64,000 bases of DNA from Pythium myriotylum (taxonomy: Eukaryota; Oomycota; Peronosporomycetes; Pythiales; Pythiaceae): NCBI GenBank assembly GCA_023091665.1, contig JALJCQ010000023.1, positions 434,001 through 498,000 on the forward strand, read 5' to 3'. The translations under genes were made by a program, and so were the position numbers. Shown here in pieces: positions 1-64,000 of this stretch; positions within the stretch are counted from its first letter, which is position 1; each line of letters opens with the position of its first letter. The notes below the pieces were generated by a model that had not been told where the DNA came from, did no database searches, and was given only the letters and a program-made list of their open reading frames with translations.

Positions 1-615
1 GAGAACGGAAAGGTCTTCCTGCGCCTAATGAACGCGCGTGCGCGGCGCACAGACGACTGCACTCGCCATGACCTCGTCTACCTGAGCGCGCTTCGAGCCC
101 AGGGCACGATGCCGACGTTCTCGGGGGAGACGTTCAAGCACGTCTCGCTCGCATTCGTAGATCCTTCCGATCCCGAGCAAATCGTGCAGTCGTTGCTCCC
201 GTCTGTTTCCCAAGCAGTCTTGGACGAAAAGCGCGCGTTGATCAAACAGCACAAACTAGTGGAGGCCGACGTCTGGTTGTCGCTGCAGATGCGGCAGCAA
301 ATCATTCTCACGCTGTTGACAAACGTCGCACACACGTTCGAGACCATGTTCTTGCATGATGTAATGATGGGCGAAGTCACCGCGGCCGAGATTGGTTGCC
401 GTCTCTGTGGATCTTCGACACGATCGATCACCTCGACAGACGCAAGCTCCAGTAACCCCAACCCAAGCACAACGCTGCTGCGATGTGCGTGCGAAGCAGC
501 GTATTACTGCTGCAAGGAACATCAAGTTGAAGACTGGAAGAATCACAAGACGAGTTGCAAGCAGATTCGTCTGGAGAAAGAGCAAGCGACAGCCTCCGCA
601 GGCAGCAGTCAATAG
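1..615 (+). CDS. MYND-type zinc-finger protein, C-terminal part (5' end outside window)
   Basis: The frame is open from the first base of the window, so the gene begins upstream; the ATG at 28 is probably internal. The C-terminal 60 residues form a MYND finger: paired cysteines in CRLCG, then CACEAAYYCCKEHQ, then W..H...C, ending in a short basic and Ser-rich tail. MYND fingers bind proline-rich peptides and occur in SMYD methyltransferases, ankyrin proteins and many uncharacterised oomycete proteins. The visible 200 residues upstream of the finger look helical and show no catalytic motif, so the specific function is unknown. The MYND call is firm; the family is not. The next gene starts about 200 bp downstream on the same strand. 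Confidence 0.8.
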   Translation, partial: ENGKVFLRLMNARARRTDDCTRHDLVYLSALRAQGTMPTFSGETFKHVSLAFVDPSDPEQIVQSLLPSVSQAVLDEKRALIKQHKLVEADVWLSLQMRQQIILTLLTNVAHTFETMFLHDVMMGEVTAAEIGCRLCGSSTRSITSTDASSSNPNPSTTLLRCACEAAYYCCKEHQVEDWKNHKTSCKQIRLEKEQATASAGSSQ

Positions 616-759
616 ACCAATGCCATACTCATCATACTTGTCGTCCTCATTCCTGGAGATGCCCGAGCAGTGACTTTCTGCTGAAGATGCAACATCCATC
701 ACCCCTTCTTTCTTAGAATCGTCCTCAAACACGCCAGAGCTCGTGTTCGCTAGGTTGGT

Positions 760-781
760 GCTCACTTCGCTACTGGCGTTC
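760..781 (+). promoter_or_regulatory. Initiator-like core promoter element
   Basis: A GCTCACTTC core lies 42 bp before the ATG of the secreted-protein gene at 823. It resembles the oomycete initiator (GCTCATTYYN type). The paralogue at 20382-20786 has a related block (20842-20863, minus strand) with 16 of 22 positions identical. No transcription start data are available. Confidence 0.4.
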
Positions 782-822
782 AATCCCACAACCCAACCAA
801 TCCTCGTGTTGCACCGACAGTC

Positions 823-1377
823 ATGCTCTCAATCCGCTCGCTCGTTCTCGCACTCGCCGTCTCCACTTTGACAATCGGAGTGCTTGCGGAAGAGCCTGTC
901 CAGGTCGCGATCGCGGCACACTCGCACCTGAACGACGCGACGGCGCTGATCAACAAGAACACGGTGTCGCACTCGCAGAATGTAGCCATTGTACGCAGTA
1001 ACATCCGCGGACAGCAAGACGACGTCATGGCTACCGATAACCAAGAGCAGCAATCAACTAATGCTGAGGACGTCGACAATGGAGACCAGCCTCGCGACGT
1101 GCCGTCTGGGCTTGTGCTCACTGGGGACCGTGACTCGCTGAAGGCTGACGAGGTTGAGGAAGCCGTGCCCGACAAGGACGAAGGTGTGACAGATGCTGCG
1201 GATCACCACGAGCAGCGCGGCTTTGTGGGCTACCGACGCCGCTTCTTTTACCCAGGCTTTCGTGGCGGCTACTACGGCTGGCGCTACCCACTGCCGTACT
1301 GGCGCCGCTACGGCCGTCGCTTCTATGGTGGCGTCTGCCCGTTCGGTCGCATCTATGGAGGATACTTCTACTGCTAA
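823..1377 (+). CDS. Small secreted Gly/Tyr/Arg-rich protein
   Basis: This is a 184-residue protein with a clear signal peptide: MLSIRS, a hydrophobic stretch, and likely cleavage after VLA near residue 22. A low-complexity acidic middle follows, then a C-terminal domain of about 50 residues rich in Gly, Tyr, Arg, Phe and Trp (RRRFFYPGFRGGYYGWRYP, then YGG-type repeats), ending in Tyr-Cys. It is paralogous to the minus-strand gene at 20382-20786: both share PSGLxLTG and the aromatic C-terminal block. Such domains occur in cell-wall or extracellular-matrix proteins, so a wall-associated role is possible but inferred. There is no convincing RXLR or Crinkler motif. It is intronless. Confidence 0.75.
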   Translation: MLSIRSLVLALAVSTLTIGVLAEEPVQVAIAAHSHLNDATALINKNTVSHSQNVAIVRSNIRGQQDDVMATDNQEQQSTNAEDVDNGDQPRDVPSGLVLTGDRDSLKADEVEEAVPDKDEGVTDAADHHEQRGFVGYRRRFFYPGFRGGYYGWRYPLPYWRRYGRRFYGGVCPFGRIYGGYFYC

Positions 1378-1799
1378 GTCGTTTCAGTCAATGGCAGTCG
1401 CTCCAGGAACGCTCGTCGCACTTTTTTTCGAAGGGTTCGACTTCTTTGATCGAGTTAATCCAAATCATTCGGCCGACTTTTTCTTGCCTCTTGCTTCTCT
1501 CCTCACGCTTTGTCGTTCCGCGACGTGCTGTCTGAGCTGAAACGAAAGAGGACAACCACTGAGTTCTTCCATTTCTCCATCCATCTCCATCATATTACCC
1601 GATAATACCCGATACGAGCAGGATCTCCGTCCCAGCGGGTTTGCGTGAACTCAATTCACCAATAAACATGTGAATGTGAATGACAAACTTTGATCCCGTT
1701 GATTCAATAAATAACGCGATGGGGCAAATCCCCCATCTCAATCACGAAGCGCAAACACTACAGTCGAATCGCCGGCGCCTTCAGTCGGCACGAGCCTGC
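1378..1799. other. Intergenic region, no gene recognised
   Basis: This 420-bp stretch lies between the secreted-protein gene and the convergent PH-domain gene. It should carry both 3' ends. I see no conserved coding frame or strong hairpin. Confidence 0.5.
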
Positions 1800-2306
1800 C
1801 TAGAAATCGTAGACCCAAAAGTCTGTGTCGGAGTCCGTGTCTGACATGATGGTGCTGTTGTCGTCAAAGTCCTCCTCCGTCTTGTCTTCGATGAATGATC
1901 CCTCGCACTCCTCGATCGGGTCCAGAGGCTGTTGCTTACGTCTGTGAAGCGATTGGAACTCCTGCGCCTTGCTGCGCTTCATGAGGTAGTCGTTGAAGAC
2001 GTCGTACCAAACGTTCATCTGCTCCTCGGTCTTGGCCGAGATGCAGAGCTTGCGCCCACACTGAAGCAGCACGCAGAGTCCGTTGCGCACTTTGGAGTAG
2101 TAGTGGACGTCCACAATTGTGTCGCGACGTAGGACCTTGGTCTCGTCGCGGCTATCCTTGCGGTAGCTGAGGAAGCCGTCGTTAAACACAAAGAAGCGCT
2201 TGTGCCAAGTCTTGATGCGGCCGCCCTGCTTGACGAGCCAGCCCTCGGCGTAGCCGTTGAGCACGAGCACGCTGCCCGAGTTGCTACTTCCGCGCCGACC
2301 GATCAT
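1800..2306 (-). CDS. PH-domain protein
   Basis: This is an intronless gene of 168 residues. A pleckstrin-homology domain covers roughly residues 18-112. It begins with the usual AEGWLVKQGGRIKTWHKRFF strand-turn-strand with the basic KTWHKRFF loop that contacts phosphoinositides, and ends with the C-terminal helix around MNVWYDVFNDYL containing the invariant Trp. The tail (residues 120-168) is acidic and Ser/Thr/Asp-rich and ends in FWVYDF. Small single-PH proteins act as phosphoinositide-dependent membrane adaptors; the partner here is unknown. No signal peptide or transmembrane segment is seen. Confidence 0.85.
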   Translation of the reverse strand: MIGRRGSSNSGSVLVLNGYAEGWLVKQGGRIKTWHKRFFVFNDGFLSYRKDSRDETKVLRRDTIVDVHYYSKVRNGLCVLLQCGRKLCISAKTEEQMNVWYDVFNDYLMKRSKAQEFQSLHRRKQQPLDPIEECEGSFIEDKTEEDFDDNSTIMSDTDSDTDFWVYDF

Positions 2307-3333
2307 GTTTGTAAGTGAGTGGCGCTGAGGGACGAGTGCGTTCGTGGACGCGAATTGTAGAATGGGCAGATGCTTGCATATCTACGTGACGAAGCGAGCG
2401 GCTGTCGCGGAGTCCAGAGTCCACAGATGAGTTGAGGTGGGTTCCGCATCCGTTCAGTGGGTGGAAGAGCCTCAAATTTTGCATCCTCTTCCACATCCAG
2501 TCGAGCCATCTGGGAGTCCAGAAGCGCACACGTCAAAGACGCGTTAGCTAATTGGGCTGTTCACAAAGAAGTCGCGTCTGGTTCTGACTACTTTCGCGGT
2601 CAGCTCCGATACCAGATGCATCCATTCTACTTTACAGAAAAATTTATTTATAGAGTTATGAACATACGTAAACAAGGGGGAAAATGTCTGCTTGGAAGTT
2701 CTTTATACGTTTCAAAAGGTAATGAGTTGGTTGTGAGATGTCATGCCTTGGAACTCAAAAGGCTTCCCACGCTCTGAACGTGTCTGGCTACATCTTCGAG
2801 CTGGTGGATCCTTGTCACCGGACCTTCGATTCGAACGGGGAAAGCCACACAACTCCCAGGTGATCCGACCAGCCTGCTGGCTCTAGCGAAGAAGACAGGG
2901 GCATCGAGACATGCCGTTCCTTGTGATCTGGGACTGCCGTACGGTGTGTCATCAGCGCCCATGGAGGAGTGAGAAAAACACGAACGGATGCGTGGAACCT
3001 GGGTGAAGCGTGCCCATCACATGGCAGTGCGTCGAGATGCCACAGACCCTCAAAGGCGAGGCACATGGCGATCGCACACCGAGCAGACCCGCCGATGGCA
3101 CGAACGCAAGTCCTCGCATCCTGCTCAGCGACATTGGTGTTGACCACCTGAAGGTTGAGCTGGTCCAGCACTATTAATAGGCAAGCACATCTCCCATGAT
3201 ATCAGCTGAGCCAGGCTAGCCTAGCGACTAATACTGGCTACTACCACAATCCTCGACGGTGGTCAACAGAGTGGCTGGGTACCATGTTGAACTGCTCACC
3301 CTTCCATTTTCTCCGTCATCATCCTCGAGAAGA
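2307..3333. other. Intergenic region of about 1 kb, no gene recognised
   Basis: This lies between the divergent PH-domain gene and the MEMO1 homologue. A 118-codon open frame on the minus strand (2815-3171) has no recognisable domain, and several overlapping frames are equally open, so I do not call it a gene. The part around 2620-2720 is AT-rich. Confidence 0.4.
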
Positions 3334-4584
3334 ATGCGCGTTCGCCAAGCCTCCCATGCCGGCTCGTGGTACTCGCACGAGGGAGACAAGCTCAACGGCC
3401 AGCTCTCAGGTGTGTGGCGGTGCCGCGCGCGTTGCGTGCAGAGGCAATCTGGATGACGTGGACGCAATAGAATGGCTCGCGACGGCGGCCGCAGCCAATA
3501 GCGACGGCAACGTTTCAACCATCCGCGCCATCATTGCCCCTCACGCTGGCTTCAGGTGGGATCTCTGCTTTCGCTCGTGTGGTCCTAGCATGCTTACGAA
3601 GAATGGAAACAGCTATTCCGGCCCGACCGCAGCGTACGCCTATCATCACTTGGAAGGACTCGAGAACGTCAAGCGAGTCTTTATTCTTGGACCATCCCAC
3701 CATTTCTACTTGCGGTGCGTGTTGCGGTCGGCTATGACGCAATGCTACGGTCTAATCGTGGATGCGATGAAGTGGCTGCGCTGTTTCGACGGCGACGGAG
3801 TACGAAACGCCCCTGGGCAACATCCCTATTGACCTCGAAGTCAACGAGCAACTTATGAACACCAACAAGTTTGCTCGCATGTCACTTGAAGTCGACGAGG
3901 ACGAACACTCGATTGAAATGCATCTGCCCTTCGTGTACAAAGTGATGGGCGGACGCAAATTCACGGCCGTTCCGATCCTTGTGGGGGATACAAAGACGCG
4001 AGCTGACGCGGAATATGGGCGGCACGTGCTTCTCCTTTGTCGTTGGCGGTTTTGTGTGACTGATATATTGGTGGAACGTAGCATTCTCGCACCATACCTG
4101 GAAGATCCTCAAAACTTGTTCGTCATCAGCTCAGATTTTTGTCACTGGGGATCACGGTACAACTGGTAACAGTATCTTAGCTATGTCTCCCTGGCTGATG
4201 TCTCTATTGTCGACTGCAGTTTTCGCTACCAACCACACGATTCCGCGTACGGAGAAATTCACGAGTACATTCAGCACCTTGACCACGAAGGGATGGCTGT
4301 ACGTTTAGATACGGCACCTGATTCTTTTGTTGTTCTAATGCTTCCCCTCGTATTCACAGCACATTGAACGGCTCGATCCGGCTGGTTTCAGCGAGTATCT
4401 TGAGAAGACCAGTAACACAATTTGCGGTCGTCACCCGATTTCCGTCCTACTCCACACTATTGTCGCAGCTGCGAACATCAAATGCACGCTCAAGTTCGTC
4501 AAGTATGCGCAGAGCAGTGCATGTAAGAGGCACAGCGACTCGTCCGTGAGCTATGCGTCAGCCATCATCTATCAGACGCCATAG
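3334..4584 (+). CDS. MEMO1 family protein (AmmeMemoRadiSam system protein B-like)
   Basis: Seven exons give a complete 296-residue protein, against 297 for human MEMO1: 3334-3409, 3471-3555, 3613-3714, 3773-4021, 4082-4156, 4220-4298 and 4360-4584. All reading phases close. Family landmarks are present: ASHAGSWY at the N-terminus, IIAPHAGF (His), LGPSHHF (His), [20 protein letters not shown], and TICGRHP carrying the conserved Cys. These residues form the metal/redox-like site of the extradiol-dioxygenase fold. MEMO1 is linked to cytoskeletal signalling and copper or iron handling in animals; its role in oomycetes is unknown. Introns are 57-63 nt. One of them (4022-4081) appears to use a GC donor. 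Read unspliced, the locus looks frameshifted, but splicing resolves this. Confidence 0.88.
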
Positions 4585-4686
4585 CAGTGCGGGGCGCTCA
4601 ATGTAGAGGCACATCCTATTCATTTCTATTTGTGTAACAGTGGTTGGATTCGCAATTGAAGTGTGGTGGGCTGTTTGTATTCCTTC

Positions 4687-4691
4687 GGAGC
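4687..4691. repeat. Target-site duplication, left (GGAGC)
   Basis: GGAGC immediately precedes the left LTR and is repeated immediately after the right LTR at 12188-12192. A 5-bp duplication is normal for copia integration. Confidence 0.85.
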
Positions 4692-5042
4692 ACTTGTGAT
4701 TAGCACTAGTCTCACAAGTCTTGACTGGGTCCTGGGATGCGCAGAGGAACCGCTCTTTGGCGGCCGACAAGTTCTCTCTCCCTTCCTTCCTTGGGGGCGA
4801 AAACCAGAGTCTTACATTTGAGTGACCGAAGCCACGGTTATCTAATACTAATATGTCTTTTAGGATACAGCCCCAACTGTTCCTCAGTACCGTAAAACCT
4901 CTCTTGGAGGAAACCGGACTGTGCTACCGGTGGTAAACCTGCGAAGGCAGGGGAAACCCACCGGGCGTGAGACGTGGGAGCACACCCGCTAGGTGTGCTC
5001 CATACTTGTGTCTGGGGTGGCGATTCCACTCCATTCACAAGT
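4692..5042 (-). repeat. 3' LTR of the copia element
   Basis: 351 bp, matching 11837-12187 except for two substitutions noticed near 4726 and 4914. It is the downstream LTR in element orientation. A purine-rich GGCGGAGG lies just upstream in element sense (around 5060-5070) and may be the polypurine tract, but it is short and not adjacent. Confidence 0.93.
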
Positions 5043-5153
5043 GCCTCACTAGTGGAGAACCTCCGCCAGACACAACTCCGTAATCACCGTCCGATTGACG
5101 AGATTTTAGAGAGTGTTAGCTAGGGCAAAACTCCACAATAAAGTAACCGATTG

Positions 5154-7658
5154 TTACTTCCTTGATGTCTTCTTGTTTCTTCCTGTGTCGATCCACTCGT
5201 CGCGAGACGTAATTCCCAAGAGGTCGCAGAGCTTGACAAACTTCTGAGGGCCGATTGCCTTGGTCAGCGCATCCGCTGCCATCTCAGTGGTAGGACAATA
5301 TTCCAATTGAATATATCCTCCTTGGTTTCGTTCTTGAACGAAGAAGAATCGGATGTCGATGTGTTTGCATCGTCCGTGATGCTCAGGATTTCTCGCAACT
5401 TTGATGGTTGACTGATTGTCCTCGTATATCACCGTTCCATGCGTTTGTTTGAAGCCAAGTTCTTCAAGTAGTGATCGCAGGTACAGTACTTCTTGAACTG
5501 TACTCGACAATGCCACGTACTCAGCCTCCATAGTTGATAGCGTCACGAGTTTCTGGAGTGAGCTCCGCCATGAGATGGGGGAGGTTCCGAACAGGTACGT
5601 GACGAACCCTGAAACCGATCGTTTCGTGTCCGCACAGTTACCATAGTCTGCGTCGCTGTAAGCCGATAATATATCGTCCATGTTGTGCTCGTTGATGTTG
5701 TTCCTTCCCAGCACAATCCCATGCTGGCGCGTCCCGTTTAGATACTTCAGCCCTCTTTGTACAGCTCTCCAGTGAGTCATGTCTGGGCTTTTCAAGTACC
5801 TGCTAACCTGACGAACGAGGCCAGCGAGATCTGGCCTTGTTCCCATCATCAGGTACATGAAGCTTCCCACTGCTTCGCGATATGGGATGCTGTTCATCTC
5901 GTCCATCTCCTCCTTAGTCGTTGGCATCTGCGCTGCAGATAGCTGCTGCCCCGGCTCTTGTGGCGATCCCACTGGCCGACTGTCCTGCATGTTGAATCGA
6001 TGTAACACCTTAGTACAGTACTGCTCTTGGTGGAGAAAGAGACTCCGCCGATTGCGGTCTCTTTCGATGTGCCACCCCAGCAAGTACTTCACCGGTCCCA
6101 TGTCCGACATTTGAAACCGTTTCTTGAGTGAGTCCTTGAAGTCCTGCACCAATCGCAGGGGACTTCCCATGATCATGAGATCATCAACATAGACGCTGAC
6201 TACACAAGACCCATCATGTGTAGTCTTGATGAAGACACAATAGTCTTTCACCAATCGTCTGAATCCGCATTCGATCATGAACTCTTGAAATGTGTGATAC
6301 CAGACACGCGGTGCCTGCTTGAGTCCGTAAAGACTCTTCTCGAGTTTGCACACCAAGTGTTCTTGCCCTTTTCGTACGTAGCCTTCTGGCTGCTGCATAT
6401 ATATCTCCTCGTCTAGATAGCCATTGAGGAACGCAGTCTTCACGTCCATCTGCTCGATCTCCCAGTCGAGTGCGGCTTCGATGGCCAGTAGAAGTCGTAA
6501 GACTTCCATGCGCACAACTGGAGAAAATATCTCGTTGTAGTCGATTCCATATCTCTGTAGGGATCCTTTGATGACTAATCGTGCTTTGAATCTGTCGATG
6601 GATCCATCAGCTGTCCTCTTGATCACAAAGGCCCAGCGGTTTCTCAATGCTTTCCGCCCGATTGGCAGTGGCACGAGTCTCCATGTCTTGTTCTCGATCA
6701 ATGATTCGTATTCGCTGTCAGTGGCCCGATTCCACTCACGCGCGTACTCTGAGTTCATCGCCTCGCGATAACTCCGTGGCTCTTCCACGAATTTGATGGC
6801 TAGCATCGCATATATGAACGTCTCCCCCTCTGGATCGTTCTTCTCATCCACTGGTGAGATGTTTTCAGCACTGGCATCGATACCATGCCGAAGTGGGTGT
6901 TCGAATATTTGAGCTAAGTCTGTGTCCGATTGACAAGACTGCTTGGTTTCTGTCCGATTGACTAGGCTTAATTGGGACTCCCATGTCCTGTTCGCCAATC
7001 TTTGTCGTCTTCGCCGTTTCTTGGATGTTCTTAGTTCATCGTTCCCTTCGCCTTCCCATGGAGCCGCGACCTCTGAGTGTGCGATCAAGGCTGGTGTTGC
7101 CAAAATCGCCGGTACGCTATCAGGACACGGCCTTGTATTGACCGTGGACGGCATGACTACCGGCGCTTGATGGCTATCCGCCGATCGGTTGTCCTCATGT
7201 GTGCTGGTCAATCCAGGGTTGGTTACTGAGAATATCCCCGCCCTTGCCTTCTTGATTATATGCTCGATAGAGTCGAGGTACTCCAATGTACTTCGCTCTC
7301 GGTCCACCAGCGCCCTCGCGCTCAGAGCAATGTCTGGTCCTCTGTACGGTGGATGACCATGCCCCTCATGGTCTTCATCAGCGAAACGCACTTGCTTTCG
7401 GTAGGGCGTCCCTCCAAACCGAACTCGCGCAAGTTCCTCTAGCGGATCGTACTGATTCTTTTTGAGGATGGGCCGTGCCGCCTTCTGAGATGCTGCCCCT
7501 ATTGCAGGTCTCTCTGCGGTTGATTCAGCCGTCCGCCCTCTTGGCGCCCTCAACTTCCCATGCACCGATCGCATGTCGAGTTCGTCGACCAGTCGCCCTT
7601 TGGCTGCAGACCCTTGGCTCCCGGCCATTGCCTGCTGGTCTTCGACGATGCCATCCAA
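5154..7658 (-). CDS. Copia Pol, reverse transcriptase/RNase H part
   Basis: An 834-codon frame. The RT domain shows DVKTAFLNGYLDEEIYM, PEGY, YGLKQAPRVW and the catalytic YVDDLMI. RNase H follows, with AYSDADYGNC, STMEAEYVALS and YEDNQSTIKV...KHIDIRFFF. The first 110 or so nucleotides overlap the upstream integrase frame in a different register, so this part needs a -1 (or +2) shift or represents a 1-nt indel. It has no plausible start codon context of its own. RT and RNase H motifs are complete, which supports a young and possibly active element. Confidence 0.92.
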   Translation of the reverse strand: MDGIVEDQQAMAGSQGSAAKGRLVDELDMRSVHGKLRAPRGRTAESTAERPAIGAASQKAARPILKKNQYDPLEELARVRFGGTPYRKQVRFADEDHEGHGHPPYRGPDIALSARALVDRERSTLEYLDSIEHIIKKARAGIFSVTNPGLTSTHEDNRSADSHQAPVVMPSTVNTRPCPDSVPAILATPALIAHSEVAAPWEGEGNDELRTSKKRRRRQRLANRTWESQLSLVNRTETKQSCQSDTDLAQIFEHPLRHGIDASAENISPVDEKNDPEGETFIYAMLAIKFVEEPRSYREAMNSEYAREWNRATDSEYESLIENKTWRLVPLPIGRKALRNRWAFVIKRTADGSIDRFKARLVIKGSLQRYGIDYNEIFSPVVRMEVLRLLLAIEAALDWEIEQMDVKTAFLNGYLDEEIYMQQPEGYVRKGQEHLVCKLEKSLYGLKQAPRVWYHTFQEFMIECGFRRLVKDYCVFIKTTHDGSCVVSVYVDDLMIMGSPLRLVQDFKDSLKKRFQMSDMGPVKYLLGWHIERDRNRRSLFLHQEQYCTKVLHRFNMQDSRPVGSPQEPGQQLSAAQMPTTKEEMDEMNSIPYREAVGSFMYLMMGTRPDLAGLVRQVSRYLKSPDMTHWRAVQRGLKYLNGTRQHGIVLGRNNINEHNMDDILSAYSDADYGNCADTKRSVSGFVTYLFGTSPISWRSSLQKLVTLSTMEAEYVALSSTVQEVLYLRSLLEELGFKQTHGTVIYEDNQSTIKVARNPEHHGRCKHIDIRFFFVQERNQGGYIQLEYCPTTEMAADALTKAIGPQKFVKLCDLLGITSRDEWIDTGRNKKTSRK

Positions 7659-10600
7659 TTGATGGACTTGCCTCCTTGAGACTCTTCTCTGGGAGCCTTG
7701 CCTCCAATTGGCGTGTCCCCGCTTCGCCTCTGCGACGGGACCTGTTCACCGACATTGCCGCGAACGTTCTCTGGCGTCTCCGATATCGCCTTCTCGGAAC
7801 GTTCGTCTACTCGACTCTCGTCGTCGTCATCGTCGCCCAACTCCATCCTATTGATGGTGTCGAGGTCGGACTGGCTTAGAGCCGGTCGCTCTTCAGCCAC
7901 TGCGCACTGGTTGCACCCGCAGCGCGTCTGCTCGCCGGTGTACTTGCGCAGGATCTCGGGCGGGAAGCGCGCTGGTTTGTTCTCGATGAACACCACGTCT
8001 TTCGCCCTTATCACCTCCAAATTGGTGAGTTGAAGTAGTTTGTAGCCACCTCTGTCCGCGTTGTAACCAACGAAAATACACTTGATTGCCTTCCCATCCG
8101 TCTTCTTTCTGTGTTGCTTAGGGACGTGCCGATACGCCGTGCAACCGAAGACTCGGAAATGGGAGGTAGCAGGTACGTTTCTGTACCACCGTTCGTGGGG
8201 TGAATCCCCATCGAGAACTGCCGTCGGTGTCACGTTGATGAGTGTGACGGCCATGTAGATCGCCTCCCCGATGAGGACGACCGGATGATGGTCGTCATAG
8301 AGAAAGGCCCTCGCCTTCTCCATAATCATCCGCATATGCCGCTCTGCGATGCCATTGTCCTGCGGCGTATACACTTGTGTAAACCGCACTCGAATCCCGT
8401 ACTTGGCTTTGATGATGCTCCCCAATTTTTCATACTCTCTCGCATTGTCGGATCGCAGGAGATCCATCTCCTCATCTGCATTCGGTATGTTGTAATAGAT
8501 CCAATTGATCTTGTGTTTTGTGTCGTTTCGATACTCCTCGAAAGCATCGTATATGTCTGATTTGCTCTTCATGAGCTTGACAAACACGTATCGGGTATAC
8601 TCGTCAACAAATATGACGAAGTACCGACACCCACTGAAAGTTGACACAGGCAGGACACCGATATCACTGTGTGTAACTTCCCCTGGCCATCTGGCCTTTC
8701 TCACTGCCTTTCGTGAGTAGGAGAGGCGGGACAGTTTTGCAAAGGTGCATGATTCGCATACAAACGAGTCTATTAGGGACTTAGAGAATGGCCTCTCGTC
8801 CTTCAAATAGATCTCGTAGAGCTCCTTCATTGCAGTTCGTCCCGGATGTCCTTGGCGCCTATGCCATAACATCAACTTGTCAGCACTACTCCCCGATTGA
8901 GTAGCCGTCAAAGCCCTCTCCTTACCCACAGCAGGCAACACGTACAGACCCATTTGGTCCGATACTGGCGCATACGCCGAGTATCCGTGTTCCTTGTGAG
9001 TGATGAGACACTCGTCATCGTCGAATTCGATGCGCATGCCGTCTTTCTGTACGGCCTTGCGCAGAGACAGTAGGTTGAATTTAAATTCGGGAACGTATAT
9101 CACGTCCTCGAGGTAGAGCGTCTTCGGGCGCCCCTCAGTGTCCTCAATCGATAGTCGCACTGTCCCCTTGCCCACGCTCCGATGCGTCGTGGCACCACAC
9201 TCCACGATGCCCATAACTGGAGTGTAAGAGGTGACGATGGTGCGGTCCTTCGTCATGTGGGCGGACGCGCCTGAGTCGACGATCCACTCCGTATCAGCGG
9301 ACAGGGTCGCCACGGAAGCAGATGCGACGGCCATCAGTGCTGTCTCCTTCCCGAACATCGACTTCTCCGCTGCAGAGAGCTCACCTCCCATTGGTGGCGT
9401 CATCTGCCCTTCTTCCGCGCCTTCTCCCACCGAAATGTCCTGTTGACAATTCTGTGATGGTACGATCGGGCCATCAACGGTCGGTGTGGTTATTTTCGAA
9501 ACGTCCACATTAGTAGGTTCGGCCGTCGGTGTAGGTATATCGGCAACCGAGGACACCGATTGTCCTGGTTTGGGTTCACCTTTGTGAGCCCCGACCGACT
9601 CATCCACCATGGCAGTCGTAGAGGTAAGTGGTGTCCCCATCGGACCCAGCTCCTCACCATCAGACTCATCACTGTACCCATCCAGTGGTGAGTCGCCTTG
9701 CATATAGATCCCGTGGCCGTAGTGGTAGTAGTCGCCCTTGCGTGGGCGGCGCCAGATCTCGTCGGTGCCTGTGAAGGCCAGGCGCACGAGACCACGCTTC
9801 TTGATTTCAGCATCCGTCGGGGTTCGACCGCGGATCTCCACACCGAAATTCTTGATCCGCTCGTTTTCAACATGCGCTTGCTTCAAGCGCTCAACCTTAT
9901 CCACCTTTTGCTTCTTGGTGTTCGCCGATTGCGAGACCAATTTAGGTTGTTGAGAATGGCGGGAGTCGCCCCTAGTAGTGCGCGCATTCTGTGCCGACTG
10001 AGGCGGCGGTCGCTTCTTCGCATCGTATCTCTCGTGGTCGTGAGCACGACTTGTGCGATGAGCCTCACTGGCTCTGCGATCTCCCCGCTCTCCTTGTTGG
10101 CTACGGCTTCTCTGGTCTCCTTCGCGCCAATCGCGCTCATGGAATCCACCACCGTATACGCCACCAGCGGAACCCCGATTGTTCTGCTGGGCGTGGGAGT
10201 ATTGACCATCAGCCCAATGATTCCGCTGTTCGTAATGACGTTCCTGACGTTCCTGATCTCTGGGGGTGTATGCCTCACTGGGTCCGTAACGTCGGAGGTC
10301 GTCCGGTTTCCCTTGTTGAGGTCCCCGCGAGATATCAGTTGGTCGAGGTTGCACTGGCCAATTGCCGTGGCCTCTCCAACCAAAATCAGGAGTGTTGAAG
10401 TTGGGACTCGGATGCGAAACGCCCAATCGGTGTTCGCCCAAATCGTCACCTCGCCTTGGTCCTTGTTCTTGCGCTCGAGCAAAAAGCGCATGCTGAGTTC
10501 TCTCATCTTTCGGTGAGAATGATGATCTCCTGTCCGGAGATCGAGATCTTCTCGGAGATCCGTAGCGTCTCCCGCGTTCACGACTCCGATTGTCGCGATT

Positions 10601-10975
10601 ACGCTCTGGGGATCGACTACGACCTCGTGATCGCGCGTAATCACGCTGTTCGCGCGGTGGTGAGTGACCGTGAGCCTGGCGCGGATCGTCGTTTCCATAA
10701 CGGCGACCTTCACGCTGAAGTTTCTGCGCAACCTCTGCGGCAGACTTCGCGGCTGCGTCCCTGATCAGGGCGTCCAATTCGTCCCGAGTCAGTGTCACTT
10801 TGTTAGGAGTAGACTTCAGAGACCTTTTCTCTTTGTCCTTTCTGGCTTCTCGGCGTCCCTCACCGCCTTCTCCTCGCGCCACTTTTCCACATTCGCTTGC
10901 CGCTTTGCTTTGTCCTCTTGAGAAAGCTGCGAGCATTCCAGCGCAGTGTGGCCTTGGAGGTGGCACACAAAACAA
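7550..10975 (-). CDS. Copia Pol, Arg/Ser-rich linker, protease and integrase part
   Basis: An open frame of about 1,140 codons overlapping the end of gag by 160 nt in the -1 register. Residues about 95-330 are very rich in Arg, Ser, Asp and Gln with RS-type dipeptides (RSRSPERNRDNRSRERG). The aspartic protease signature WIVDSGASAHMT is near residue 565 (about 9280). A GAG-pre-integrase zinc motif follows (LWHRRQGHPG...CESC), then the integrase triad: HSDIG near residue 768, LLRSDNAREY, and NGIAERH. The C-terminus is acidic. The long linker between the Gag knuckle and the protease is larger than in typical copia elements. Confidence 0.9.
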   Translation of the reverse strand: MFCVPPPRPHCAGMLAAFSRGQSKAASECGKVARGEGGEGRREARKDKEKRSLKSTPNKVTLTRDELDALIRDAAAKSAAEVAQKLQREGRRYGNDDPRQAHGHSPPREQRDYARSRGRSRSPERNRDNRSRERGRRYGSPRRSRSPDRRSSFSPKDERTQHALFARAQEQGPRRGDDLGEHRLGVSHPSPNFNTPDFGWRGHGNWPVQPRPTDISRGPQQGKPDDLRRYGPSEAYTPRDQERQERHYEQRNHWADGQYSHAQQNNRGSAGGVYGGGFHERDWREGDQRSRSQQGERGDRRASEAHRTSRAHDHERYDAKKRPPPQSAQNARTTRGDSRHSQQPKLVSQSANTKKQKVDKVERLKQAHVENERIKNFGVEIRGRTPTDAEIKKRGLVRLAFTGTDEIWRRPRKGDYYHYGHGIYMQGDSPLDGYSDESDGEELGPMGTPLTSTTAMVDESVGAHKGEPKPGQSVSSVADIPTPTAEPTNVDVSKITTPTVDGPIVPSQNCQQDISVGEGAEEGQMTPPMGGELSAAEKSMFGKETALMAVASASVATLSADTEWIVDSGASAHMTKDRTIVTSYTPVMGIVECGATTHRSVGKGTVRLSIEDTEGRPKTLYLEDVIYVPEFKFNLLSLRKAVQKDGMRIEFDDDECLITHKEHGYSAYAPVSDQMGLYVLPAVGKERALTATQSGSSADKLMLWHRRQGHPGRTAMKELYEIYLKDERPFSKSLIDSFVCESCTFAKLSRLSYSRKAVRKARWPGEVTHSDIGVLPVSTFSGCRYFVIFVDEYTRYVFVKLMKSKSDIYDAFEEYRNDTKHKINWIYYNIPNADEEMDLLRSDNAREYEKLGSIIKAKYGIRVRFTQVYTPQDNGIAERHMRMIMEKARAFLYDDHHPVVLIGEAIYMAVTLINVTPTAVLDGDSPHERWYRNVPATSHFRVFGCTAYRHVPKQHRKKTDGKAIKCIFVGYNADRGGYKLLQLTNLEVIRAKDVVFIENKPARFPPEILRKYTGEQTRCGCNQCAVAEERPALSQSDLDTINRMELGDDDDDESRVDERSEKAISETPENVRGNVGEQVPSQRRSGDTPIGGKAPREESQGGKSINWMASSKTSRQWPGAKGLQPKGDWSTNSTCDRCMGS

Positions 10976-11832
10976 CCCCGCTTGGGCTTTTTGTTCGACG
11001 AGGGCGGCCCACCACCGATTGTGGTTGCCGCAAGAGCCGTCTCCTTTTTCGGTGTAGTTGAATTAATTTCAACCTTTTGTCTTTCGACTAATGATCGCAG
11101 CACCGAGTACTGTAGCACTGTCTCTTGGCCGTACCAGGATTGGATGCGACCGCCCCATTCGGTCGGCAACTTCTCCCGTAGCATCATAGATCGCGCCTTA
11201 TCAGAGTGCTTGGTGCCAGTGACCGACTCGTAACGATTTACGAGGACGTCAAACTTGGCAACAAAGACGGCCGGGTCGTCCCCCAACTTCATTTTGAAAT
11301 TGCTTAATTCATGCTGCAGAGCAGCATGATCAAGAGCATCGTCCTTTCCATAGCGATCGTTAAGTAATTTCCAAGCGTCAAATGGCCGTTTGCCATTAAC
11401 TAATATATGGAGATCACTCGCGAGGCACTCCCGGATTATGTAGGCCACCCTACTCATCTCCTGGAGCGCCGCGACCGAGATCACGCGCGCACCGTCCGAT
11501 TGACGGCGGCCGTGCTGGTCTTCGCGTTGAAGACGGACTTCATCGTCCTCCTCGTCGTCCTTTTTCTCCCCGAACCCCCCTCCTGCTCGAGCACCACCTA
11601 TAGTGCTCGGCGGAACGACAGGGGCCTCCGCCGCGCGGATCGGGGGATGGACAATTCCATCCCGAAGGATGAACGTCTGGGTCCCGTCGTAATCCTCAAC
11701 TTTGAGGTAGCCTATGAGTGGCGGCGACAGGGACTGCAGGTAAAGCTCGATCGTGTCCCTGGCTTCCGGCCACTGGTCGGAGTCGCCAGCGAACTTGATG
11801 TTCGGGACCTTATCGGGGTAGCTTGGGCTCAT
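10816..11832 (-). CDS. Copia Gag polyprotein
   Basis: The first ATG is at 11832, only 4 nt inside the 5' LTR boundary, and opens MSPSYPDKVPNIKFAG, which fits the usual copia Gag N-terminus (short lead, then F.G...W). A helical capsid-like region follows (YGKDDALDHAALQHELSNF, FKMKLGDDPAVFVAKFDVL), then one CCHC knuckle, CFVCHLQGHTALEC, and a Lys/Arg-rich tail. Gag packages element RNA. The frame is continuous upstream into the LTR, but no ATG precedes this one in the internal region. It overlaps the putative primer-binding site, which is unusual. Confidence 0.88.
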   Translation of the reverse strand: MSPSYPDKVPNIKFAGDSDQWPEARDTIELYLQSLSPPLIGYLKVEDYDGTQTFILRDGIVHPPIRAAEAPVVPPSTIGGARAGGGFGEKKDDEEDDEVRLQREDQHGRRQSDGARVISVAALQEMSRVAYIIRECLASDLHILVNGKRPFDAWKLLNDRYGKDDALDHAALQHELSNFKMKLGDDPAVFVAKFDVLVNRYESVTGTKHSDKARSMMLREKLPTEWGGRIQSWYGQETVLQYSVLRSLVERQKVEINSTTPKKETALAATTIGGGPPSSNKKPKRGCFVCHLQGHTALECSQLSQEDKAKRQANVEKWREEKAVRDAEKPERTKRKGL

Positions 11833-11836
11833 AACC
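11822..11836 (-). other. Putative primer-binding site complementary to tRNA-iMet anticodon arm
   Basis: In element sense GGTTATGAGCCCAAG directly follows the 5' LTR. It is not complementary to a tRNA 3' end. It does match the complement of the anticodon arm of initiator Met tRNA (CTCATAACC core), as in Drosophila copia, which primes from a 5'-half tRNA fragment. It also contains the gag start codon. Confidence 0.5.
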
Positions 11837-12187
11837 ACTTGTGATTAGCACTAGTCTCACAAGTCTTGGCTGGGTCCTGGGATGCGCAGAGGAACCGCTC
11901 TTTGGCGGCCGACAAGTTCTCTCTCCCTTCCTTCCTTGGGGGCGAAAACCAGAGTCTTACATTTGAGTGACCGAAGCCACGGTTATCTAATACTAATATG
12001 TCTTTTAGGATACAGCCCCAACTGTTCCTCAGTACCGTAAAACCTCTCTTGGAGGAAACCTGACTGTGCTACCGGTGGTAAACCTGCGAAGGCAGGGGAA
12101 ACCCACCGGGCGTGAGACGTGGGAGCACACCCGCTAGGTGTGCTCCATACTTGTGTCTGGGGTGGCGATTCCACTCCATTCACAAGT
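11837..12187 (-). repeat. 5' LTR of the copia element
   Basis: 351-bp copy of 4692-5042 with inverted heptamer ends ACTTGTG and CACAAGT, followed by the GGAGC duplication. It should contain the element promoter in minus orientation; no TATA box is obvious. Confidence 0.93.
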
Positions 12188-12192
12188 GGAGC
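12188..12192. repeat. Target-site duplication, right (GGAGC)
   Basis: An exact repeat of 4687-4691 directly beyond the right LTR. Confidence 0.85.
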
Positions 12193-12328
12193 AACTACTA
12201 CCAGGATAAGATTCGGTTTTTTTTATCTGCAGCCAGTCTCAATTTGGATGCCCCAATGTGGTCTTGAGAGGCAGTCCAGTGCACTCATGTGATGGGTACA
12301 TATCAAGAACTCCGACAAGCAAAATCTG

Positions 12329-13561
12329 ATGTCCGCGGCCGCTGGGAGGTCGGTTCCATCACCGTTGGCAGTTACGGAGCTGAGTCCGATGACCGGTGCA
12401 AGGGTACCAGCCAAGCCAAGGGGGTGGAAAAAGTGGACACGACGAATATCTCGAGCGTTCAAAGGCAAAAAGAAGAACAGACGACCCCAAGGCCAAGCAT
12501 CCAGTAGCACGGATATCGCACAGATGGATAATAGGTCAAAACGAAGCAAAAACAGCAACTCGGAGTCTCCAGCGTTATCAGAGAACGATATAGACCGGCA
12601 ACATGTAGACTCACGACAACAAAAGTTACGAGACGATAGGACTCTTGAAGCCGTTGACTTAGGGAGTGGAATCCAGTTGATTGACGAAGAAAGCGAAGAG
12701 TTGGACCAATACAACGCCAGCGAAGAGTTGGAGCATGAAGAATGTGAACTGCATTCGAGCGTCACGGAGGAATTTAGAGCTGGAATTGGCGGTGATGACG
12801 AGCAACACTTGGCTGGACCTCAAGATGAAAGCTACGATTTTGACGACCCCCTAGACGATGAGTTGGACATCCAGGTCGTTCGAGGCAGCGATGATGAAGG
12901 AAGTGAGTGTGTGGACAGAGATCAATATGAGTCTACTCAAAGTGAACACGTGGGCTACGAAGAACATGACGATGAACTATACTCGCAGTGTGAAGATCAT
13001 CACGAACGCCCTTGCATTGAGTATGGCGACCAGACGATTGACAACACAGACGACTTAGTGCAAGAAGGAAATGTCTACGATGAAGACAGCGAAGATAATC
13101 TCGATCCGAGTTACCATCAACTATCTTTCACCGAGGACGGTGGCGAAGACGGTGCGATTAATACGGCTTACGCAGTTGAAAGTGAAGGTCCCATTCTTGA
13201 ATGCTCAGGAACATATGATGCTGGTCCGGCGGACGAACAAGAGTTCATTCGTTCTACTTGCGATATTGCAACAGAGCAAGTGCGAACAGCCACTGTGAAT
13301 ATGTCAAACATCGACGCGGAGATACCTTATGAGCTGGTGTTGGTGCGAAATGTGGCGAGTTGGTGCTATCAACAGGGTACAGGTTTCGACTCAACTTGCC
13401 AGCTCTTCTTGTCTTGTATCAGCCGACAGAAATGGGAGCTGGCGTCACATCTTGCCCTACTCATCAAACGGGGTTACTGTAACTATCCCTCGAGCCTGAC
13501 TGCTCCTGCAGTCATCGTTGAATCCACGCTCCAGGATATTCTACGACAGTGTACAGCATAG
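12329..13561 (+). CDS. Acidic protein of unknown function
   Basis: An intronless 410-residue protein. Residues 25-75 are strongly basic (RGWKKWTRRISRAFKGKKKN, a likely nuclear-localisation or membrane-binding patch). The central 220 residues are extremely acidic (Asp/Glu/Tyr/His, e.g. DDPLDDELD). The last 90 residues look globular and helical (EIPYELVLVRNVASWCYQQ, LFLSCISRQKWELASHLALL). I recognise no family; the basic-acidic-globular layout resembles histone or ribosome-assembly chaperones, but that is only a resemblance. The ATG is 137 bp from the copia target duplication, so its native promoter is either short or disrupted. Its 3' end is 100 bp from the convergent dehydrogenase gene. Confidence 0.7.
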   Translation: MSAAAGRSVPSPLAVTELSPMTGARVPAKPRGWKKWTRRISRAFKGKKKNRRPQGQASSSTDIAQMDNRSKRSKNSNSESPALSENDIDRQHVDSRQQKLRDDRTLEAVDLGSGIQLIDEESEELDQYNASEELEHEECELHSSVTEEFRAGIGGDDEQHLAGPQDESYDFDDPLDDELDIQVVRGSDDEGSECVDRDQYESTQSEHVGYEEHDDELYSQCEDHHERPCIEYGDQTIDNTDDLVQEGNVYDEDSEDNLDPSYHQLSFTEDGGEDGAINTAYAVESEGPILECSGTYDAGPADEQEFIRSTCDIATEQVRTATVNMSNIDAEIPYELVLVRNVASWCYQQGTGFDSTCQLFLSCISRQKWELASHLALLIKRGYCNYPSSLTAPAVIVESTLQDILRQCTA

Positions 13562-13661
13562 CGGCGAGCGACGAGATCGTCTCGAAGTCTCGTCAAAACA
13601 CAAATTCTGGTGCTCTATTCGATGGTTAGAAAGATCCGTCCTTCTCAGGGAGCACGCGAGG

Positions 13662-16370
13662 CTACGCCCCAAACGCCTGAGCAAAGATTTCTTGGCTCTG
13701 TTGGGCATTGCGCTTGGACAGGCCGACAGCGCAAGCTGCGAGACTTTCACGACCAATAAACTCCACGGGCAACGCCTTCTTGCTCACAACTTTCTCGAGG
13801 TGAGGGCGAGCGTATAGCCACGCGCCCTGGTTCAGCGGCTCCTCTTGAATCCACACCACCTTCTTGGCATGGTCAAATTTGTCGAGTTCAGCAGCGACCT
13901 GCTCGAACGGAAATGGAGCAAGCTCTTCGATGCGAACGATTGCGATGTCCTGGGCTTCTTTGTCCAAGCGCTTGTTTCGTTCACGCACAAGATCGTAGTA
14001 GAACTTTCCTGAGCAGAACATGATCTTCTTAACCTTTGACGGCTTCGAAATCGAGTCATCCGTGTACACCGGTTGGAATTGGGAGTTCGGCCCAAGCTCT
14101 TCCAAACTCGACGTCGCTTCAGCCAGACGCAGCAGCGTCTTTGGACCCATAACCACGACCGGCTTGCGGAAGTGACGTAGTTGCTGGCGACGCAATAAGT
14201 GGAAATAGTTAGCCGGTGTCGTGAGATTAACCACAATCATGTTCGTGTTGTGCTGGTAAGAACGCCAGTCCACATCTTGCTTGCCCGCTGTCGAAATGTG
14301 GTCCAACGCAGGTGTATCCACGAGTTGCAGGAATCGCTCAAGGCGGCCACTCGAATGATCCGGACCAGCACCGTCGTATCCGTGAGGCAGAAGCAAAGTC
14401 AGACCAGACTGACGCATCCATTTGGACTCACCACAGCTCAAAAATGTGTCAATCACGATCTGCGCTCCGTTGAAGAAGTCTCCGAACTGAGCTTCCCACA
14501 AAACCAAATTGCGAGGATCCTCCCACGAATAACCATATTCGAAAGCCATAACTGCGAGCTCCGACAAGTTGCTGTTGATAACGTTGAAGTTGGCTTTCGA
14601 GGACGCCATATTCTTGAATGGGAAGTAAAGCTCCTCACTCTTCTGGTCAGTGAAGGCTGCATGGCGGTGTGAGAACGTACCACGGCGACAGTCTTGGCCG
14701 GCAAGACGCACCCCGTGACCGTCCTGCAGCAATGTGCCGAATGCCATGGCCTCCGCAGTCGCCCAGTCCACCTTGATGTCGCTTGGGTCCCGCGACAACA
14801 TCTTTTTGCGTGCTTCAATGTGGCTGCGCTGCAAACGGTCGTGGACTTGCACGTTTTCAGGCAGCTTAACCGATTCGAGGCCCACATCGATGAGACGATC
14901 AAGGGCCACACCAGAAGCAGGTTGCTCGTAGAGCTCGTGGACTCGGGGCTGCTTCATGTCAGCCCATTTCCCTTTAAACGCGTCAACCTCGGTAGGCTTA
15001 TAACCATCGGTAACCTTCTTGAGCTCTGATTCTAAATGAGCGTTGAAGCGATCGAATAGTTTTTGAACACCTTCGGCAGTGACAAGACCAGTTTGCTGGA
15101 GCTCCTGGCTGTACTTGATAGGGAATCGACCAGCCTTAGAGATGGCGTCGTACATTACTGGCTGTGTGAAGCGCGGCTCATCCACTTCATTGTGACCGTG
15201 GCGACGAAAGCCAATCATATCAACGACGATGTCCTTCTTGAAATGGTTGCGGTATGCAACAGCCAAGCGCGCGGCCTGGATCACGTGGTGGACAGACTCT
15301 CCATTCACGTGGAGCACTGGGGCCTCAATACCCTTGGCAATATCGGACGCGTAGCGAGTCGAGCGACCATCGCGGTATGTGGTCGTGAATCCGACCTGGT
15401 TGTTCACAATCCAGTGCACAGATCCGTTGGTCGTGAAACTCGGCAACTGGGACAAAGACAGTCCTTCTGGAACACAACCTTGGCCAGAAAATGCCGCATC
15501 TCCGTGCAGCATGAAACCCATAGCGTTGGCTCCCGCGTCGATCTTAGCACGAACCTTGCCCGTTGTGACAGGATTGATGATCTCCAAATGACTGGGGTTG
15601 TGGAGAAGCGACACGTGGACTTGCTTGCCCCCATAGTGCTTGTTCACGGACTGCGCGATGTGGGAAGTGACATCATCGACACCTTCGATTCCGTCGGGGA
15701 ACTCGCTGTACCCGCCGACCTTGTAGAAAAGCTTGTAAGCCGGGTACTCGAGCAAGCCCACGAGCAGCGCCAGGCGACCACGATGCGGCATACCGATGAC
15801 AACGTCCGAGATACCAGCACTCGCCGCTGCTTGCAATACCGTGTTGACAGCGGGCATCATCGCCTCGGCACCTTCGCCGGAGTAACGCTTGAAACTCGAG
15901 AATTTCTTGGCCATGAAGTTCTCAAACACATCGGCCATCAGCATCGACGTGTACGCGTTGCGCAGATCGGACGGGTGGACGGGGAACTTTGCATCCATCG
16001 CCTCGGCGGCCTCGGCGAGCCACTGCTTCTCCTCGGCGTTGGAAAGGTGCTCGAACTCGAAACCGATCTTTCCGCAGTAGCTTGCGCGCAGGTGATCGTA
16101 GGCCACTTGACCAGTCGCCGTCTGCTGCAGCAGCGCCTGGAACTGGGCAGCTTCGAGGTCCTTGACGGGCTGCGGCTTGCGCAGTCCAAGAGGGTCGATG
16201 TCAGCCTCCAGATGGCCGTACTGGCGGAAAGCCGTCGCCATGGAACGCAGCGCGAGCGACTCGATCGAGGCGGCGGACGAAAAGAGACGCGACGACGCCG
16301 CGGGGGTCTTGGCGGCGGCCGCGGCGCCACGCAGCACCGCGCGAGGAATGGCGCCCTGGAGCCGCAGCAT
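13662..16370 (-). CDS. Mitochondrial 2-oxoacid dehydrogenase E1 (DHTKD1-like)
   Basis: An intronless gene of 902 residues. The N-terminus (MLRLQGAIPRAVLRGAAAAA, then SSRLFSSA) is a typical mitochondrial presequence. The thiamine-diphosphate E1 fold follows: FRQYGHLEADIDPLG, KRYSGEGAEAMMP, IGMPHRGRLALL, LHGDAAFSGQG, NNQVGFTT, FRRHGHNEVDEP, and in the C-terminal half SGQDCRRGTFSHRHA, LWEAQFGDFFNGAQ, LLPHGYDGAGPDHSSGR and TPANYFHLLRRQ. E1 decarboxylates the 2-oxoacid and passes the acyl group to E2. The length and the KRYxGEGAE and SEFP signatures fit DHTKD1 (2-oxoadipate, lysine/tryptophan breakdown) better than the longer OGDH E1, but substrate choice between oxoadipate and oxoglutarate cannot be proven by eye. 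Confidence 0.92.
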   Translation of the reverse strand: MLRLQGAIPRAVLRGAAAAAKTPAASSRLFSSAASIESLALRSMATAFRQYGHLEADIDPLGLRKPQPVKDLEAAQFQALLQQTATGQVAYDHLRASYCGKIGFEFEHLSNAEEKQWLAEAAEAMDAKFPVHPSDLRNAYTSMLMADVFENFMAKKFSSFKRYSGEGAEAMMPAVNTVLQAAASAGISDVVIGMPHRGRLALLVGLLEYPAYKLFYKVGGYSEFPDGIEGVDDVTSHIAQSVNKHYGGKQVHVSLLHNPSHLEIINPVTTGKVRAKIDAGANAMGFMLHGDAAFSGQGCVPEGLSLSQLPSFTTNGSVHWIVNNQVGFTTTYRDGRSTRYASDIAKGIEAPVLHVNGESVHHVIQAARLAVAYRNHFKKDIVVDMIGFRRHGHNEVDEPRFTQPVMYDAISKAGRFPIKYSQELQQTGLVTAEGVQKLFDRFNAHLESELKKVTDGYKPTEVDAFKGKWADMKQPRVHELYEQPASGVALDRLIDVGLESVKLPENVQVHDRLQRSHIEARKKMLSRDPSDIKVDWATAEAMAFGTLLQDGHGVRLAGQDCRRGTFSHRHAAFTDQKSEELYFPFKNMASSKANFNVINSNLSELAVMAFEYGYSWEDPRNLVLWEAQFGDFFNGAQIVIDTFLSCGESKWMRQSGLTLLLPHGYDGAGPDHSSGRLERFLQLVDTPALDHISTAGKQDVDWRSYQHNTNMIVVNLTTPANYFHLLRRQQLRHFRKPVVVMGPKTLLRLAEATSSLEELGPNSQFQPVYTDDSISKPSKVKKIMFCSGKFYYDLVRERNKRLDKEAQDIAIVRIEELAPFPFEQVAAELDKFDHAKKVVWIQEEPLNQGAWLYARPHLEKVVSKKALPVEFIGRESLAACAVGLSKRNAQQSQEIFAQAFGA

Positions 16371-16574
16371 CGTGGTGAGAGGGGAGGCGGCGATCGGAGA
16401 GTGGTGGGGGGCGAGTCGTCTACAGGCACAGATAGTGGGAGCCCCTCGTGGGGACCTTCAAGCGGATCCGCCTGCCGTCTCAGCAAACACATTCACGTGC
16501 TGACAAGCTCAACTCCGTAAATACGCGATGGAGGGATCCAATGTAAAAACCAAAGTGCTTTTTACGCGCCAACT

Positions 16575-18020
16575 TCAACGTGAGCCAGCATCAGTCGAGT
16601 CGCTGGGATGGAGGGCGAGGAACGCGGCGACGGCCTCGCGCTCCTTCGTCGATGCAACGCACGCGAGGAGCTCCGGGAGGAGCTCGCTGCGTCCGGCTTC
16701 AACGACCGCCTCGGCGATGGGCACGTAGCCGAACGGGGGCGGCACGGCGCCGCTGAGCATGAACAGCGTCCGCCACTGGCCGCGGGCAGGCAGAATCCTG
16801 GTTAAACACCACCAAAACTGCCTGGGGTGGATATTAAAGTCCTCTCCGATCGCTACCGCCGAACTCAACGCGGTCGGAACCGTAGGGAAGAGCGTGAGGA
16901 GTTTGTGGATCGTCTCGACCACGGAGCTGCCGATGAGGTGCATCACGCCCAGCCGATTCTCCAGCCGGTTCTGGGTGTCGATGAGTTCGATCATTTCTTC
17001 CGTCATGACACGGCTAAATGAAGCGTTCGCGCGGTCTCTGGATGAAGCGCTTTGTTCCTCCTGGGCTCGCTGAAGCAAACCTGCCATCTCTTGGAGGCGA
17101 TCCATCTTCTTCGAGAAGGACTCCTCTCCGTAGGCAAGCTTACCAACATGGAAAGCAGCCTTCTCATACTTCCCTGTTGAAGTCCAAAGGCGAAACGGAA
17201 GTTCTGCGTCGGCTTTGACGTGTAACTCGTGCGACAGGAAGAGCCGAGTGGCGCGAGGATATCTGGCGAGCACCCGTAGAAATTCGTCTTGGGGGAGCTG
17301 CTTGGCGACGCGCTGGATCGCTTCGTGAAGTCGATCAGCTGTTGCCATCTTGTCGCTGCTGGTGGCTTTCAGCATGAGCTCTTCTTGGGACTGTGGCGGT
17401 TCCTCTGCCCCCGCTGGCGGACGCGCCTCTTCTGGGGCGTGCAGCTCCTTCGGCATTGGGAGGATGAGCGGGAAATCCCCGACGCGGTCATACATCGAGC
17501 ACGCCTCCCTCGCCCAGTTCTCTAATACGTACTGCAGCTGTTCCATCTCGTTCTCTTCGCCGGTGGTCGTCGCGTCCGCTTCCAACGTAGTCGCCTTCTC
17601 CTCGATGGCAGCTTGCTCGATGGCAGCCGCCGCGAGCTTGAGGGCCGAGTAGAACATTCGCTGTGCCTTTGCATCGACGAAGCGCTTCTTGTCGAACGTG
17701 AGATCGCCCTCGAGCCAGCGGCTCCACGTGGTGCCCATTGCCGCCCAATCTTGAAGGGTCAGGATGAATTGCCACGTGATGAAGCCATGCTGTACCATCG
17801 ACACGGTACACTTGCCCCTCATCTTCAAATCAGGAAGATCTGACTTTCTTGAGTCGAGGCGAAAATGCAACGAATCGTAGGATGCGGCCGGCGCCTTCAC
17901 GGCGTAGCTGCAACAGGTCAGAGCACCGCAGTGTCCGTGCGCATCCGCCGCCAGCAAGCCTCGCTCGTTGCGCGGCCCACTGGCGCCGCCATCGACCAAA
18001 CAGCTCAAGCAAAAGCCCAT
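16575..18020 (-). CDS. VIPAS39/SPE-39-like protein (Vps16 C-terminal-type)
   Basis: A 481-residue intronless protein. The C-terminal half matches the VIPAS39/SPE-39 pattern: LARYPRATRLFLSHELHVKA, DAELPFRLWTSTGKYEKAA, then FNIHPRQFWWCLTRILPARG and FGYVPIAEAVVEAG, followed by a helical tail. VIPAS39 pairs with VPS33B in the CHEVI complex for endosome-lysosome and secretory-organelle maturation. The N-terminus is different: MGFCLSC is a candidate myristoylation/palmitoylation signal and the first 120 residues are Cys-rich and unlike animal VIPAS39. Its start is 69 bp from the divergent CDPK start, so the two may share a promoter. Identification rests on remembered family pattern, not a search. 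Confidence 0.72.
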   Translation of the reverse strand: MGFCLSCLVDGGASGPRNERGLLAADAHGHCGALTCCSYAVKAPAASYDSLHFRLDSRKSDLPDLKMRGKCTVSMVQHGFITWQFILTLQDWAAMGTTWSRWLEGDLTFDKKRFVDAKAQRMFYSALKLAAAAIEQAAIEEKATTLEADATTTGEENEMEQLQYVLENWAREACSMYDRVGDFPLILPMPKELHAPEEARPPAGAEEPPQSQEELMLKATSSDKMATADRLHEAIQRVAKQLPQDEFLRVLARYPRATRLFLSHELHVKADAELPFRLWTSTGKYEKAAFHVGKLAYGEESFSKKMDRLQEMAGLLQRAQEEQSASSRDRANASFSRVMTEEMIELIDTQNRLENRLGVMHLIGSSVVETIHKLLTLFPTVPTALSSAVAIGEDFNIHPRQFWWCLTRILPARGQWRTLFMLSGAVPPPFGYVPIAEAVVEAGRSELLPELLACVASTKEREAVAAFLALHPSDSTDAGSR

Positions 18021-18089
18021 GAGCGGATCTCATCCCTCTCACGCGCAGCAGCACTCTTGGCGTCGCTGAGCACAGCTGCTGTGCTTGCG

Positions 18090-20211
18090 ATGGCTACCGG
18101 GGACAAGCCAGCGCGCGGACAGGCACGCCTACAGCCGGACAAACGCGGTCACTATACTTTGTTTAAAGAGCTTGGGCGAGGGGGTACGTCAAACTCTGAT
18201 TTCTAAACGTGCGTTTGTTTAACACGCCAACGCGGACAACGCCAGGTTTCTCGGTCGTGCGACTCGCTGTGGATAACAACACCGGCGATTTACTTGCAGC
18301 CAAGATCTTCGATCCGAAGCACTGCTCTGCGGACGACATCAAAGCTGAAGTTCGTGTTGTTGTGTTTCTCGGGCTGGCTATACCTTCAATGCTAACAGCA
18401 CGTTTGATCATTCTGTACAGATCGCGACTCTGAAAAGGCTAGGAAAGCACCGCAATATCGTGGGACTGCACGATGTACTTTATTTGAAGGACGAGACGAT
18501 CATGTTCATGGATGTCATCGAAGGCGGCGAGTTGTTCGACTTCATCGTCGACATGGGGTCGATATCTGAACGCGACGCGTCACGCCTCTTGTACGATGTA
18601 TGCGTCGGACTCGAGTACATTCACTCTATGGGGGTTTGGTATGTGTATAACATCCACGATTATTGATGGGTTTAAGCCAACTGGTGGTGGAACTACAGCC
18701 ACCGAGATCTCAAGCCAGAGAATGTTTTGCTCACGAATCGATCGAACGAAGCCGACCTAAAAATTGCGGTTTGAAGCATTGACCTCATAACTCAGCTGAC
18801 GCTTTTGTTCTAATCAATTTGTTTGGTGACTGAAGGACTTCGGACTCAGCCGTCAACTGCAAGATGGCGAGAAAGTAGTCGTGAACCATCCGAGCGGGAC
18901 TGTGTGAGTAGCCTCGTTCCTATCCTCGAACGCCTGATAATCTCATCCATTTCGATCTCAGAGCGTATTGGGCCCCCGAAATAATCAAGCGACAGCCACA
19001 AGATTTTGCTGTTGACATGTGGGCGTTTGGAGTGATGGTGTGAACGCATCCATTACTGTCGATTTTGCAAGATGCCTGACTTGTGAACTGCCTCTACTAC
19101 CAGGCCTATATTGCACTTACGGGCGTCCATCCGTTTGACCCACGAGGAGATCGTTCTGATGCGGAGATAGTCACTCTTGTCGCCAAGGCCGGATACGATG
19201 GTTAGTACCTCTCTCTAAGTTGTCTTTGAACGTTTCGCTCAAAAGATTTGCCAGTGTCCAATCAGTGGTACAAGGATCTCTCTCAGGACGCAAAGGACTT
19301 TTTAGCCAAGCTTCTTGAACGCGATCCATCAAAGCGTCTGACTGCCAAGCAAGCTCTTGCCGACCCATGGCTGCGAGGTTTGACTCCAGCGACGACGCCT
19401 CTTCCGAATGGGCATGCTCAACGACTTCTTGCGTATCAAAGACTCCAGAAACTCCGCGCCAACATTCTTGCCGTAATTGTTGGTGTTCAGCATTCCAAAT
19501 TTGAGTGCAGAGACCCTACCTATCAATCAAGCGAACGCGATGAGGATAGCCTTGTTCATCAAACGACCACGGTCAACATGGACATGTTCAAAGAAGCTTT
19601 CGCGCTGTTTGATAAGGACGAGTCAGGTGACATCGACAAGACAGAACTGATTGATGTGTTGAATGCGCTCGGCCAGCAGTTGAGCAGGCATGATGGACAC
19701 GTTCGATTTGACATTATGGATGCTGACAACTGTTCAATATCCAGGGCGGAAGTGGATTCGATCATGGACGAAGCAGATCTTGATGGCGACGGGAAGATCT
19801 CATTCATGGAGTTTGTGACGATGATGAACCATCGACTCTTCAAGAGGTGAGGTCCCGAGCGTGTGTGTGACTTCGTGAAATGCTGAACTCTTGGCTTGGA
19901 AGGGGTGACATCACTGATGGGGATCTACGCGCTGCATTCGATGTGCGTGCTCTTCTATTACGCTCATCTTACCAGGACTGACGAGTTTCTGTTCCGAATT
20001 TGAGTTATTCGATTCCAACGGAGACGGTTTCATCAACAGCAAAGAACTCCAGCACATCATGCTTGTCTTGGGAAATTCCTCTGTCACGGAAAGTGAAGCG
20101 GCAGAAATTATCGGCGCAGTAGACGAGAACGGCGATGGAAAGATCGACTTCCGCGAGTTTCAAGTCCTCATGCGTGTCGGACTGAGGAAGAAGTCTACAC
20201 CCCACGCTTAA
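18090..20211 (+). CDS. Calcium-dependent protein kinase with four EF hands
   Basis: Ten exons with exact phases encode 524 residues: 18090-18183, 18246-18349, 18421-18638, 18699-18768, 18836-18903, 18962-19037, 19104-19200, 19246-19846, 19903-19942 and 20005-20211. The kinase domain shows the Gly loop GRGGFSVV, AAKIF (Lys), HRDLKPEN, DFGLS, GTVAYWAPE and RDPSKRLTAKQAL. A short junction leads to four EF hands: DKDESGDIDKTE, a second around DLDGDGKISFME, DSNGDGFINSKE and DENGDGKIDFRE. This is the CDPK layout shared by plants, alveolates and oomycetes: calcium binding to the C-terminal lobe releases the kinase. An in-frame upstream extension to 17865 exists but would overlap the divergent gene, so 18090 is preferred. 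It has the most introns of any gene in the window. Confidence 0.93.
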
Positions 20212-20381
20212 TTGAACACTGAGCCAGAACAAGAGTGAAAGAGGATTTGCACTCGACTTCCGACTTGAAGTCGAAACTATGTTTTCTTTTCCTTTGGCTT
20301 AATCGACGGCACTGAGCAAATGTAGAGCAAAATGGAACACCAAATCACTGCAGCTAACGCTGCAGATCCACCACTGCTAAC

Positions 20382-20786
20382 TCAGCAGTAGTACCAGCCA
20401 CCGTAGTAACGACCAAATGGGCAACCACCGTAGCCATAGAAGCGCGGGCCGTAGAGGTTCCAGTAGCCGATCGGGTAACGCCAGCCGTAGTAGCCGCCTC
20501 GGAAGTATGGGTAGAAAAAGCGATGGCGATAGCCGTAGAACATCTCCGTGTTTCCTCCGTCTGGGGAGGCGAGAGCCTCCTGCTCACCGGTGAGACTGAG
20601 CCCTGACGGCAGAGCTCCTTGTTGCGCTGCAGCCTCCTGGGGACCCGACGGTTTCGCATCATCAGCGCCGCGCAGCATCTCATGGTTCGGATTGGTAGCG
20701 ATGGCGGCAGGAGGGTCCTCGGCGAGAGCAACCGTAGCGAGCATCGCGACGACTAGCGCAATTAGCAGTGAGCGGAACGATCCCAT
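20382..20786 (-). CDS. Small secreted Gly/Tyr/Trp-rich protein, paralogue of 823-1377
   Basis: 134 residues from the ATG at 20786. That start gives a clean signal peptide (MGSFRSLLIALVVAML, then cleavage after VALA); an upstream in-frame ATG at 20885 would bury it. A short Ala/Pro-rich spacer leads to PSGLSLTG and the aromatic C-terminal block (RFFYPYFRGGYYGWRYP, CPFGRYYGGWYYC) shared with the gene at 823. The sequence EMLRG at residues 36-40 sits where RXLR motifs occur in effectors but lacks the first Arg and a clear dEER, so it is not called an effector. An extracellular or wall role is inferred. Confidence 0.75.
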   Translation of the reverse strand: MGSFRSLLIALVVAMLATVALAEDPPAAIATNPNHEMLRGADDAKPSGPQEAAAQQGALPSGLSLTGEQEALASPDGGNTEMFYGYRHRFFYPYFRGGYYGWRYPIGYWNLYGPRFYGYGGCPFGRYYGGWYYC

Positions 20787-21608
20787 GGCGATCACGACGA
20801 GGCGAAGAGGATTCTCCGTGGGCACCAGAACTTGGCGGCTCGAATGCCAATCGCAGTGTGAGCTGCGACCAATGGCTCGACTCAAACACCGCCGTTAGCG
20901 TCACGTCTCATTGATCTGGAGCCATTGACCAACGGCGCGATCTTTGGCTCGGGGGCAACTTCAACGTGGTCAGGGACCGTTCCGCGTCGCCGGCCGTGGG
21001 ACCCGCGATGTCACGCTCCCGAGGCGCCGCGTCTCCCAAAAATTGGCACGAGACCGCTCGCCGCGGCGGCGAGACGAGGCGCGCCATCTGAGAATCGCGG
21101 ACGTGGCGCGCACCGGTTTCAGCTCTGGCGCCAGCGCTGAGTTCGCACTCGGCCGCGATCGCGATCGCACGACAGCGCCGGCCCGTGGCGTCGGGCGCAC
21201 GTGCGGACCCTCGTCCCTACGTTCTGCGCCACGCGTCGCCCAGCCGCCACGATCGCCATCGCGGGGTGGGTGGCGTCCATGGACGAATCCGCGGCGGCGG
21301 CAAAAGAGGCTCCGCCTCGAATCCCAGAAGCAGGTCGATCAGTGGCGCGCGCGGCGCAGGACACGGTGGGACACGCGGGTCGAGAAACCAGAACAAGGTG
21401 GGATTGGGGAACCAGGCAGAGAGACAGATGGGGTCTGCTCCGTACCTATCCCGAATACTGGCCCCTCTCCCCCGCGCTGGCTATTGTTGCCCCTCGCGGG
21501 AGCGGGTAGAAAATGGCTCACCATCCGACTCAGACAAACAGGGCGAACTGACTGAGCCTGTCGTCGACGCATCCTCCCTCTCGCTCACCTTCGCCTTCCT
21601 CCGGCACA
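20787..21608. other. GC-rich intergenic region, no gene recognised
   Basis: This 820-bp stretch is rich in CG dinucleotides, so several frames on both strands stay open by chance (for example 20944-21555 on the plus strand). None shows domain-like composition. It includes the upstream sequences of the secreted gene and of the PDZ/ZZ gene; GCTCACCTTCGCC, about 25 bp before the ATG at 21609, is initiator-like. Confidence 0.45.
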
Positions 21609-23219
21609 ATGGACACGAGCGCATCTTCTGCGGCGGATCTTGCGGGAACCACAACAGTCGCAGTGTCCCAATCGCTAGAAAATCCCCAGCAGAAGCCTCT
21701 TCCGCTCGAGATGGCGCGCGCTCCGATGACCCCGACGAATGCGCCGCCCACGGACGACGACCACCACAACCGCGGCAGCGTCCTCGGCGCCGCCACCAAC
21801 GCGCCGGCCACTATGAAAATGCGAGGCAAACAGGACGATGTCGTCTCGCCGCTCGACACGGAGATCGATGAGGTCATCGACGACGACACCGGGAGCATGC
21901 TCGACAGTGACGGCGAGCTCGGGACGCCGCTGGGAGTCGGCGCCCCCGCTGGCTTTGGAGACTTTGACGACGAGGAGTTTGCGTCACATCGCTTCCTCGG
22001 CCCCAGTGTCGCGGGCGACGCGAGCTCGGCGAGGGCCCTCCACGGGCTGCGGCGCGTGATGGTCCACGCCAAGCCGCCAAAGTTTGCCAGCGATCTCTCG
22101 GCGATGAGAGCGTCGATCACGTGTCGCACATCCTCAGCCGCGAGTACTGAATTCGCAGGCTCGGTCCGATCCTACTCGTTGGAACAGCCGCTCAACTCGT
22201 ACCAGGTCACCTTCAGCGACAACAAGCCCACCGGGTTTACGACACGACTTAGCTTCTCAGATGAGACCGCAGAGCTTGCTGTGCGCATTGCTGCGGTGGA
22301 ACGCGACTCTCCAGCCTTCAAAGCTGGTATTGTAGTCGGCGACACGCTCCTCAGCGTCAACGACAACCCAATTGAACCACACATGACGGAAGACCAAGTC
22401 GAGGAACTGATGGCTTCCCAACGAGGTGCACGGACCATTGTTTTCGCGCGCCAGTGCGTGGACTCACCCGAGTTCCCGTACCGAAAGTCTTCTTCGCGCT
22501 CGAGCTCCGAGGGTAAAGACACGATCGTGTCTGAATCCATCTTGAAGAAGCCAGGAAATGGGCGCTTCTCCAAGGCAAAGTCAGCACTAAGCTACGGTGG
22601 CTCACTGATGGCTGCAAAGCTCAAGCGCAAGAAGTCTATTGTCCACAAGGGCATTATGTGTGAGGGCTGTGGTGTCGACTCCATCGTGGGAGCACTTTGG
22701 TCCTGCAGTGTTTGCCCGAACTATAACCTGTGCAACGACTGCTATGAAGTCGGCACTCACGGCATGGAAAACACTGAAGCAATGCAGGCACTGAACGAAG
22801 CGCTCGTTCAGTTCCGACTGATGAAGAAGTGCAAGCGGTTTACTCCCGAGTTCATGCTATCCCTCCGTCGAGACATTTGCAAGAACCGACCCGACAAGTT
22901 TGAGTACATGGGAGGCTGGATCGCTGATATTGTGAACGGCACCGCACCCAGCAAGATCACCGTGCGTGGTATTGAGATCCCCCATTTGCCGCCGACAAGC
23001 CGTCAACGCTTCGTGGGCAAACTCATGCCCCTCGTCTCGAACCGCACTGACATTGAAGTCCACATTGAGTGGCTTCCTGACGACGCGGAGAGGGCAAGCA
23101 TGGACCTCTCCACTCTGGACGTCGGCCGTGGGTCTGGTTCCTGTCCACAGGAAGATCTGGAGAAGCTTCGCATCTGGATCTCGGACAAGAAGACTCGCAC
23201 AGCGTCGCCTTTCGGATAG
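21609..23219 (+). CDS. PDZ plus ZZ zinc-finger protein
   Basis: A 536-residue intronless protein. The first 150 residues are disordered and Asp/Ser/Pro-rich. A PDZ domain covers about residues 195-285 (LSFSDETAELAVRIAAVE, FKAGIVVGDTLLSVNDNPIE). A ZZ-type zinc finger covers about residues 345-390: MCEGCGVDSIVGALWSCSVC, then YNLCNDCYEVGTHGM. The C-terminal 140 residues contain a helical segment and end in a basic tail. PDZ domains bind C-terminal peptides and ZZ fingers bind N-terminal peptides or histone tails, so this looks like a scaffold. The combination is common in oomycete predicted proteins but I know of no functional study. Confidence 0.85.
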   Translation: MDTSASSAADLAGTTTVAVSQSLENPQQKPLPLEMARAPMTPTNAPPTDDDHHNRGSVLGAATNAPATMKMRGKQDDVVSPLDTEIDEVIDDDTGSMLDSDGELGTPLGVGAPAGFGDFDDEEFASHRFLGPSVAGDASSARALHGLRRVMVHAKPPKFASDLSAMRASITCRTSSAASTEFAGSVRSYSLEQPLNSYQVTFSDNKPTGFTTRLSFSDETAELAVRIAAVERDSPAFKAGIVVGDTLLSVNDNPIEPHMTEDQVEELMASQRGARTIVFARQCVDSPEFPYRKSSSRSSSEGKDTIVSESILKKPGNGRFSKAKSALSYGGSLMAAKLKRKKSIVHKGIMCEGCGVDSIVGALWSCSVCPNYNLCNDCYEVGTHGMENTEAMQALNEALVQFRLMKKCKRFTPEFMLSLRRDICKNRPDKFEYMGGWIADIVNGTAPSKITVRGIEIPHLPPTSRQRFVGKLMPLVSNRTDIEVHIEWLPDDAERASMDLSTLDVGRGSGSCPQEDLEKLRIWISDKKTRTASPFG

Positions 23220-23542
23220 GCGAGACGAGAACAATCCCAAAGTTCTCATCCAGTCCATCCGTGCCGTCTCTACCCATACCTCCACACGAATAGTTGTTAG
23301 CACTCCATCAGATCACTACTTTATGAGCCCATCGCGCATCGCGAACTATTAGTATGAATGAATACAGCGCGATGGAGAATGTTGCCTCCAAGACACCTCG
23401 AAGACCGAGTTCCAACGGAAAGGTGTGAGCTGTAATATATTGATTTAACGCAAATCCTGCAATAACTGATATCCATAACCTCAGGTACCAATCCACCACT
23501 GACCGAGTGGCTGGGGAAAGCTTCCAGAGGCGAAACCTGACG
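23220..23542. other. Intergenic region, no gene recognised
   Basis: 320 bp between the PDZ/ZZ gene and the mitochondrial uL22 gene; it probably holds the terminator of the first and promoter of the second. No clear motif was found. Confidence 0.4.
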
Positions 23543-24189
23543 ATGTTGAGCGCTGTTCGATCGCAGCTGGCGGCGCTGTCGCTGCGCAATGGCAGCAGCG
23601 CCTGCATGCTTCGCTCCACTGCCGTGAAGAGCTTCTCCACCGAGGCCACTTCGGAAGATGCGACCGCGGCCTTTCTGGATGCGACCGAGCCCGAGGAGGC
23701 TCGCATCGTCAAGACCATGAAGCAGAACATCCGCTACAGCCCGCGCAAGCTGACGTACTTGGCGCAGCAGGTAAGCTTCACTTACGAGTGTCGATCAGAG
23801 AAGAGTCAGCAAGAGTCCTCATGTTGTCTTGTGCGCAGATCCGCGGATTGCCTGCCAACGAAGCCCTTCTACAGATGAAGTTCTCACCCAAGCGCAAAGC
23901 CGAGATTGTTCGCAAGACTGTGCAGAACGCGATCAATCTGGCAGATATCAAGTACCAGATCGAACCGGAGAACCTCCAGGTTGCTGAATGCTTTGTGAAC
24001 AAAGGCCATTACTTGAAGCGCCTCCGCATCATGGGCCGTGGTCGATCGGGTATCATGCACCACCCTCACTCTCACCTCACCGTCGTCTTGCGTGAGTTCG
24101 ACCCGTCTAAGAAGCCGCTGAACCGCTTCTTGACCAAGAAGCTTGCCCGGGAGGAGGCCGCGAAGGCGGCACTCCCAGCGGCTGAGTAA
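23543..24189 (+). CDS. Mitochondrial large-subunit ribosomal protein uL22m
   Basis: Two exons (23543-23770 and 23839-24189, one 68-nt GT-AG intron, phase 0) encode 192 residues. The chosen ATG gives a mitochondrial presequence (MLSAVRSQLAALSLRNGSS, ending near SFSTE); an in-frame ATG at 23507 would mask it. The uL22 core follows: RYSPRKLTYLAQQ, IRGLPANEALLQMKFSPKRK, then the long beta hairpin lining the exit tunnel and the conserved end GRGRSGIMHHPHSHLTVVL. It assembles into the mitoribosome and lines the nascent-chain tunnel. Confidence 0.93.
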
Positions 24190-24381
24190 ATAGACGTCTA
24201 GTTCGCCTGATGGCTATTCAACTCGTGGCCCACGCTGTCATCACTCTTCGTGCACTAACTCTTTGTACAGCAGACCGCTAGGGAAGTTTGTATCGTGACT
24301 CTCGGCCTCACGCAACGATGTAGTAAACTATCATAAAAGTATCCGAAGTAGCACATAACGGCTAACACCCGCCCAACACCT

Positions 24382-24434
24382 CGGAAACGAGCACTAAGAC
24401 ACGCAGACTTTGTGTCTTGAAGTGCTCGTTTCCG
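24382..24434. repeat. Perfect 14-bp inverted repeat with nested 7-bp repeat
   Basis: CGGAAACGAGCACT at 24382-24395 pairs with AGTGCTCGTTTCCG at 24421-24434. Just inside, AAGACAC (24396-24402) pairs with GTGTCTT (24412-24418), leaving a 9-nt loop and a 2-nt bulge. It lies about 200 bp after the uL22m stop. Confidence 0.75.
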
Positions 24435-25260
24435 TGGTTTCCCACTAATAAACTACATGATATAGTCTAGTAGCGACGCTGTCATTGTAGAAATTATCGT
24501 CAGCTGCCAATGCGGAGGTCACTCACGATGATCTCAGAGATCGTCTACTGTACAGTTTTGCAAATGCAAGTTGGATGCAGCTGGCATGCAACGTTGAAGA
24601 TCGAGACCAATGACTCAGGTGCAAATGGCCCATCCTGCCACCAGTCTTGGAGCAAATGGCTTTCCATGTAGTTCGAGCACCTCACATCTAAGAGTGTGTT
24701 CACCGCAATATGGACATAAGACCGGCCCAAGTCGAGATATGCGAGGTTCATGGGACCTAGAACGAGTCATTGGAGGTCCATTCTGGATCGGGTGCACCCA
24801 TTCTCCAGCAAATCTCGCTTCGCCATCTCTCCACGTCAGTTAGCTGCTAACTGCCTTTAACACCCGCTAACATTCCCCAACTCCCAGGCCGTGTCCACAT
24901 TTCCTCGGCTGGAGTGAAAATCTTTTACACATTCTTATGGAAGGGATATAGTTTATGAAATTGTTTTATTATTATTTAATTTTAAAATCCATAATATAAT
25001 AGAGCATGGATATGAGATGCATTCGATCAAAGGGGTTTCTCGCAGACCGGGATCTCTGAGTTGGACATGGTTCCCTTGGGCAATCGGGCTGAGTGCGTAA
25101 TCTTGGGGCGAGGGACCGCCCGGTGAGTGGTTCTTGACCTCCACGTTGTTGACGTCTTCCACGCCCTTCTGCGTGGACGGGTTTGGGTTCTAAACGATGG
25201 CCCCCTCCCAACCCAGGCGATCCCGACCCCGATCCGACCCCCTTGCCGACCTTGCCACAA

Positions 25261-25270
25261 GCTCATTTCC
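25261..25270 (+). promoter_or_regulatory. Initiator-like element GCTCATTTCC
   Basis: It matches the first ten positions of the oomycete initiator (GCTCATTYYN) and lies 12 bp before the ATG of the thioredoxin-like gene. Confidence 0.45.
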
Positions 25271-25281
25271 TTCATCGAACC

Positions 25282-25725
25282 ATGGGCGTCTGGACGGATC
25301 TTCTCGGCTCGCACCTCGTCACCAAGGACGGCGCCAAGGCCACGGAGGAGGCTCTCGCCGGCAAGAAGATCGTCGGCCTCTACTTCAGCGCCCACTGGTG
25401 CCCGCCGTGCCGCGCCTTCACGCCGTTCCTCGGCGCCACGTACGACGACGTGGTCGAGGAACACGAGGACTTCGAGCTCGTCTTCGTGTCGTCGGACCAG
25501 AACCTCCAGGGCTTCCAGGAGTACTACGGCGAGATGCCGTTCCTCGCGCTCCCCTTCGAGAACCGTGACGCCCAGCGCGAGCTGTCGGTCAAGTACGGCG
25601 TGCGCGGTATCCCGACGCTCGTCTTCCTCAACGAGAAGGGCGAGCTCATCACGACTGACGGCCGCATGTGGGTTGCCGAATCGCGTGGCGATGTCGAGCA
25701 GCTCTACACCAAGCTCACCCAGTAA
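25282..25725 (+). CDS. Thioredoxin-like/nucleoredoxin (tryparedoxin-type) protein
   Basis: 147 residues, intronless. The ATG at 25282 is in strong context (ACCATGG). The redox motif WCPPC sits in LYFSAHWCPPCRAFTPFL, characteristic of nucleoredoxins and tryparedoxins rather than classical thioredoxin (WCGPC). The second half has the usual YGVRGIPTLVFLNEKGE with the cis-Pro. It reduces protein disulfides; the physiological partner is unknown. No targeting signal is seen, so it is probably cytosolic. GC content and codon bias toward G/C are high, suggesting strong expression. Confidence 0.9.
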   Translation: MGVWTDLLGSHLVTKDGAKATEEALAGKKIVGLYFSAHWCPPCRAFTPFLGATYDDVVEEHEDFELVFVSSDQNLQGFQEYYGEMPFLALPFENRDAQRELSVKYGVRGIPTLVFLNEKGELITTDGRMWVAESRGDVEQLYTKLTQ

Positions 25726-25836
25726 GCATGCTCTCCTTTATCCCGATGGTGCTATTGTTCTCGTTGCATACCCTCCAAGGCGACTCGCCTCTGATAGGGG
25801 AGAAGAAAACGCAATATAGTTGATTTGTATCTCTTG

Positions 25837-27462
25837 CTATCTCGCGCTGTTCACTGTCTTCGGAGCAAGGCCTTTCATGCAGTGTTCTTTCAAACGAAGT
25901 AATTGGAGACGTGTCTCGAGGGACGCCCGCGGAAGGGTTGGCAGGCGTGCCCAGCCCTCGTTCCCTCCACATGCCTGGTCTGATGGGTACACATCTGTGT
26001 TCCCATTGATTTGCTCTGATTTCCCGCAGGAAACCGCAGAGCGAGGATAGTTTGCGATCGCTGCGCTGCCACGGAACTTGATCATTTTTCGACACTTTCC
26101 GGATTTCGGGTCAGGAAAGATCGTATTAATCGCATCACTCGTCAAGTAAAAATGGTCTCGTAGATGCGACCGCCGCCGCCTCGCCTGGAACGGATGCGAA
26201 GACATTACTCTGGTGGATTCACATGTTGTCTCCAAGATGCCTATTCGACTCAGCAACTGGTCTCCATCCAACACTTTGGTGATTTGTTCATCCATCTCGC
26301 CAAGAATGTACTGCATGGTCGGACCAGTGACGCTGAAGCTAACTGGGTACTGGCATCGAAACACGGTCTGAACGGCAACACGCAGAGCAAGAAGGTGGAG
26401 AGGCAGAAACAAGACCAATCCCTTGTCCTCGCGTTTCATCCTATGTTTGATTGAGCTGAATAGCTGAATGACAAGCACGTACAGTTGCTCGATTACTGCG
26501 GGCGACTCGCTTTGGTATGCTTTGAGTGTCGATGTCTTGACAAGATCTGCTGCACCGAGACACCCCAGCTTAAAGAATACTTCCAGGTATAAGTACCGCA
26601 CACACGCATCAATCAAATCCGCGACTTCTGGATTGTCGAGCAACTGGTACAGTTTGATGATCTCCAAGTCTCGACGTATGCCGAGCAGCGAGAAGGGCAG
26701 AGCGCCGTGGAAGGATCGAAGGATTTGCTTAACGAAATCCGGCCTCACCTCTGGCGGCTTTGCTCGTTCTTCGATGCATTTAATTCGTCGTTGTGTTGCA
26801 CGACGACCGAAGAGCTGCAGTGCTGGCTTTGTGTGGATCTCCGAGAGCACCGGAACGCGCATTAAAGGCACTGGCTCCTCGTGCTTCATTGCGTACATTG
26901 TGAGAACGTCAGCTTCATCTCGTGTACCGTGTTTGAAAGGTAGTAGGTATTGTCGCTTCATGTCATCAAACGACATGCACACACATCCGACACGATACGG
27001 CTTGCATGTCGCGAGTGGTTCTTTCGATTCATCTGCCTCGGCGGTGGGGAAGTGCTGAGTAAAGGCCATATCGCCCGGTGATGAACTTTCCGGGACCAGT
27101 CTTGGGTTATTGTTGGGTTTTGGATAGAGATCCACCATGACCACATCTGCAAGTGAACCTCGCACTTTCCAGGCAGATGTGATCTGGCAGTCGTCGAAGG
27201 GTAAATGCTTCAGTACCGTCGCAACATTATCTGGAGTCGAATCTGCGCCGAGTCGCTGCAGATACTTGATTGCGTACTCTTCCTTTAGTGTATCTGCAAA
27301 GTTTTGAGGGAAAGCCACTGGCCTTTCTTGTGGTTTCAGCGGGATCTTCACGTGAAGGTGTTCCACAGCCGTCGGCTCCTTGGCTGGCGGAGGTTGGAGG
27401 AAACTCGGTCGCCCCGCTTCCTCTTTCACCGACCGTGGAGTCCTTCCAACCCCGACCATCAC
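25837..27462 (-). CDS. Hypothetical protein of 541 residues
   Basis: A long uninterrupted frame with protein-like composition. The N-terminus is Pro/Glu/Lys-rich. The middle is helical, with LIDACVRYLYLEVFFKLGCL, EQLYVLVIQLFSSIKHRM and LLALRVAVQTVFRCQYP; these could be amphipathic or buried helices rather than membrane spans. A basic stretch (FQARRRRSHLRDHF) follows near residue 430. I do not recognise a family. It is convergent with the thioredoxin-like gene, about 110 bp away. No catalytic motif is seen. Confidence 0.7.
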   Translation of the reverse strand: MMVGVGRTPRSVKEEAGRPSFLQPPPAKEPTAVEHLHVKIPLKPQERPVAFPQNFADTLKEEYAIKYLQRLGADSTPDNVATVLKHLPFDDCQITSAWKVRGSLADVVMVDLYPKPNNNPRLVPESSSPGDMAFTQHFPTAEADESKEPLATCKPYRVGCVCMSFDDMKRQYLLPFKHGTRDEADVLTMYAMKHEEPVPLMRVPVLSEIHTKPALQLFGRRATQRRIKCIEERAKPPEVRPDFVKQILRSFHGALPFSLLGIRRDLEIIKLYQLLDNPEVADLIDACVRYLYLEVFFKLGCLGAADLVKTSTLKAYQSESPAVIEQLYVLVIQLFSSIKHRMKREDKGLVLFLPLHLLALRVAVQTVFRCQYPVSFSVTGPTMQYILGEMDEQITKVLDGDQLLSRIGILETTCESTRVMSSHPFQARRRRSHLRDHFYLTSDAINTIFPDPKSGKCRKMIKFRGSAAIANYPRSAVSCGKSEQINGNTDVYPSDQACGGNEGWARLPTLPRASLETRLQLLRLKEHCMKGLAPKTVNSAR

Positions 27463-27716
27463 TGGACTTCAGACTGCGGACTGTGAGTCCTGAGAGCTTC
27501 ACTCGCATCAGCTCACAGCACAGCCGTCGATGTGTCGACCAGACACTGCCCAGATATAGCCATCTCTCATATCGTATGCTGAGATGGCTACTCCCTCAGA
27601 TTAGATACTGTGATAACTTATATCGCATCATGTTTTGCTGATACCTGCTCTAACCGATAGAGTCGTGGATACAACGGGCTTCGAACATTTGAACTTGCGC
27701 GCCAAACCAAACCGCC

Positions 27717-28421
27717 ATGGCCCCGACCGCCTTCTGGACCGACCTCCACGAGGACGACTCGATCTACCGCAGCCGCCCGCCGCGCATCGCCAAGGTGCGC
27801 GCCATCGAGGCCACTGCGCGGCTGCTGAGGCCCACGAAGGCCTCGCTCGCCCGCGCGACCGAGAAGAAGGGCAAGGCGCGGCTGAGCGACGACGGTGACA
27901 AGGAGAACGCCATCAACGGCACGCGCCGACAGTCAACGCGCAAGCGCCGCCTCACCATCCCGCAGTCGCCCAAGTTCCACCCACACCCGAAGAAAGCGAT
28001 CCCACGCGAGCAACAGCTCACCAGGACGTCGCGCGAGCTGCGCGAGATCGAGGCGCTGCGCAAGAAAGTGCTCGAGACACGCCGCCGCAACCAGAAGTAC
28101 CACGAAGCCACGACGCGGTCCGTGCTAGCATACGCGCCAAAGGCCGGATCCGCCGCCACCGATGCCCAGTCTTTCCAGATGGTACGTGTCTTAGCTCGGC
28201 CTGCAGTGATACTTCACCCGAGCTCATGTGGATTTCTCTCGCTTCCGCAGTCTCTTCAAAACTCCGGCGGTGTCGGTATTCCCGCTGTGCGACGACAACG
28301 ACTCACGACACCCGTGGGTTTCAACTTTGAGTCGGATAAGCGTGCTGAAGCACGGAAACGTAAGAGAGCTTCCTCGCTACCTCCTGCCCGCGCGCCGCCG
28401 GCCAAACGGTTCCGATTCTGA
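27717..28421 (+). CDS. TPX2-like microtubule-associated protein
   Basis: A basic protein of 234 residues as read, or 211 if the in-frame 69-nt intron at 28182-28250 (GTACGT...CCGCAG) is removed. Motifs recall the TPX2/TPX2-like C-terminal region: LTIPQSPKFHP near residue 80, a helical RELREIEALRKKVLETRRR, and TTPVGFNFESDKRAEARKRK near the end, which is the classic F.F..D.RAE.R signature. TPX2 proteins bind and nucleate microtubules and can activate Aurora kinase. It is shorter than vertebrate TPX2 and closer in size to WVD2/WDL-type proteins. The C-terminus PPAKRFRF is a likely nuclear-localisation signal. Identification rests on short motifs. Confidence 0.62.
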   Translation: MAPTAFWTDLHEDDSIYRSRPPRIAKVRAIEATARLLRPTKASLARATEKKGKARLSDDGDKENAINGTRRQSTRKRRLTIPQSPKFHPHPKKAIPREQQLTRTSRELREIEALRKKVLETRRRNQKYHEATTRSVLAYAPKAGSAATDAQSFQMVRVLARPAVILHPSSCGFLSLPQSLQNSGGVGIPAVRRQRLTTPVGFNFESDKRAEARKRKRASSLPPARAPPAKRFRF

Positions 28422-28683
28422 CATGGGAGTCCGTTTACCCCGGCGGCAGCTCAATAAGGAAGTGGATTAACGGTCTCGGGCTATTGTAGATGAAAAGACG
28501 GACGGTGATGAGTAATCGACAGTGTGTTGAAGGACTTCGGATAAAGAGAACATGCAAGAGTCCGTAGCAATGTGATTCTGACTGCGGGAATGAGTTGCCG
28601 TTTAGCAGTTGCTGAGATCTTGTTAAATTCTCTCTCCGAACTTATCTTAACAAATCCCAGGCTGATGAGGACGCACTCAGGAC

Positions 28684-30286
28684 TCATTCACCAACTGCAA
28701 ACTTCAGTGCAAACTCTGTTGGTATGGCGCCAAACAGCTCTGGTACTTGTTCAACAACCTTCAGCAAGTCGGTGTAGCAATCCTTTAAGGAGCTGCCGCT
28801 GCCGCTGCAGCAAAGCATAGAGTTTTCTATTGCGTGGAGGAGTGTCACACACGGCCACGGCTTGATGTACGCGAAAATTATCGGGTCCGAATAGTGCTTC
28901 CGTTTTATCTCACACAACAACAGAACTACTCGGATTCCACACAGCACTAGGGCCGGATTCTCGCAGTGGCGTTGAAGTGCATCCAACACGCGTCTCTGTA
29001 GACCCCCCATCGCTAGTTTTTTCACAACGTCAACGCGATGACACATAACCAGAAGTCCGCGGAGAAAGCGTTCTTGCAACGCTTGATCTCCAGGTAGATG
29101 ATCCATCGTTTCAACAGCCTCACACTTGACAGCACATTGCTTCTCAGCGACACTTAGCTCACGAAGCTGCTCAGCATGGACGCGGAGCAGACGTTCTGAT
29201 CTCTTTTTGAGATTCGCTATGTCTGCTGTCGTCGTGTCGACTCGCCGAGTCATCGACGACGCCATGTTCACGGCCTTCTCGATCTCAGCCTCGATAAGCG
29301 CCATTCGTGGACCGTGTGATCGAATAGACGATTCTGCCTCACAAACCGACTGGGCGGTCCATTGAATCTGCCTTTCCAAACTAGCTTCGTGTCGAACGCA
29401 CGCCTCAAGGCAGTCGGCCGCATTCTCCCTCTCGACGATGATCGACTCCGAGGTATATTTGGTCTTGGCCACGACGTCGTCAAGCGCTTTCGTCTGGTCT
29501 TCTAGTTTCGCAATCCGTTGTTCCAGCCTAAACACATTGTTCTGCAATGGACATGCAACAGCGGGATACAAGACGTCTGTCCATGTGATCGTATCGACGG
29601 CCCGAATCCCTTTCTTGTCTGCGACATCGATCTTGGCGCCGGCCTCGAGCAACAGCTTCACAATGGGCTGTAGATGACACCGTCTGATCAAAGATTCCCG
29701 TATGCGAGATGTTCGAGGGTCTACACTCACAATGTTGACCTTCGCCGCCGCCAGATGCAGCAGAGTCTTCCCATCCTATGCAAGGTGCGACAGCGGTGTG
29801 AGTGTATCCATCCTATCTTCGCCCGAGGTGGGTTCACTGGTGTGCGACATGGTGCGCCCCTCGGCGTCCTCCATCTCCTCCTCGTGATTACAGGTCGTAC
29901 CTTGAGGACAGGTGCATTGAGGTTGCATGTCGCGCCAAGTGAGCGTAGGACAACTTCCGCGATTCGCTGCTTCCCGTGCGGGCGTGGGACACAGGCTCTA
30001 TGAGAAAATCGCTCGGTGGGGGGGCCTGGGACATACGGCTCCACGGCCCTTTTCAGCCCAGAGACGAACCCACCGTATTCTCGCCCGCAATCGCGAGCTG
30101 AAGAAGAGCGAGCTGGCCCGTATGCTGAAGTGGATTCAGAACAGACAGAGCGTGGTGGTGAGTCTACTGTTCCAGCGAATTGTCCCGGCCCCCAAGCAGG
30201 TCCGGTACCGAGAGCTTTGGTATCTCGCAATCGCCTTTCCCGTCGAGAGCTTGCAGCTCGGCGAAAATGGAAGCGGGCGAACTCAT
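28684..30286 (-). CDS. Ankyrin-repeat and coiled-coil protein (5' exons unresolved)
   Basis: Clear exons on the minus strand are 28684-29667, 29731-29775, and one ending at 29901. Splicing joins QRIAEVVLRSLGA...NAPVLK to DGKTLLHLAAAKVNI and then PIVKLLLEAGAKIDVADKKG, giving two consecutive ankyrin repeats in phase. After them comes a coiled coil (LEQRIAKLEDQTKALDDVV and on) and a helical armadillo-like C-terminal region with GIRVVLLLCEI. The first exon may start at the ATG at 30286 (MSSPASIFAELQALDGKG), but the splice between it and the ankyrin exons was not resolved. Function unknown; such proteins are scaffolds. Confidence 0.65.
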
Positions 30287-31814
30287 GGTGGTTGATGGCG
30301 GTGGAGTGATCCCACGCGCCGCCTGTGAATCGTAATCGGGGCCGTTTTTGTCGGCCTCGACCCTTCGAGTCCTCATGTTCCCACACAATGCTACACTGTA
30401 CTTCAACACCATCACTCCAGCGCGTGTTCGGACAGGCGAGCTGGGACCAGAAGCAGGTCAACTCTGTGTCGTGCGGTCTGTTGCGCCCGTGTTTTCCCAC
30501 CCGCGATGTCCGACCATGGACAGCCCCCGCCGGATTTTGCCACAAGCAAAGGGGGTGGCTTCGGCTGCATGGAGGGGTGGCATCGACCAGCATCCGGTTG
30601 GCGTGGGCTTATGAGTCCTCTCTTGTGGAGGGGACAAGCGTGGTGAGTCCTTGTCTCACTCCCGTGGAGAGGCGTGACACGCCTTTGGATGGGGCAGTCG
30701 AGAGTTCAGCACATGGCATTTGTGGCGGCTCGAGTCTTGATTACCTCGTGCCCGAGGTAATCACGACTCTCTAATACTGTAACCTGTAGTGTTCAGCATC
30801 TGAAGGACCAGTTTCTTGTGGAGGAACAGACTGGTCCTCTTGCTGTGATTAGCACCCGGAGAGGCACCACCAATCCAAGTGGACCGATTTTTGGGCACCC
30901 ACAATGCGCGAATCTCGGAAGGTGCCCCATCCAATTTCTTTGAGACATGCGCTCGCGAGTCTGACGCTTCAAGACGGCGAGTCGCCTGACTCTGTCGACC
31001 CTGTTTAGTAACACCTCCAATTGGACGCGACTGCCACGAGGTGTTTTGTGTTGCAGCGCGCGTGCTTTCTATACGTCGGAAATGCAGTGTGGAGCTCAGT
31101 CCCACAGCAGGATCCTACTGTGGGCTGGTAAAAAGCCCAGCAACTTCTGATGAGCTCCGCCTCTTGACATCAGGCGCAGTGGGACTCGCGGCGGCGCATC
31201 CGTGCTCCACGGCGAATATGCGTGTTAGACCAGGAGCCATGTCGTACCGTAGTGACGGAGCCTTCTCGCTCTTTCCGAATGCTTTGAGGTTTACGCCTGC
31301 CTCGGCTTTGCAATGGCCAGTTTGGGGCGCGCAAACTTCTTTTTTCGGTCGGTCGACCATGCTCTTGATCTCGCCAAGGGGAGTTTCCGACGCAGCAGCT
31401 GGGCTTCAGTCGCCACGCCGCGTGTGGCGGTGTCGCTCTTTTTCAGGCGAGGAGCTCAGCATGCTGCTGCCTACACGCGGTTAAGTCCCTAAATCCAGTA
31501 GGTTCACGTGCGCGACACACATGAGCAACCTTCCTTCCTCCCAACCAAGCACTACCGCCCTTTCTGTGTGGCTTGCTTGTCAATGTTCAACGACGTACGC
31601 GGGGAGGGAGAGAGACTCATCGGGACGGGCGGCTGCTCCACAGAGGCGTCACAGCCGGATGGGCCTGCGCGACGCGATCCTCGCGCTGCTCTGACAGCTT
31701 CCTGTCATCATCGAGAAAGACCGTTGCCTCTGCCGCCAGTCCGATCCAGTTCACAATCTGCCTCCTACTGAGCAATCCGCACACAATTCGCTATCTGTAG
31801 CAACCCACAGAGCC
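30287..31814. other. Gene-poor stretch with hairpins, no gene recognised
   Basis: Open frames such as 30325-30774 (plus) and 30761-31105 (minus) have low-complexity or random composition and no domain. The stretch includes two strong inverted repeats at 30732-30838 (listed separately). It might contain remnants of a decayed mobile element, but I cannot name one. Confidence 0.35.
30732..30838. repeat. Two adjacent hairpins
   Basis: The first has 17-nt arms (30732-30748 and 30753-30769, core GATTACCTCG/CGAGGTAATC) with one mismatch and a 4-nt loop. The second has 9-bp perfect arms AGGACCAGT/ACTGGTCCT at 30804-30812 and 30830-30838 with a 17-nt loop. Confidence 0.7.
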
Positions 31815-32369
31815 ATGGAAGCCTCCGCCTTCAGCCCGCGCCACCACCTCGACCACGATGACAGCGACAAGCCGGTTGCTCGTGGTATCTGGTCTGAGCT
31901 CGAGCATGAGCGATTCCTCGAAGCCATGAAGGCATACCCGCTTGGCCCTTGGCGAACTATCGCTGACCACGTTGGGACGCGTTCCATCAAGCAAGTTCAG
32001 ACCCATGCACAGAAGTACCAGCAAAAGGTCGCGCGCCGCCAGCGAGGCCTGCGAAAGCAGAAGAAGCGCGTTGCTCGACCAGAGCACCGTGTCGACCAAG
32101 CGGCCGCCGGCTTCATCGTGCGCAAACCCCTCACGACCGAACGCTTTGCTGCTCCCAGTTCGCCGTCGTCATTTGAAGAACTACTCCACGATGCTTCTGT
32201 CACAAAGCCTTTGGAGTCTGATGTAGAGGCCGATCTTAGCGTGCTCCTCGGTGCGATTGAACCGCTTCCATTCTCAACATCACGCGGCGAAGACCCATTC
32301 GCGTTTGATGCAGGAGTGCACCAGCGGGAGCTCCACGAGTCTCTCCAGCTCTTCCTCACTTGCGTTTAA
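31815..32369 (+). CDS. Single-MYB SHAQKYF-class transcription factor (paralogue 1)
   Basis: 184 residues, intronless. One MYB repeat: GIWSELEHERFLEAMKAYPL, GPWRTIADHVGTRSIKQVQT, HAQKYQQKVARR, in which THAQKY is the diagnostic third-helix signature of the CCA1/LHY/REVEILLE-type MYBs. A basic stretch follows (RGLRKQKKR). The C-terminus carries LHESLQLFL, a weaker version of a motif shared with the two other MYB genes here. SHAQKYF MYBs bind GATA-like or evening-element-like DNA; in oomycetes members of the family are known regulators of sporulation. Confidence 0.9.
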   Translation: MEASAFSPRHHLDHDDSDKPVARGIWSELEHERFLEAMKAYPLGPWRTIADHVGTRSIKQVQTHAQKYQQKVARRQRGLRKQKKRVARPEHRVDQAAAGFIVRKPLTTERFAAPSSPSSFEELLHDASVTKPLESDVEADLSVLLGAIEPLPFSTSRGEDPFAFDAGVHQRELHESLQLFLTCV

Positions 32370-34340
32370 GTCGAGTCTGCTACCCCTCTAGTAGGAGTTC
32401 CTGCAGCGAGTAGCTCCTTAGTCTATGGAATCTATTTATTCTTAGCTCCACCACATGAGCCTTCATCATCTTTCTCCTTCAACAGCCCAGGCGAGCCATT
32501 TGGCTTGGATCGACTTCGCGCCAACCGCGCCACCAATGTTGACGTCCGCCGTGTCTGTCGTGCCATAACGTCGACAAGGCATCACGAGCAGACGACTCGC
32601 GGATCCCCGTGTCGAGGGGCTATTGCGTTACAGAGTCTGTGTTCAGTGGAGCTAGTCTCTTCTGTCGCCATTCGCAGGCAAGTCCAACGCAACGTGCCGT
32701 GATCGACCCTCATATTGCAACTTCAACTCCAGGAAAAGCACTCTATTGCCTTCACCAAACACCCTTAATGAGAAACTCTTCCAATCAACATTGCTTGTTG
32801 GCTCGGATGCAAATGTTCTTGCGTCCCGCATCTCATTGAAGTCGGCTACTGCGCGTGCGCAGAACAGCCATTGTCATCAATCGTTGCGCGCCTGTGATGA
32901 CCCTGGACCTTCACTCCTGAGTGGCTAGGCCGGAGTACTCATCGTGGAGACCAAACGGACCCAGAAAGGAGAAGCAGGTCGACACAGAGAGCGCCAGGGG
33001 AGGGAAGGAAGATTGCGCACCGAATACAGCACCCGCGCACTCCCCGCCCACACCTGAGCTGCGATATGCGGGTGCCGCGCCCATGCCCCCCCCCCCCCCC
33101 GCCTGGTGGGGGCGTTGGAGCCGAGTCCTGCGGTACCGGTTCACAGTTGTCGCAGTGAGCCATTTGTGTGCCACTGTGCCAATGCGTCACTCTGCAGAGT
33201 CTGCAACGCAACCAGTTCAAGGGTCTCGGGTGGCACACCCTGCACGTCTCGAGAGAAGCGTTCAGCGTGTCGATTCGCTACAGTATTCACGGTACCGTAC
33301 TGCAGAATGTACGGTGGAGCTAGTCTGAACAGGTCGACGGCGAGAGCAAAGAGCTTCGCGTCCTGTCGACCAACCCACCAGGATCTCTTCATGCCCGAAT
33401 ACTCGTGAAGGCAACCCTACAAACGTTAATGAGATCTATCCAGTGGCCTCCACGGAGCACGAGGGCGAGGTGTTCGAACATAAGCAATTAGGCGTAAGTT
33501 ACTGTACTCAACCGGATGCAGCGGCAGGGATCTGCTTCCCAGCGATTCAAACACTCAGACGGCAGAGCCCTGTCACTACGCTCAGAGAGCCAGTTCGGAT
33601 ACACCAAATTAGCGAGAAGAGCCGTGCGCGATGGACATTTTGAAAGTACAATTGGAGTCAGCTGTCGAATACTGATGCACTCCCCACTCGCTTTGATCAG
33701 ATCGCATTGTCTCTGTACGGTGAGAAGTGTCCAATTGGTACATAGCCTGGAATTCTGCTCGCGCTTTGTACTCATCGCTTGGGGGGGAAATGACAAAGCT
33801 CTGGCTCGTCTGGCAGGATCCCGGCAAAGTGGGTTCAGAATCAACTTCTCACAACTCGACAAGGGGAAGCTGCGCATGGACACGAGTCGCTGAGGTCCCT
33901 TGGACTTGTGGCTTCGGCGTCTGCGTCTGTGCGCGATTGCGGCAGAGGTCTTGTACAGCATGGTTGATGGTGACGCGTTTGGAAAGCCACGTTCTCACGG
34001 TTGTTCGTACCGGACGGGACGGTGCATTGCGTGCAGTCCTGGAGAACGCTCTGACTTGTTAGAATCTGTTTTTGCAATTGAATTGTTTGGGCAAGTTGTG
34101 TTGAAATGGAGGCTCAGCAGTACATACTGCAGATACTGTACTGCGCTCAAGAACGAGCCGAGGGGGAGGTCACTGAGATGAGCTTCCGCATTAGAACAAG
34201 ATGAGGTCCGCATCCCCGTCATGTAGAGGAGTGAAAACCCGTTCGCAAAGACTGCAATAACATGGATGGAACTCTCGACAGACGCATTCTATTGATGATA
34301 CCGTAGATAATATGTTACAGAAATAGTAGGTGGACCCTTT
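32370..34340. other. About 2 kb without a recognisable gene
   Basis: It lies between MYB paralogues 1 and 2. Several short frames are open on both strands (for example 33141-33392 and 33488-33961, minus; 33516-33893, plus), with no family I recognise. It includes a C15 homopolymer at 33086-33100. Confidence 0.35.
33086..33100 (+). repeat. C15 homopolymer
   Basis: Fifteen consecutive C between ATG and GCCTGG. The length may be a sequencing estimate. Confidence 0.85.
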
Positions 34341-35126
34341 CTAGTTGACAATCGACAAATACTCGATGAAGAAGTCCAGTGACTCTCCCAATGTGGGCAA
34401 TCCCGCCGGAACCTCCGACAAGCCATCCTTATCATCGATCAAGTCGATGGTCTTGTCGGTGATTTCATCGAGGTAGAGCCATCCGGGGCTCAGCTCGGAG
34501 AGATGCAGAGGCGCAAGGTTGATGCAATCAGCACCAATAGGTGATGGTTCCTCAAGGAGCGACGTGAAGGATTGCTTTGGAACAGCACTCACTTTTGATG
34601 GTGCCAAAGGCGAGGAGACGCAAATGTCGAAAGTGTGCTTCGGGGAGTGGCTGGTCAAGCTGTCCGTGTCGCTCTCGTCATTCGAGTCGGAGTCCATACT
34701 CTCCTTGTCCGTGTGCGTTTGCGAGGCAGTGGGGCTAGAAAGAGTGGGCTTCGTGTGTTCTCCATCCTCACTCTTACGCTTGCGAAGCTTGCCGTATGTG
34801 CCCATAACAACGCGGTGGCCAATCTCCTCGTCGCTCTCCTCTCCCTTGCGCTTTGGCTTGCGCAGTCCACGCATGCGACGAACCACTTTCTCTTGATATT
34901 TCTGTGCGTGGGTCTGAACCTGGCGCACAGAGCGCGTGACGACGTGGTCGGCGATGGCCTTCCACGGGCCCTTAGGGTAGAGCTTCATCGCCTCCAGGAA
35001 TCGATCGTGCTCATCAGCAGCCCACGTTCCTGTCGGGTGCATTGGCTCCGGCAGAGAGACTGTAGAGTACGGCGCAGACTGCTGTTGGCGCACTGCGCGG
35101 CTGCGCTTCATGTTCTTGGTCGCCAT
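34341..35126 (-). CDS. Single-MYB SHAQKYF-class transcription factor (paralogue 2)
   Basis: 261 residues from the ATG at 35126 (MATKNMKRSRAVRQQQ); an in-frame ATG 81 nt upstream (35207) adds an unlikely lead. The MYB repeat reads GTWAADEHDRFLEAMKLYPK, GPWKAIADHVVTRSVRQVQT, HAQKYQEKVVRR. A Lys/Arg-rich stretch and a Ser/Asp-rich acidic region follow, consistent with nuclear import and activation. The C-terminus contains LPTLGESLDFFIEYLS, nearly the same as in paralogue 3. Intronless. Confidence 0.9.
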   Translation of the reverse strand: MATKNMKRSRAVRQQQSAPYSTVSLPEPMHPTGTWAADEHDRFLEAMKLYPKGPWKAIADHVVTRSVRQVQTHAQKYQEKVVRRMRGLRKPKRKGEESDEEIGHRVVMGTYGKLRKRKSEDGEHTKPTLSSPTASQTHTDKESMDSDSNDESDTDSLTSHSPKHTFDICVSSPLAPSKVSAVPKQSFTSLLEEPSPIGADCINLAPLHLSELSPGWLYLDEITDKTIDLIDDKDGLSEVPAGLPTLGESLDFFIEYLSIVN

Positions 35127-35451
35127 ATCGATTGAAGCAGGAGAGGGCGTGTTTGAAGAACTGCGCCAATTGCAAAGTGAGACCCGTCGGAGCCGCTCCA
35201 ACAGCAAGGTTCCTGCCCAGTTTCTCTTTGAGTATGGTCCAGCTGGAGAGAGTGCAGATCAAGTGACCATCGAAGTGAGCTGGGAAGATCGGCCAGAACT
35301 GGGCCTGCGCTTGAACCGCATGGATCGACTGTCCCGTACAGGGTGTACCACAATGGCTCCAACTCAACGGGGATTCGTGGTTTGCTCAGCTGAGCTTTGA
35401 CGTGTCATAATCGACGCAAACCATCCCCCTTTCTGCCGATCGAAAGACGCG

Positions 35452-35484
<33 letters not shown>

Positions 35485-38400
35485 TCCGCCAGTGAGCAAA
35501 GGGGATCCACAACTTGAATTGTGGTAAACGCCTGCCAAATAATGGATTTGTATAACCAGATGCACAGAAAGAAAATAGATCGAGTGGCGCTGAAAAGACC
35601 GACTGTAAACGAAACCAACTGGTCCTTTTACGGACCCTAAAACAGACGCCCAGAATCGATCTTTTCGTACTGTAGCTTGCATTCGGTGAGAAGCTCTCGG
35701 GGAGAATTCTGCGGTATCCGGCAAAGCTTTGTCACATAGGCAAGCGCACTAAGCACTCCATAATCTGCCCAGATGAATCATTTACCAGCAGTACGGCTGT
35801 TTCTCCACCAACACGTTTCCACAATTCCGTCCGGTCCCTCCACATTCTCGGTGGCAGCCATTATCGGCGCGGGGCAGCGACAGTCGCAGCATGTGATGTC
35901 TGCCCCGCCATAAGATTCGTGCCAACGCTGTCTGCCCTCCACGAAAGAATCCATGGCGATTCGGAGCCGAATCCTGGAGATCCGCAGTCAGTGACGTTTT
36001 TTGCGGTGGCGCTGAGCCCCTCGCCTTTTCGAATCTTTTCATACGGAGACGAGTCGCGTGACGATCGACTCTGTTGGGGACCACATTGATCACCACGGTA
36101 GAAGCTTGCGGCGTGGTGAGAGAAAGGTCGACGGGCAGTCGTCGTCGGGCCAAGAGACTGTCGATTCGCTCAGGAGTTGACCAGATCGGGATGCTTGTCA
36201 CACAGAAAGGGAAGGAATAAAGCCCGTTGGTGTCGGGAAATTTTACCAGATAAAGGTTTGCTCCAGGCTGCGGATCTGTTTCTTGTTGTCTACTTTAGCT
36301 CCTTCACGCACTGGGATGTCTAGAAAGGGTTGGTGGACAACTTAACTCTCGGCGTGGTGGCTTGTAGACGTGCTCTCAACTGGGGTGATTAGTGGTGCGG
36401 ATCCACACAATATGGATACTACAACCCAAGAGACAAGGAGTAAAATGCGTGGCTCCTTGTAATGGTGCAACTCCGCCAAAAATGACGACGTTGTACAGAG
36501 ACTGTCCAGGTTCCCAGACGGTGCGGAGAGCAGACGGGCTTATGTTGAGTGACTAGAGGGCTCGCTGCGCAGTAACGTGCACATTGTGATCGCGAGACCA
36601 GCAGGCGTTTTGCGTGGCAAACTCCGATACTTTTACACAACAGCCATTCGAGCACTGTACAGCCCTCTATGGTCTGAATTTAACTAAGGCGGTGGGAAGG
36701 TCTCGCCTATCCGCGCCTTCTGCAAGCGCGAACAAACGATCGAGAGAAACGCTGTGGGATAGACTCGAGGTTGTGTACGGAACACGGAGATGCTCTTGCC
36801 CCTCGAAAAGCTCGTGATTAGCCCTGTTTGGAGATGTCGCTCTCCTTTGTGGGTCCAGCACGGACATCCGTAGAGTCGCATAGGCTAAAGTGCACACCGA
36901 ACGGGCCGCGCAACTTTGGCTGACGGGGTGACGAGGATGGTCGCCGTCGGAGAATTCAGAGATTTTAACTGGTCCGATCCGAGCCAACAAAGACCGAAAA
37001 AAATGCCAGAGATAGGACAAAAGTGTAGAGCCTGGTCGAGTCGAGGAGGAGGCGGACAGTGGGGGAGTACCGTAATGTGTGAGTTTCCACTTTGGCGACG
37101 TTGGTGGAACGCCGCCTGGGGCGAGCGCCGCCCGTCTCGTTTGCTTGCCCAGATTCTCGGGAAAGGAGGTGCTTTGCTTGATGCATTGATGTCTCGCGCG
37201 TGTCAAAAATGAGGTCTCACAAGTCCCTGTGCGTATTCATTGGAGCGGTCCCTGTAGTTGATCTGTGTATCTGTGTAGGAGCGACGTCTGCTTCCCATCC
37301 CTGTGATCGGGACTGGACCGTCCCCATCGCGACAGCCTCTTGTCGAGAACCATTGTTGGTCGACATAGATGCAGCCACCTGATCTGAGAGCCGGAGGTTA
37401 GCTCCCGCACTGCCATACAATTACCAAGAGTAATCGGTTCGTTCTAGTAAAATGTGGAGGAGCTGATACCACAGTTGGGAGCAACTTCACGTTGAAGTGT
37501 ACCCTCAGAAAAAAATCGAAGCCGCCTAGAGAGCTCAGCCTCTGACCCGAATCTCGACGGCTTCCACTCTCTCTTGGCGAGTCCGCGTGTTGTGGAGCTC
37601 GGAGTCAGTCCCAAGAGCGAGCGAATGATTTGAGTCTTTGGGTCTATCCCATAGAGAGTCAGCGATTGCGACACCAGGGTTTTGCTTGGATTGGGGACGA
37701 TGTCGGAGTTTCCGAACTCTTTCCTGCGGACACCATTGTCGCGACCAGACGGTCTCATGCGTACAGCGCTCGCGGCCGAGTGACTAGATCCGCAACGCTC
37801 GTTCTTTCGCACACACGAATCCATCACGGTCACAGCTTGGCGTGATGTCCGAAGTCGAACTAGATCAGACCTGAGCAGCCCCTCACTGCAAGTTGCAAAG
37901 CGGCCGAGCGTCTTGTCGTCGAGAGCCTCTTTCCTTGATGCCACAGTGCAAGCCCACTTCCAAGTAAACACAGGCCCGTGGCCTGCAACGGCGATCAGAA
38001 ACAACAGGTCCTGTGGAAGAACTGCTCGTTGAACAAGAAGACCTTTGCCACTGGCGTCGCCGCGTTGCGCTTCCTGCACGTTGGATGGTTCCAGGTCTAG
38101 CACGATATTTCTATGCTGCGCGTAACGGTATCGTCGCGAATGCCATCATGTGGGGGCGTTACGACGATGTACTATCTGCGAGCTTGTAAAGAGACGACCA
38201 GAGATCTACTCGGCTGCCCATGCTGGAATTACTCCTGTTCGCGAAGAACATACAGTCTGGCAGCATGACATGATTGCCGCCGTCGTCGTTGCGCTCCCCA
38301 ATGGTTCCCTTGACGAATCCGTCGTTGGTGACCCCGACATGCGGTTGGACGAACAACGCGACGAGCGTGTATATGAGAAACTACCGAGTAGGACCCGTCT

Positions 38401-38792
38401 GTTAGGTACATGCCTTGATATCTACAAGGCCCTCGCGTTTGGGCGAGCGAGCTCTGAAGGGTCCTCTACGCAACCTTCGTGATGACGCTCTGAGCTACCT
38501 CCTCGGGGCTTCGAGCTAATGACTCTACGGCACCTTCCCTTAGCTTCCCGTTGGCAACGGGTGGAGCAGCCAATGCCCGCTTGAGATATCTTGGAAGGCA
38601 TGGTGCAAGTGGGACATTGAGTCAATTTCGCTGCCACCTTGTCCAATTCTCCGTTGTGTCTATTGCCTTGCGCAACCAACCCGTCACTCAGTCTAAGGCA
38701 ATATAAGGCAATAACGCGCGATGATTGATCTCGAGGCATTTATTCACGGCCATTAAATGTGTGTGGGGGATGATTGTGATGATGAGAATAAT
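35127..38792. other. About 3.7 kb gene-poor stretch with a CT microsatellite
   Basis: It lies between MYB paralogues 2 and 3. Longer open frames (36667-37206 and 37444-38103, minus; 38150-38482, plus) overlap each other in opposite senses, lack domains and have mixed composition. I treat them as chance or as remnants. A CT repeat lies at 35452-35485. Confidence 0.35.
35452..35485. repeat. CT microsatellite
   Basis: A near-perfect run of CT dinucleotides, interrupted once by TTT, about 330 bp upstream of MYB paralogue 2. Confidence 0.9.
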
Positions 38793-39440
38793 TCACACAC
38801 CAAACTGATAGATAAAGTAGTCCAGCGACTCGTCGAGTGAGGGTAGAGCAGCCATTTGAAACGGCTCATGGGTCGTCTGGGTCGGCATCGACGAAGCGCC
38901 GAGCAGTAAACTCTGAAAACCACCGACACTAGCTGGAGAAGGAGGTGGAGATGGAGATGATGTGTCGCTCCGGTGTGGTGATGAAGACGGCGAGTCGCTG
39001 AAAGTGAGGCTCTCGTTGTGTTGCTGGAAGAGGTCGGCACGGACAGGCGAGGTTGCTCGCTCCTGCTCCTTTTTCTTCTTGCGGGCGGTCACGGCGGCGG
39101 CGGATCGGCTCAAAAGCTTGCCAGGGATCTTGGGAACTACGCGATGACCACTCGCGTTCAGGGCAGGCTCGCTAGGCTCGCGGCTTCGCCGAAGCTTAGC
39201 CTTGCCGAGTTGGTGGCGCTCGACCTTGGCGGCGTATTTCTGCGCGTGGGAATGAACCTGTCGCACTGATCGCGTGCCGACAATCTCGGCGATGGCGCTC
39301 CATGGGCCCATGGGAAATCGAGCCATGCCTTCAAGGAACCGGTCGTGCTCCTCGGCGGTCCAGACACCGCTCGCTTTTGGCTCGCTCGCCGATGAGGGCG
39401 ATTGGTTGTGCATGGTGTTTGTCTGGAACTGGAGATCCAT
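38793..39440 (-). CDS. Single-MYB SHAQKYF-class transcription factor (paralogue 3)
   Basis: 215 residues, intronless. The MYB repeat reads GVWTAEEHDRFLEGMARFPM, GPWSAIAEIVGTRSVRQVHS, HAQKYAAKVERH; this copy has the exact SHAQKY variant. A basic region (ARKKKKEQE) and a Ser/Pro-rich linker lead to a C-terminal LPSLDESLDYFIYQFG, which corresponds to LPTLGESLDFFIEYLS of paralogue 2. Four CCTTGGAC-type half sites in inverted pairs lie 105-215 bp upstream. It is probably a nuclear regulator. Confidence 0.9.
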   Translation of the reverse strand: MDLQFQTNTMHNQSPSSASEPKASGVWTAEEHDRFLEGMARFPMGPWSAIAEIVGTRSVRQVHSHAQKYAAKVERHQLGKAKLRRSREPSEPALNASGHRVVPKIPGKLLSRSAAAVTARKKKKEQERATSPVRADLFQQHNESLTFSDSPSSSPHRSDTSSPSPPPSPASVGGFQSLLLGASSMPTQTTHEPFQMAALPSLDESLDYFIYQFGV

Positions 39441-41101
39441 CGCTCTGGAGAAGTAGCTTCACTCCGAGTGGGGTAATGTGAGAATGAGGTCCCAGGCAAT
39501 GTCAGATCTGGAAAACGGACTGCCGTAGCTCCCCATCCGTAAACGTCCAAGGCGGATGGCGAGACCTTGGACAGTTCAAGGTTGGCAGCGGTACTGAGAG
39601 GTTACAGACTGTCATGCACCGACGTGGGTGGCTGGTCCACCTTGGACGGTCCAAGTGATCTCGGCGCCAGATGGAGGCCAACTTCTCTGGGAATTGCGCC
39701 TACAATTTCTCAAAGGCAGAAAGCACATCACAGCTGACGAGATGTGGCGAGCAGCGCCAAGCGCTCCAGACGAACCTAAATAGATTCTTCAAGTTCACTT
39801 CTAGTGAACGGGACCATACGGTCCGTACTTCGAGGAACCGGTACACTGTGAAGCCATCAGCGACCCACCACAACCCCGGCGTGCATTTGTGAGACTCGTC
39901 GCCGATGCCGTTTTGTTTATGGTGTGTTCATAGAGGCGAGGTTCCACGATCAGAGGCGTCGTCAACGGATGAAACAGGGTGCGATAGTGCTCTGCTTTCG
40001 TGTCAGCCACCTCTTGAAGTTGTTTGGACATGAAAGACTGGTCTTTTCGGATAACTGGCCACACGGGTGGGTAGTCCCAGCTCTTCTGGCCATCTCCACC
40101 TCAACAGTATGAACCTATTACGGTGTAGCTGTTCGACACCTCCGCTGGTTTGCGACGAATCCGCAAGCTATCCGTGTGTGGACTACAGTACCTATTATAG
40201 CCGGCGTGCACGATTCCACGACAGGGACTTCTCTGGTAGTGGACGCGGATCTAGTCAGATTGTCACATCTCCATGTGTCGACGGCGCCGAGTCAGACCTT
40301 CCCCGGTGTCTTTGACTTCTGGTCAAGGACATGGGGGAACGGCCAGGCTGTACAGGTCAAGACATGACTACCGTTACGAGACGGCGAAGGGCCATGCTTT
40401 GCCTTGAACGCGACGTGACATGTACACAGAGCTGGCGTTACTAGATTTTTTTTGGCGTGGCTGCTCATGTGGCGACTCGAGTGTCAACAAGAACTTGACC
40501 AGCGACAACGACGCTTCGTGCTGCACATCTTGTGACAACGGCTCTCATCAGAGCGTCACTGTGAGCATCAGCCTTTCGGAGCCCATCAACGCTTTGTTTG
40601 GATTTGCTTTACAGTCCTCGGCGTCGCGGTGTGATGTGATCCGTTCGTTTGGCACGAACAACGTGGTCGTGATGGCTTTCAGGAGAGCTCTCCGCCAGGT
40701 GTAGAATGCAAGTGTACTGGCGATCTCTTGTCGATAGAAATTGCCTGTCGGTGATTTCATGCTACAGTTCTCTGGCTAGCTTCTCTTTGTTCGTTCTTTC
40801 GCAACGCCCACGGGCAAGAAATTGCTTTTCAACTCCAGTCGACGAGGGAATAATGCGCTCGCAAACCAATGATTAGCTTTCCACTGCCTGAGCTGACTAA
40901 CCCTACTGTTGTTCGGTTCAGTGCTATTTCAAACTCATTGGCTGACACTAATTCCTTCTCTCCCAAGCAACCTGCTCAGTTTGGTGCTGTTCGACGTGGA
41001 TCCATAATCTTGGAGGGTGTTAGATCGAAGTGTACGAGATCCCCTATTTCCTGATTAGACGATGTGGTACTCAATCTAACAATCAGAACCTGGCTGTCAG
41101 G
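39441..41101. other. Intergenic region of about 1.7 kb, no gene recognised
   Basis: It contains the CCTTGGAC inverted repeats near MYB paralogue 3. The remainder shows short frames only (longest 94 codons at 40420-40704), none with a domain. No terminal inverted repeat of a Mutator-like element was found beside the SWIM-finger gene. Confidence 0.4.
39545..39655. promoter_or_regulatory. CCTTGGAC inverted-repeat cluster upstream of MYB paralogue 3
   Basis: GTCCAAGG (39545-39552) pairs with CCTTGGAC (39565-39572), and CTTGGACGGTCCAAG (39641-39655) is a 7-bp palindrome around one base. The same half site four times in 110 bp suggests a dimeric regulator site. Role inferred only. Confidence 0.4.
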
Positions 41102-43517
41102 TTACCTCGCCATCCCACCTATGCTCCTGCAACTTACCTCGTTCGATTCTTTGTGACTCGTCAGTTTGGGGATCTGGAAGGTTCGCAAGAACCAACGCTG
41201 TCCAACCGCACTCATGCTTAATTGCTTGTGGTGCAAATAGGAGATTTCGTACCAGATCAAGTGCTGGCATGGAAGCTGATACACTTCGAAGAACTCACAA
41301 TCACAACCACTGCAGTCCCTTCGCATCACGTGCTTCTTCTTCTTCACCTTGTCGACATACACCACGGTGCCCTCGGCAGCGAGTGGGTCTTCTACTAATG
41401 GCTGATCAGCAACAACATTCCCGTACTCATCAACCGTCTCGACTCCGTGACCATGAGTCATTCGCATGACCGCCGCTCGCCCCTTGACGATTGATACGCT
41501 CCCACCAACCCCAGTATTGGCTGTAACCAGCTGCGTGCTGACGAGACTTACACCAAAACTGCTCATACAGTTAACCAAGAAATGAAGCACAGAGCCGGCA
41601 CTGAACTCGGTCACTGGTTTTGTCATCTCAAGCATCAACATCTTCGCCGTCCACTCCTCTTCAATGAACTTCATCATCGTGATGACCTCCGACATGCATT
41701 TCGCAATGGAATGGGTAGGATTCAAAGGACCCAAGACTGGTGAGCCCGTTGGTGATCCGATTTGCGATGCAACCGGTGTGACTTGACCGTTGGGTCCTAT
41801 AACAGGAGCGTTGATCGGTGCGTGTGAGAGCGTCGGTAGCACAACACCAACAGCTGCTGCAGCTGCGAGAGCCGTCCCACCAACTCGTTCTGCCCGTTCG
41901 AAGATGTTTTTGAGTGGAAGCCAAAAGGCCTCAAAGCCTTTCGTAAAGAACGATGAGAACTCTAGCGAGCGAAGCCGCCAATACGAGACCCACAAACGCC
42001 GGTACGGCTCCCAGTGCTGTTCGAGATGTACTAGCAGTGGATGATCAAGACGGTTGTCCAAATGCTCTCGCAAAAGGCCCTTGACATCTTGGTAGTATCG
42101 CTCACTGTGCGCAAAGACGAGCTCCTTTAGCAGCTCACTCACATGTTCTTGTGTCTCGACGTTCGTGATAGCAAACTCTGCTTGCGTGACAATCAATGAG
42201 AAGTACTTGATCACATGAAACTGACACATGAGTACACGCATTGTCGGGAACTCTTCACGGAAAACATCGACAACCATTGGTAGCAACGTATCCATCACGA
42301 TGAGCTTCAAGTCCGTCCAGCGAGGATGCGTGCGCTTGAAATCCTGGCAAATGCGGTGGAGTAATCGTTTGGTAATCGGGTGGATAATTTGCGCTAGGAA
42401 GATGGGCTTGCTGTTTCCTAGCGCATCCATTGCCATGAACCCATAGAGTTGGTTCCCATCCATTTCGGCAGTGTCAAAGCTGCAGTCGGCGATGTCCAAG
42501 AGACAGAGTTCGGGAAACACTTGATAGTGCTCCTTCATGCTTTTGCTTGCTAGGCAAATGGCCTCGTTCGACCCGTCATCGGCTGACAGAATGCTCACAT
42601 GGTTCTCCACGTGAGCGTCCACAAACTGTTGAAGTACGTGCTCAACGCGGGGTGCGGTGGCCATAGGAGCGTGCACATGCATCGGGGGGTGCGCTGTGGG
42701 GAGTGGGGCGTGGGCCACGACTGGAGCAGTCGTCTGCAGTATCCCAGCGTTCGCGACGGCGGTGGTTTCGTCAACTGGCGTGGCCAAGGGCACTGCAGGC
42801 GGGAGGACAGGAGTGGGCACCGCTTCCATGGTCACGTGGTTCTTGATCGATTCGTCTTTTTTGCGGAGCTTGGCGTATAGGTTGTGCATATCCTTCATCG
42901 TGCAGACTCGTCCCGAAAGCGTCTCAATATGTTCCTTGGCAGCGCGCTTGTTCGAGCCCACGCGGCGCATGAGATCAGCCTCGTGGGTCAAGTACGGGTG
43001 TTCCAGAATGGCCGCGCGGTTCTGCGAGTAGTTGCGCCACTGCTCGACCGTGAGCGGGTGGTCGTTGTGTTCTACATGCTGCTCGCCGACCGACTTCGTC
43101 AGAAGCGCCCATTTTCGCTCTCGCCAGTTCCCGGCACCGTACCTGGTTGACGATCTTGATGCAGAGCACCTCTTTGCCGTCGATGTATTCGCAGACGACC
43201 GCGGCCGTGAACTTGGCGCTGCAGCTCGTGTAGCGCACCTTTTGGCGCGGGCGCACGCCGCTCGAGCGCGAGACGCGCTTGTAGCCGTGCGTGCAGACGA
43301 AGACCTTGCGGTCGAACTCCCAGGAGAGCGGCACCTGGAGCTTGCGGCGTCGGTTGGCGACCTCGACCTTGACGGTGTTGCGGCAGACGTACATGGTGTG
43401 CGTCTTCTCGCAGTGGGCCTTGCGCGCCACGTCGAAGGCCTCCCACGACGGGAAGAGCCCCTCGAAGGGCACGACGTCGCGCGCGCGCAGGCGCTGGCTC
43501 GAAGGGCTCGGCGGCAT
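41102..43517 (-). CDS. SWIM zinc-finger, MULE transposase-derived (FAR1/ZSWIM-like) protein
   Basis: Two exons (43143-43517 and 41102-43078; a 64-nt GT-AG intron, phase 0) give 783 residues. The N-terminus is a FAR1/FLYWCH-like DNA-binding fold: WEFDRKVFVCTHGYKRVSR, then RQKVRYTSCSAKFTAAV. The centre matches the MULE transposase core (LDIADCSFDTAEMDGNQLYG, then LKLIVMDTLLPMVVDVFREE and MRVLMCQFHVIKY). A SWIM finger follows near the end: CDCEFFEVYQLPCQHL. A long Ala/Pro/Gly-rich insert splits the C-terminal half. Domain order fits ZSWIM1/3 and FAR1-type domesticated transposases. No terminal inverted repeats were seen, favouring a domesticated gene over an active element. Confidence 0.8.
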
Positions 43518-43790
43518 CGCGGCGAGATCGAATCTGGGGAGACGGGCTCGCCAACCGGTTTGGGTACTCCCGTGCTGGGCCGCGAGGTGCGTCGGCGTGC
43601 GATTGGGCGTGTTGGCGTTGCTTTCGCCAGATTCCGGCCCAGCACGAGATGTTCTCGCCAGGTCGGATAGACGGGCGCAGCCCGAGCAAAGAAAACCGAG
43701 CGTCCTGATTGAGCAGAGCCTTCGCGGCCCAGCACGACGGTCGCTGCGAGTTCTCGCATTGGCTGAAAATATGTATCACACTTTCGACCA

Positions 43791-46700
43791 ATGAAAAGAG
43801 ACAACAGTTGCGCAGGGAAGAATCCGAGAGGGACGAGATTGATGATGGAGCTGACGCGGTGGAAGCGCGAGCGCCTCGCGCACCACCACGCGTACTTTGC
43901 GCTGCTGGATCGTTCGTTCGCGCGGTGGAAGAAGGTGGCGCTCGCGAGGAGACAGCGGCGGCAGGTGAGCGCGAAGCGAGCGGCGGCCGAGGCGGCGAGG
44001 TGCTCACGGGTCTTCTCTCGGGGGCGGTAGCGCGTGATCGCAGCCTGCTGCGTCGGCGCGCGGTTCTTCCAGAGACTCTACTGGAACCAGTGGCGCACTG
44101 TCGTCGCCGACAAGAGAGTCGCGCGCGAGCAGGCTACTCGACGACTCGGTAGCTTGTGCGCGAAGGTTCGTGAGAAAGACTTGTGGTGGTGTCTGCATCG
44201 GGGCTGACTTTCGGGGCATGTCTCCGCAAGGTCAATCTACGGAACTGCTTTGACAAGTGGAAACTGCTCCGTTTGGCTGCTCGGAGGAGGCGCCATCTCC
44301 CTTTTGAATACCCGGCGGGTAAAGAAAACGCGGCGCAGAGGCTGGAGGTACGTGGTGTCGCTCTCCAGGCGACAGCAGCAGCGCCGTGTGACCCGAACAC
44401 GCCAGCACCAATATCCTCCACGCCGACAGGTGCCATCTGCAATGTGACAATCCAACGAGCCAACTCGCTCGCTCGGATTGTCGTGCAACTTACCCTTCGT
44501 CAGTATTTCGATGTGTGGCGGAGAGCTGCACGCGCCGTAGAGAAAATCCTCACTGCTCAACTTTCTACAAGAGCGGATGCATTTCGTCTGGGTTCGTCGT
44601 GGAGAAGATGGCGTCACGGACTCTCTGTGCGCACAAAGAACCACACGGCTTCTCGTCAAGCAGTCTTTTTCTTCTACTTCCATCTCACCAAGAAATCGAT
44701 CACGCTACTCAACAAGTTCGCATTCAGACAGCGGCGAGAGCGTGGAGTTACAGTTGCGGTGTCATCTCGCGTGAGAAGAAGAAGAATGCGGGCCGCTTTC
44801 TCGCTATGGCGGCAGCGATTTGACATGAAGCTCGTGTTCAGTGAATGGCGAAGCCTCCTCACCGATAGCTCTCGCCGACAAAGTAACGCACAACTCTCGG
44901 TTATCGAAGATATCGTGGAAAGCCTTGGACGACGACAGCTATTGCATCGCTTCTTCACCACCTGGTTCGATGATTTCAATCGTAGGTGTCGCTCGCGAGC
45001 GATTGCACGCCTGATGGAAGGTCCAATCTCCAAGATAGCAGTAACGCAAGCTTTCCGTCATTGGTACAGTTGGACAGCTAGACGAAAGCGAGAGGAGACC
45101 TGGATTGCGAATAAGAGTCAAGGTCAGCTGTTCAAAGTGTGGCGAGCATGGTCAGATTATACGAGAGCTAAAGAACTCAGGAAGTCTCAACGGCGGTCTG
45201 CAATCCGATTTTGGTATTACCGTACTCTGCGGCGGGCATTCCAAGCATTTACCTTGGCACGCGAGCGTCAACGTGTCGCCCATATATCTGCCGAGGACTT
45301 TCAACGAAGACGAGAGTTGGATAGACTGCGACGCTGTCTTTACAACTGGTCTTTGTGGACTAGCTGTCAAAGTAGGCGTCGAGCGGCTCTAACTCTGGCT
45401 AGTGAGCATCACGTCATGATGTTGAAAAGACAATCGTTCCGAGCGTTCGTAAAATCTTGCCATCAAGCCCAGCAGCGCCTGCAACTTGCCCGACAACGAG
45501 AACTCGAATGTTTCCAACGAGCATTACGCAATGTGTTCGATAGATGGAGAGACTTTTGTGCTTTCGAACGTGGTCGGAGTCACATGTTGTCCCGTCGACT
45601 TGAGGCATATCATTTGGCCCGTGCATTGACGATGAAGAGGCCGATCTTACTGTCACTCAGCGATAACGCGAAGTCAAAAATGGCAAGAAGACTTCAGAAT
45701 GCGTACGCTCGAGGACACTATGCATCGCAGCTATTGAGATTCTCCTTCTCGCGTTGGCTTTCGTTCGTGGCAGAAACAAAGTGGGAACATGTGTTTACCT
45801 ACCGTGCAAATCATTTTCGTGCTCAGCGACTGAAGCGTCGGTACCTTGAGCAGTGGAAAAGCAAGGTAGCCGCCATTCAAGGTCTTAGAGCCAAAATCTG
45901 CTGTGCCTTGCATCACTGGAAATTAGCTCGTGAGCGCAAAAGTTTCGCTGCTTGGGTTCGATATACGAAGGAGAAACGCCACCAGCGCGAGCGGATGCAT
46001 TCCGCACTCGAGTTTCGCCATCGCGCTCACGTAATTGATGGACTGAGTCGTTGGGCAACTGGTGCGAATCATCTGTGCCAGCAACGAAGCGTTGGAACAG
46101 CGAAAGCTCAGGCGATGTACACGGCTCAGCTTTGGCACAAGGTCCGTGATATTGCGAGTCATTGGAGGTGGATCACTCGCCAAAAGAAGTATAGGCGCAC
46201 AGATCATTCCAGTGTGGAGAAACATGAGCCCTACCGAGTGCGAAGCTTCCCCAGAGATACAGGCACCGATGTTGGGTCAAACATATCCAACACCGGTCGT
46301 CCTCGCCAAACACGAACACCACCCACGAAAAATCAATCCCACTCCCCCACTCCTGCAATTTCGGAGTTTGTGTTGCTTCCAAGAAATCGCCCACGCCCTC
46401 GGAAACCTTTGGAGCTGATACTTGGAGATGCTTCGGATATAATTGAGAGTCATTCCCAAGGTAGTCCCTACGACGCCCTGAAGAGTGTCACTGATCAGTT
46501 CGGTTTCCAGTTCCCAGTTGAGGCAATGTCTACCTACCATCACCCAGACGTAGTTGATACTGGCCGCCTTTTACAATCATCATCTCATGCTAGCTCGGAT
46601 GCAGTCACTCCACCTGCAGTCACGGCACGTCTTTACTCCATCGATCAACTTGAACAGCAACTACAACGATGGCAAATCCAACACGAGCGGCTGAAGGATT

Positions 46701-46984
46701 TGCAGCGGTCTCTTGAGGACTTCCGAGCTCTCCTTCATCATGATTACTTGGAAGGGTACGGTTTCCGCATAGTCTCACTAAAAACTATCCACACTCACGT
46801 CATTATTTCCTTGCGTTGTAGCAATCTATCACAGCAAGAACTTGGTTCAATACGTGCACGCCTCCAAAGAATGGAGGAGCTGGAACAGATATCTCGTGAG
46901 CGGTGGGATAAGTCGCGACCAGAGATTATTTTGCTTGCGCAGCGTATAAAAGCTCTGCGTGATGAAGCTGCTCTGTGTGCGTAA
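43791..46984 (+). CDS. SFI1-like centrin-binding repeat protein
   Basis: At least three exons. The second ends at 44165 and the third spans 44231-46984, joined in phase by a 65-nt intron. The first begins at 43791 (or the in-frame ATG at 43842); its donor near 43960-44000 was not fixed. About 16 repeats of the type [L/F]..[F/W]..W are visible, for example NCFDKWKLL, QYFDVWRRA, VTQAFRHWYSW, VFDRWRDF, YLEQWKSKV and SFAAWVRY, spaced about 30-65 residues. This is the SFI1 pattern: a long helix that binds centrin at centrosomes and basal bodies. The C-terminal 150 residues are a short coiled coil. A possible in-frame 66-nt intron lies at 46756-46821. Its stop is 6 bp from that of the convergent delta-tubulin gene. 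Confidence 0.82.
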
Positions 46985-46990
46985 AAGCTA

Positions 46991-48580
46991 TCACGAGTGT
47001 AGTAACTCTTCGTAGTTGCTAACAATCCGAGTGCAATTTTCGAACGCATGCTCAAAGTCAGCGTCCTCAAGTCCGTACTGCTTGTACCAGTGGACGTAAG
47101 CTTTGACATCAAACTGGCGTCGCCCCCGATGCAGAAAGTGACCAATGCTTGCAGTAGCATGACCGCTGTTCAGTGCAAGCGAAACACACGACCCACCTCC
47201 AACGTGTTGAAACGGTTTGAACGACGAAAACTTCACGTTTGTGTGATTGCCAAGGTGATGATCAGGGAGGCTGGTCCGCAGTGTGTCACCCGTCAACATT
47301 GAGTTGTGACTTTCGCTCACGCCGTGTACATTGGCGCTTGACGCAATTACTCGAGTGGAGTTCGACTGCCGAGGAAATGATTTCACTGTCTGTCGAACGA
47401 GCCGGATGAAATCATCGGTTTCAAGTTCCTCGCCGTGGGCTGACGGGACTGCCTGGAACATTGGGTTATGCTCTGAGTTGGTTGTTTTCTTTGTGGCGCT
47501 TCTCAGGTCACGCCGCACCCCAGTTCGAATGTCTAAGAACTTGGCCGCTGGTAGCGGACAACAGTCGTAGACGAGCTCCGACATATCGAAGGGCCGAGCC
47601 ACGATGTCCCGTAGTGGGTTCTCGCCGCGTGATTCTGGGTAGTAGACGAGTGGAAACGTTAGGCCGGCAACGTCTGCCGCGGCGAGCGCATTCATTTCTC
47701 GTAAAGTCACGGTCTTCTCATCCGTGTGAGATGTAGAGGATGCGTCGATCCCTCGTGCGGCCAATGTTTTCCAGTACAATGCGGATCTCAGGAGCTCGTC
47801 GTTCTCTTTGTAGATGATACAGTCGGTGTGTTCTTGTAAGTGTTGTAGCGTCAAGAGCGCGTTGTAATTTTGGAGTGGCGTGTCCCCACCAGCGCAAGAT
47901 GGCGCTACAGAGACCGCACCAATGTAGCTTCGTGGATAAACGTCGCGTATTGTTTCTAGAAGTCGACACCCAAGCCCCGCACCAGTGCCACCGCCCACTG
48001 AGTGCATCATCATCGTTCCACGAAAGACGTCAAGTGCTTCGACCTCCTGTCTTAGAGAGTCCATTACGAGTTCCACGAGCTCAGGCTTGACGCAACCGCC
48101 TGGCGCGATCGAGGAGAGATGCGCTGTGCGCTTACTGCTCTTCATCACGCCCGTTACAGAGTCAAGGTCGTTTTTTGTAGGCAACGTGTTCCGCGCGTTG
48201 GTCTGCAAATTGTATCCCATGGCCCAGTTGTTGCCGCGACCAGACTGCTCATAGTGAACATGGGCCGGTTCGAACAGCCCACCAGCCCCGCCGTCTTGTC
48301 CGCGCAGCATGGCACGAATGACCTTCGGCTCTGTGTCGACGAGAATGCAGCGAGCGCGCCGCGAGCGGCGGTGGAAGAACTGGTTCGAGTAGAGTGTCGG
48401 CATCCCCTCGCCTTTCGACGGCTGCACGGACCGTTGCGGTCTCTCGGAGATCGCTTTCTTCTTGCGTGGATTTGCGCTGGAATGGCTTGCGTTTGGCGCG
48501 TCATGTGCGCCACAGGCGAGTCGCCAGAACGCCTCACCAAGCTGATTGCCACACTGCCCAACGTGGACGACGACGCTCAT
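46991..48580 (-). CDS. TUBD1: Delta-tubulin
   Basis: 529 residues from the ATG at 48580; an upstream in-frame ATG at 48646 would hide the normal tubulin start. MSVVVHVGQCGNQLG is the canonical N-terminal nucleotide-binding strand and loop. The GTP-binding motif appears as HSVGGGTGAGLGCRLLE. Delta-specific features are VDTEPKVIRAMLRG, SGRGNNWAMGYN, and the C-terminal KAYVHWYKQYGLEDADF..AFE, close to delta-tubulin of animals and protists. It stabilises triplet microtubules of centrioles and basal bodies. An unusual Lys/Arg-rich insert of about 25 residues lies near residue 40. It is a marker of flagellated cells and fits zoospore biology. Confidence 0.9.
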   Translation of the reverse strand: MSVVVHVGQCGNQLGEAFWRLACGAHDAPNASHSSANPRKKKAISERPQRSVQPSKGEGMPTLYSNQFFHRRSRRARCILVDTEPKVIRAMLRGQDGGAGGLFEPAHVHYEQSGRGNNWAMGYNLQTNARNTLPTKNDLDSVTGVMKSSKRTAHLSSIAPGGCVKPELVELVMDSLRQEVEALDVFRGTMMMHSVGGGTGAGLGCRLLETIRDVYPRSYIGAVSVAPSCAGGDTPLQNYNALLTLQHLQEHTDCIIYKENDELLRSALYWKTLAARGIDASSTSHTDEKTVTLREMNALAAADVAGLTFPLVYYPESRGENPLRDIVARPFDMSELVYDCCPLPAAKFLDIRTGVRRDLRSATKKTTNSEHNPMFQAVPSAHGEELETDDFIRLVRQTVKSFPRQSNSTRVIASSANVHGVSESHNSMLTGDTLRTSLPDHHLGNHTNVKFSSFKPFQHVGGGSCVSLALNSGHATASIGHFLHRGRRQFDVKAYVHWYKQYGLEDADFEHAFENCTRIVSNYEELLHS

Positions 48581-49210
48581 TTGACCTTGCGGATTGCAAC
48601 GTCTCGTGAGCTGTGGAGACGGCGCAATGTTGCCCACAAGTTGCACTACCTCACGAAGCGAAACACGGGCATGATCTGGTTAGAATCGCCTGGTGAGCAA
48701 CGCGGATGATCTTCCCTGCATCCGACTCGAGGCCATGGTTTCGATACGACACAGATGCAGCTATTTCGAGCAGCTCCACTGAAGTGCGTGAATTCTCTTT
48801 GGGTATCACGTAGAAGGCCCCCGAAGTCGTTGCGTGCTGTATTCATAGAACAGACCATCGAGTGAGCGCGAAGCAACGCGTCTGGGCTGCTGGTCGATCG
48901 TATTTCGCGAGTGTTGTGGTTGCAGAAGACGCCCTCAAGGAGAAATGGAATCCCCTCAGGAAGACCCAGTGGCCGGGCGGTTCTGGAATGTATAAATAGG
49001 TTGCGTGTTGCGATGGCTGATCAGAACTCTTGCTGCTCTGAACGAACCTTTCTTGCCTCCAGACCTGGCCGCTCTTTTCACTGCTGGGCATGCTGGTCGA
49101 GCGGAGAACTCCGCCTTCCGAATAAGTCTCTGCCCTCCTCTCAGGCTGTGTATGGGTTGGAGGCTTTCCGCTTCGTTCAAGTCACGTCGACGTTAAGGGA
49201 TCGGCCGAAG
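48581..49210. other. Divergent intergenic region between delta-tubulin and the Tudor-like gene
   Basis: About 630 bp. The frame of the downstream gene is open from 48911, but the sequence before 49211 has no conserved feature and I treat it as untranslated. No clear promoter motif. Confidence 0.4.
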
Positions 49211-52200
49211 ATGGATGGCACAAATGAAGGGATTCCTGACGTAGTTCCGTTCGACGGGAATCCAGTGGAATGCGACAAGGCATTGGTGTTGTCTGCTCCG
49301 ATCGGCTCGATCGACCATAGCATTGTCGACGCAGTAGCTAGCAAACTTGACATCACTGAAGCTTCTGAAGTCGCGATGCTTCGTGAACAAGACGCTTTAG
49401 CAGTAGCAAGGGCTCGAGCTCTCACACATGAGGATACCGACCACGAGGTTGCGCAGGACTCATCACAACTATTGGTCCGAGCCCCGTCCCCAATTTCACC
49501 CCTTTCGAAGCTCGCTCAGGCTACTGAGTCAGCAGTAGCCCCACCCACATCCAACACGATTGAAGGAATAATTGCGCTTGCTTCAGAGTCGTCTGGCGGG
49601 TCCCCAGAGATCCATCATTATGAGCCACTACGCGGTCAGTGGCACTACGGTCAGGCTGTGCTTGCTCGCTACAAGCGAACGCCTTACTTCCATTCCGGAA
49701 ACATTGCGACGTATCTTGGAGGAGGTCTCTTCATGATAGTGTTTGACGATGGCTCGCTAAACTATCGCGTCAAGCGCGATGACATTGTGCTGCGTCCACT
49801 TTCCTCGATACGACACCACACCGAAAATGGAGGCGACGAAAGCAGTGCGGAGCCTCTCATCGGTGGCAAGGGTGATAGCAACGGTGAGCAACATGTCACC
49901 TGGTACCGTACGGATGTGCACTTGAGTGACAAACCTGTGATGGTCGATTTTTCTGTGTCTCCACCTCGTCAGATCAGCGCAGGTCGCGCTGGATATGACG
50001 TCGCCGATAACGCGTGGCTCGACGCCAAACACTTGGAGTGCGGTGTCGCGTATGAAGACGACTCGACGCAAGTGAGCGACTCAGATGACTCAAGCGAAGA
50101 AGATATGACAATGACACCTTGGCAGCAAATGACCCAAACGTTTGGGATGGGAATGGGTGGTGGAGGAGGTGGCGGGGCCCGCCACCACAAACAGAGAGCT
50201 TCTACACGACGGTCAAGTATCTCGTCACTCTCACAAATTGACAGGCTGTCTATGACTGGTAAGAGCATGAACCAAATCTTACCATCTCCCAAGGGTATCA
50301 AGCAGACAATCCAGGATTACCTTGCCAAGAAAACTAAAAAGGTGCAACCGTCCACCGTAAGTATGGATCCGATCAGTGAGATTATTCGGAAGATGGAAAT
50401 ACGACGTGAGGATATACAGAACATTCGCAACGGACGAATGCCGACTTTCAGATCTAGCTTTTCCGGAGCTTCATCTGGTCCAACAGTTTCAGCTGCGGCG
50501 AGTGGGTATCGTCTTGAACGATCTCGATCCACCACTGGTTCCTTCCTGACATCTAGAAATCCTGGTGGGAGAGATCGTAGTGCCTCGGCAGCCTCTGCGA
50601 CGGCCTCGTTTACAGTGACAAGCGTAGGATCAATTGGGTCTGGAGGATCTAGCCTTGCTACCACTCACGGTATATCAAGCGCTACTACAACGGCAACTCT
50701 GGCGACATCCCCAACGAGCACACGCGTCGTTTTTCAACGGGAGAGCGATGGAGTAAGATCGTACGGGACCGTCATGTCAAGGCTTCCCAATGGTGATTAT
50801 GAAGTTGTTGCCGAGAGTGAACAGACGATCGTAGTCCAGGTTTTGCCCATCAAAGACCTTGACTTCTTGCCATCTCTCAACGAATTAAACGCGCAAATTC
50901 AGGACCTACAGCAGCAAAGCAAGCGACTGTACGCAGGGCGTAAGGTGCAAGTTAACTTGTATCCAGGTACACGATTCTCTGGACAAGGAGTGATCACACT
51001 GGAGGATGACACTATTCGAGCTACGATAGCCGCAGCTGGACAGAATGGACCATCGGGTTCTGGCGGCTTGTTCCACGTACTGCTGAACAACCGCGTAAGG
51101 CTAATCAACGTTCCAGCAGACAAGATTGTTCCCGTAAAGGAAAAGAAGAAAGAACCCGTACGGATCACTGAGGACCAGTTCTTGGTCTGCCAAGGCAAGG
51201 TCAAAGTTCACATTGGCGACCAGGTTTTTGTTAAGTGCGAAGGTGATTCCGAGGGGCAAATCGAAGAGAAACTCGGTGTCTTGAACGGAGTGTATTCGAA
51301 CAAGACGGCTGCAATTGACTTTGCGGATGGATCAACAGGGTATGAGATATCACCTTCCCTTATCACGAAACGCAAGCGCGCAACGTTAACGGAAGATCTC
51401 GACCTCTTATCCCTCAAAAACGCTGTTCTCATGCAGGCACTACGAAGTAATGACGGCTTCCAAGTAGATGTGGGCTACCAAGTCAAAGCAGACCATCCAG
51501 TCCGAGCTTCGGTGGAGACGTGCGTCGTGATCAGAAAGCACGAAAGCTCTGCTTGTGACTTGAAATTTGCCGATGGCACAATGGCATTCGGGGTTTTTCC
51601 GTCGCAAATGATCATGGACAAGAACGCGGTCGATGCAACGCTCGATAAAACCCCTATCGTATATGAGGCCCATGTGGGTGAGATTGTGCTCGTATGGAGC
51701 TCTCGGTTCATGCGCTATTGTTCAGCCAAGATCGCGACGAAGACGATTGAAGCTGGGCAGGCATTGTACGCAATCGTGTTTGACTATGGAGAGCAGAAAG
51801 ATCGTGTCCCAGCCGAGAAGATTGCCCGCATTGATGAACCTGATGCACTTTCCCCCACTCAAAAGCTCACCAACTATACTTTTGATACGATTGGATTTGA
51901 GATCCAGCCTGTTGCCTTTTCAGTTGGCGAGGCGGTGATGGCTCGCGTTCATGGCAGCATTCAATATTTCAATGGGTGGATAGAGGCGATTCGGGAGAAA
52001 GAACGTACGTGTGTCGTAGTATTTGATTCATCTGTGCGCGACGAGAACGTCAAGTTCTCTTGCATGTTCTCAGTCGACATGCGCAACCGCTTCCGCTCGC
52101 TAGGCCAGCAGACTTGCTCAGGGTCATCCGCCGGAACAGGGGTGGCTGGCGCGGTCGACGACAACGCATCAGATGTCTCTGGCACCACCGGCGGCAACCG

Positions 52201-52357
52201 TAAGCGAAGACATAGCGCAGGGTCAATGGGAAGTATGATCATGTCAGTCGCGGGTAGTATTTTCCAGGCAAGGAAAAAGGCTGAGCGCTTGGAGCGGAGA
52301 ACATCACAACTCGTAACCGAGGTCGGTGCCGTCGTCAAACACCGACCTGACGACTGA
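49211..52357 (+). CDS. Multi-Tudor/SH3-like repeat protein of unknown function
   Basis: 1,048 residues from the ATG at 49211 (MDGTNEG); the open frame extends 300 nt further upstream. Seven or so blocks of about 60 residues resemble Tudor/SH3-type barrels: GQAVLARYKRTPYFHSGNI...VFDDGS; SDGVRSYGTVMSRLPNGDYE; GRKVQVNLYPGTRFSGQG; GDQVFVKCEGDSEGQ...DFADGS; GYQVKADHPV...KFADGT; VGEIVLVWSSRFMRYCSAKI...VFDYGE; and VGEAVMARVHGSIQYFNGWI. A Ser/Thr-rich disordered region and a Gly run separate the first from the rest. Such barrels bind methylated Lys/Arg or act as scaffolds. The count and family are by eye. The C-terminus is basic. Confidence 0.72.
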   Translation: MDGTNEGIPDVVPFDGNPVECDKALVLSAPIGSIDHSIVDAVASKLDITEASEVAMLREQDALAVARARALTHEDTDHEVAQDSSQLLVRAPSPISPLSKLAQATESAVAPPTSNTIEGIIALASESSGGSPEIHHYEPLRGQWHYGQAVLARYKRTPYFHSGNIATYLGGGLFMIVFDDGSLNYRVKRDDIVLRPLSSIRHHTENGGDESSAEPLIGGKGDSNGEQHVTWYRTDVHLSDKPVMVDFSVSPPRQISAGRAGYDVADNAWLDAKHLECGVAYEDDSTQVSDSDDSSEEDMTMTPWQQMTQTFGMGMGGGGGGGARHHKQRASTRRSSISSLSQIDRLSMTGKSMNQILPSPKGIKQTIQDYLAKKTKKVQPSTVSMDPISEIIRKMEIRREDIQNIRNGRMPTFRSSFSGASSGPTVSAAASGYRLERSRSTTGSFLTSRNPGGRDRSASAASATASFTVTSVGSIGSGGSSLATTHGISSATTTATLATSPTSTRVVFQRESDGVRSYGTVMSRLPNGDYEVVAESEQTIVVQVLPIKDLDFLPSLNELNAQIQDLQQQSKRLYAGRKVQVNLYPGTRFSGQGVITLEDDTIRATIAAAGQNGPSGSGGLFHVLLNNRVRLINVPADKIVPVKEKKKEPVRITEDQFLVCQGKVKVHIGDQVFVKCEGDSEGQIEEKLGVLNGVYSNKTAAIDFADGSTGYEISPSLITKRKRATLTEDLDLLSLKNAVLMQALRSNDGFQVDVGYQVKADHPVRASVETCVVIRKHESSACDLKFADGTMAFGVFPSQMIMDKNAVDATLDKTPIVYEAHVGEIVLVWSSRFMRYCSAKIATKTIEAGQALYAIVFDYGEQKDRVPAEKIARIDEPDALSPTQKLTNYTFDTIGFEIQPVAFSVGEAVMARVHGSIQYFNGWIEAIREKERTCVVVFDSSVRDENVKFSCMFSVDMRNRFRSLGQQTCSGSSAGTGVAGAVDDNASDVSGTTGGNRKRRHSAGSMGSMIMSVAGSIFQARKKAERLERRTSQLVTEVGAVVKHRPDD

Positions 52358-52458
52358 GTTTAGAAGAGGAGTAAAATTATGAGGTGTTATTTCTTCGATG
52401 ATCCACGAGCAAAACTGGCTAGGGTACAGAATGGCCGAGCTTCGTGTCGTTGATACTA

Positions 52459-53437
52459 TCATACGAATTGTTGGACGACCATGAGTAGGATGAGAGCCAA
52501 GATCAAGCCAAGGCCGCCATAGCAGATCATCTTCCGCTTTGTGCAGACGCAGTACGACGATCTGGCGTCCGCTTGCCGCACTTCCTCCTTGGCCTTACTC
52601 ACGTTGTCTTTGACCTCTTCCGTGTTCTGCTCAATCTCGACTGTACAGCAACCACAGTGTTAGACATGGGCAACGTAAAGTTTACTACCCAACGCACCAA
52701 TGACTTCGCCCTGGTCCTGGACGAGTCCGTCAATCTCACGAAAAGCTGCATTGACTTCTCGAAGTTGATGGTTGATATGGATAATGTCCTCCTCTCGACG
52801 CGCCAGATCTAGCAAAATCATGTCAGTTTCGGCCGCGCATTTCACACGTGCAGAGAGACCCACCATCTTCGTCGTAGCGGATGACATTGGCCTGCGCGTA
52901 AAGCTGGTCTTCGTTGTAATTGTTGAGGTCCAGCCCTCCGCCACCTCCGCCTCCACCACCACCACCACCGCCACCTCCCCCGCTCTTCTTTCGTCCACCC
53001 CCACCGGTAAAGTCGTCATCGTTGCGGAATGAGTGGGAGGACCGCCGAATGTGCTCGATACTGCGGCGCTCCGACTCCATGAGCTTCTGGCACGTGGACT
53101 CGAACTGCTTGACCTGGTTCTTGAAGTCATTCGAGAGCTTGGTGACCTGCGTTTTGCGCGCGCGTGCCTGCGGGCCTTGGCATGCCTTGTTGAGCTCGAG
53201 CATGCGCTTGTTGATCTTGGAGACGACTTTGTTGCCTTTCTCCGAGAGCTCGCGGAGCTGCTCGTGGTTGGCGCGCGAGTCCTGCGGCGTGCCAAAGAGC
53301 GACATCTTCTGCGCCATGGACCGCGTGAGTTGGTTGAAGCTCGAGATGCCCTTGGACGTCTCCTGCACGAGCTTGTTGTAGCGGTCGTCCGAGACGCCGC
53401 CGCGCGGGGACTCGGCACTCATGTAGCGTTCTCCCAT
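52459..53437 (-). CDS. Qa-SNARE syntaxin (STX7/12/PEP12-like)
   Basis: Three exons (53437-52864, 52808-52698, 52640-52459; introns 55 and 57 nt) with exact phases encode 288 residues. The N-terminal helices (KGISSFNQLTRSMAQKMSLF, then NKRMLELNKACQGPQAR) form an Habc-like bundle. A run of about 16 Gly follows. The SNARE helix is clear: LLDLARREEDIIHINHQLRE, VNAAFREIDGLVQDQGEVI, VEIEQNTEEVKDNVSKAKEE, with Gln at the zero layer. A C-terminal hydrophobic anchor follows (GGLGLILALILLMVVQ). This layout fits endosomal or vacuolar Qa-SNAREs. The start at MGERYMSAE is chosen over an upstream in-frame ATG. Confidence 0.9.
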
Positions 53438-53682
53438 GGGCGGCGATGTCTCGAGCGGCGGACGGAGGCAGCAGAACACCGACTGGCCTGCCGACGGAAG
53501 AAGCCACCCTGCAAGATGGATTGAGAAGGATGACCCACGGCGCCGTCTGCTCGTCGTGAGTCGAGAGAACTGACTTGCTGGCCAGAGCCCAGCCATGATT
53601 CATCAGCTACCTCAGGTCTTGCATCCGTCTGAAGCCACGATGGATACAGAGCGTACCCTCGCTCGTCTTCACGAACCCGTAA

Positions 53683-54405
<723 letters not shown>

Positions 54406-55064
54406 ACGACTCACTCTACCCTGCTTTCTTTGTCGAGCGCGGGTGTCTTTGATGGCGCGGCGTGGTGGGATCATGGTGGCTCGTCGGTGACGTCTACAAA
54501 AGATCGCGATGTTCCAGTGGATCGGGGGACCGCCTCACGGGAGCATCGTCGTGTCGTAACGTCAAAGATCTGCTTCGCCTCCTCCCCGACTTCGACGTTG
54601 ATCAAACCCATCCAGCTCGACCGCTCTCTCCACTCCCCTCCGAAACCCCCAGAAACAGCGTAGTAGTAGAATGAATTTGCTGAGCCAGAATTTGACGGCG
54701 GCCTCTTCTTGTTGTGTTGTGTCCCGTTCTGGTTCCCTCTAGCCTCGCTTCGGACCGGGTCTGCTTGGGTTGAACCTGGCCTTGACCCTCGGACGACGAC
54801 TTTCCATCATGCCATCCTCCCCCCACCTCCCCCCCCTCAGCAGCGCGCGGTTCTGTTCACGCAACTGCGACCGCGGGATGAGGACCCTTCGGTCGTTCGA
54901 CGCCGCTTGCGTCGTCGCCGAGCCTCGAGATCTCGAGCATTCTTGTGCATAATCTCAGCGCATGGCGGCCACGTGGGCGTTGGATTGCGTCCAATGAGAC
55001 GCCAATCAAACGTTTCATTGAGTCCCAAAAGTTGGCGCGAACATCCGACCTTGGCGCGGAGGCC
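54406..55064. other. Intergenic region of about 660 bp, no gene recognised
   Basis: It lies between the E2 gene and the B-box gene, both on the plus strand. The frame of the B-box gene is open back to 54945, but the first convincing residues start at 55065. No clear motif. Confidence 0.4.
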
Positions 55065-57144
55065 ATGACCACTGCTCTTGAGGAATGCGAGTGGTGCGGC
55101 GAGCAGGCGTGGCGCTTCAGCTGCGCCTCGTGCGACGCGCGGTGGCCCAAGCGCGTGTGTCTGGACTGCGCGAGGCGCTGGCACTCGCGCGGCGCCAGCC
55201 AACAGCACCAGCTCGCGGACCGCGGAGGAGTGAAGCACTCGTTCGTGGAATGGCTTGCGCTCATTCCCAGCGACCCAGCGGCGAACGCCAACGACGGAGA
55301 CGTCGCGGCGGACGGCACGCTACCGCCAAGCGCCAAGATTGGCGACGCGGAGAGCGATGGGAAACGAGTTAACGCAGAGAACGATAAAATTGGCGAGAAG
55401 CGAGGCTTCGGTCCGCACGATATGAGAGGCCGAGACGATGACGACGATGAGGTCGATCCTGGAGGTGACTCAGCAAGCAATGATCAAGAAGATGAGCAGG
55501 AGGTGCCCCAAGAGATACCCACGCACTTGTCCGAAGAAACGCAACTCGATCTCGAGGACGTGTTGAATCGCCTTCCAACCGACGATATCGCCACTCTGGA
55601 GGCACTAGCAGATCACACCCACGAGATGATACGTGTTGAAGATGCAGTCTTATGCCATCAATACCTCAAGTGCGAAGAAACCTCATGCCAGTACAGCTTA
55701 CAGCATCACCGCCATGTCATCGAAAGGAAAGTGTGCACGACTCCAAAATGTCAGAGTATCGCATCATATCATACTCACATGGAATTATGCCGCGACACAC
55801 GCTGCCCATTCTGCGTGAGAAGTACGTTGTACTGCTCTAAAAAAGCCCCTACCGCACTGACGATGCTCTCTGTAGTTCACCAGCGTAGGTTGTTTGGTAA
55901 GATGCATGCGCTCGACTACTTTATTCAGACCCAACGGCAAAAGCTTGCAAGCGTACGACGCGAAGGTGGTGACCAAGCACGCGAGAATTTCGTCTCCGAT
56001 CAAATCGCAGCTCTTGAGCGGAGAAAACGGAAAGCTGCGGATCGAGTCGAGTCGCTCAATCGTATTGTTTTGACAGAGCGATTGCCTGTATTCAATTTCC
56101 CTCGTTTCTCATGGCATATCAATCAAGAACCTGCTATAAAGGTGTCTGAGATAGCTTGTGAACCATTGCTTGTATGTTGACTGTGCTCTCTTTCCTGAGT
56201 AGGAAGAACCGGGCGTTGTGGATTCATCACCCCAACCGGACAAGGAGCCAATTGACCAGGAGGGGAAATCACATGAGCCTCATGAGTCGGCCGAATCTAG
56301 TGTTGATGAGGCTCCGTCCAGTGAAGGCAAGTTTGTACTGCAGCAAGTGTCATCACAGCGATAGACTGAACTGAGACGATTGTTTTGCGACCAGTGGAAG
56401 GATCAGCCAATGGCCAGGAAGTTGGCGCCAAGGAGCAAGAGGACTACGTCGCTGGGCTCATTGCCAGGAAGGACAGCGGTGATGAGGCAGCGAAAGCTTC
56501 GTTTGAGGAGTCTGTTCAGCACGCGTTCCGGATAGTTGACGCATCATTCTGCTCCCCTTCAAAGTCGTCCAGGTGCCTGCTCAACTGCCAGTCCATCCTC
56601 ATTCATCTTCAGCACCACGTGAACTTGCGAGTTTGCAAGGATCAGATGTGCGACACAGTTGAGCAGCACTTCTCCCATATTTCCAGGTGCCAAAATCAGG
56701 GTACTGACTTGTCCTGCGAATACTGCATGCGAGGTAAGATCCCGGATGCTGGAAGTGAAGACTACATTCTGACCGATTTGCTTGGTCGTAGTCGTGGAAC
56801 GAGAGTATTCTCGATCAGTTGAGGTGATGGAAGCTGATCAGCCAGAGACTGATCTAAAAATCCAGCGTCTCATCAGCTCCATTACGGAGTCCCTCTCAAA
56901 TGACCCCCACGATGAGCGTGAGCAGAATGTGATGCAGTTTGAAGACGAGTTGCAGCAAGCTGAAGACCATAAGAAGGCTCTCAATGCGAAGATTGAGACA
57001 GCGAGATTGAACCTCGTCAAGTCGCGTCGGCGAATGAAACGCCATCCTTCGAACCCTCCATCCAGCGTTGTAACTGGGCTTCCTCTGCACTGGGTGAAGA
57101 CAGCAACTCGACCACCATCTCCGACAAAGAGACGAAGGCCGTAA
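55065..57144 (+). CDS. B-box zinc finger plus two TAZ-like Cys/His-rich regions
   Basis: Five exons (55065-55821, 55876-56141, 56203-56326, 56395-56733, 56792-57144) with exact phases encode 612 residues. The N-terminus has a B-box: CEWCGEQAWRFSCASC...CLDCARRWHSRG...H. An acidic disordered stretch follows. Two Cys/His-rich blocks come next, one around CEETSCQYSLQHHRHVIERK...CRDTRCPFC, the other around FCSPSKSSRCLLNCQSIL...CKDQMC...CEYC; both have the HCCC spacing of TAZ fingers (CBP/p300-type). A coiled coil and a basic tail end the protein. One intron (56327-56394) needs a GC donor. A role in transcription or ubiquitin signalling is possible; the combination is unfamiliar to me. Confidence 0.78.
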
Positions 57145-57361
57145 ATCAGTCAGTACACCTCCTTTGACTAAGTGCGTTGTCCCATTGCGGGAGTCTAGTC
57201 GAACTTAGTGTGTCCCTCCCTCACTGACGGTGCGTGAGTTGAAGGCAACGAAGAAGGCAAATCGCCCCCCTGGCCTGGCGTGAGCCCTCGTCGCCACGGA
57301 CCTCTCGCGCGCTCCCTCGCTACCGCCCGCCAGCGCAGCGCCACACTAGACTCTCAGTCTG

Positions 57362-60300
57362 ATGAGCGAGCGAGTCCGCATCTCCGCGAGGTACACGGCC
57401 CAGGCTGGCGCGTCCCCGCGGCACAATCGCGCGAGTCCTCGTGGCGAGGCCGGCAACGGCTCAGCTGCAGGTGCTGCGGCGGCGGTGGGCGAACCGGGAC
57501 TGGTCAGAAGTATATCTGGGGGCGTGGGATCTTCAGTCGCTGCCGCTGCTGCCGCCTCGCGCCCGCGTTCAGCCACTCGGAGCGTCAGCGCCTCCCATGT
57601 GTCCAGCGCCCCCAACCCGCGTGCCTCATCGAAGATCCTAGGTGCCGCAAAGAACTCGGCAGGAGGCAGCGACGCCTCCCATGACGTTGAAGTCTCTCGA
57701 ATGGCAATGGATTCCTCGGTAGCACCCAAGAACAGCAAACTGTACACACTGTTCACGCAGGAAGACCTTGAACAGCAGGGAGTGAGATCGACCCCTTCAC
57801 CGGCTCCTACTTCTTCATCCTCATCAGCAACAGAGATCGATTCTGAGCCTGTAAACCCTTTGTCATCGTCGGGCTTCTTCTCGGCATCAAGATATTGTAG
57901 GTGTTGCTCGTTAGCGAGTGTATGCTTGGACAATGTTCTGACCGCGTCCCACTTACCGTCAATGCAGCCGCGATGTTGGACACGAGCCCACCGTTACCTC
58001 CAGACAGTATGATCTCTGCTGAAGAAGTGATCCGAGAAAGTATGGCCAGCTCACGTGGGACATCGATACATTCTGAAAGGGATGATCTAGCCTCGTCGCG
58101 TTTTTCCGACCTGTTGACGTTCTCGTTCTCGAGTCGAAGTACATTTCGGCGAAGCACGATTTCAGAGCAGATGTTACGCGAGTCCGAGATGTTTGAGCCC
58201 GAGCGCGAGTTATCGATCTCCGAGATTTCGGAGGTACTGAGTGCGAGCACCTCGGCCCATGTGAAGCCGATGCCGATGACTAGTATTAAAGAAGAAGAAC
58301 AAGACATCAAGATGGAAGCTGCGCGATCTCGATGGGCACAGCACGTGAAGCTGCGTGCTAGAAACTTTCTGTTTTCGGGAATGAGCGGTGCAAAGGCTTC
58401 TGTCACACCAGCTCAGCAAGCTCAGCATCTGCCCGGTGCCGCGTTTGTTTCTTCGGCGACTCATGAATGGGCAATCAAACAGAAGGCTATCTTGTCTCAG
58501 CAGCACCAAGCTGAGGCGCTCCCGATTCCTGGAAACAGCAGCGTTCTTGGTACCGCTCCAGGCGCGGCAAAGCTGCAAAAGTGGAACCGATGGATGCAGG
58601 ACTACTTCAACGTCCAAGCCAATGCTAGTGATCGCGACCCATCGGGACTAATGTCGCTTGAAGAAGTAGTAAGCAACCCACGAATGATGCGCTATTATGC
58701 GGCGTGGCTTCAAGACGCGTCCGATCAAAGCAAGTTATTCTTCCTGTGCTCCTTTGAGGAGTATCGGCAGTTCTGGTGCACTCTCAGACGCAACTACCAA
58801 GGCACCAGCAATGGATCTCGTCATGCGGTTAATGCAACCGCAATGTTCACAAAAGATGACATCCTCATGCTTCGAACGTACGGTGTGAAGATTGCAACGA
58901 AGTATTTAGCAAAAGGCGCGCAGTTTCACATAGGCACTGACCTAGTCGACAGTGAGTTGCTGCATCGCATCAAACGTGACATTGCAACGGGAGGAGAGGA
59001 TGCTCTCAGGACGTTTGACTTTTTGGTGACTCGAGTAAAGCGAGACCTTATGGTGCGATTTCCTGATTTCCGAAAGACGGAGCTCTACTTTGAGATGCAG
59101 AAGTCTGTCGAACGTGAAGTGATCAACTTGGAAGATATCCTGATGAACCACCGATTTGCAAATTTCTTCTGGGTCTTCCTCTTCCCACACAATTACCACC
59201 GCGAAATCGCGTTCTGGTTAGACGTCGAATACGAGTTTAAGCCGGCATATCGGGCGTACACTGCAATTCTAAAGACGCAAGGTCGACGAAAAGAAACAAA
59301 AGACCTCGCGTCGAGACAGTGCAAGAGGCTTATACGATATATTTGCGAGAAATACTACCCCGGCGACGAAGACATGCAGAAGCTCGAGAAGTCGGTTTCT
59401 GGATCTTTCGCCCGAATGCAACGGGAACAAGACGCCATATTGGCAAAGTTCAATCTGATTCACGTGGAGCTGTACCATCGGTTCCTCATGAGTCGCGCAT
59501 ACACTGAGTTCGCACTGTATCCTTCAAGTCCGGAGGAAGAGGATTCGATGGATGATCTGCAACGTTTGTCAGGGCTCTTGCTCAGCTACGGCCTTCGTGT
59601 CCACCATTGGCCGGAAGAGGCGTCTCGCGAAGCTTTGCGGAAGCGTTCCCTCGAGGTGTTTGAAACGACTAGAGGGTTTGAAGCAATATGTGGCGTACTT
59701 TCCTTTGATGCTGTCTGTAACGCCGATCAAGCTGCAGCTGGAACTGCCGCCCTGCGAGTTGTCCAACTCCCACTCGCTCACGAACCAGCCCCAACAGGTT
59801 TCGACCGCTCCATCGAGAGTTTTATATTGCCGTGGTGCTCAGATCTCGAGAATGTCGTGGTTCATGCGTCGACGTGTCCACCTCCTGTGGCGTTTAACTT
59901 CAAAATGGGCGACAGCTCAGCGTCAAATGAGTTGTATGCAGCTTGTGTGGTCATGTACAAACCAGCTCCTGCTCTATCACCCTTATTTCTCGACAAGGTG
60001 CGACTTGAAAGTCAGGGTGGGCTCGGACTCCGATGGGTACCGTACGGAATGTGTATTTTGTCGAAGTTTGCATTAGTAGACTTGCTTCGGGAGCGACTAG
60101 CAGAAGGCTATGAGTTCCTTATTGAGCTCGAGTCGATCGCACGACAAAAAGCAACCGGGAAGCAGTCGTCGACGGGAGTAGAGGCGTTCCATCTTGACAA
60201 GAAGGTGGTGTCCAAAATCTCGCGCTCGGTCTCATTCGAACCACTCATGACTTCGATCGCGTTAACGCCATCACCTGAAGCAACTTCAGCAGCGATGCCC

Positions 60301-61071
60301 AGACTTGATCATTCCATTCGCCTACTCTTCGACACACTTGATGTTGTGACCGTGATCCAAGTTTTTGCTGCCGTGTTGCTTGAAAGTCGTGTCCTTTTTG
60401 TCTCATCGCGTTTTTCAGTTTTGATGCGTGTGTGCGAAGCAATGCGAGCAATCATGTTTCCACTGTTATGGCCTCATGTTTACCTCCCAGTGCTGCCTCT
60501 ACGGATGCTCCAGTACCTCGAGTGCCCAACGCCGTTCATCTTTGGCATTTCGAAAGACTCAATGGACGAAGCACTGCGATCTGATCTGATCAGTGAAGAC
60601 GTCCTTGCTGTGGATCTTGACAAGGGATGTATTGTGCGTGGCGAGATACAGTGCAACTTGCCGTCGACTATCCATTACTCACTACGTGAAGGACTGTATG
60701 AATGCCTAAAACCGAACGTCGATCGAAGCGATCATGTGTTCGCGCATCGATTCCCAACCCATCCACACGCATTCCCCGATTTAGCTGTCCGACGGCTATT
60801 CTCTCAAACGGTGCATAAGCTCATTGGTGAGTTTGGTTACCACCGATACGTATGGACAGATGAGTTTTCAGGAAAGAAAACCACTTTTTTTGATGAGGCA
60901 AGCTACCTGGCGGCATCAGCACCGGATGCTCGGGAGTTTCGAACACTGTTTGCTGCAACACAAGCATTCAGTGAGTATATCGTCTCTTTCAACGGGTTTG
61001 AGGAGGTGTCATCAGCATCTCCTCAGCCAAATGATAGAGAAAAAAGAGGAGATTTCGAGAAAATTCTATGA
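57362..61071 (+). CDS. Tandem RGS plus DENN domain protein
   Basis: Two exons (57362-57917 and 57968-61071, a 50-nt intron whose donor choice is dictated by phase) give 1,219 residues. The first 400 residues are Ser/Ala-rich and disordered. RGS domain 1 lies near residues 414-560 (SLEEVVSNPRMMRYYAAWLQ...FLCSFEEYRQFW) and RGS domain 2 near 572-700 (NLEDILMNHRFANFFWVFLF...DVEYEF). A tripartite DENN module follows: a u-DENN start near residue 722 and a c-DENN with LFDTLDVVTVIQVFAAVLLE, SRVLFVSS and the d-DENN tail. RGS domains act as GTPase-activating proteins for G-alpha; DENN modules are Rab exchange factors. The fusion would link G-protein and Rab signalling. Its stop is 12 bp from the convergent HAD-CofD gene. 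Confidence 0.85.
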
Positions 61072-61083
61072 GTAAAGCGTGAC

Positions 61084-63464
61084 TCAAGGACGGCGTGATT
61101 TCCAAAATGTAGAAGCGATGACTATTGTGAGCAAAACCATGCTCAGAGCAGCGGTCCGGCCTCTTGTCTTCGATACGTCTTCGACATCGACTGAAGGTTC
61201 ACTCACACTCTCCAAACTATCTGTGCGGTGGTTTTTTAGTGAAAAAGACCGCTTCTTGAGAAGAGATTTAGACTTGCTTGTCATCGAGGACGGATTTTTT
61301 TCAATTCGTTCGTGACTTTGCCGACTCTCCTGGGTGATTGATGGCCGGTGAAGAAAGTGACCACCTTGCATCATTTTGTCTCGCATTCGCTCGATCTCTT
61401 GCTCGATGATACGATACAGCATCCCAGCAACTGTCTTTCCGCAGTGCTTGATCATCGTCATTTTGTTCCACTCTTGCTTTAGCACGCTTTCATCCAAGTC
61501 CTCGAACGTCTTTCCTTGAAGTATAACTGGCTGTGAGTTCTGCAGCATTTCATCAGTCGGGAGTAAGAGTGTCTCGCCTCTCGACATGTAGTGCGCCATG
61601 ACATCTGGGGAAGGAGTTGTGTTGTTTGCAATAACATAATCGATGGAGTTGCCGCCCAGGTATTTGTTCAAGGTTTCGAGAGTATCTGCCAGCGTCATTC
61701 CATCAGTTTGTCCGGTCTGTGTGGCAACGTTGCTGATGTAGACAGTTGCCCCAGCACTTCGACTAATGGCATCTCGAATACCAGGCACCAATAATGTAGA
61801 AATGATTGAAGTATAGAAGCCACCGGGACTGATGACAATGATGTCAGCATTCTCAATAGCTCGTACCGCTGGGAGAAATGCTTCCACGTTATCTTTTTCA
61901 AGGAAAACGCGCTTGATAGGCGCCTTTCTCCGCTGATTGCCGTCTTCACCAATAGTAATCGGACTGCGAACGTTTACTTCGGAGACAACGGTGGATCCAT
62001 CTTCAAGCTCGGCACACAGCTCAGTACTGTCGAGTGTCGCGGGAAGAACATTTCCGTGAATGTTGAGAATGTCGGAGATCGACGTGATCGCCTTGTCGAA
62101 CCCCCCCTGGATATCTGTCAGCGCAGCAAGGAGCAAATTGCCGAGACTACAACCTTCCATGAAATTCTCCTTGAAGCGGTAGTTCATGAGCTTGTTCATA
62201 ACCTCATCTACCACAAGGCTTTAGCTTTGCAGTGAACGAATTGACAAAAGAGAGGCCTTACCTGAGTCAGAGAGCGCCACCAAGCAATTACGAATATCCC
62301 CTGGAGGAAGAATACCCAAGTATTTCCGTAGCGCCCCCGAGTGTCGACCAGAATCAAAAACTGTCACAATCGCGGTGAGGTCTGCAGGGTAGTGACGTAG
62401 CTCCTTCAGCAGCACTGCCAATCCTGTGCCCCCTCCGAGCGCGACGATCTTCGGTTTGATCATTTGTTGATCAGCCAGCCTTGCAACTGCAATGAGTTGA
62501 TCGATTGAGCTAATCTGCATGAGAGTGAGTGTTAGCCGTTACTGGTACTACAAGGTCTTAGCACGTGGCATGCCCACTACCTGGAAGTCCGGCTGCTCCA
62601 TTTCTTCTATCGGCATAACGGTCGAATACTTCCCGTGCAGCTACCACCACATAGACGAAAAATACACTGTGAGTCATTGCTGTTCACTTCTCAGTTTCGA
62701 TTACTCACCATTCGCACAGTTACAAGCCCAACTTTGTTCGCGGCTTTGATCTCGTAAAAGACTTTTCTGCCAACGAACAACATCGAAGAAGGCTGCAACA
62801 TTAGCCGGCGTCCCATTTCTTTCATGGCTTGAGCAAGTTGAACGACACTCGGGTTGCTCGGGACAAATACGATCTCGGAGAAGAAATCCTGAAGACCAAG
62901 AGTGCGCAAGCGCTCAAGCTGCACGTCGTCCTTGCCCACACACACGAGTCCAAGCCTGTACCCGTACACATCTCGCAGTTTCTGCAGTGTTTCTCGAGCC
63001 TTGGCGAACGGCTCGATCGTGCGGGCCTCGGCGATTTGACTCTCATAGTAGGCCTTGATCACCCGTTGCGCAGCCTCAAAGCTCAGTTTCTCTTGCGCGA
63101 TCAAGCTGTCGACGAATCGAGGAAATCTTTTCCGGTACCCGAACGCATGGCGAAACGCCTGCAGAGCCTCGTAGGCTGCCACCGTGTTCGGGAATGCGCG
63201 TTCTCTGATGAGCTGCTGGATTGCACGGTCGATCGCAAAGTGGGCCAGCATGTTGGTGTGGTCGTAGAGCACATCTTCGAGGATCATGACGACCGCGTCA
63301 ATCCGTCGGGGATCTTCGTCCACGCGCTCACCACTGGGGAGCCGACAGCGACGGGCGCGCGACCCGCTGCCCGCGGCTGCAGACGAAAGCGACCCGGCGG
63401 GCGTCGGCGAGGCGTCGGCGCTGCGTCGCCCCACCGTCGGGGCCTTCTTGGTGCTCGTATCCAT
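61084..63464 (-). CDS. Pseudo-HAD domain fused to a CofD/YvcK-like domain, with C-terminal membrane anchor
   Basis: Four exons (63464-62709, 62640-62581, 62514-62262, 62207-61084; introns 68, 66 and 54 nt) with exact phases give 730 residues. The HAD-like part (about residues 57-292) has the usual fold order but degenerate active-site motifs: LEDVLYDHTN replaces the DxD nucleophile region and GRKVFYE replaces the GDxxxxD motif. The CofD/YvcK part starts near residue 295 (PKIVALGGGTGLAVLL) and has LPPGDIRNCLVALSDS, GCSLGNLLLAALTDI, GNVLPATLDS and ISPGGFYTSIISTLLVPGI. A hydrophobic anchor ends the protein (ALSMVLLTIVIAS). CofD is a phosphotransferase family; YvcK is its bacterial metabolic relative. 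The substrate here is unknown. Confidence 0.83.
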
Positions 63465-63700
63465 GGTCGTGCTGACGATGAGAAGGAGCCAAAAGCTGTC
63501 AACACACGTGACCAAAGGTGTTCCGTCAAACCGGTTCCCACCGGTTTCTCTGAGCAACCGGTGGAAAGACCGACAAGAAGAGCAACTTGCTCTTCTTGGG
63601 CTCAAACCGGTTCAATACCGGTATCTCTGCGTTCTTTGCGTCCGAGGGCCTTGAGAAAGTGAAGTCGGGAAGGACGAGCGAGGTTGAAGAGAGAAGCCTC
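63465..63700. promoter_or_regulatory. Divergent promoter region with ACCGGT cluster and a 25-bp palindrome
   Basis: Between the HAD-CofD and Rab starts lie five ACCGGT palindromes (63530, 63540, 63557, 63606, 63617) in 93 bp. A palindrome at 63574-63598 has 12-bp arms CAAGAAGAGCAA/TTGCTCTTCTTG around one C. Both look like regulator sites; no binding factor is known. Confidence 0.5.
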
Positions 63701-64000
63701 ATGAGCGACCGCCGCGTGAGTGCCGCGCAAGACGCCGTGATCAAAGTGCTCGTGCTAGGCGACGCCGCGACCGGCAAGACCAGCATCATCAAGCGGTGAG
63801 GAGTCGCTTCTCGCGTGGGAGTAGGGGAGGCACGTGATGACGCGGGGCGCGCTCTCCCGCAGGTATGTCCACGACGCGTTCTCGGAGCACCATCGCACGA
63901 CCATCGGCGTCGACTTCGCGCTCAAGGCTGTGACTGTGTCCGGCACGACCGTGCGCCTCCAGCTGTGGGACATTGCCGGTCAGGAGCACTTTCGCGCGCT
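63701..64000 (+). CDS. Rab32/38-like small GTPase, N-terminal part (3' end outside window)
   Basis: Exon 1 is 63701-63795 and exon 2 begins at 63863 and runs off the window, joined in phase 2. The P-loop is [12 protein letters not shown]; switch I and II read [11 protein letters not shown] and [12 protein letters not shown]. The IGVDFALK...WDIAGQE combination is diagnostic of Rab32/Rab38, which act at lysosome-related organelles and mitochondria-associated membranes. The last part and the prenylation site are not visible. It is divergent from the HAD-CofD gene with 236 bp between start codons. Confidence 0.88.

What the first reader, a model, noticed from the sequence alone, without database searches (positions are those of the whole stretch)
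61084..63464. A catalytically degenerate HAD domain fused to a CofD/YvcK domain and a membrane anchor
Two open frames that look like separate genes join by three short introns in exact phase into one 730-residue protein. The HAD part ends in a normal HAD tail encoded partly by a 20-codon exon (LHGKYSTVMPIEEMEQPDFQ) that would be missed by gene finders. Its motif I has lost the nucleophile Asp (MILEDVLYD in place of FDLDDTLYD) and motif IV has lost both Asp (GRKVFYE). The CofD/YvcK part keeps GGGTG and PPGDIRN. A dead phosphatase fold on a phosphotransferase-like enzyme suggests a sensing or binding role, and the C-terminal anchor tethers it to a membrane. I know of no description of this arrangement.
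Basis: partly seen in the sequence, partly recalled or inferred. Interest (0 to 1): 0.75.

Follow-up and report, generated by a model that had tools for sequence, protein, structure and literature searches.

The report
Membrane-anchored dead-phosphatase/sugar-regulator fusion protein
This water-mould gene makes one protein that joins a phosphatase-like domain which has lost its catalytic residues to a bacterial-type regulator of amino-sugar metabolism and a membrane anchor; the two-domain fusion itself already exists, with an intact phosphatase, in some bacteria and archaea.

Summary
Four minus-strand exons (63464..61084) splice in frame into a 730-residue protein: degenerate HAD domain, YvcK/GlmR-type CofD domain, one hydrophobic C-terminal helix. 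Orthologues from several oomycete genera include the 20-codon exon, so it is one gene. All 16 oomycete proteins compared over the full HAD domain lack the nucleophile Asp and the motif IV Asp. The arrangement is not wholly new: co-linear HAD-YvcK fusions with an intact HAD occur in Planctomycetota (24 of 294 genomes sampled), DPANN archaea and Latescibacterota. Special to oomycetes are the dead HAD and the tail anchor. The eukaryotic and eukaryote-like fusions examined form one clade. One unnamed metagenomic lineage keeps the HAD motifs and another lost the nucleophile, so catalysis was probably lost at least twice. The fused YvcK domain also lacks the second catalytic Asp of GlmR (0 of 87 prokaryotic fusions have it, 79 of 88 stand-alone proteins do). 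Best reading: a membrane-tethered, mainly non-catalytic GlmR-like sensor of UDP-GlcNAc or hexosamine phosphate. Identity is near certain; function rests on homology, with weak gene-context support and some published results against it.

The parts
62709..63464 (-). Exon 1: disordered N-terminus and most of the degenerate HAD domain (aa 1-252)
   Evidence: disorder from the model of the orthologue P0001
62641..62708 (-). Intron 1, 68 nt, GT..AG, phase 0
62581..62640 (-). Exon 2, 20 codons (LHGKYSTVMPIEEMEQPDFQ): end of HAD and linker; matches prokaryotic single-frame homologues
62515..62580 (-). Intron 2, 66 nt, GT..AG, phase 0 (exon 2 could be skipped in frame)
62262..62514 (-). Exon 3: HAD/CofD junction, GGGTG (aa 299-303), DSGRHSG (326-332), PPGDIRN (342-348)
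62208..62261 (-). Intron 3, 54 nt, GT..AG, phase 1
61084..62207 (-). Exon 4: rest of the YvcK/CofD domain, tail, hydrophobic C-terminal stretch (aa 708-724) with a basic end (KSRRP)

Best explanation
An oomycete gene, the only CofD gene found in its genome, encodes a tail-anchored relative of prokaryotic HAD-YvcK(GlmR) fusion proteins. Shown by sequence, and by a model of its nearest orthologue: the fusion, the family of each domain, the loss of HAD catalytic residues in the oomycete proteins compared, the retained folds, the C-terminal hydrophobic helix, and one eukaryotic clade. Inferred: the CofD domain binds a UDP-sugar or hexosamine phosphate much as GlmR does. It works mainly as a sensor that reports this pool to partner proteins, with GFAT, the GlmS homologue, as the first candidate. 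The dead HAD domain serves as a second ligand-binding or partner-docking module. The tail holds the assembly on an organelle membrane, perhaps mitochondrial outer membrane or ER.
Against: Hexosamine neighbours were seen in only 5 of 17 fusion loci, three of them similar loci. In a second, partly overlapping set they were seen in 1 of 20 planctomycete loci, from the same genome as L002, against 0 of 20 control stretches. Residues tied to GlmR function are changed: D39 is Ser, N198 is Thr, R301 is Lys; D38 is kept, and Tyr stands at the Y265 position in 25 of 37 oomycete rows, the other 12 having a gap there. In B. subtilis a catalytically inert GlmR does not complement a glmR deletion, while R301A, which cannot bind UDP-GlcNAc, does complement at low expression (PMC13046274, passages): there catalysis matters more than ligand sensing. 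In Listeria no GlmR-GlmS interaction was detected (PMC10128056, passages). The membrane is not identified and no expression data were available.
Confidence: 0.4

Rival explanations
1. The CofD part is still an enzyme (nucleotidyl- or phospho-transferase acting through GGGTG, D326 and PPGDIRN), and the HAD domain has become only a structural or dimerising appendage.
For: GGGTG, the first Asp and PPGD[IV]RN stand in every oomycete row with letters there (35, 36 and 36 of 37 rows). CofD keeps 67 of 78 positions that are at least 95% conserved in 76 prokaryotic fusions, HAD only 19 of 33. GlmR uridyltransferase activity is documented (PMC10128056, passages) and is needed in B. subtilis (PMC13046274, passages).
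Against: The second Asp of the catalytic pair is absent in the 87 prokaryotic fusions and 36 oomycete rows counted, and the N198 position is Thr (34) or Pro (3) in 37 oomycete rows.
Confidence: 0.3
2. It binds a different nucleotide-sugar or phospho-ligand and acts in another pathway at its membrane, for example mitochondrial carbon control, without a hexosamine link.
For: The fusions counted carry a changed DD motif, and oomycetes changed R301 to Lys. Hexosamine gene context is weak.
Against: The overall fold and most pocket motifs remain GlmR-like; some prokaryotic fusions lie next to glmS, glmM or glmU.
Confidence: 0.2
3. The HAD domain is still catalytic by another route (for example using E63 or D64 as nucleophile).
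For: D or E at position 63 and D at 64 in 16 of 16 oomycete proteins.
Against: Nucleophile, motif II Thr and motif IV Asp are lost together, and the HAD part is under relaxed constraint.
Confidence: 0.04
4. Gene-model artefact: two genes or a decaying pseudogene.
For: Separate open frames in the raw sequence; some database models split or skip parts.
Against: Full-length orthologues in several oomycete genera, single-frame prokaryotic homologues, all three introns GT..AG and in phase.
Confidence: 0.01

Closest known systems
Prokaryotic HAD-YvcK fusion proteins (Planctomycetota such as Scalindua and Brocadia; Diapherotrites, Woesearchaeota, Aenigmarchaeota; Latescibacterota)
   Same: Same domain order, co-linear, mostly 35-41% identity over 76-79% of the product, including the exon-2 linker; second Asp of the GlmR pair also replaced
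   Different: 156 of 157 keep FDLD[DG]TL[YF]D, and none of 157 has a C-terminal membrane stretch
GlmR/YvcK (TIGR01826; solved 2hzb, 2o2z, 2ppv)
   Different: Fused to HAD, second catalytic Asp replaced, N198->T and R301->K in oomycetes, C-terminal anchor
TIGR02253 (CTE7) HAD-IA hydrolases, PH1655 (2hoq)
   Same: Nearest HAD subfamily among NCBIfam models and solved sequences
   Different: All four catalytic motifs damaged; score below the TIGR02253 cut-off
Unnamed, probably eukaryotic HAD-YvcK fusions from metagenomes (P0068, P0081, P0109; P0219, P0121, P0218)
   Same: One clade with the oomycete proteins (100/100); P0219 also ends in a hydrophobic stretch
   Different: P0068/P0081/P0109 keep motif I and P0219 keeps GD in motif IV (its motif I is not in the model); P0121 has lost the nucleophile

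Membership tests
YvcK/GlmR (TIGR01826) | Score above the NCBIfam cut-off | tested here: met
   296.7 against 196 bits
YvcK/GlmR (TIGR01826) | GGGTG and PPGDIRN motifs | tested here: met
   aa 299-303 and 342-348
YvcK/GlmR (TIGR01826) | Two consecutive catalytic Asp (38/39 in B. subtilis) | tested here: not met
   D326 kept, second is Ser327; requirement from passages of PMC13046274
YvcK/GlmR (TIGR01826) | Asn198 (Listeria numbering) of the uridyltransferase site | tested here: not met
   Thr494 in the window, 0 of 37 oomycete rows have Asn; I carried the numbering over through the 2hzb alignment, so the match of position is inferred
YvcK/GlmR (TIGR01826) | UDP-GlcNAc site Y265/R301 | tested here: inconclusive
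   Tyr563 kept, R301 position is Lys610; Y265 is also absent in Listeria GlmR (PMC10128056, passage)
YvcK/GlmR (TIGR01826) | UDP-GlcNAc binding or uridyltransferase activity | not testable with these tools
   needs purified protein
HAD phosphatase, class IA | HAD fold | tested here: met
HAD phosphatase, class IA | Nucleophile Asp of motif I and Asp of motif IV | tested here: not met
   D->I and GD->GR
TIGR02253 (CTE7) | Score above cut-off | tested here: not met
   79.7 against 169.75 bits
CofD 2-phospho-L-lactate transferase (TIGR01819) | Score above cut-off | tested here: not met
   22.9 against 257.45 bits
Prokaryotic HAD-YvcK fusion | HAD then YvcK in one chain, co-linear | tested here: met
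Prokaryotic HAD-YvcK fusion | Intact HAD motif I | tested here: not met
   156 of 157 prokaryotic fusions match FDLD[DG]TL[YF]D; the window has MILEDVLYD
Tail-anchored membrane protein | Single hydrophobic segment at the very C-terminus | tested here: met
   aa 708-724, mean hydropathy 2.07; helix at the same place in the model of P0001
Tail-anchored membrane protein | Membrane insertion and location | not testable with these tools
   needs localisation

The most novel reading that the evidence does not exclude
A prokaryotic two-domain HAD-GlmR protein entered an early relative of the oomycetes, was tied to an organelle membrane by a tail anchor, and had its phosphatase half switched off at least twice independently. 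In oomycetes the GlmR half also changed its catalytic and ligand residues, so the whole protein became a double pseudoenzyme: a membrane-bound UDP-sugar sensor controlling hexosamine flux, with no eukaryotic counterpart known to me.
Probability: 0.2. Interest if true: 0.75.

Novelty: new variant of a known kind. Interest (0 to 1): 0.5.

Why it matters
GlmR sits at the branch between carbon metabolism and cell-wall precursors in bacteria. A membrane-anchored relative with a disabled phosphatase half, kept across many oomycete genera, would be an unrecognised control point for amino-sugar metabolism in a large group of eukaryotes. The intact prokaryotic fusions, the intact and inactivated eukaryotic ones, and the two probable separate losses make a natural series for studying how an enzyme domain turns into a pseudoenzyme.

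Tried and rejected
Gene-context support for a hexosamine role: promising in the first 17 loci (5 of 17) but not general (1 of 20 fusion loci and 0 of 20 control stretches), so I count it as weak. For the second set I fetched 20 of the 24 full-length loci (G119, G135, G150 and G165 left out, three of these lying close to a contig start); several of the 20 are genomes of the first set, some flanks are short, and the control stretches come from 7 of the genomes. The search used one GlmU, one GlmM and one GlmS protein as queries.

One single loss of HAD catalysis in eukaryotes: the HAD-only tree leaned that way (P0121 with oomycetes, 95/72). The CofD tree and the full-length trees place P0121 elsewhere, and holding oomycetes, P0121 and P0218 together was rejected (AU p 0.0002). 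The group was chosen after I had seen trees, the order of the three eukaryotic branches is not firmly resolved (94/61, 89/90), and P0219 and P0218 lack motif I in their models, so two losses are likely but not proven.

A named donor for the transfer: not resolved. Eukaryotic fusions are one side of a branch against all prokaryotic fusions in the tree, and the root drawn is a midpoint.

Membrane anchoring as a hallmark of fusions: rejected (0 of 157 prokaryotic fusions). 78 of 88 listed stand-alone YvcK proteins have an N-terminal membrane segment, but that list is biased to long proteins because the search only took candidates of 0.55-1.75 times the query length.

Literature: no paper found on a HAD-YvcK/CofD fusion or on this protein in oomycetes (listings read); (pseudo-HAD terms) gave none. 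One search listed the GlmR literature. The oomycete phosphatome paper PMC10925823 (passages by term search) does not contain the words CofD or gluconeogenesis.

Full report
What is there. The four exons named in 'parts' join in frame to 730 residues; the introns are 68, 66 and 54 nt, all GT..AG. In the raw sequence the product appears as separate open frames. Pfam and NCBIfam place a HAD domain at about 55-279 and a YvcK/CofD domain at 295-585. The window's genome is an unnamed 58.7-Mb assembly of 55 contigs in which one CofD gene was found, this one. The closest protein is from Pythium oligandrum (74% over 99%). Named orthologues in the same list come from Pythium insidiosum, Globisporangium, Lagenidium, Phytophthora, Nothophytophthora, Peronospora, Peronosclerospora, Achlya and Aphanomyces. 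Of the 37 rows P0001-P0037, seven (P0021, P0023, P0025-P0028, P0030) are unnamed, and I take them as oomycete from their identity (63-77%). No Albugo or Saprolegnia is named in that list, which shows the best 120 of 1768 matches; I did not pursue this.

One gene, not two. Most orthologues are annotated as single proteins, and prokaryotic homologues carry both domains, including the stretch that exon 2 encodes, in one uninterrupted reading frame. Exon 2 is 60 nt long between two phase-0 introns. Six of the 28 oomycete models that hold both flanks lack it, by gene-finder error or real exon skipping.

The HAD half is catalytically degenerate in oomycetes. Against solved PH1655 (2hoq) and the fusions, the nucleophile Asp is Ile (13 of 16 oomycete proteins), Thr (2) or Leu (1), and the motif IV Asp is Arg (14) or Lys (2). 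In the window the motif II Thr is Cys and no basic residue stands at the motif III position. One search used 16 of the 38 oomycete sequences (those I picked for a full HAD domain and non-redundancy; some lack other ends) and 76 prokaryotic fusions, after I set aside three eukaryote-like (P0068, P0081, P0109) and three incomplete rows (P0093, P0095, P0110) from P0038-P0119. P0024, whose model lacks a recognisable motif I, was among the oomycete rows left out.

The YvcK half. GGGTG, the first catalytic Asp and PPGD[IV]RN are kept. GlmR needs a pair of Asp (B. subtilis D38/D39; PMC13046274, passages; Listeria D40/D41 with N198; PMC10128056, passages). The second of the pair is missing in the fusions counted: 0 of 87 prokaryotic fusions and 0 of 36 oomycete rows with that position have Asp, against 79 of 88 stand-alone proteins. 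Oomycetes in addition have Thr (34 of 37) or Pro (3) at the N198 position, where 84 of 87 prokaryotic fusions have Asn, and Lys at the R301 position (35 of 35 rows with a letter), where 83 of 87 have Arg. The Y265 position is Tyr in the window and in 25 of 37 rows; the other 12 have a gap, many with a shorter loop. The transfer of residue numbers is mine, through the 2hzb alignment.

The anchor. A 17-residue hydrophobic stretch with a short basic end closes the protein. It is present in 31 of 38 oomycete sequences; the seven without are P0003, P0004, P0005, P0018, P0032, P0033 and P0036, where shorter or divergent gene models may be the cause. None of 157 prokaryotic fusions has it; P0219 does, and P0068, P0081, P0109, P0121 and P0218 do not.

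Where the fusion comes from. The same architecture with an intact HAD exists in prokaryotes. A tree of the full length puts the eukaryotic and eukaryote-like fusions included in one clade (100/100) with oomycetes inside it (100/100). Two unnamed metagenomic lineages sit beside them: P0068/P0081/P0109 with intact motif I, and P0219 with P0121/P0218. P0219 has GD in motif IV while P0121 has FTLDD and VGNK, so the nucleophile was probably lost separately in that lineage. Forcing oomycetes, P0121 and P0218 together is rejected (AU p 0.0002), while the HAD-only tree weakly favoured P0121 with oomycetes. These lineages are called eukaryotic from their place in the tree and their low-complexity inserts, not from a name.

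How it may work. B. subtilis GlmR stimulates GlmS when UDP-GlcNAc is low and no longer does so when it is high (PMC7525490, passages). Some prokaryotic fusions lie next to glmU and glmM (L002), a GlmU-like gene (L009) or glmS (L005). This context is not general: 5 of 17 loci in the first set, 1 of 20 in the second (same genome as L002), 0 of 20 control stretches. The window's genome holds one full-length GFAT/GlmS-type gene (530 bits against a cut-off of 418). Published results also cut against a pure sensor: a catalytically inert GlmR does not complement in B. subtilis while the non-binding R301A does at low expression (PMC13046274, passages), and no GlmR-GlmS interaction was detected in Listeria (PMC10128056, passages). 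I still think a tethered, mostly non-catalytic GlmR-like sensor with a pseudo-HAD docking or ligand module is the best single reading, because the known catalytic residues are not kept, at about 0.40, with a still-enzymatic CofD half as the main rival.

Novelty. The HAD-YvcK order is not new to sequence databases. The catalytically dead HAD, the extra changes in the GlmR site, the tail anchor and their presence across the oomycete genera seen make it a new variant. I found no paper on it in the searches listed under Tried and rejected, which cover open-licence papers only. Names of HAD motifs and of oomycete orders are from recall.

Noticed in passing
window 63529-63612: Six of the 14 AACCGGT matches of the whole window (both strands; expected 5.6) lie in 84 bp, as four distinct sites because two are palindromes, between this gene's start (63464) and the next gene's start (63701, Rab-like by eye, no Pfam match on its short first exon). 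AACCGGTT is, from recall, the Grainyhead/CP2-type site.
   Followed up: partly
window 57901-61071 (+): Open frame with DENN and RGS domains; its stop lies 12 bp from the stop of the fusion gene on the other strand, so the 3' ends of the transcripts probably overlap.
   Followed up: partly
window 62805-63662 (+): A 285-codon frame is open antisense to exon 1; perhaps a by-product of codon bias.
   Followed up: no
exon 2, window 62581-62640: 60-nt exon between phase-0 introns; P. infestans has a model with it (P0006) and one without it (P0018), so regulated skipping of the HAD tail is possible.
   Followed up: no
N-terminus, window 63321-63344: Short motif RLPSG.R(V) recurs in the otherwise disordered N-termini of several Pythium-type and Phytophthora proteins.
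   Followed up: no
L002 7727-8413, L015 7787-8485, L014 7921-8598: A second, stand-alone HAD of the same kind sits just downstream of the prokaryotic fusion gene.
   Followed up: partly
P0131-P0217, P0120: 78 of 88 listed stand-alone YvcK proteins carry an N-terminal membrane segment (list biased to long proteins), so tethering of YvcK to membranes may have arisen more than once.
   Followed up: partly
P0032, P0008: A Phytophthora ramorum database model fuses this gene with helicase domains, and the P. cinnamomi orthologue is named 'atp-dependent rna helicase': probable annotation errors.
   Followed up: no
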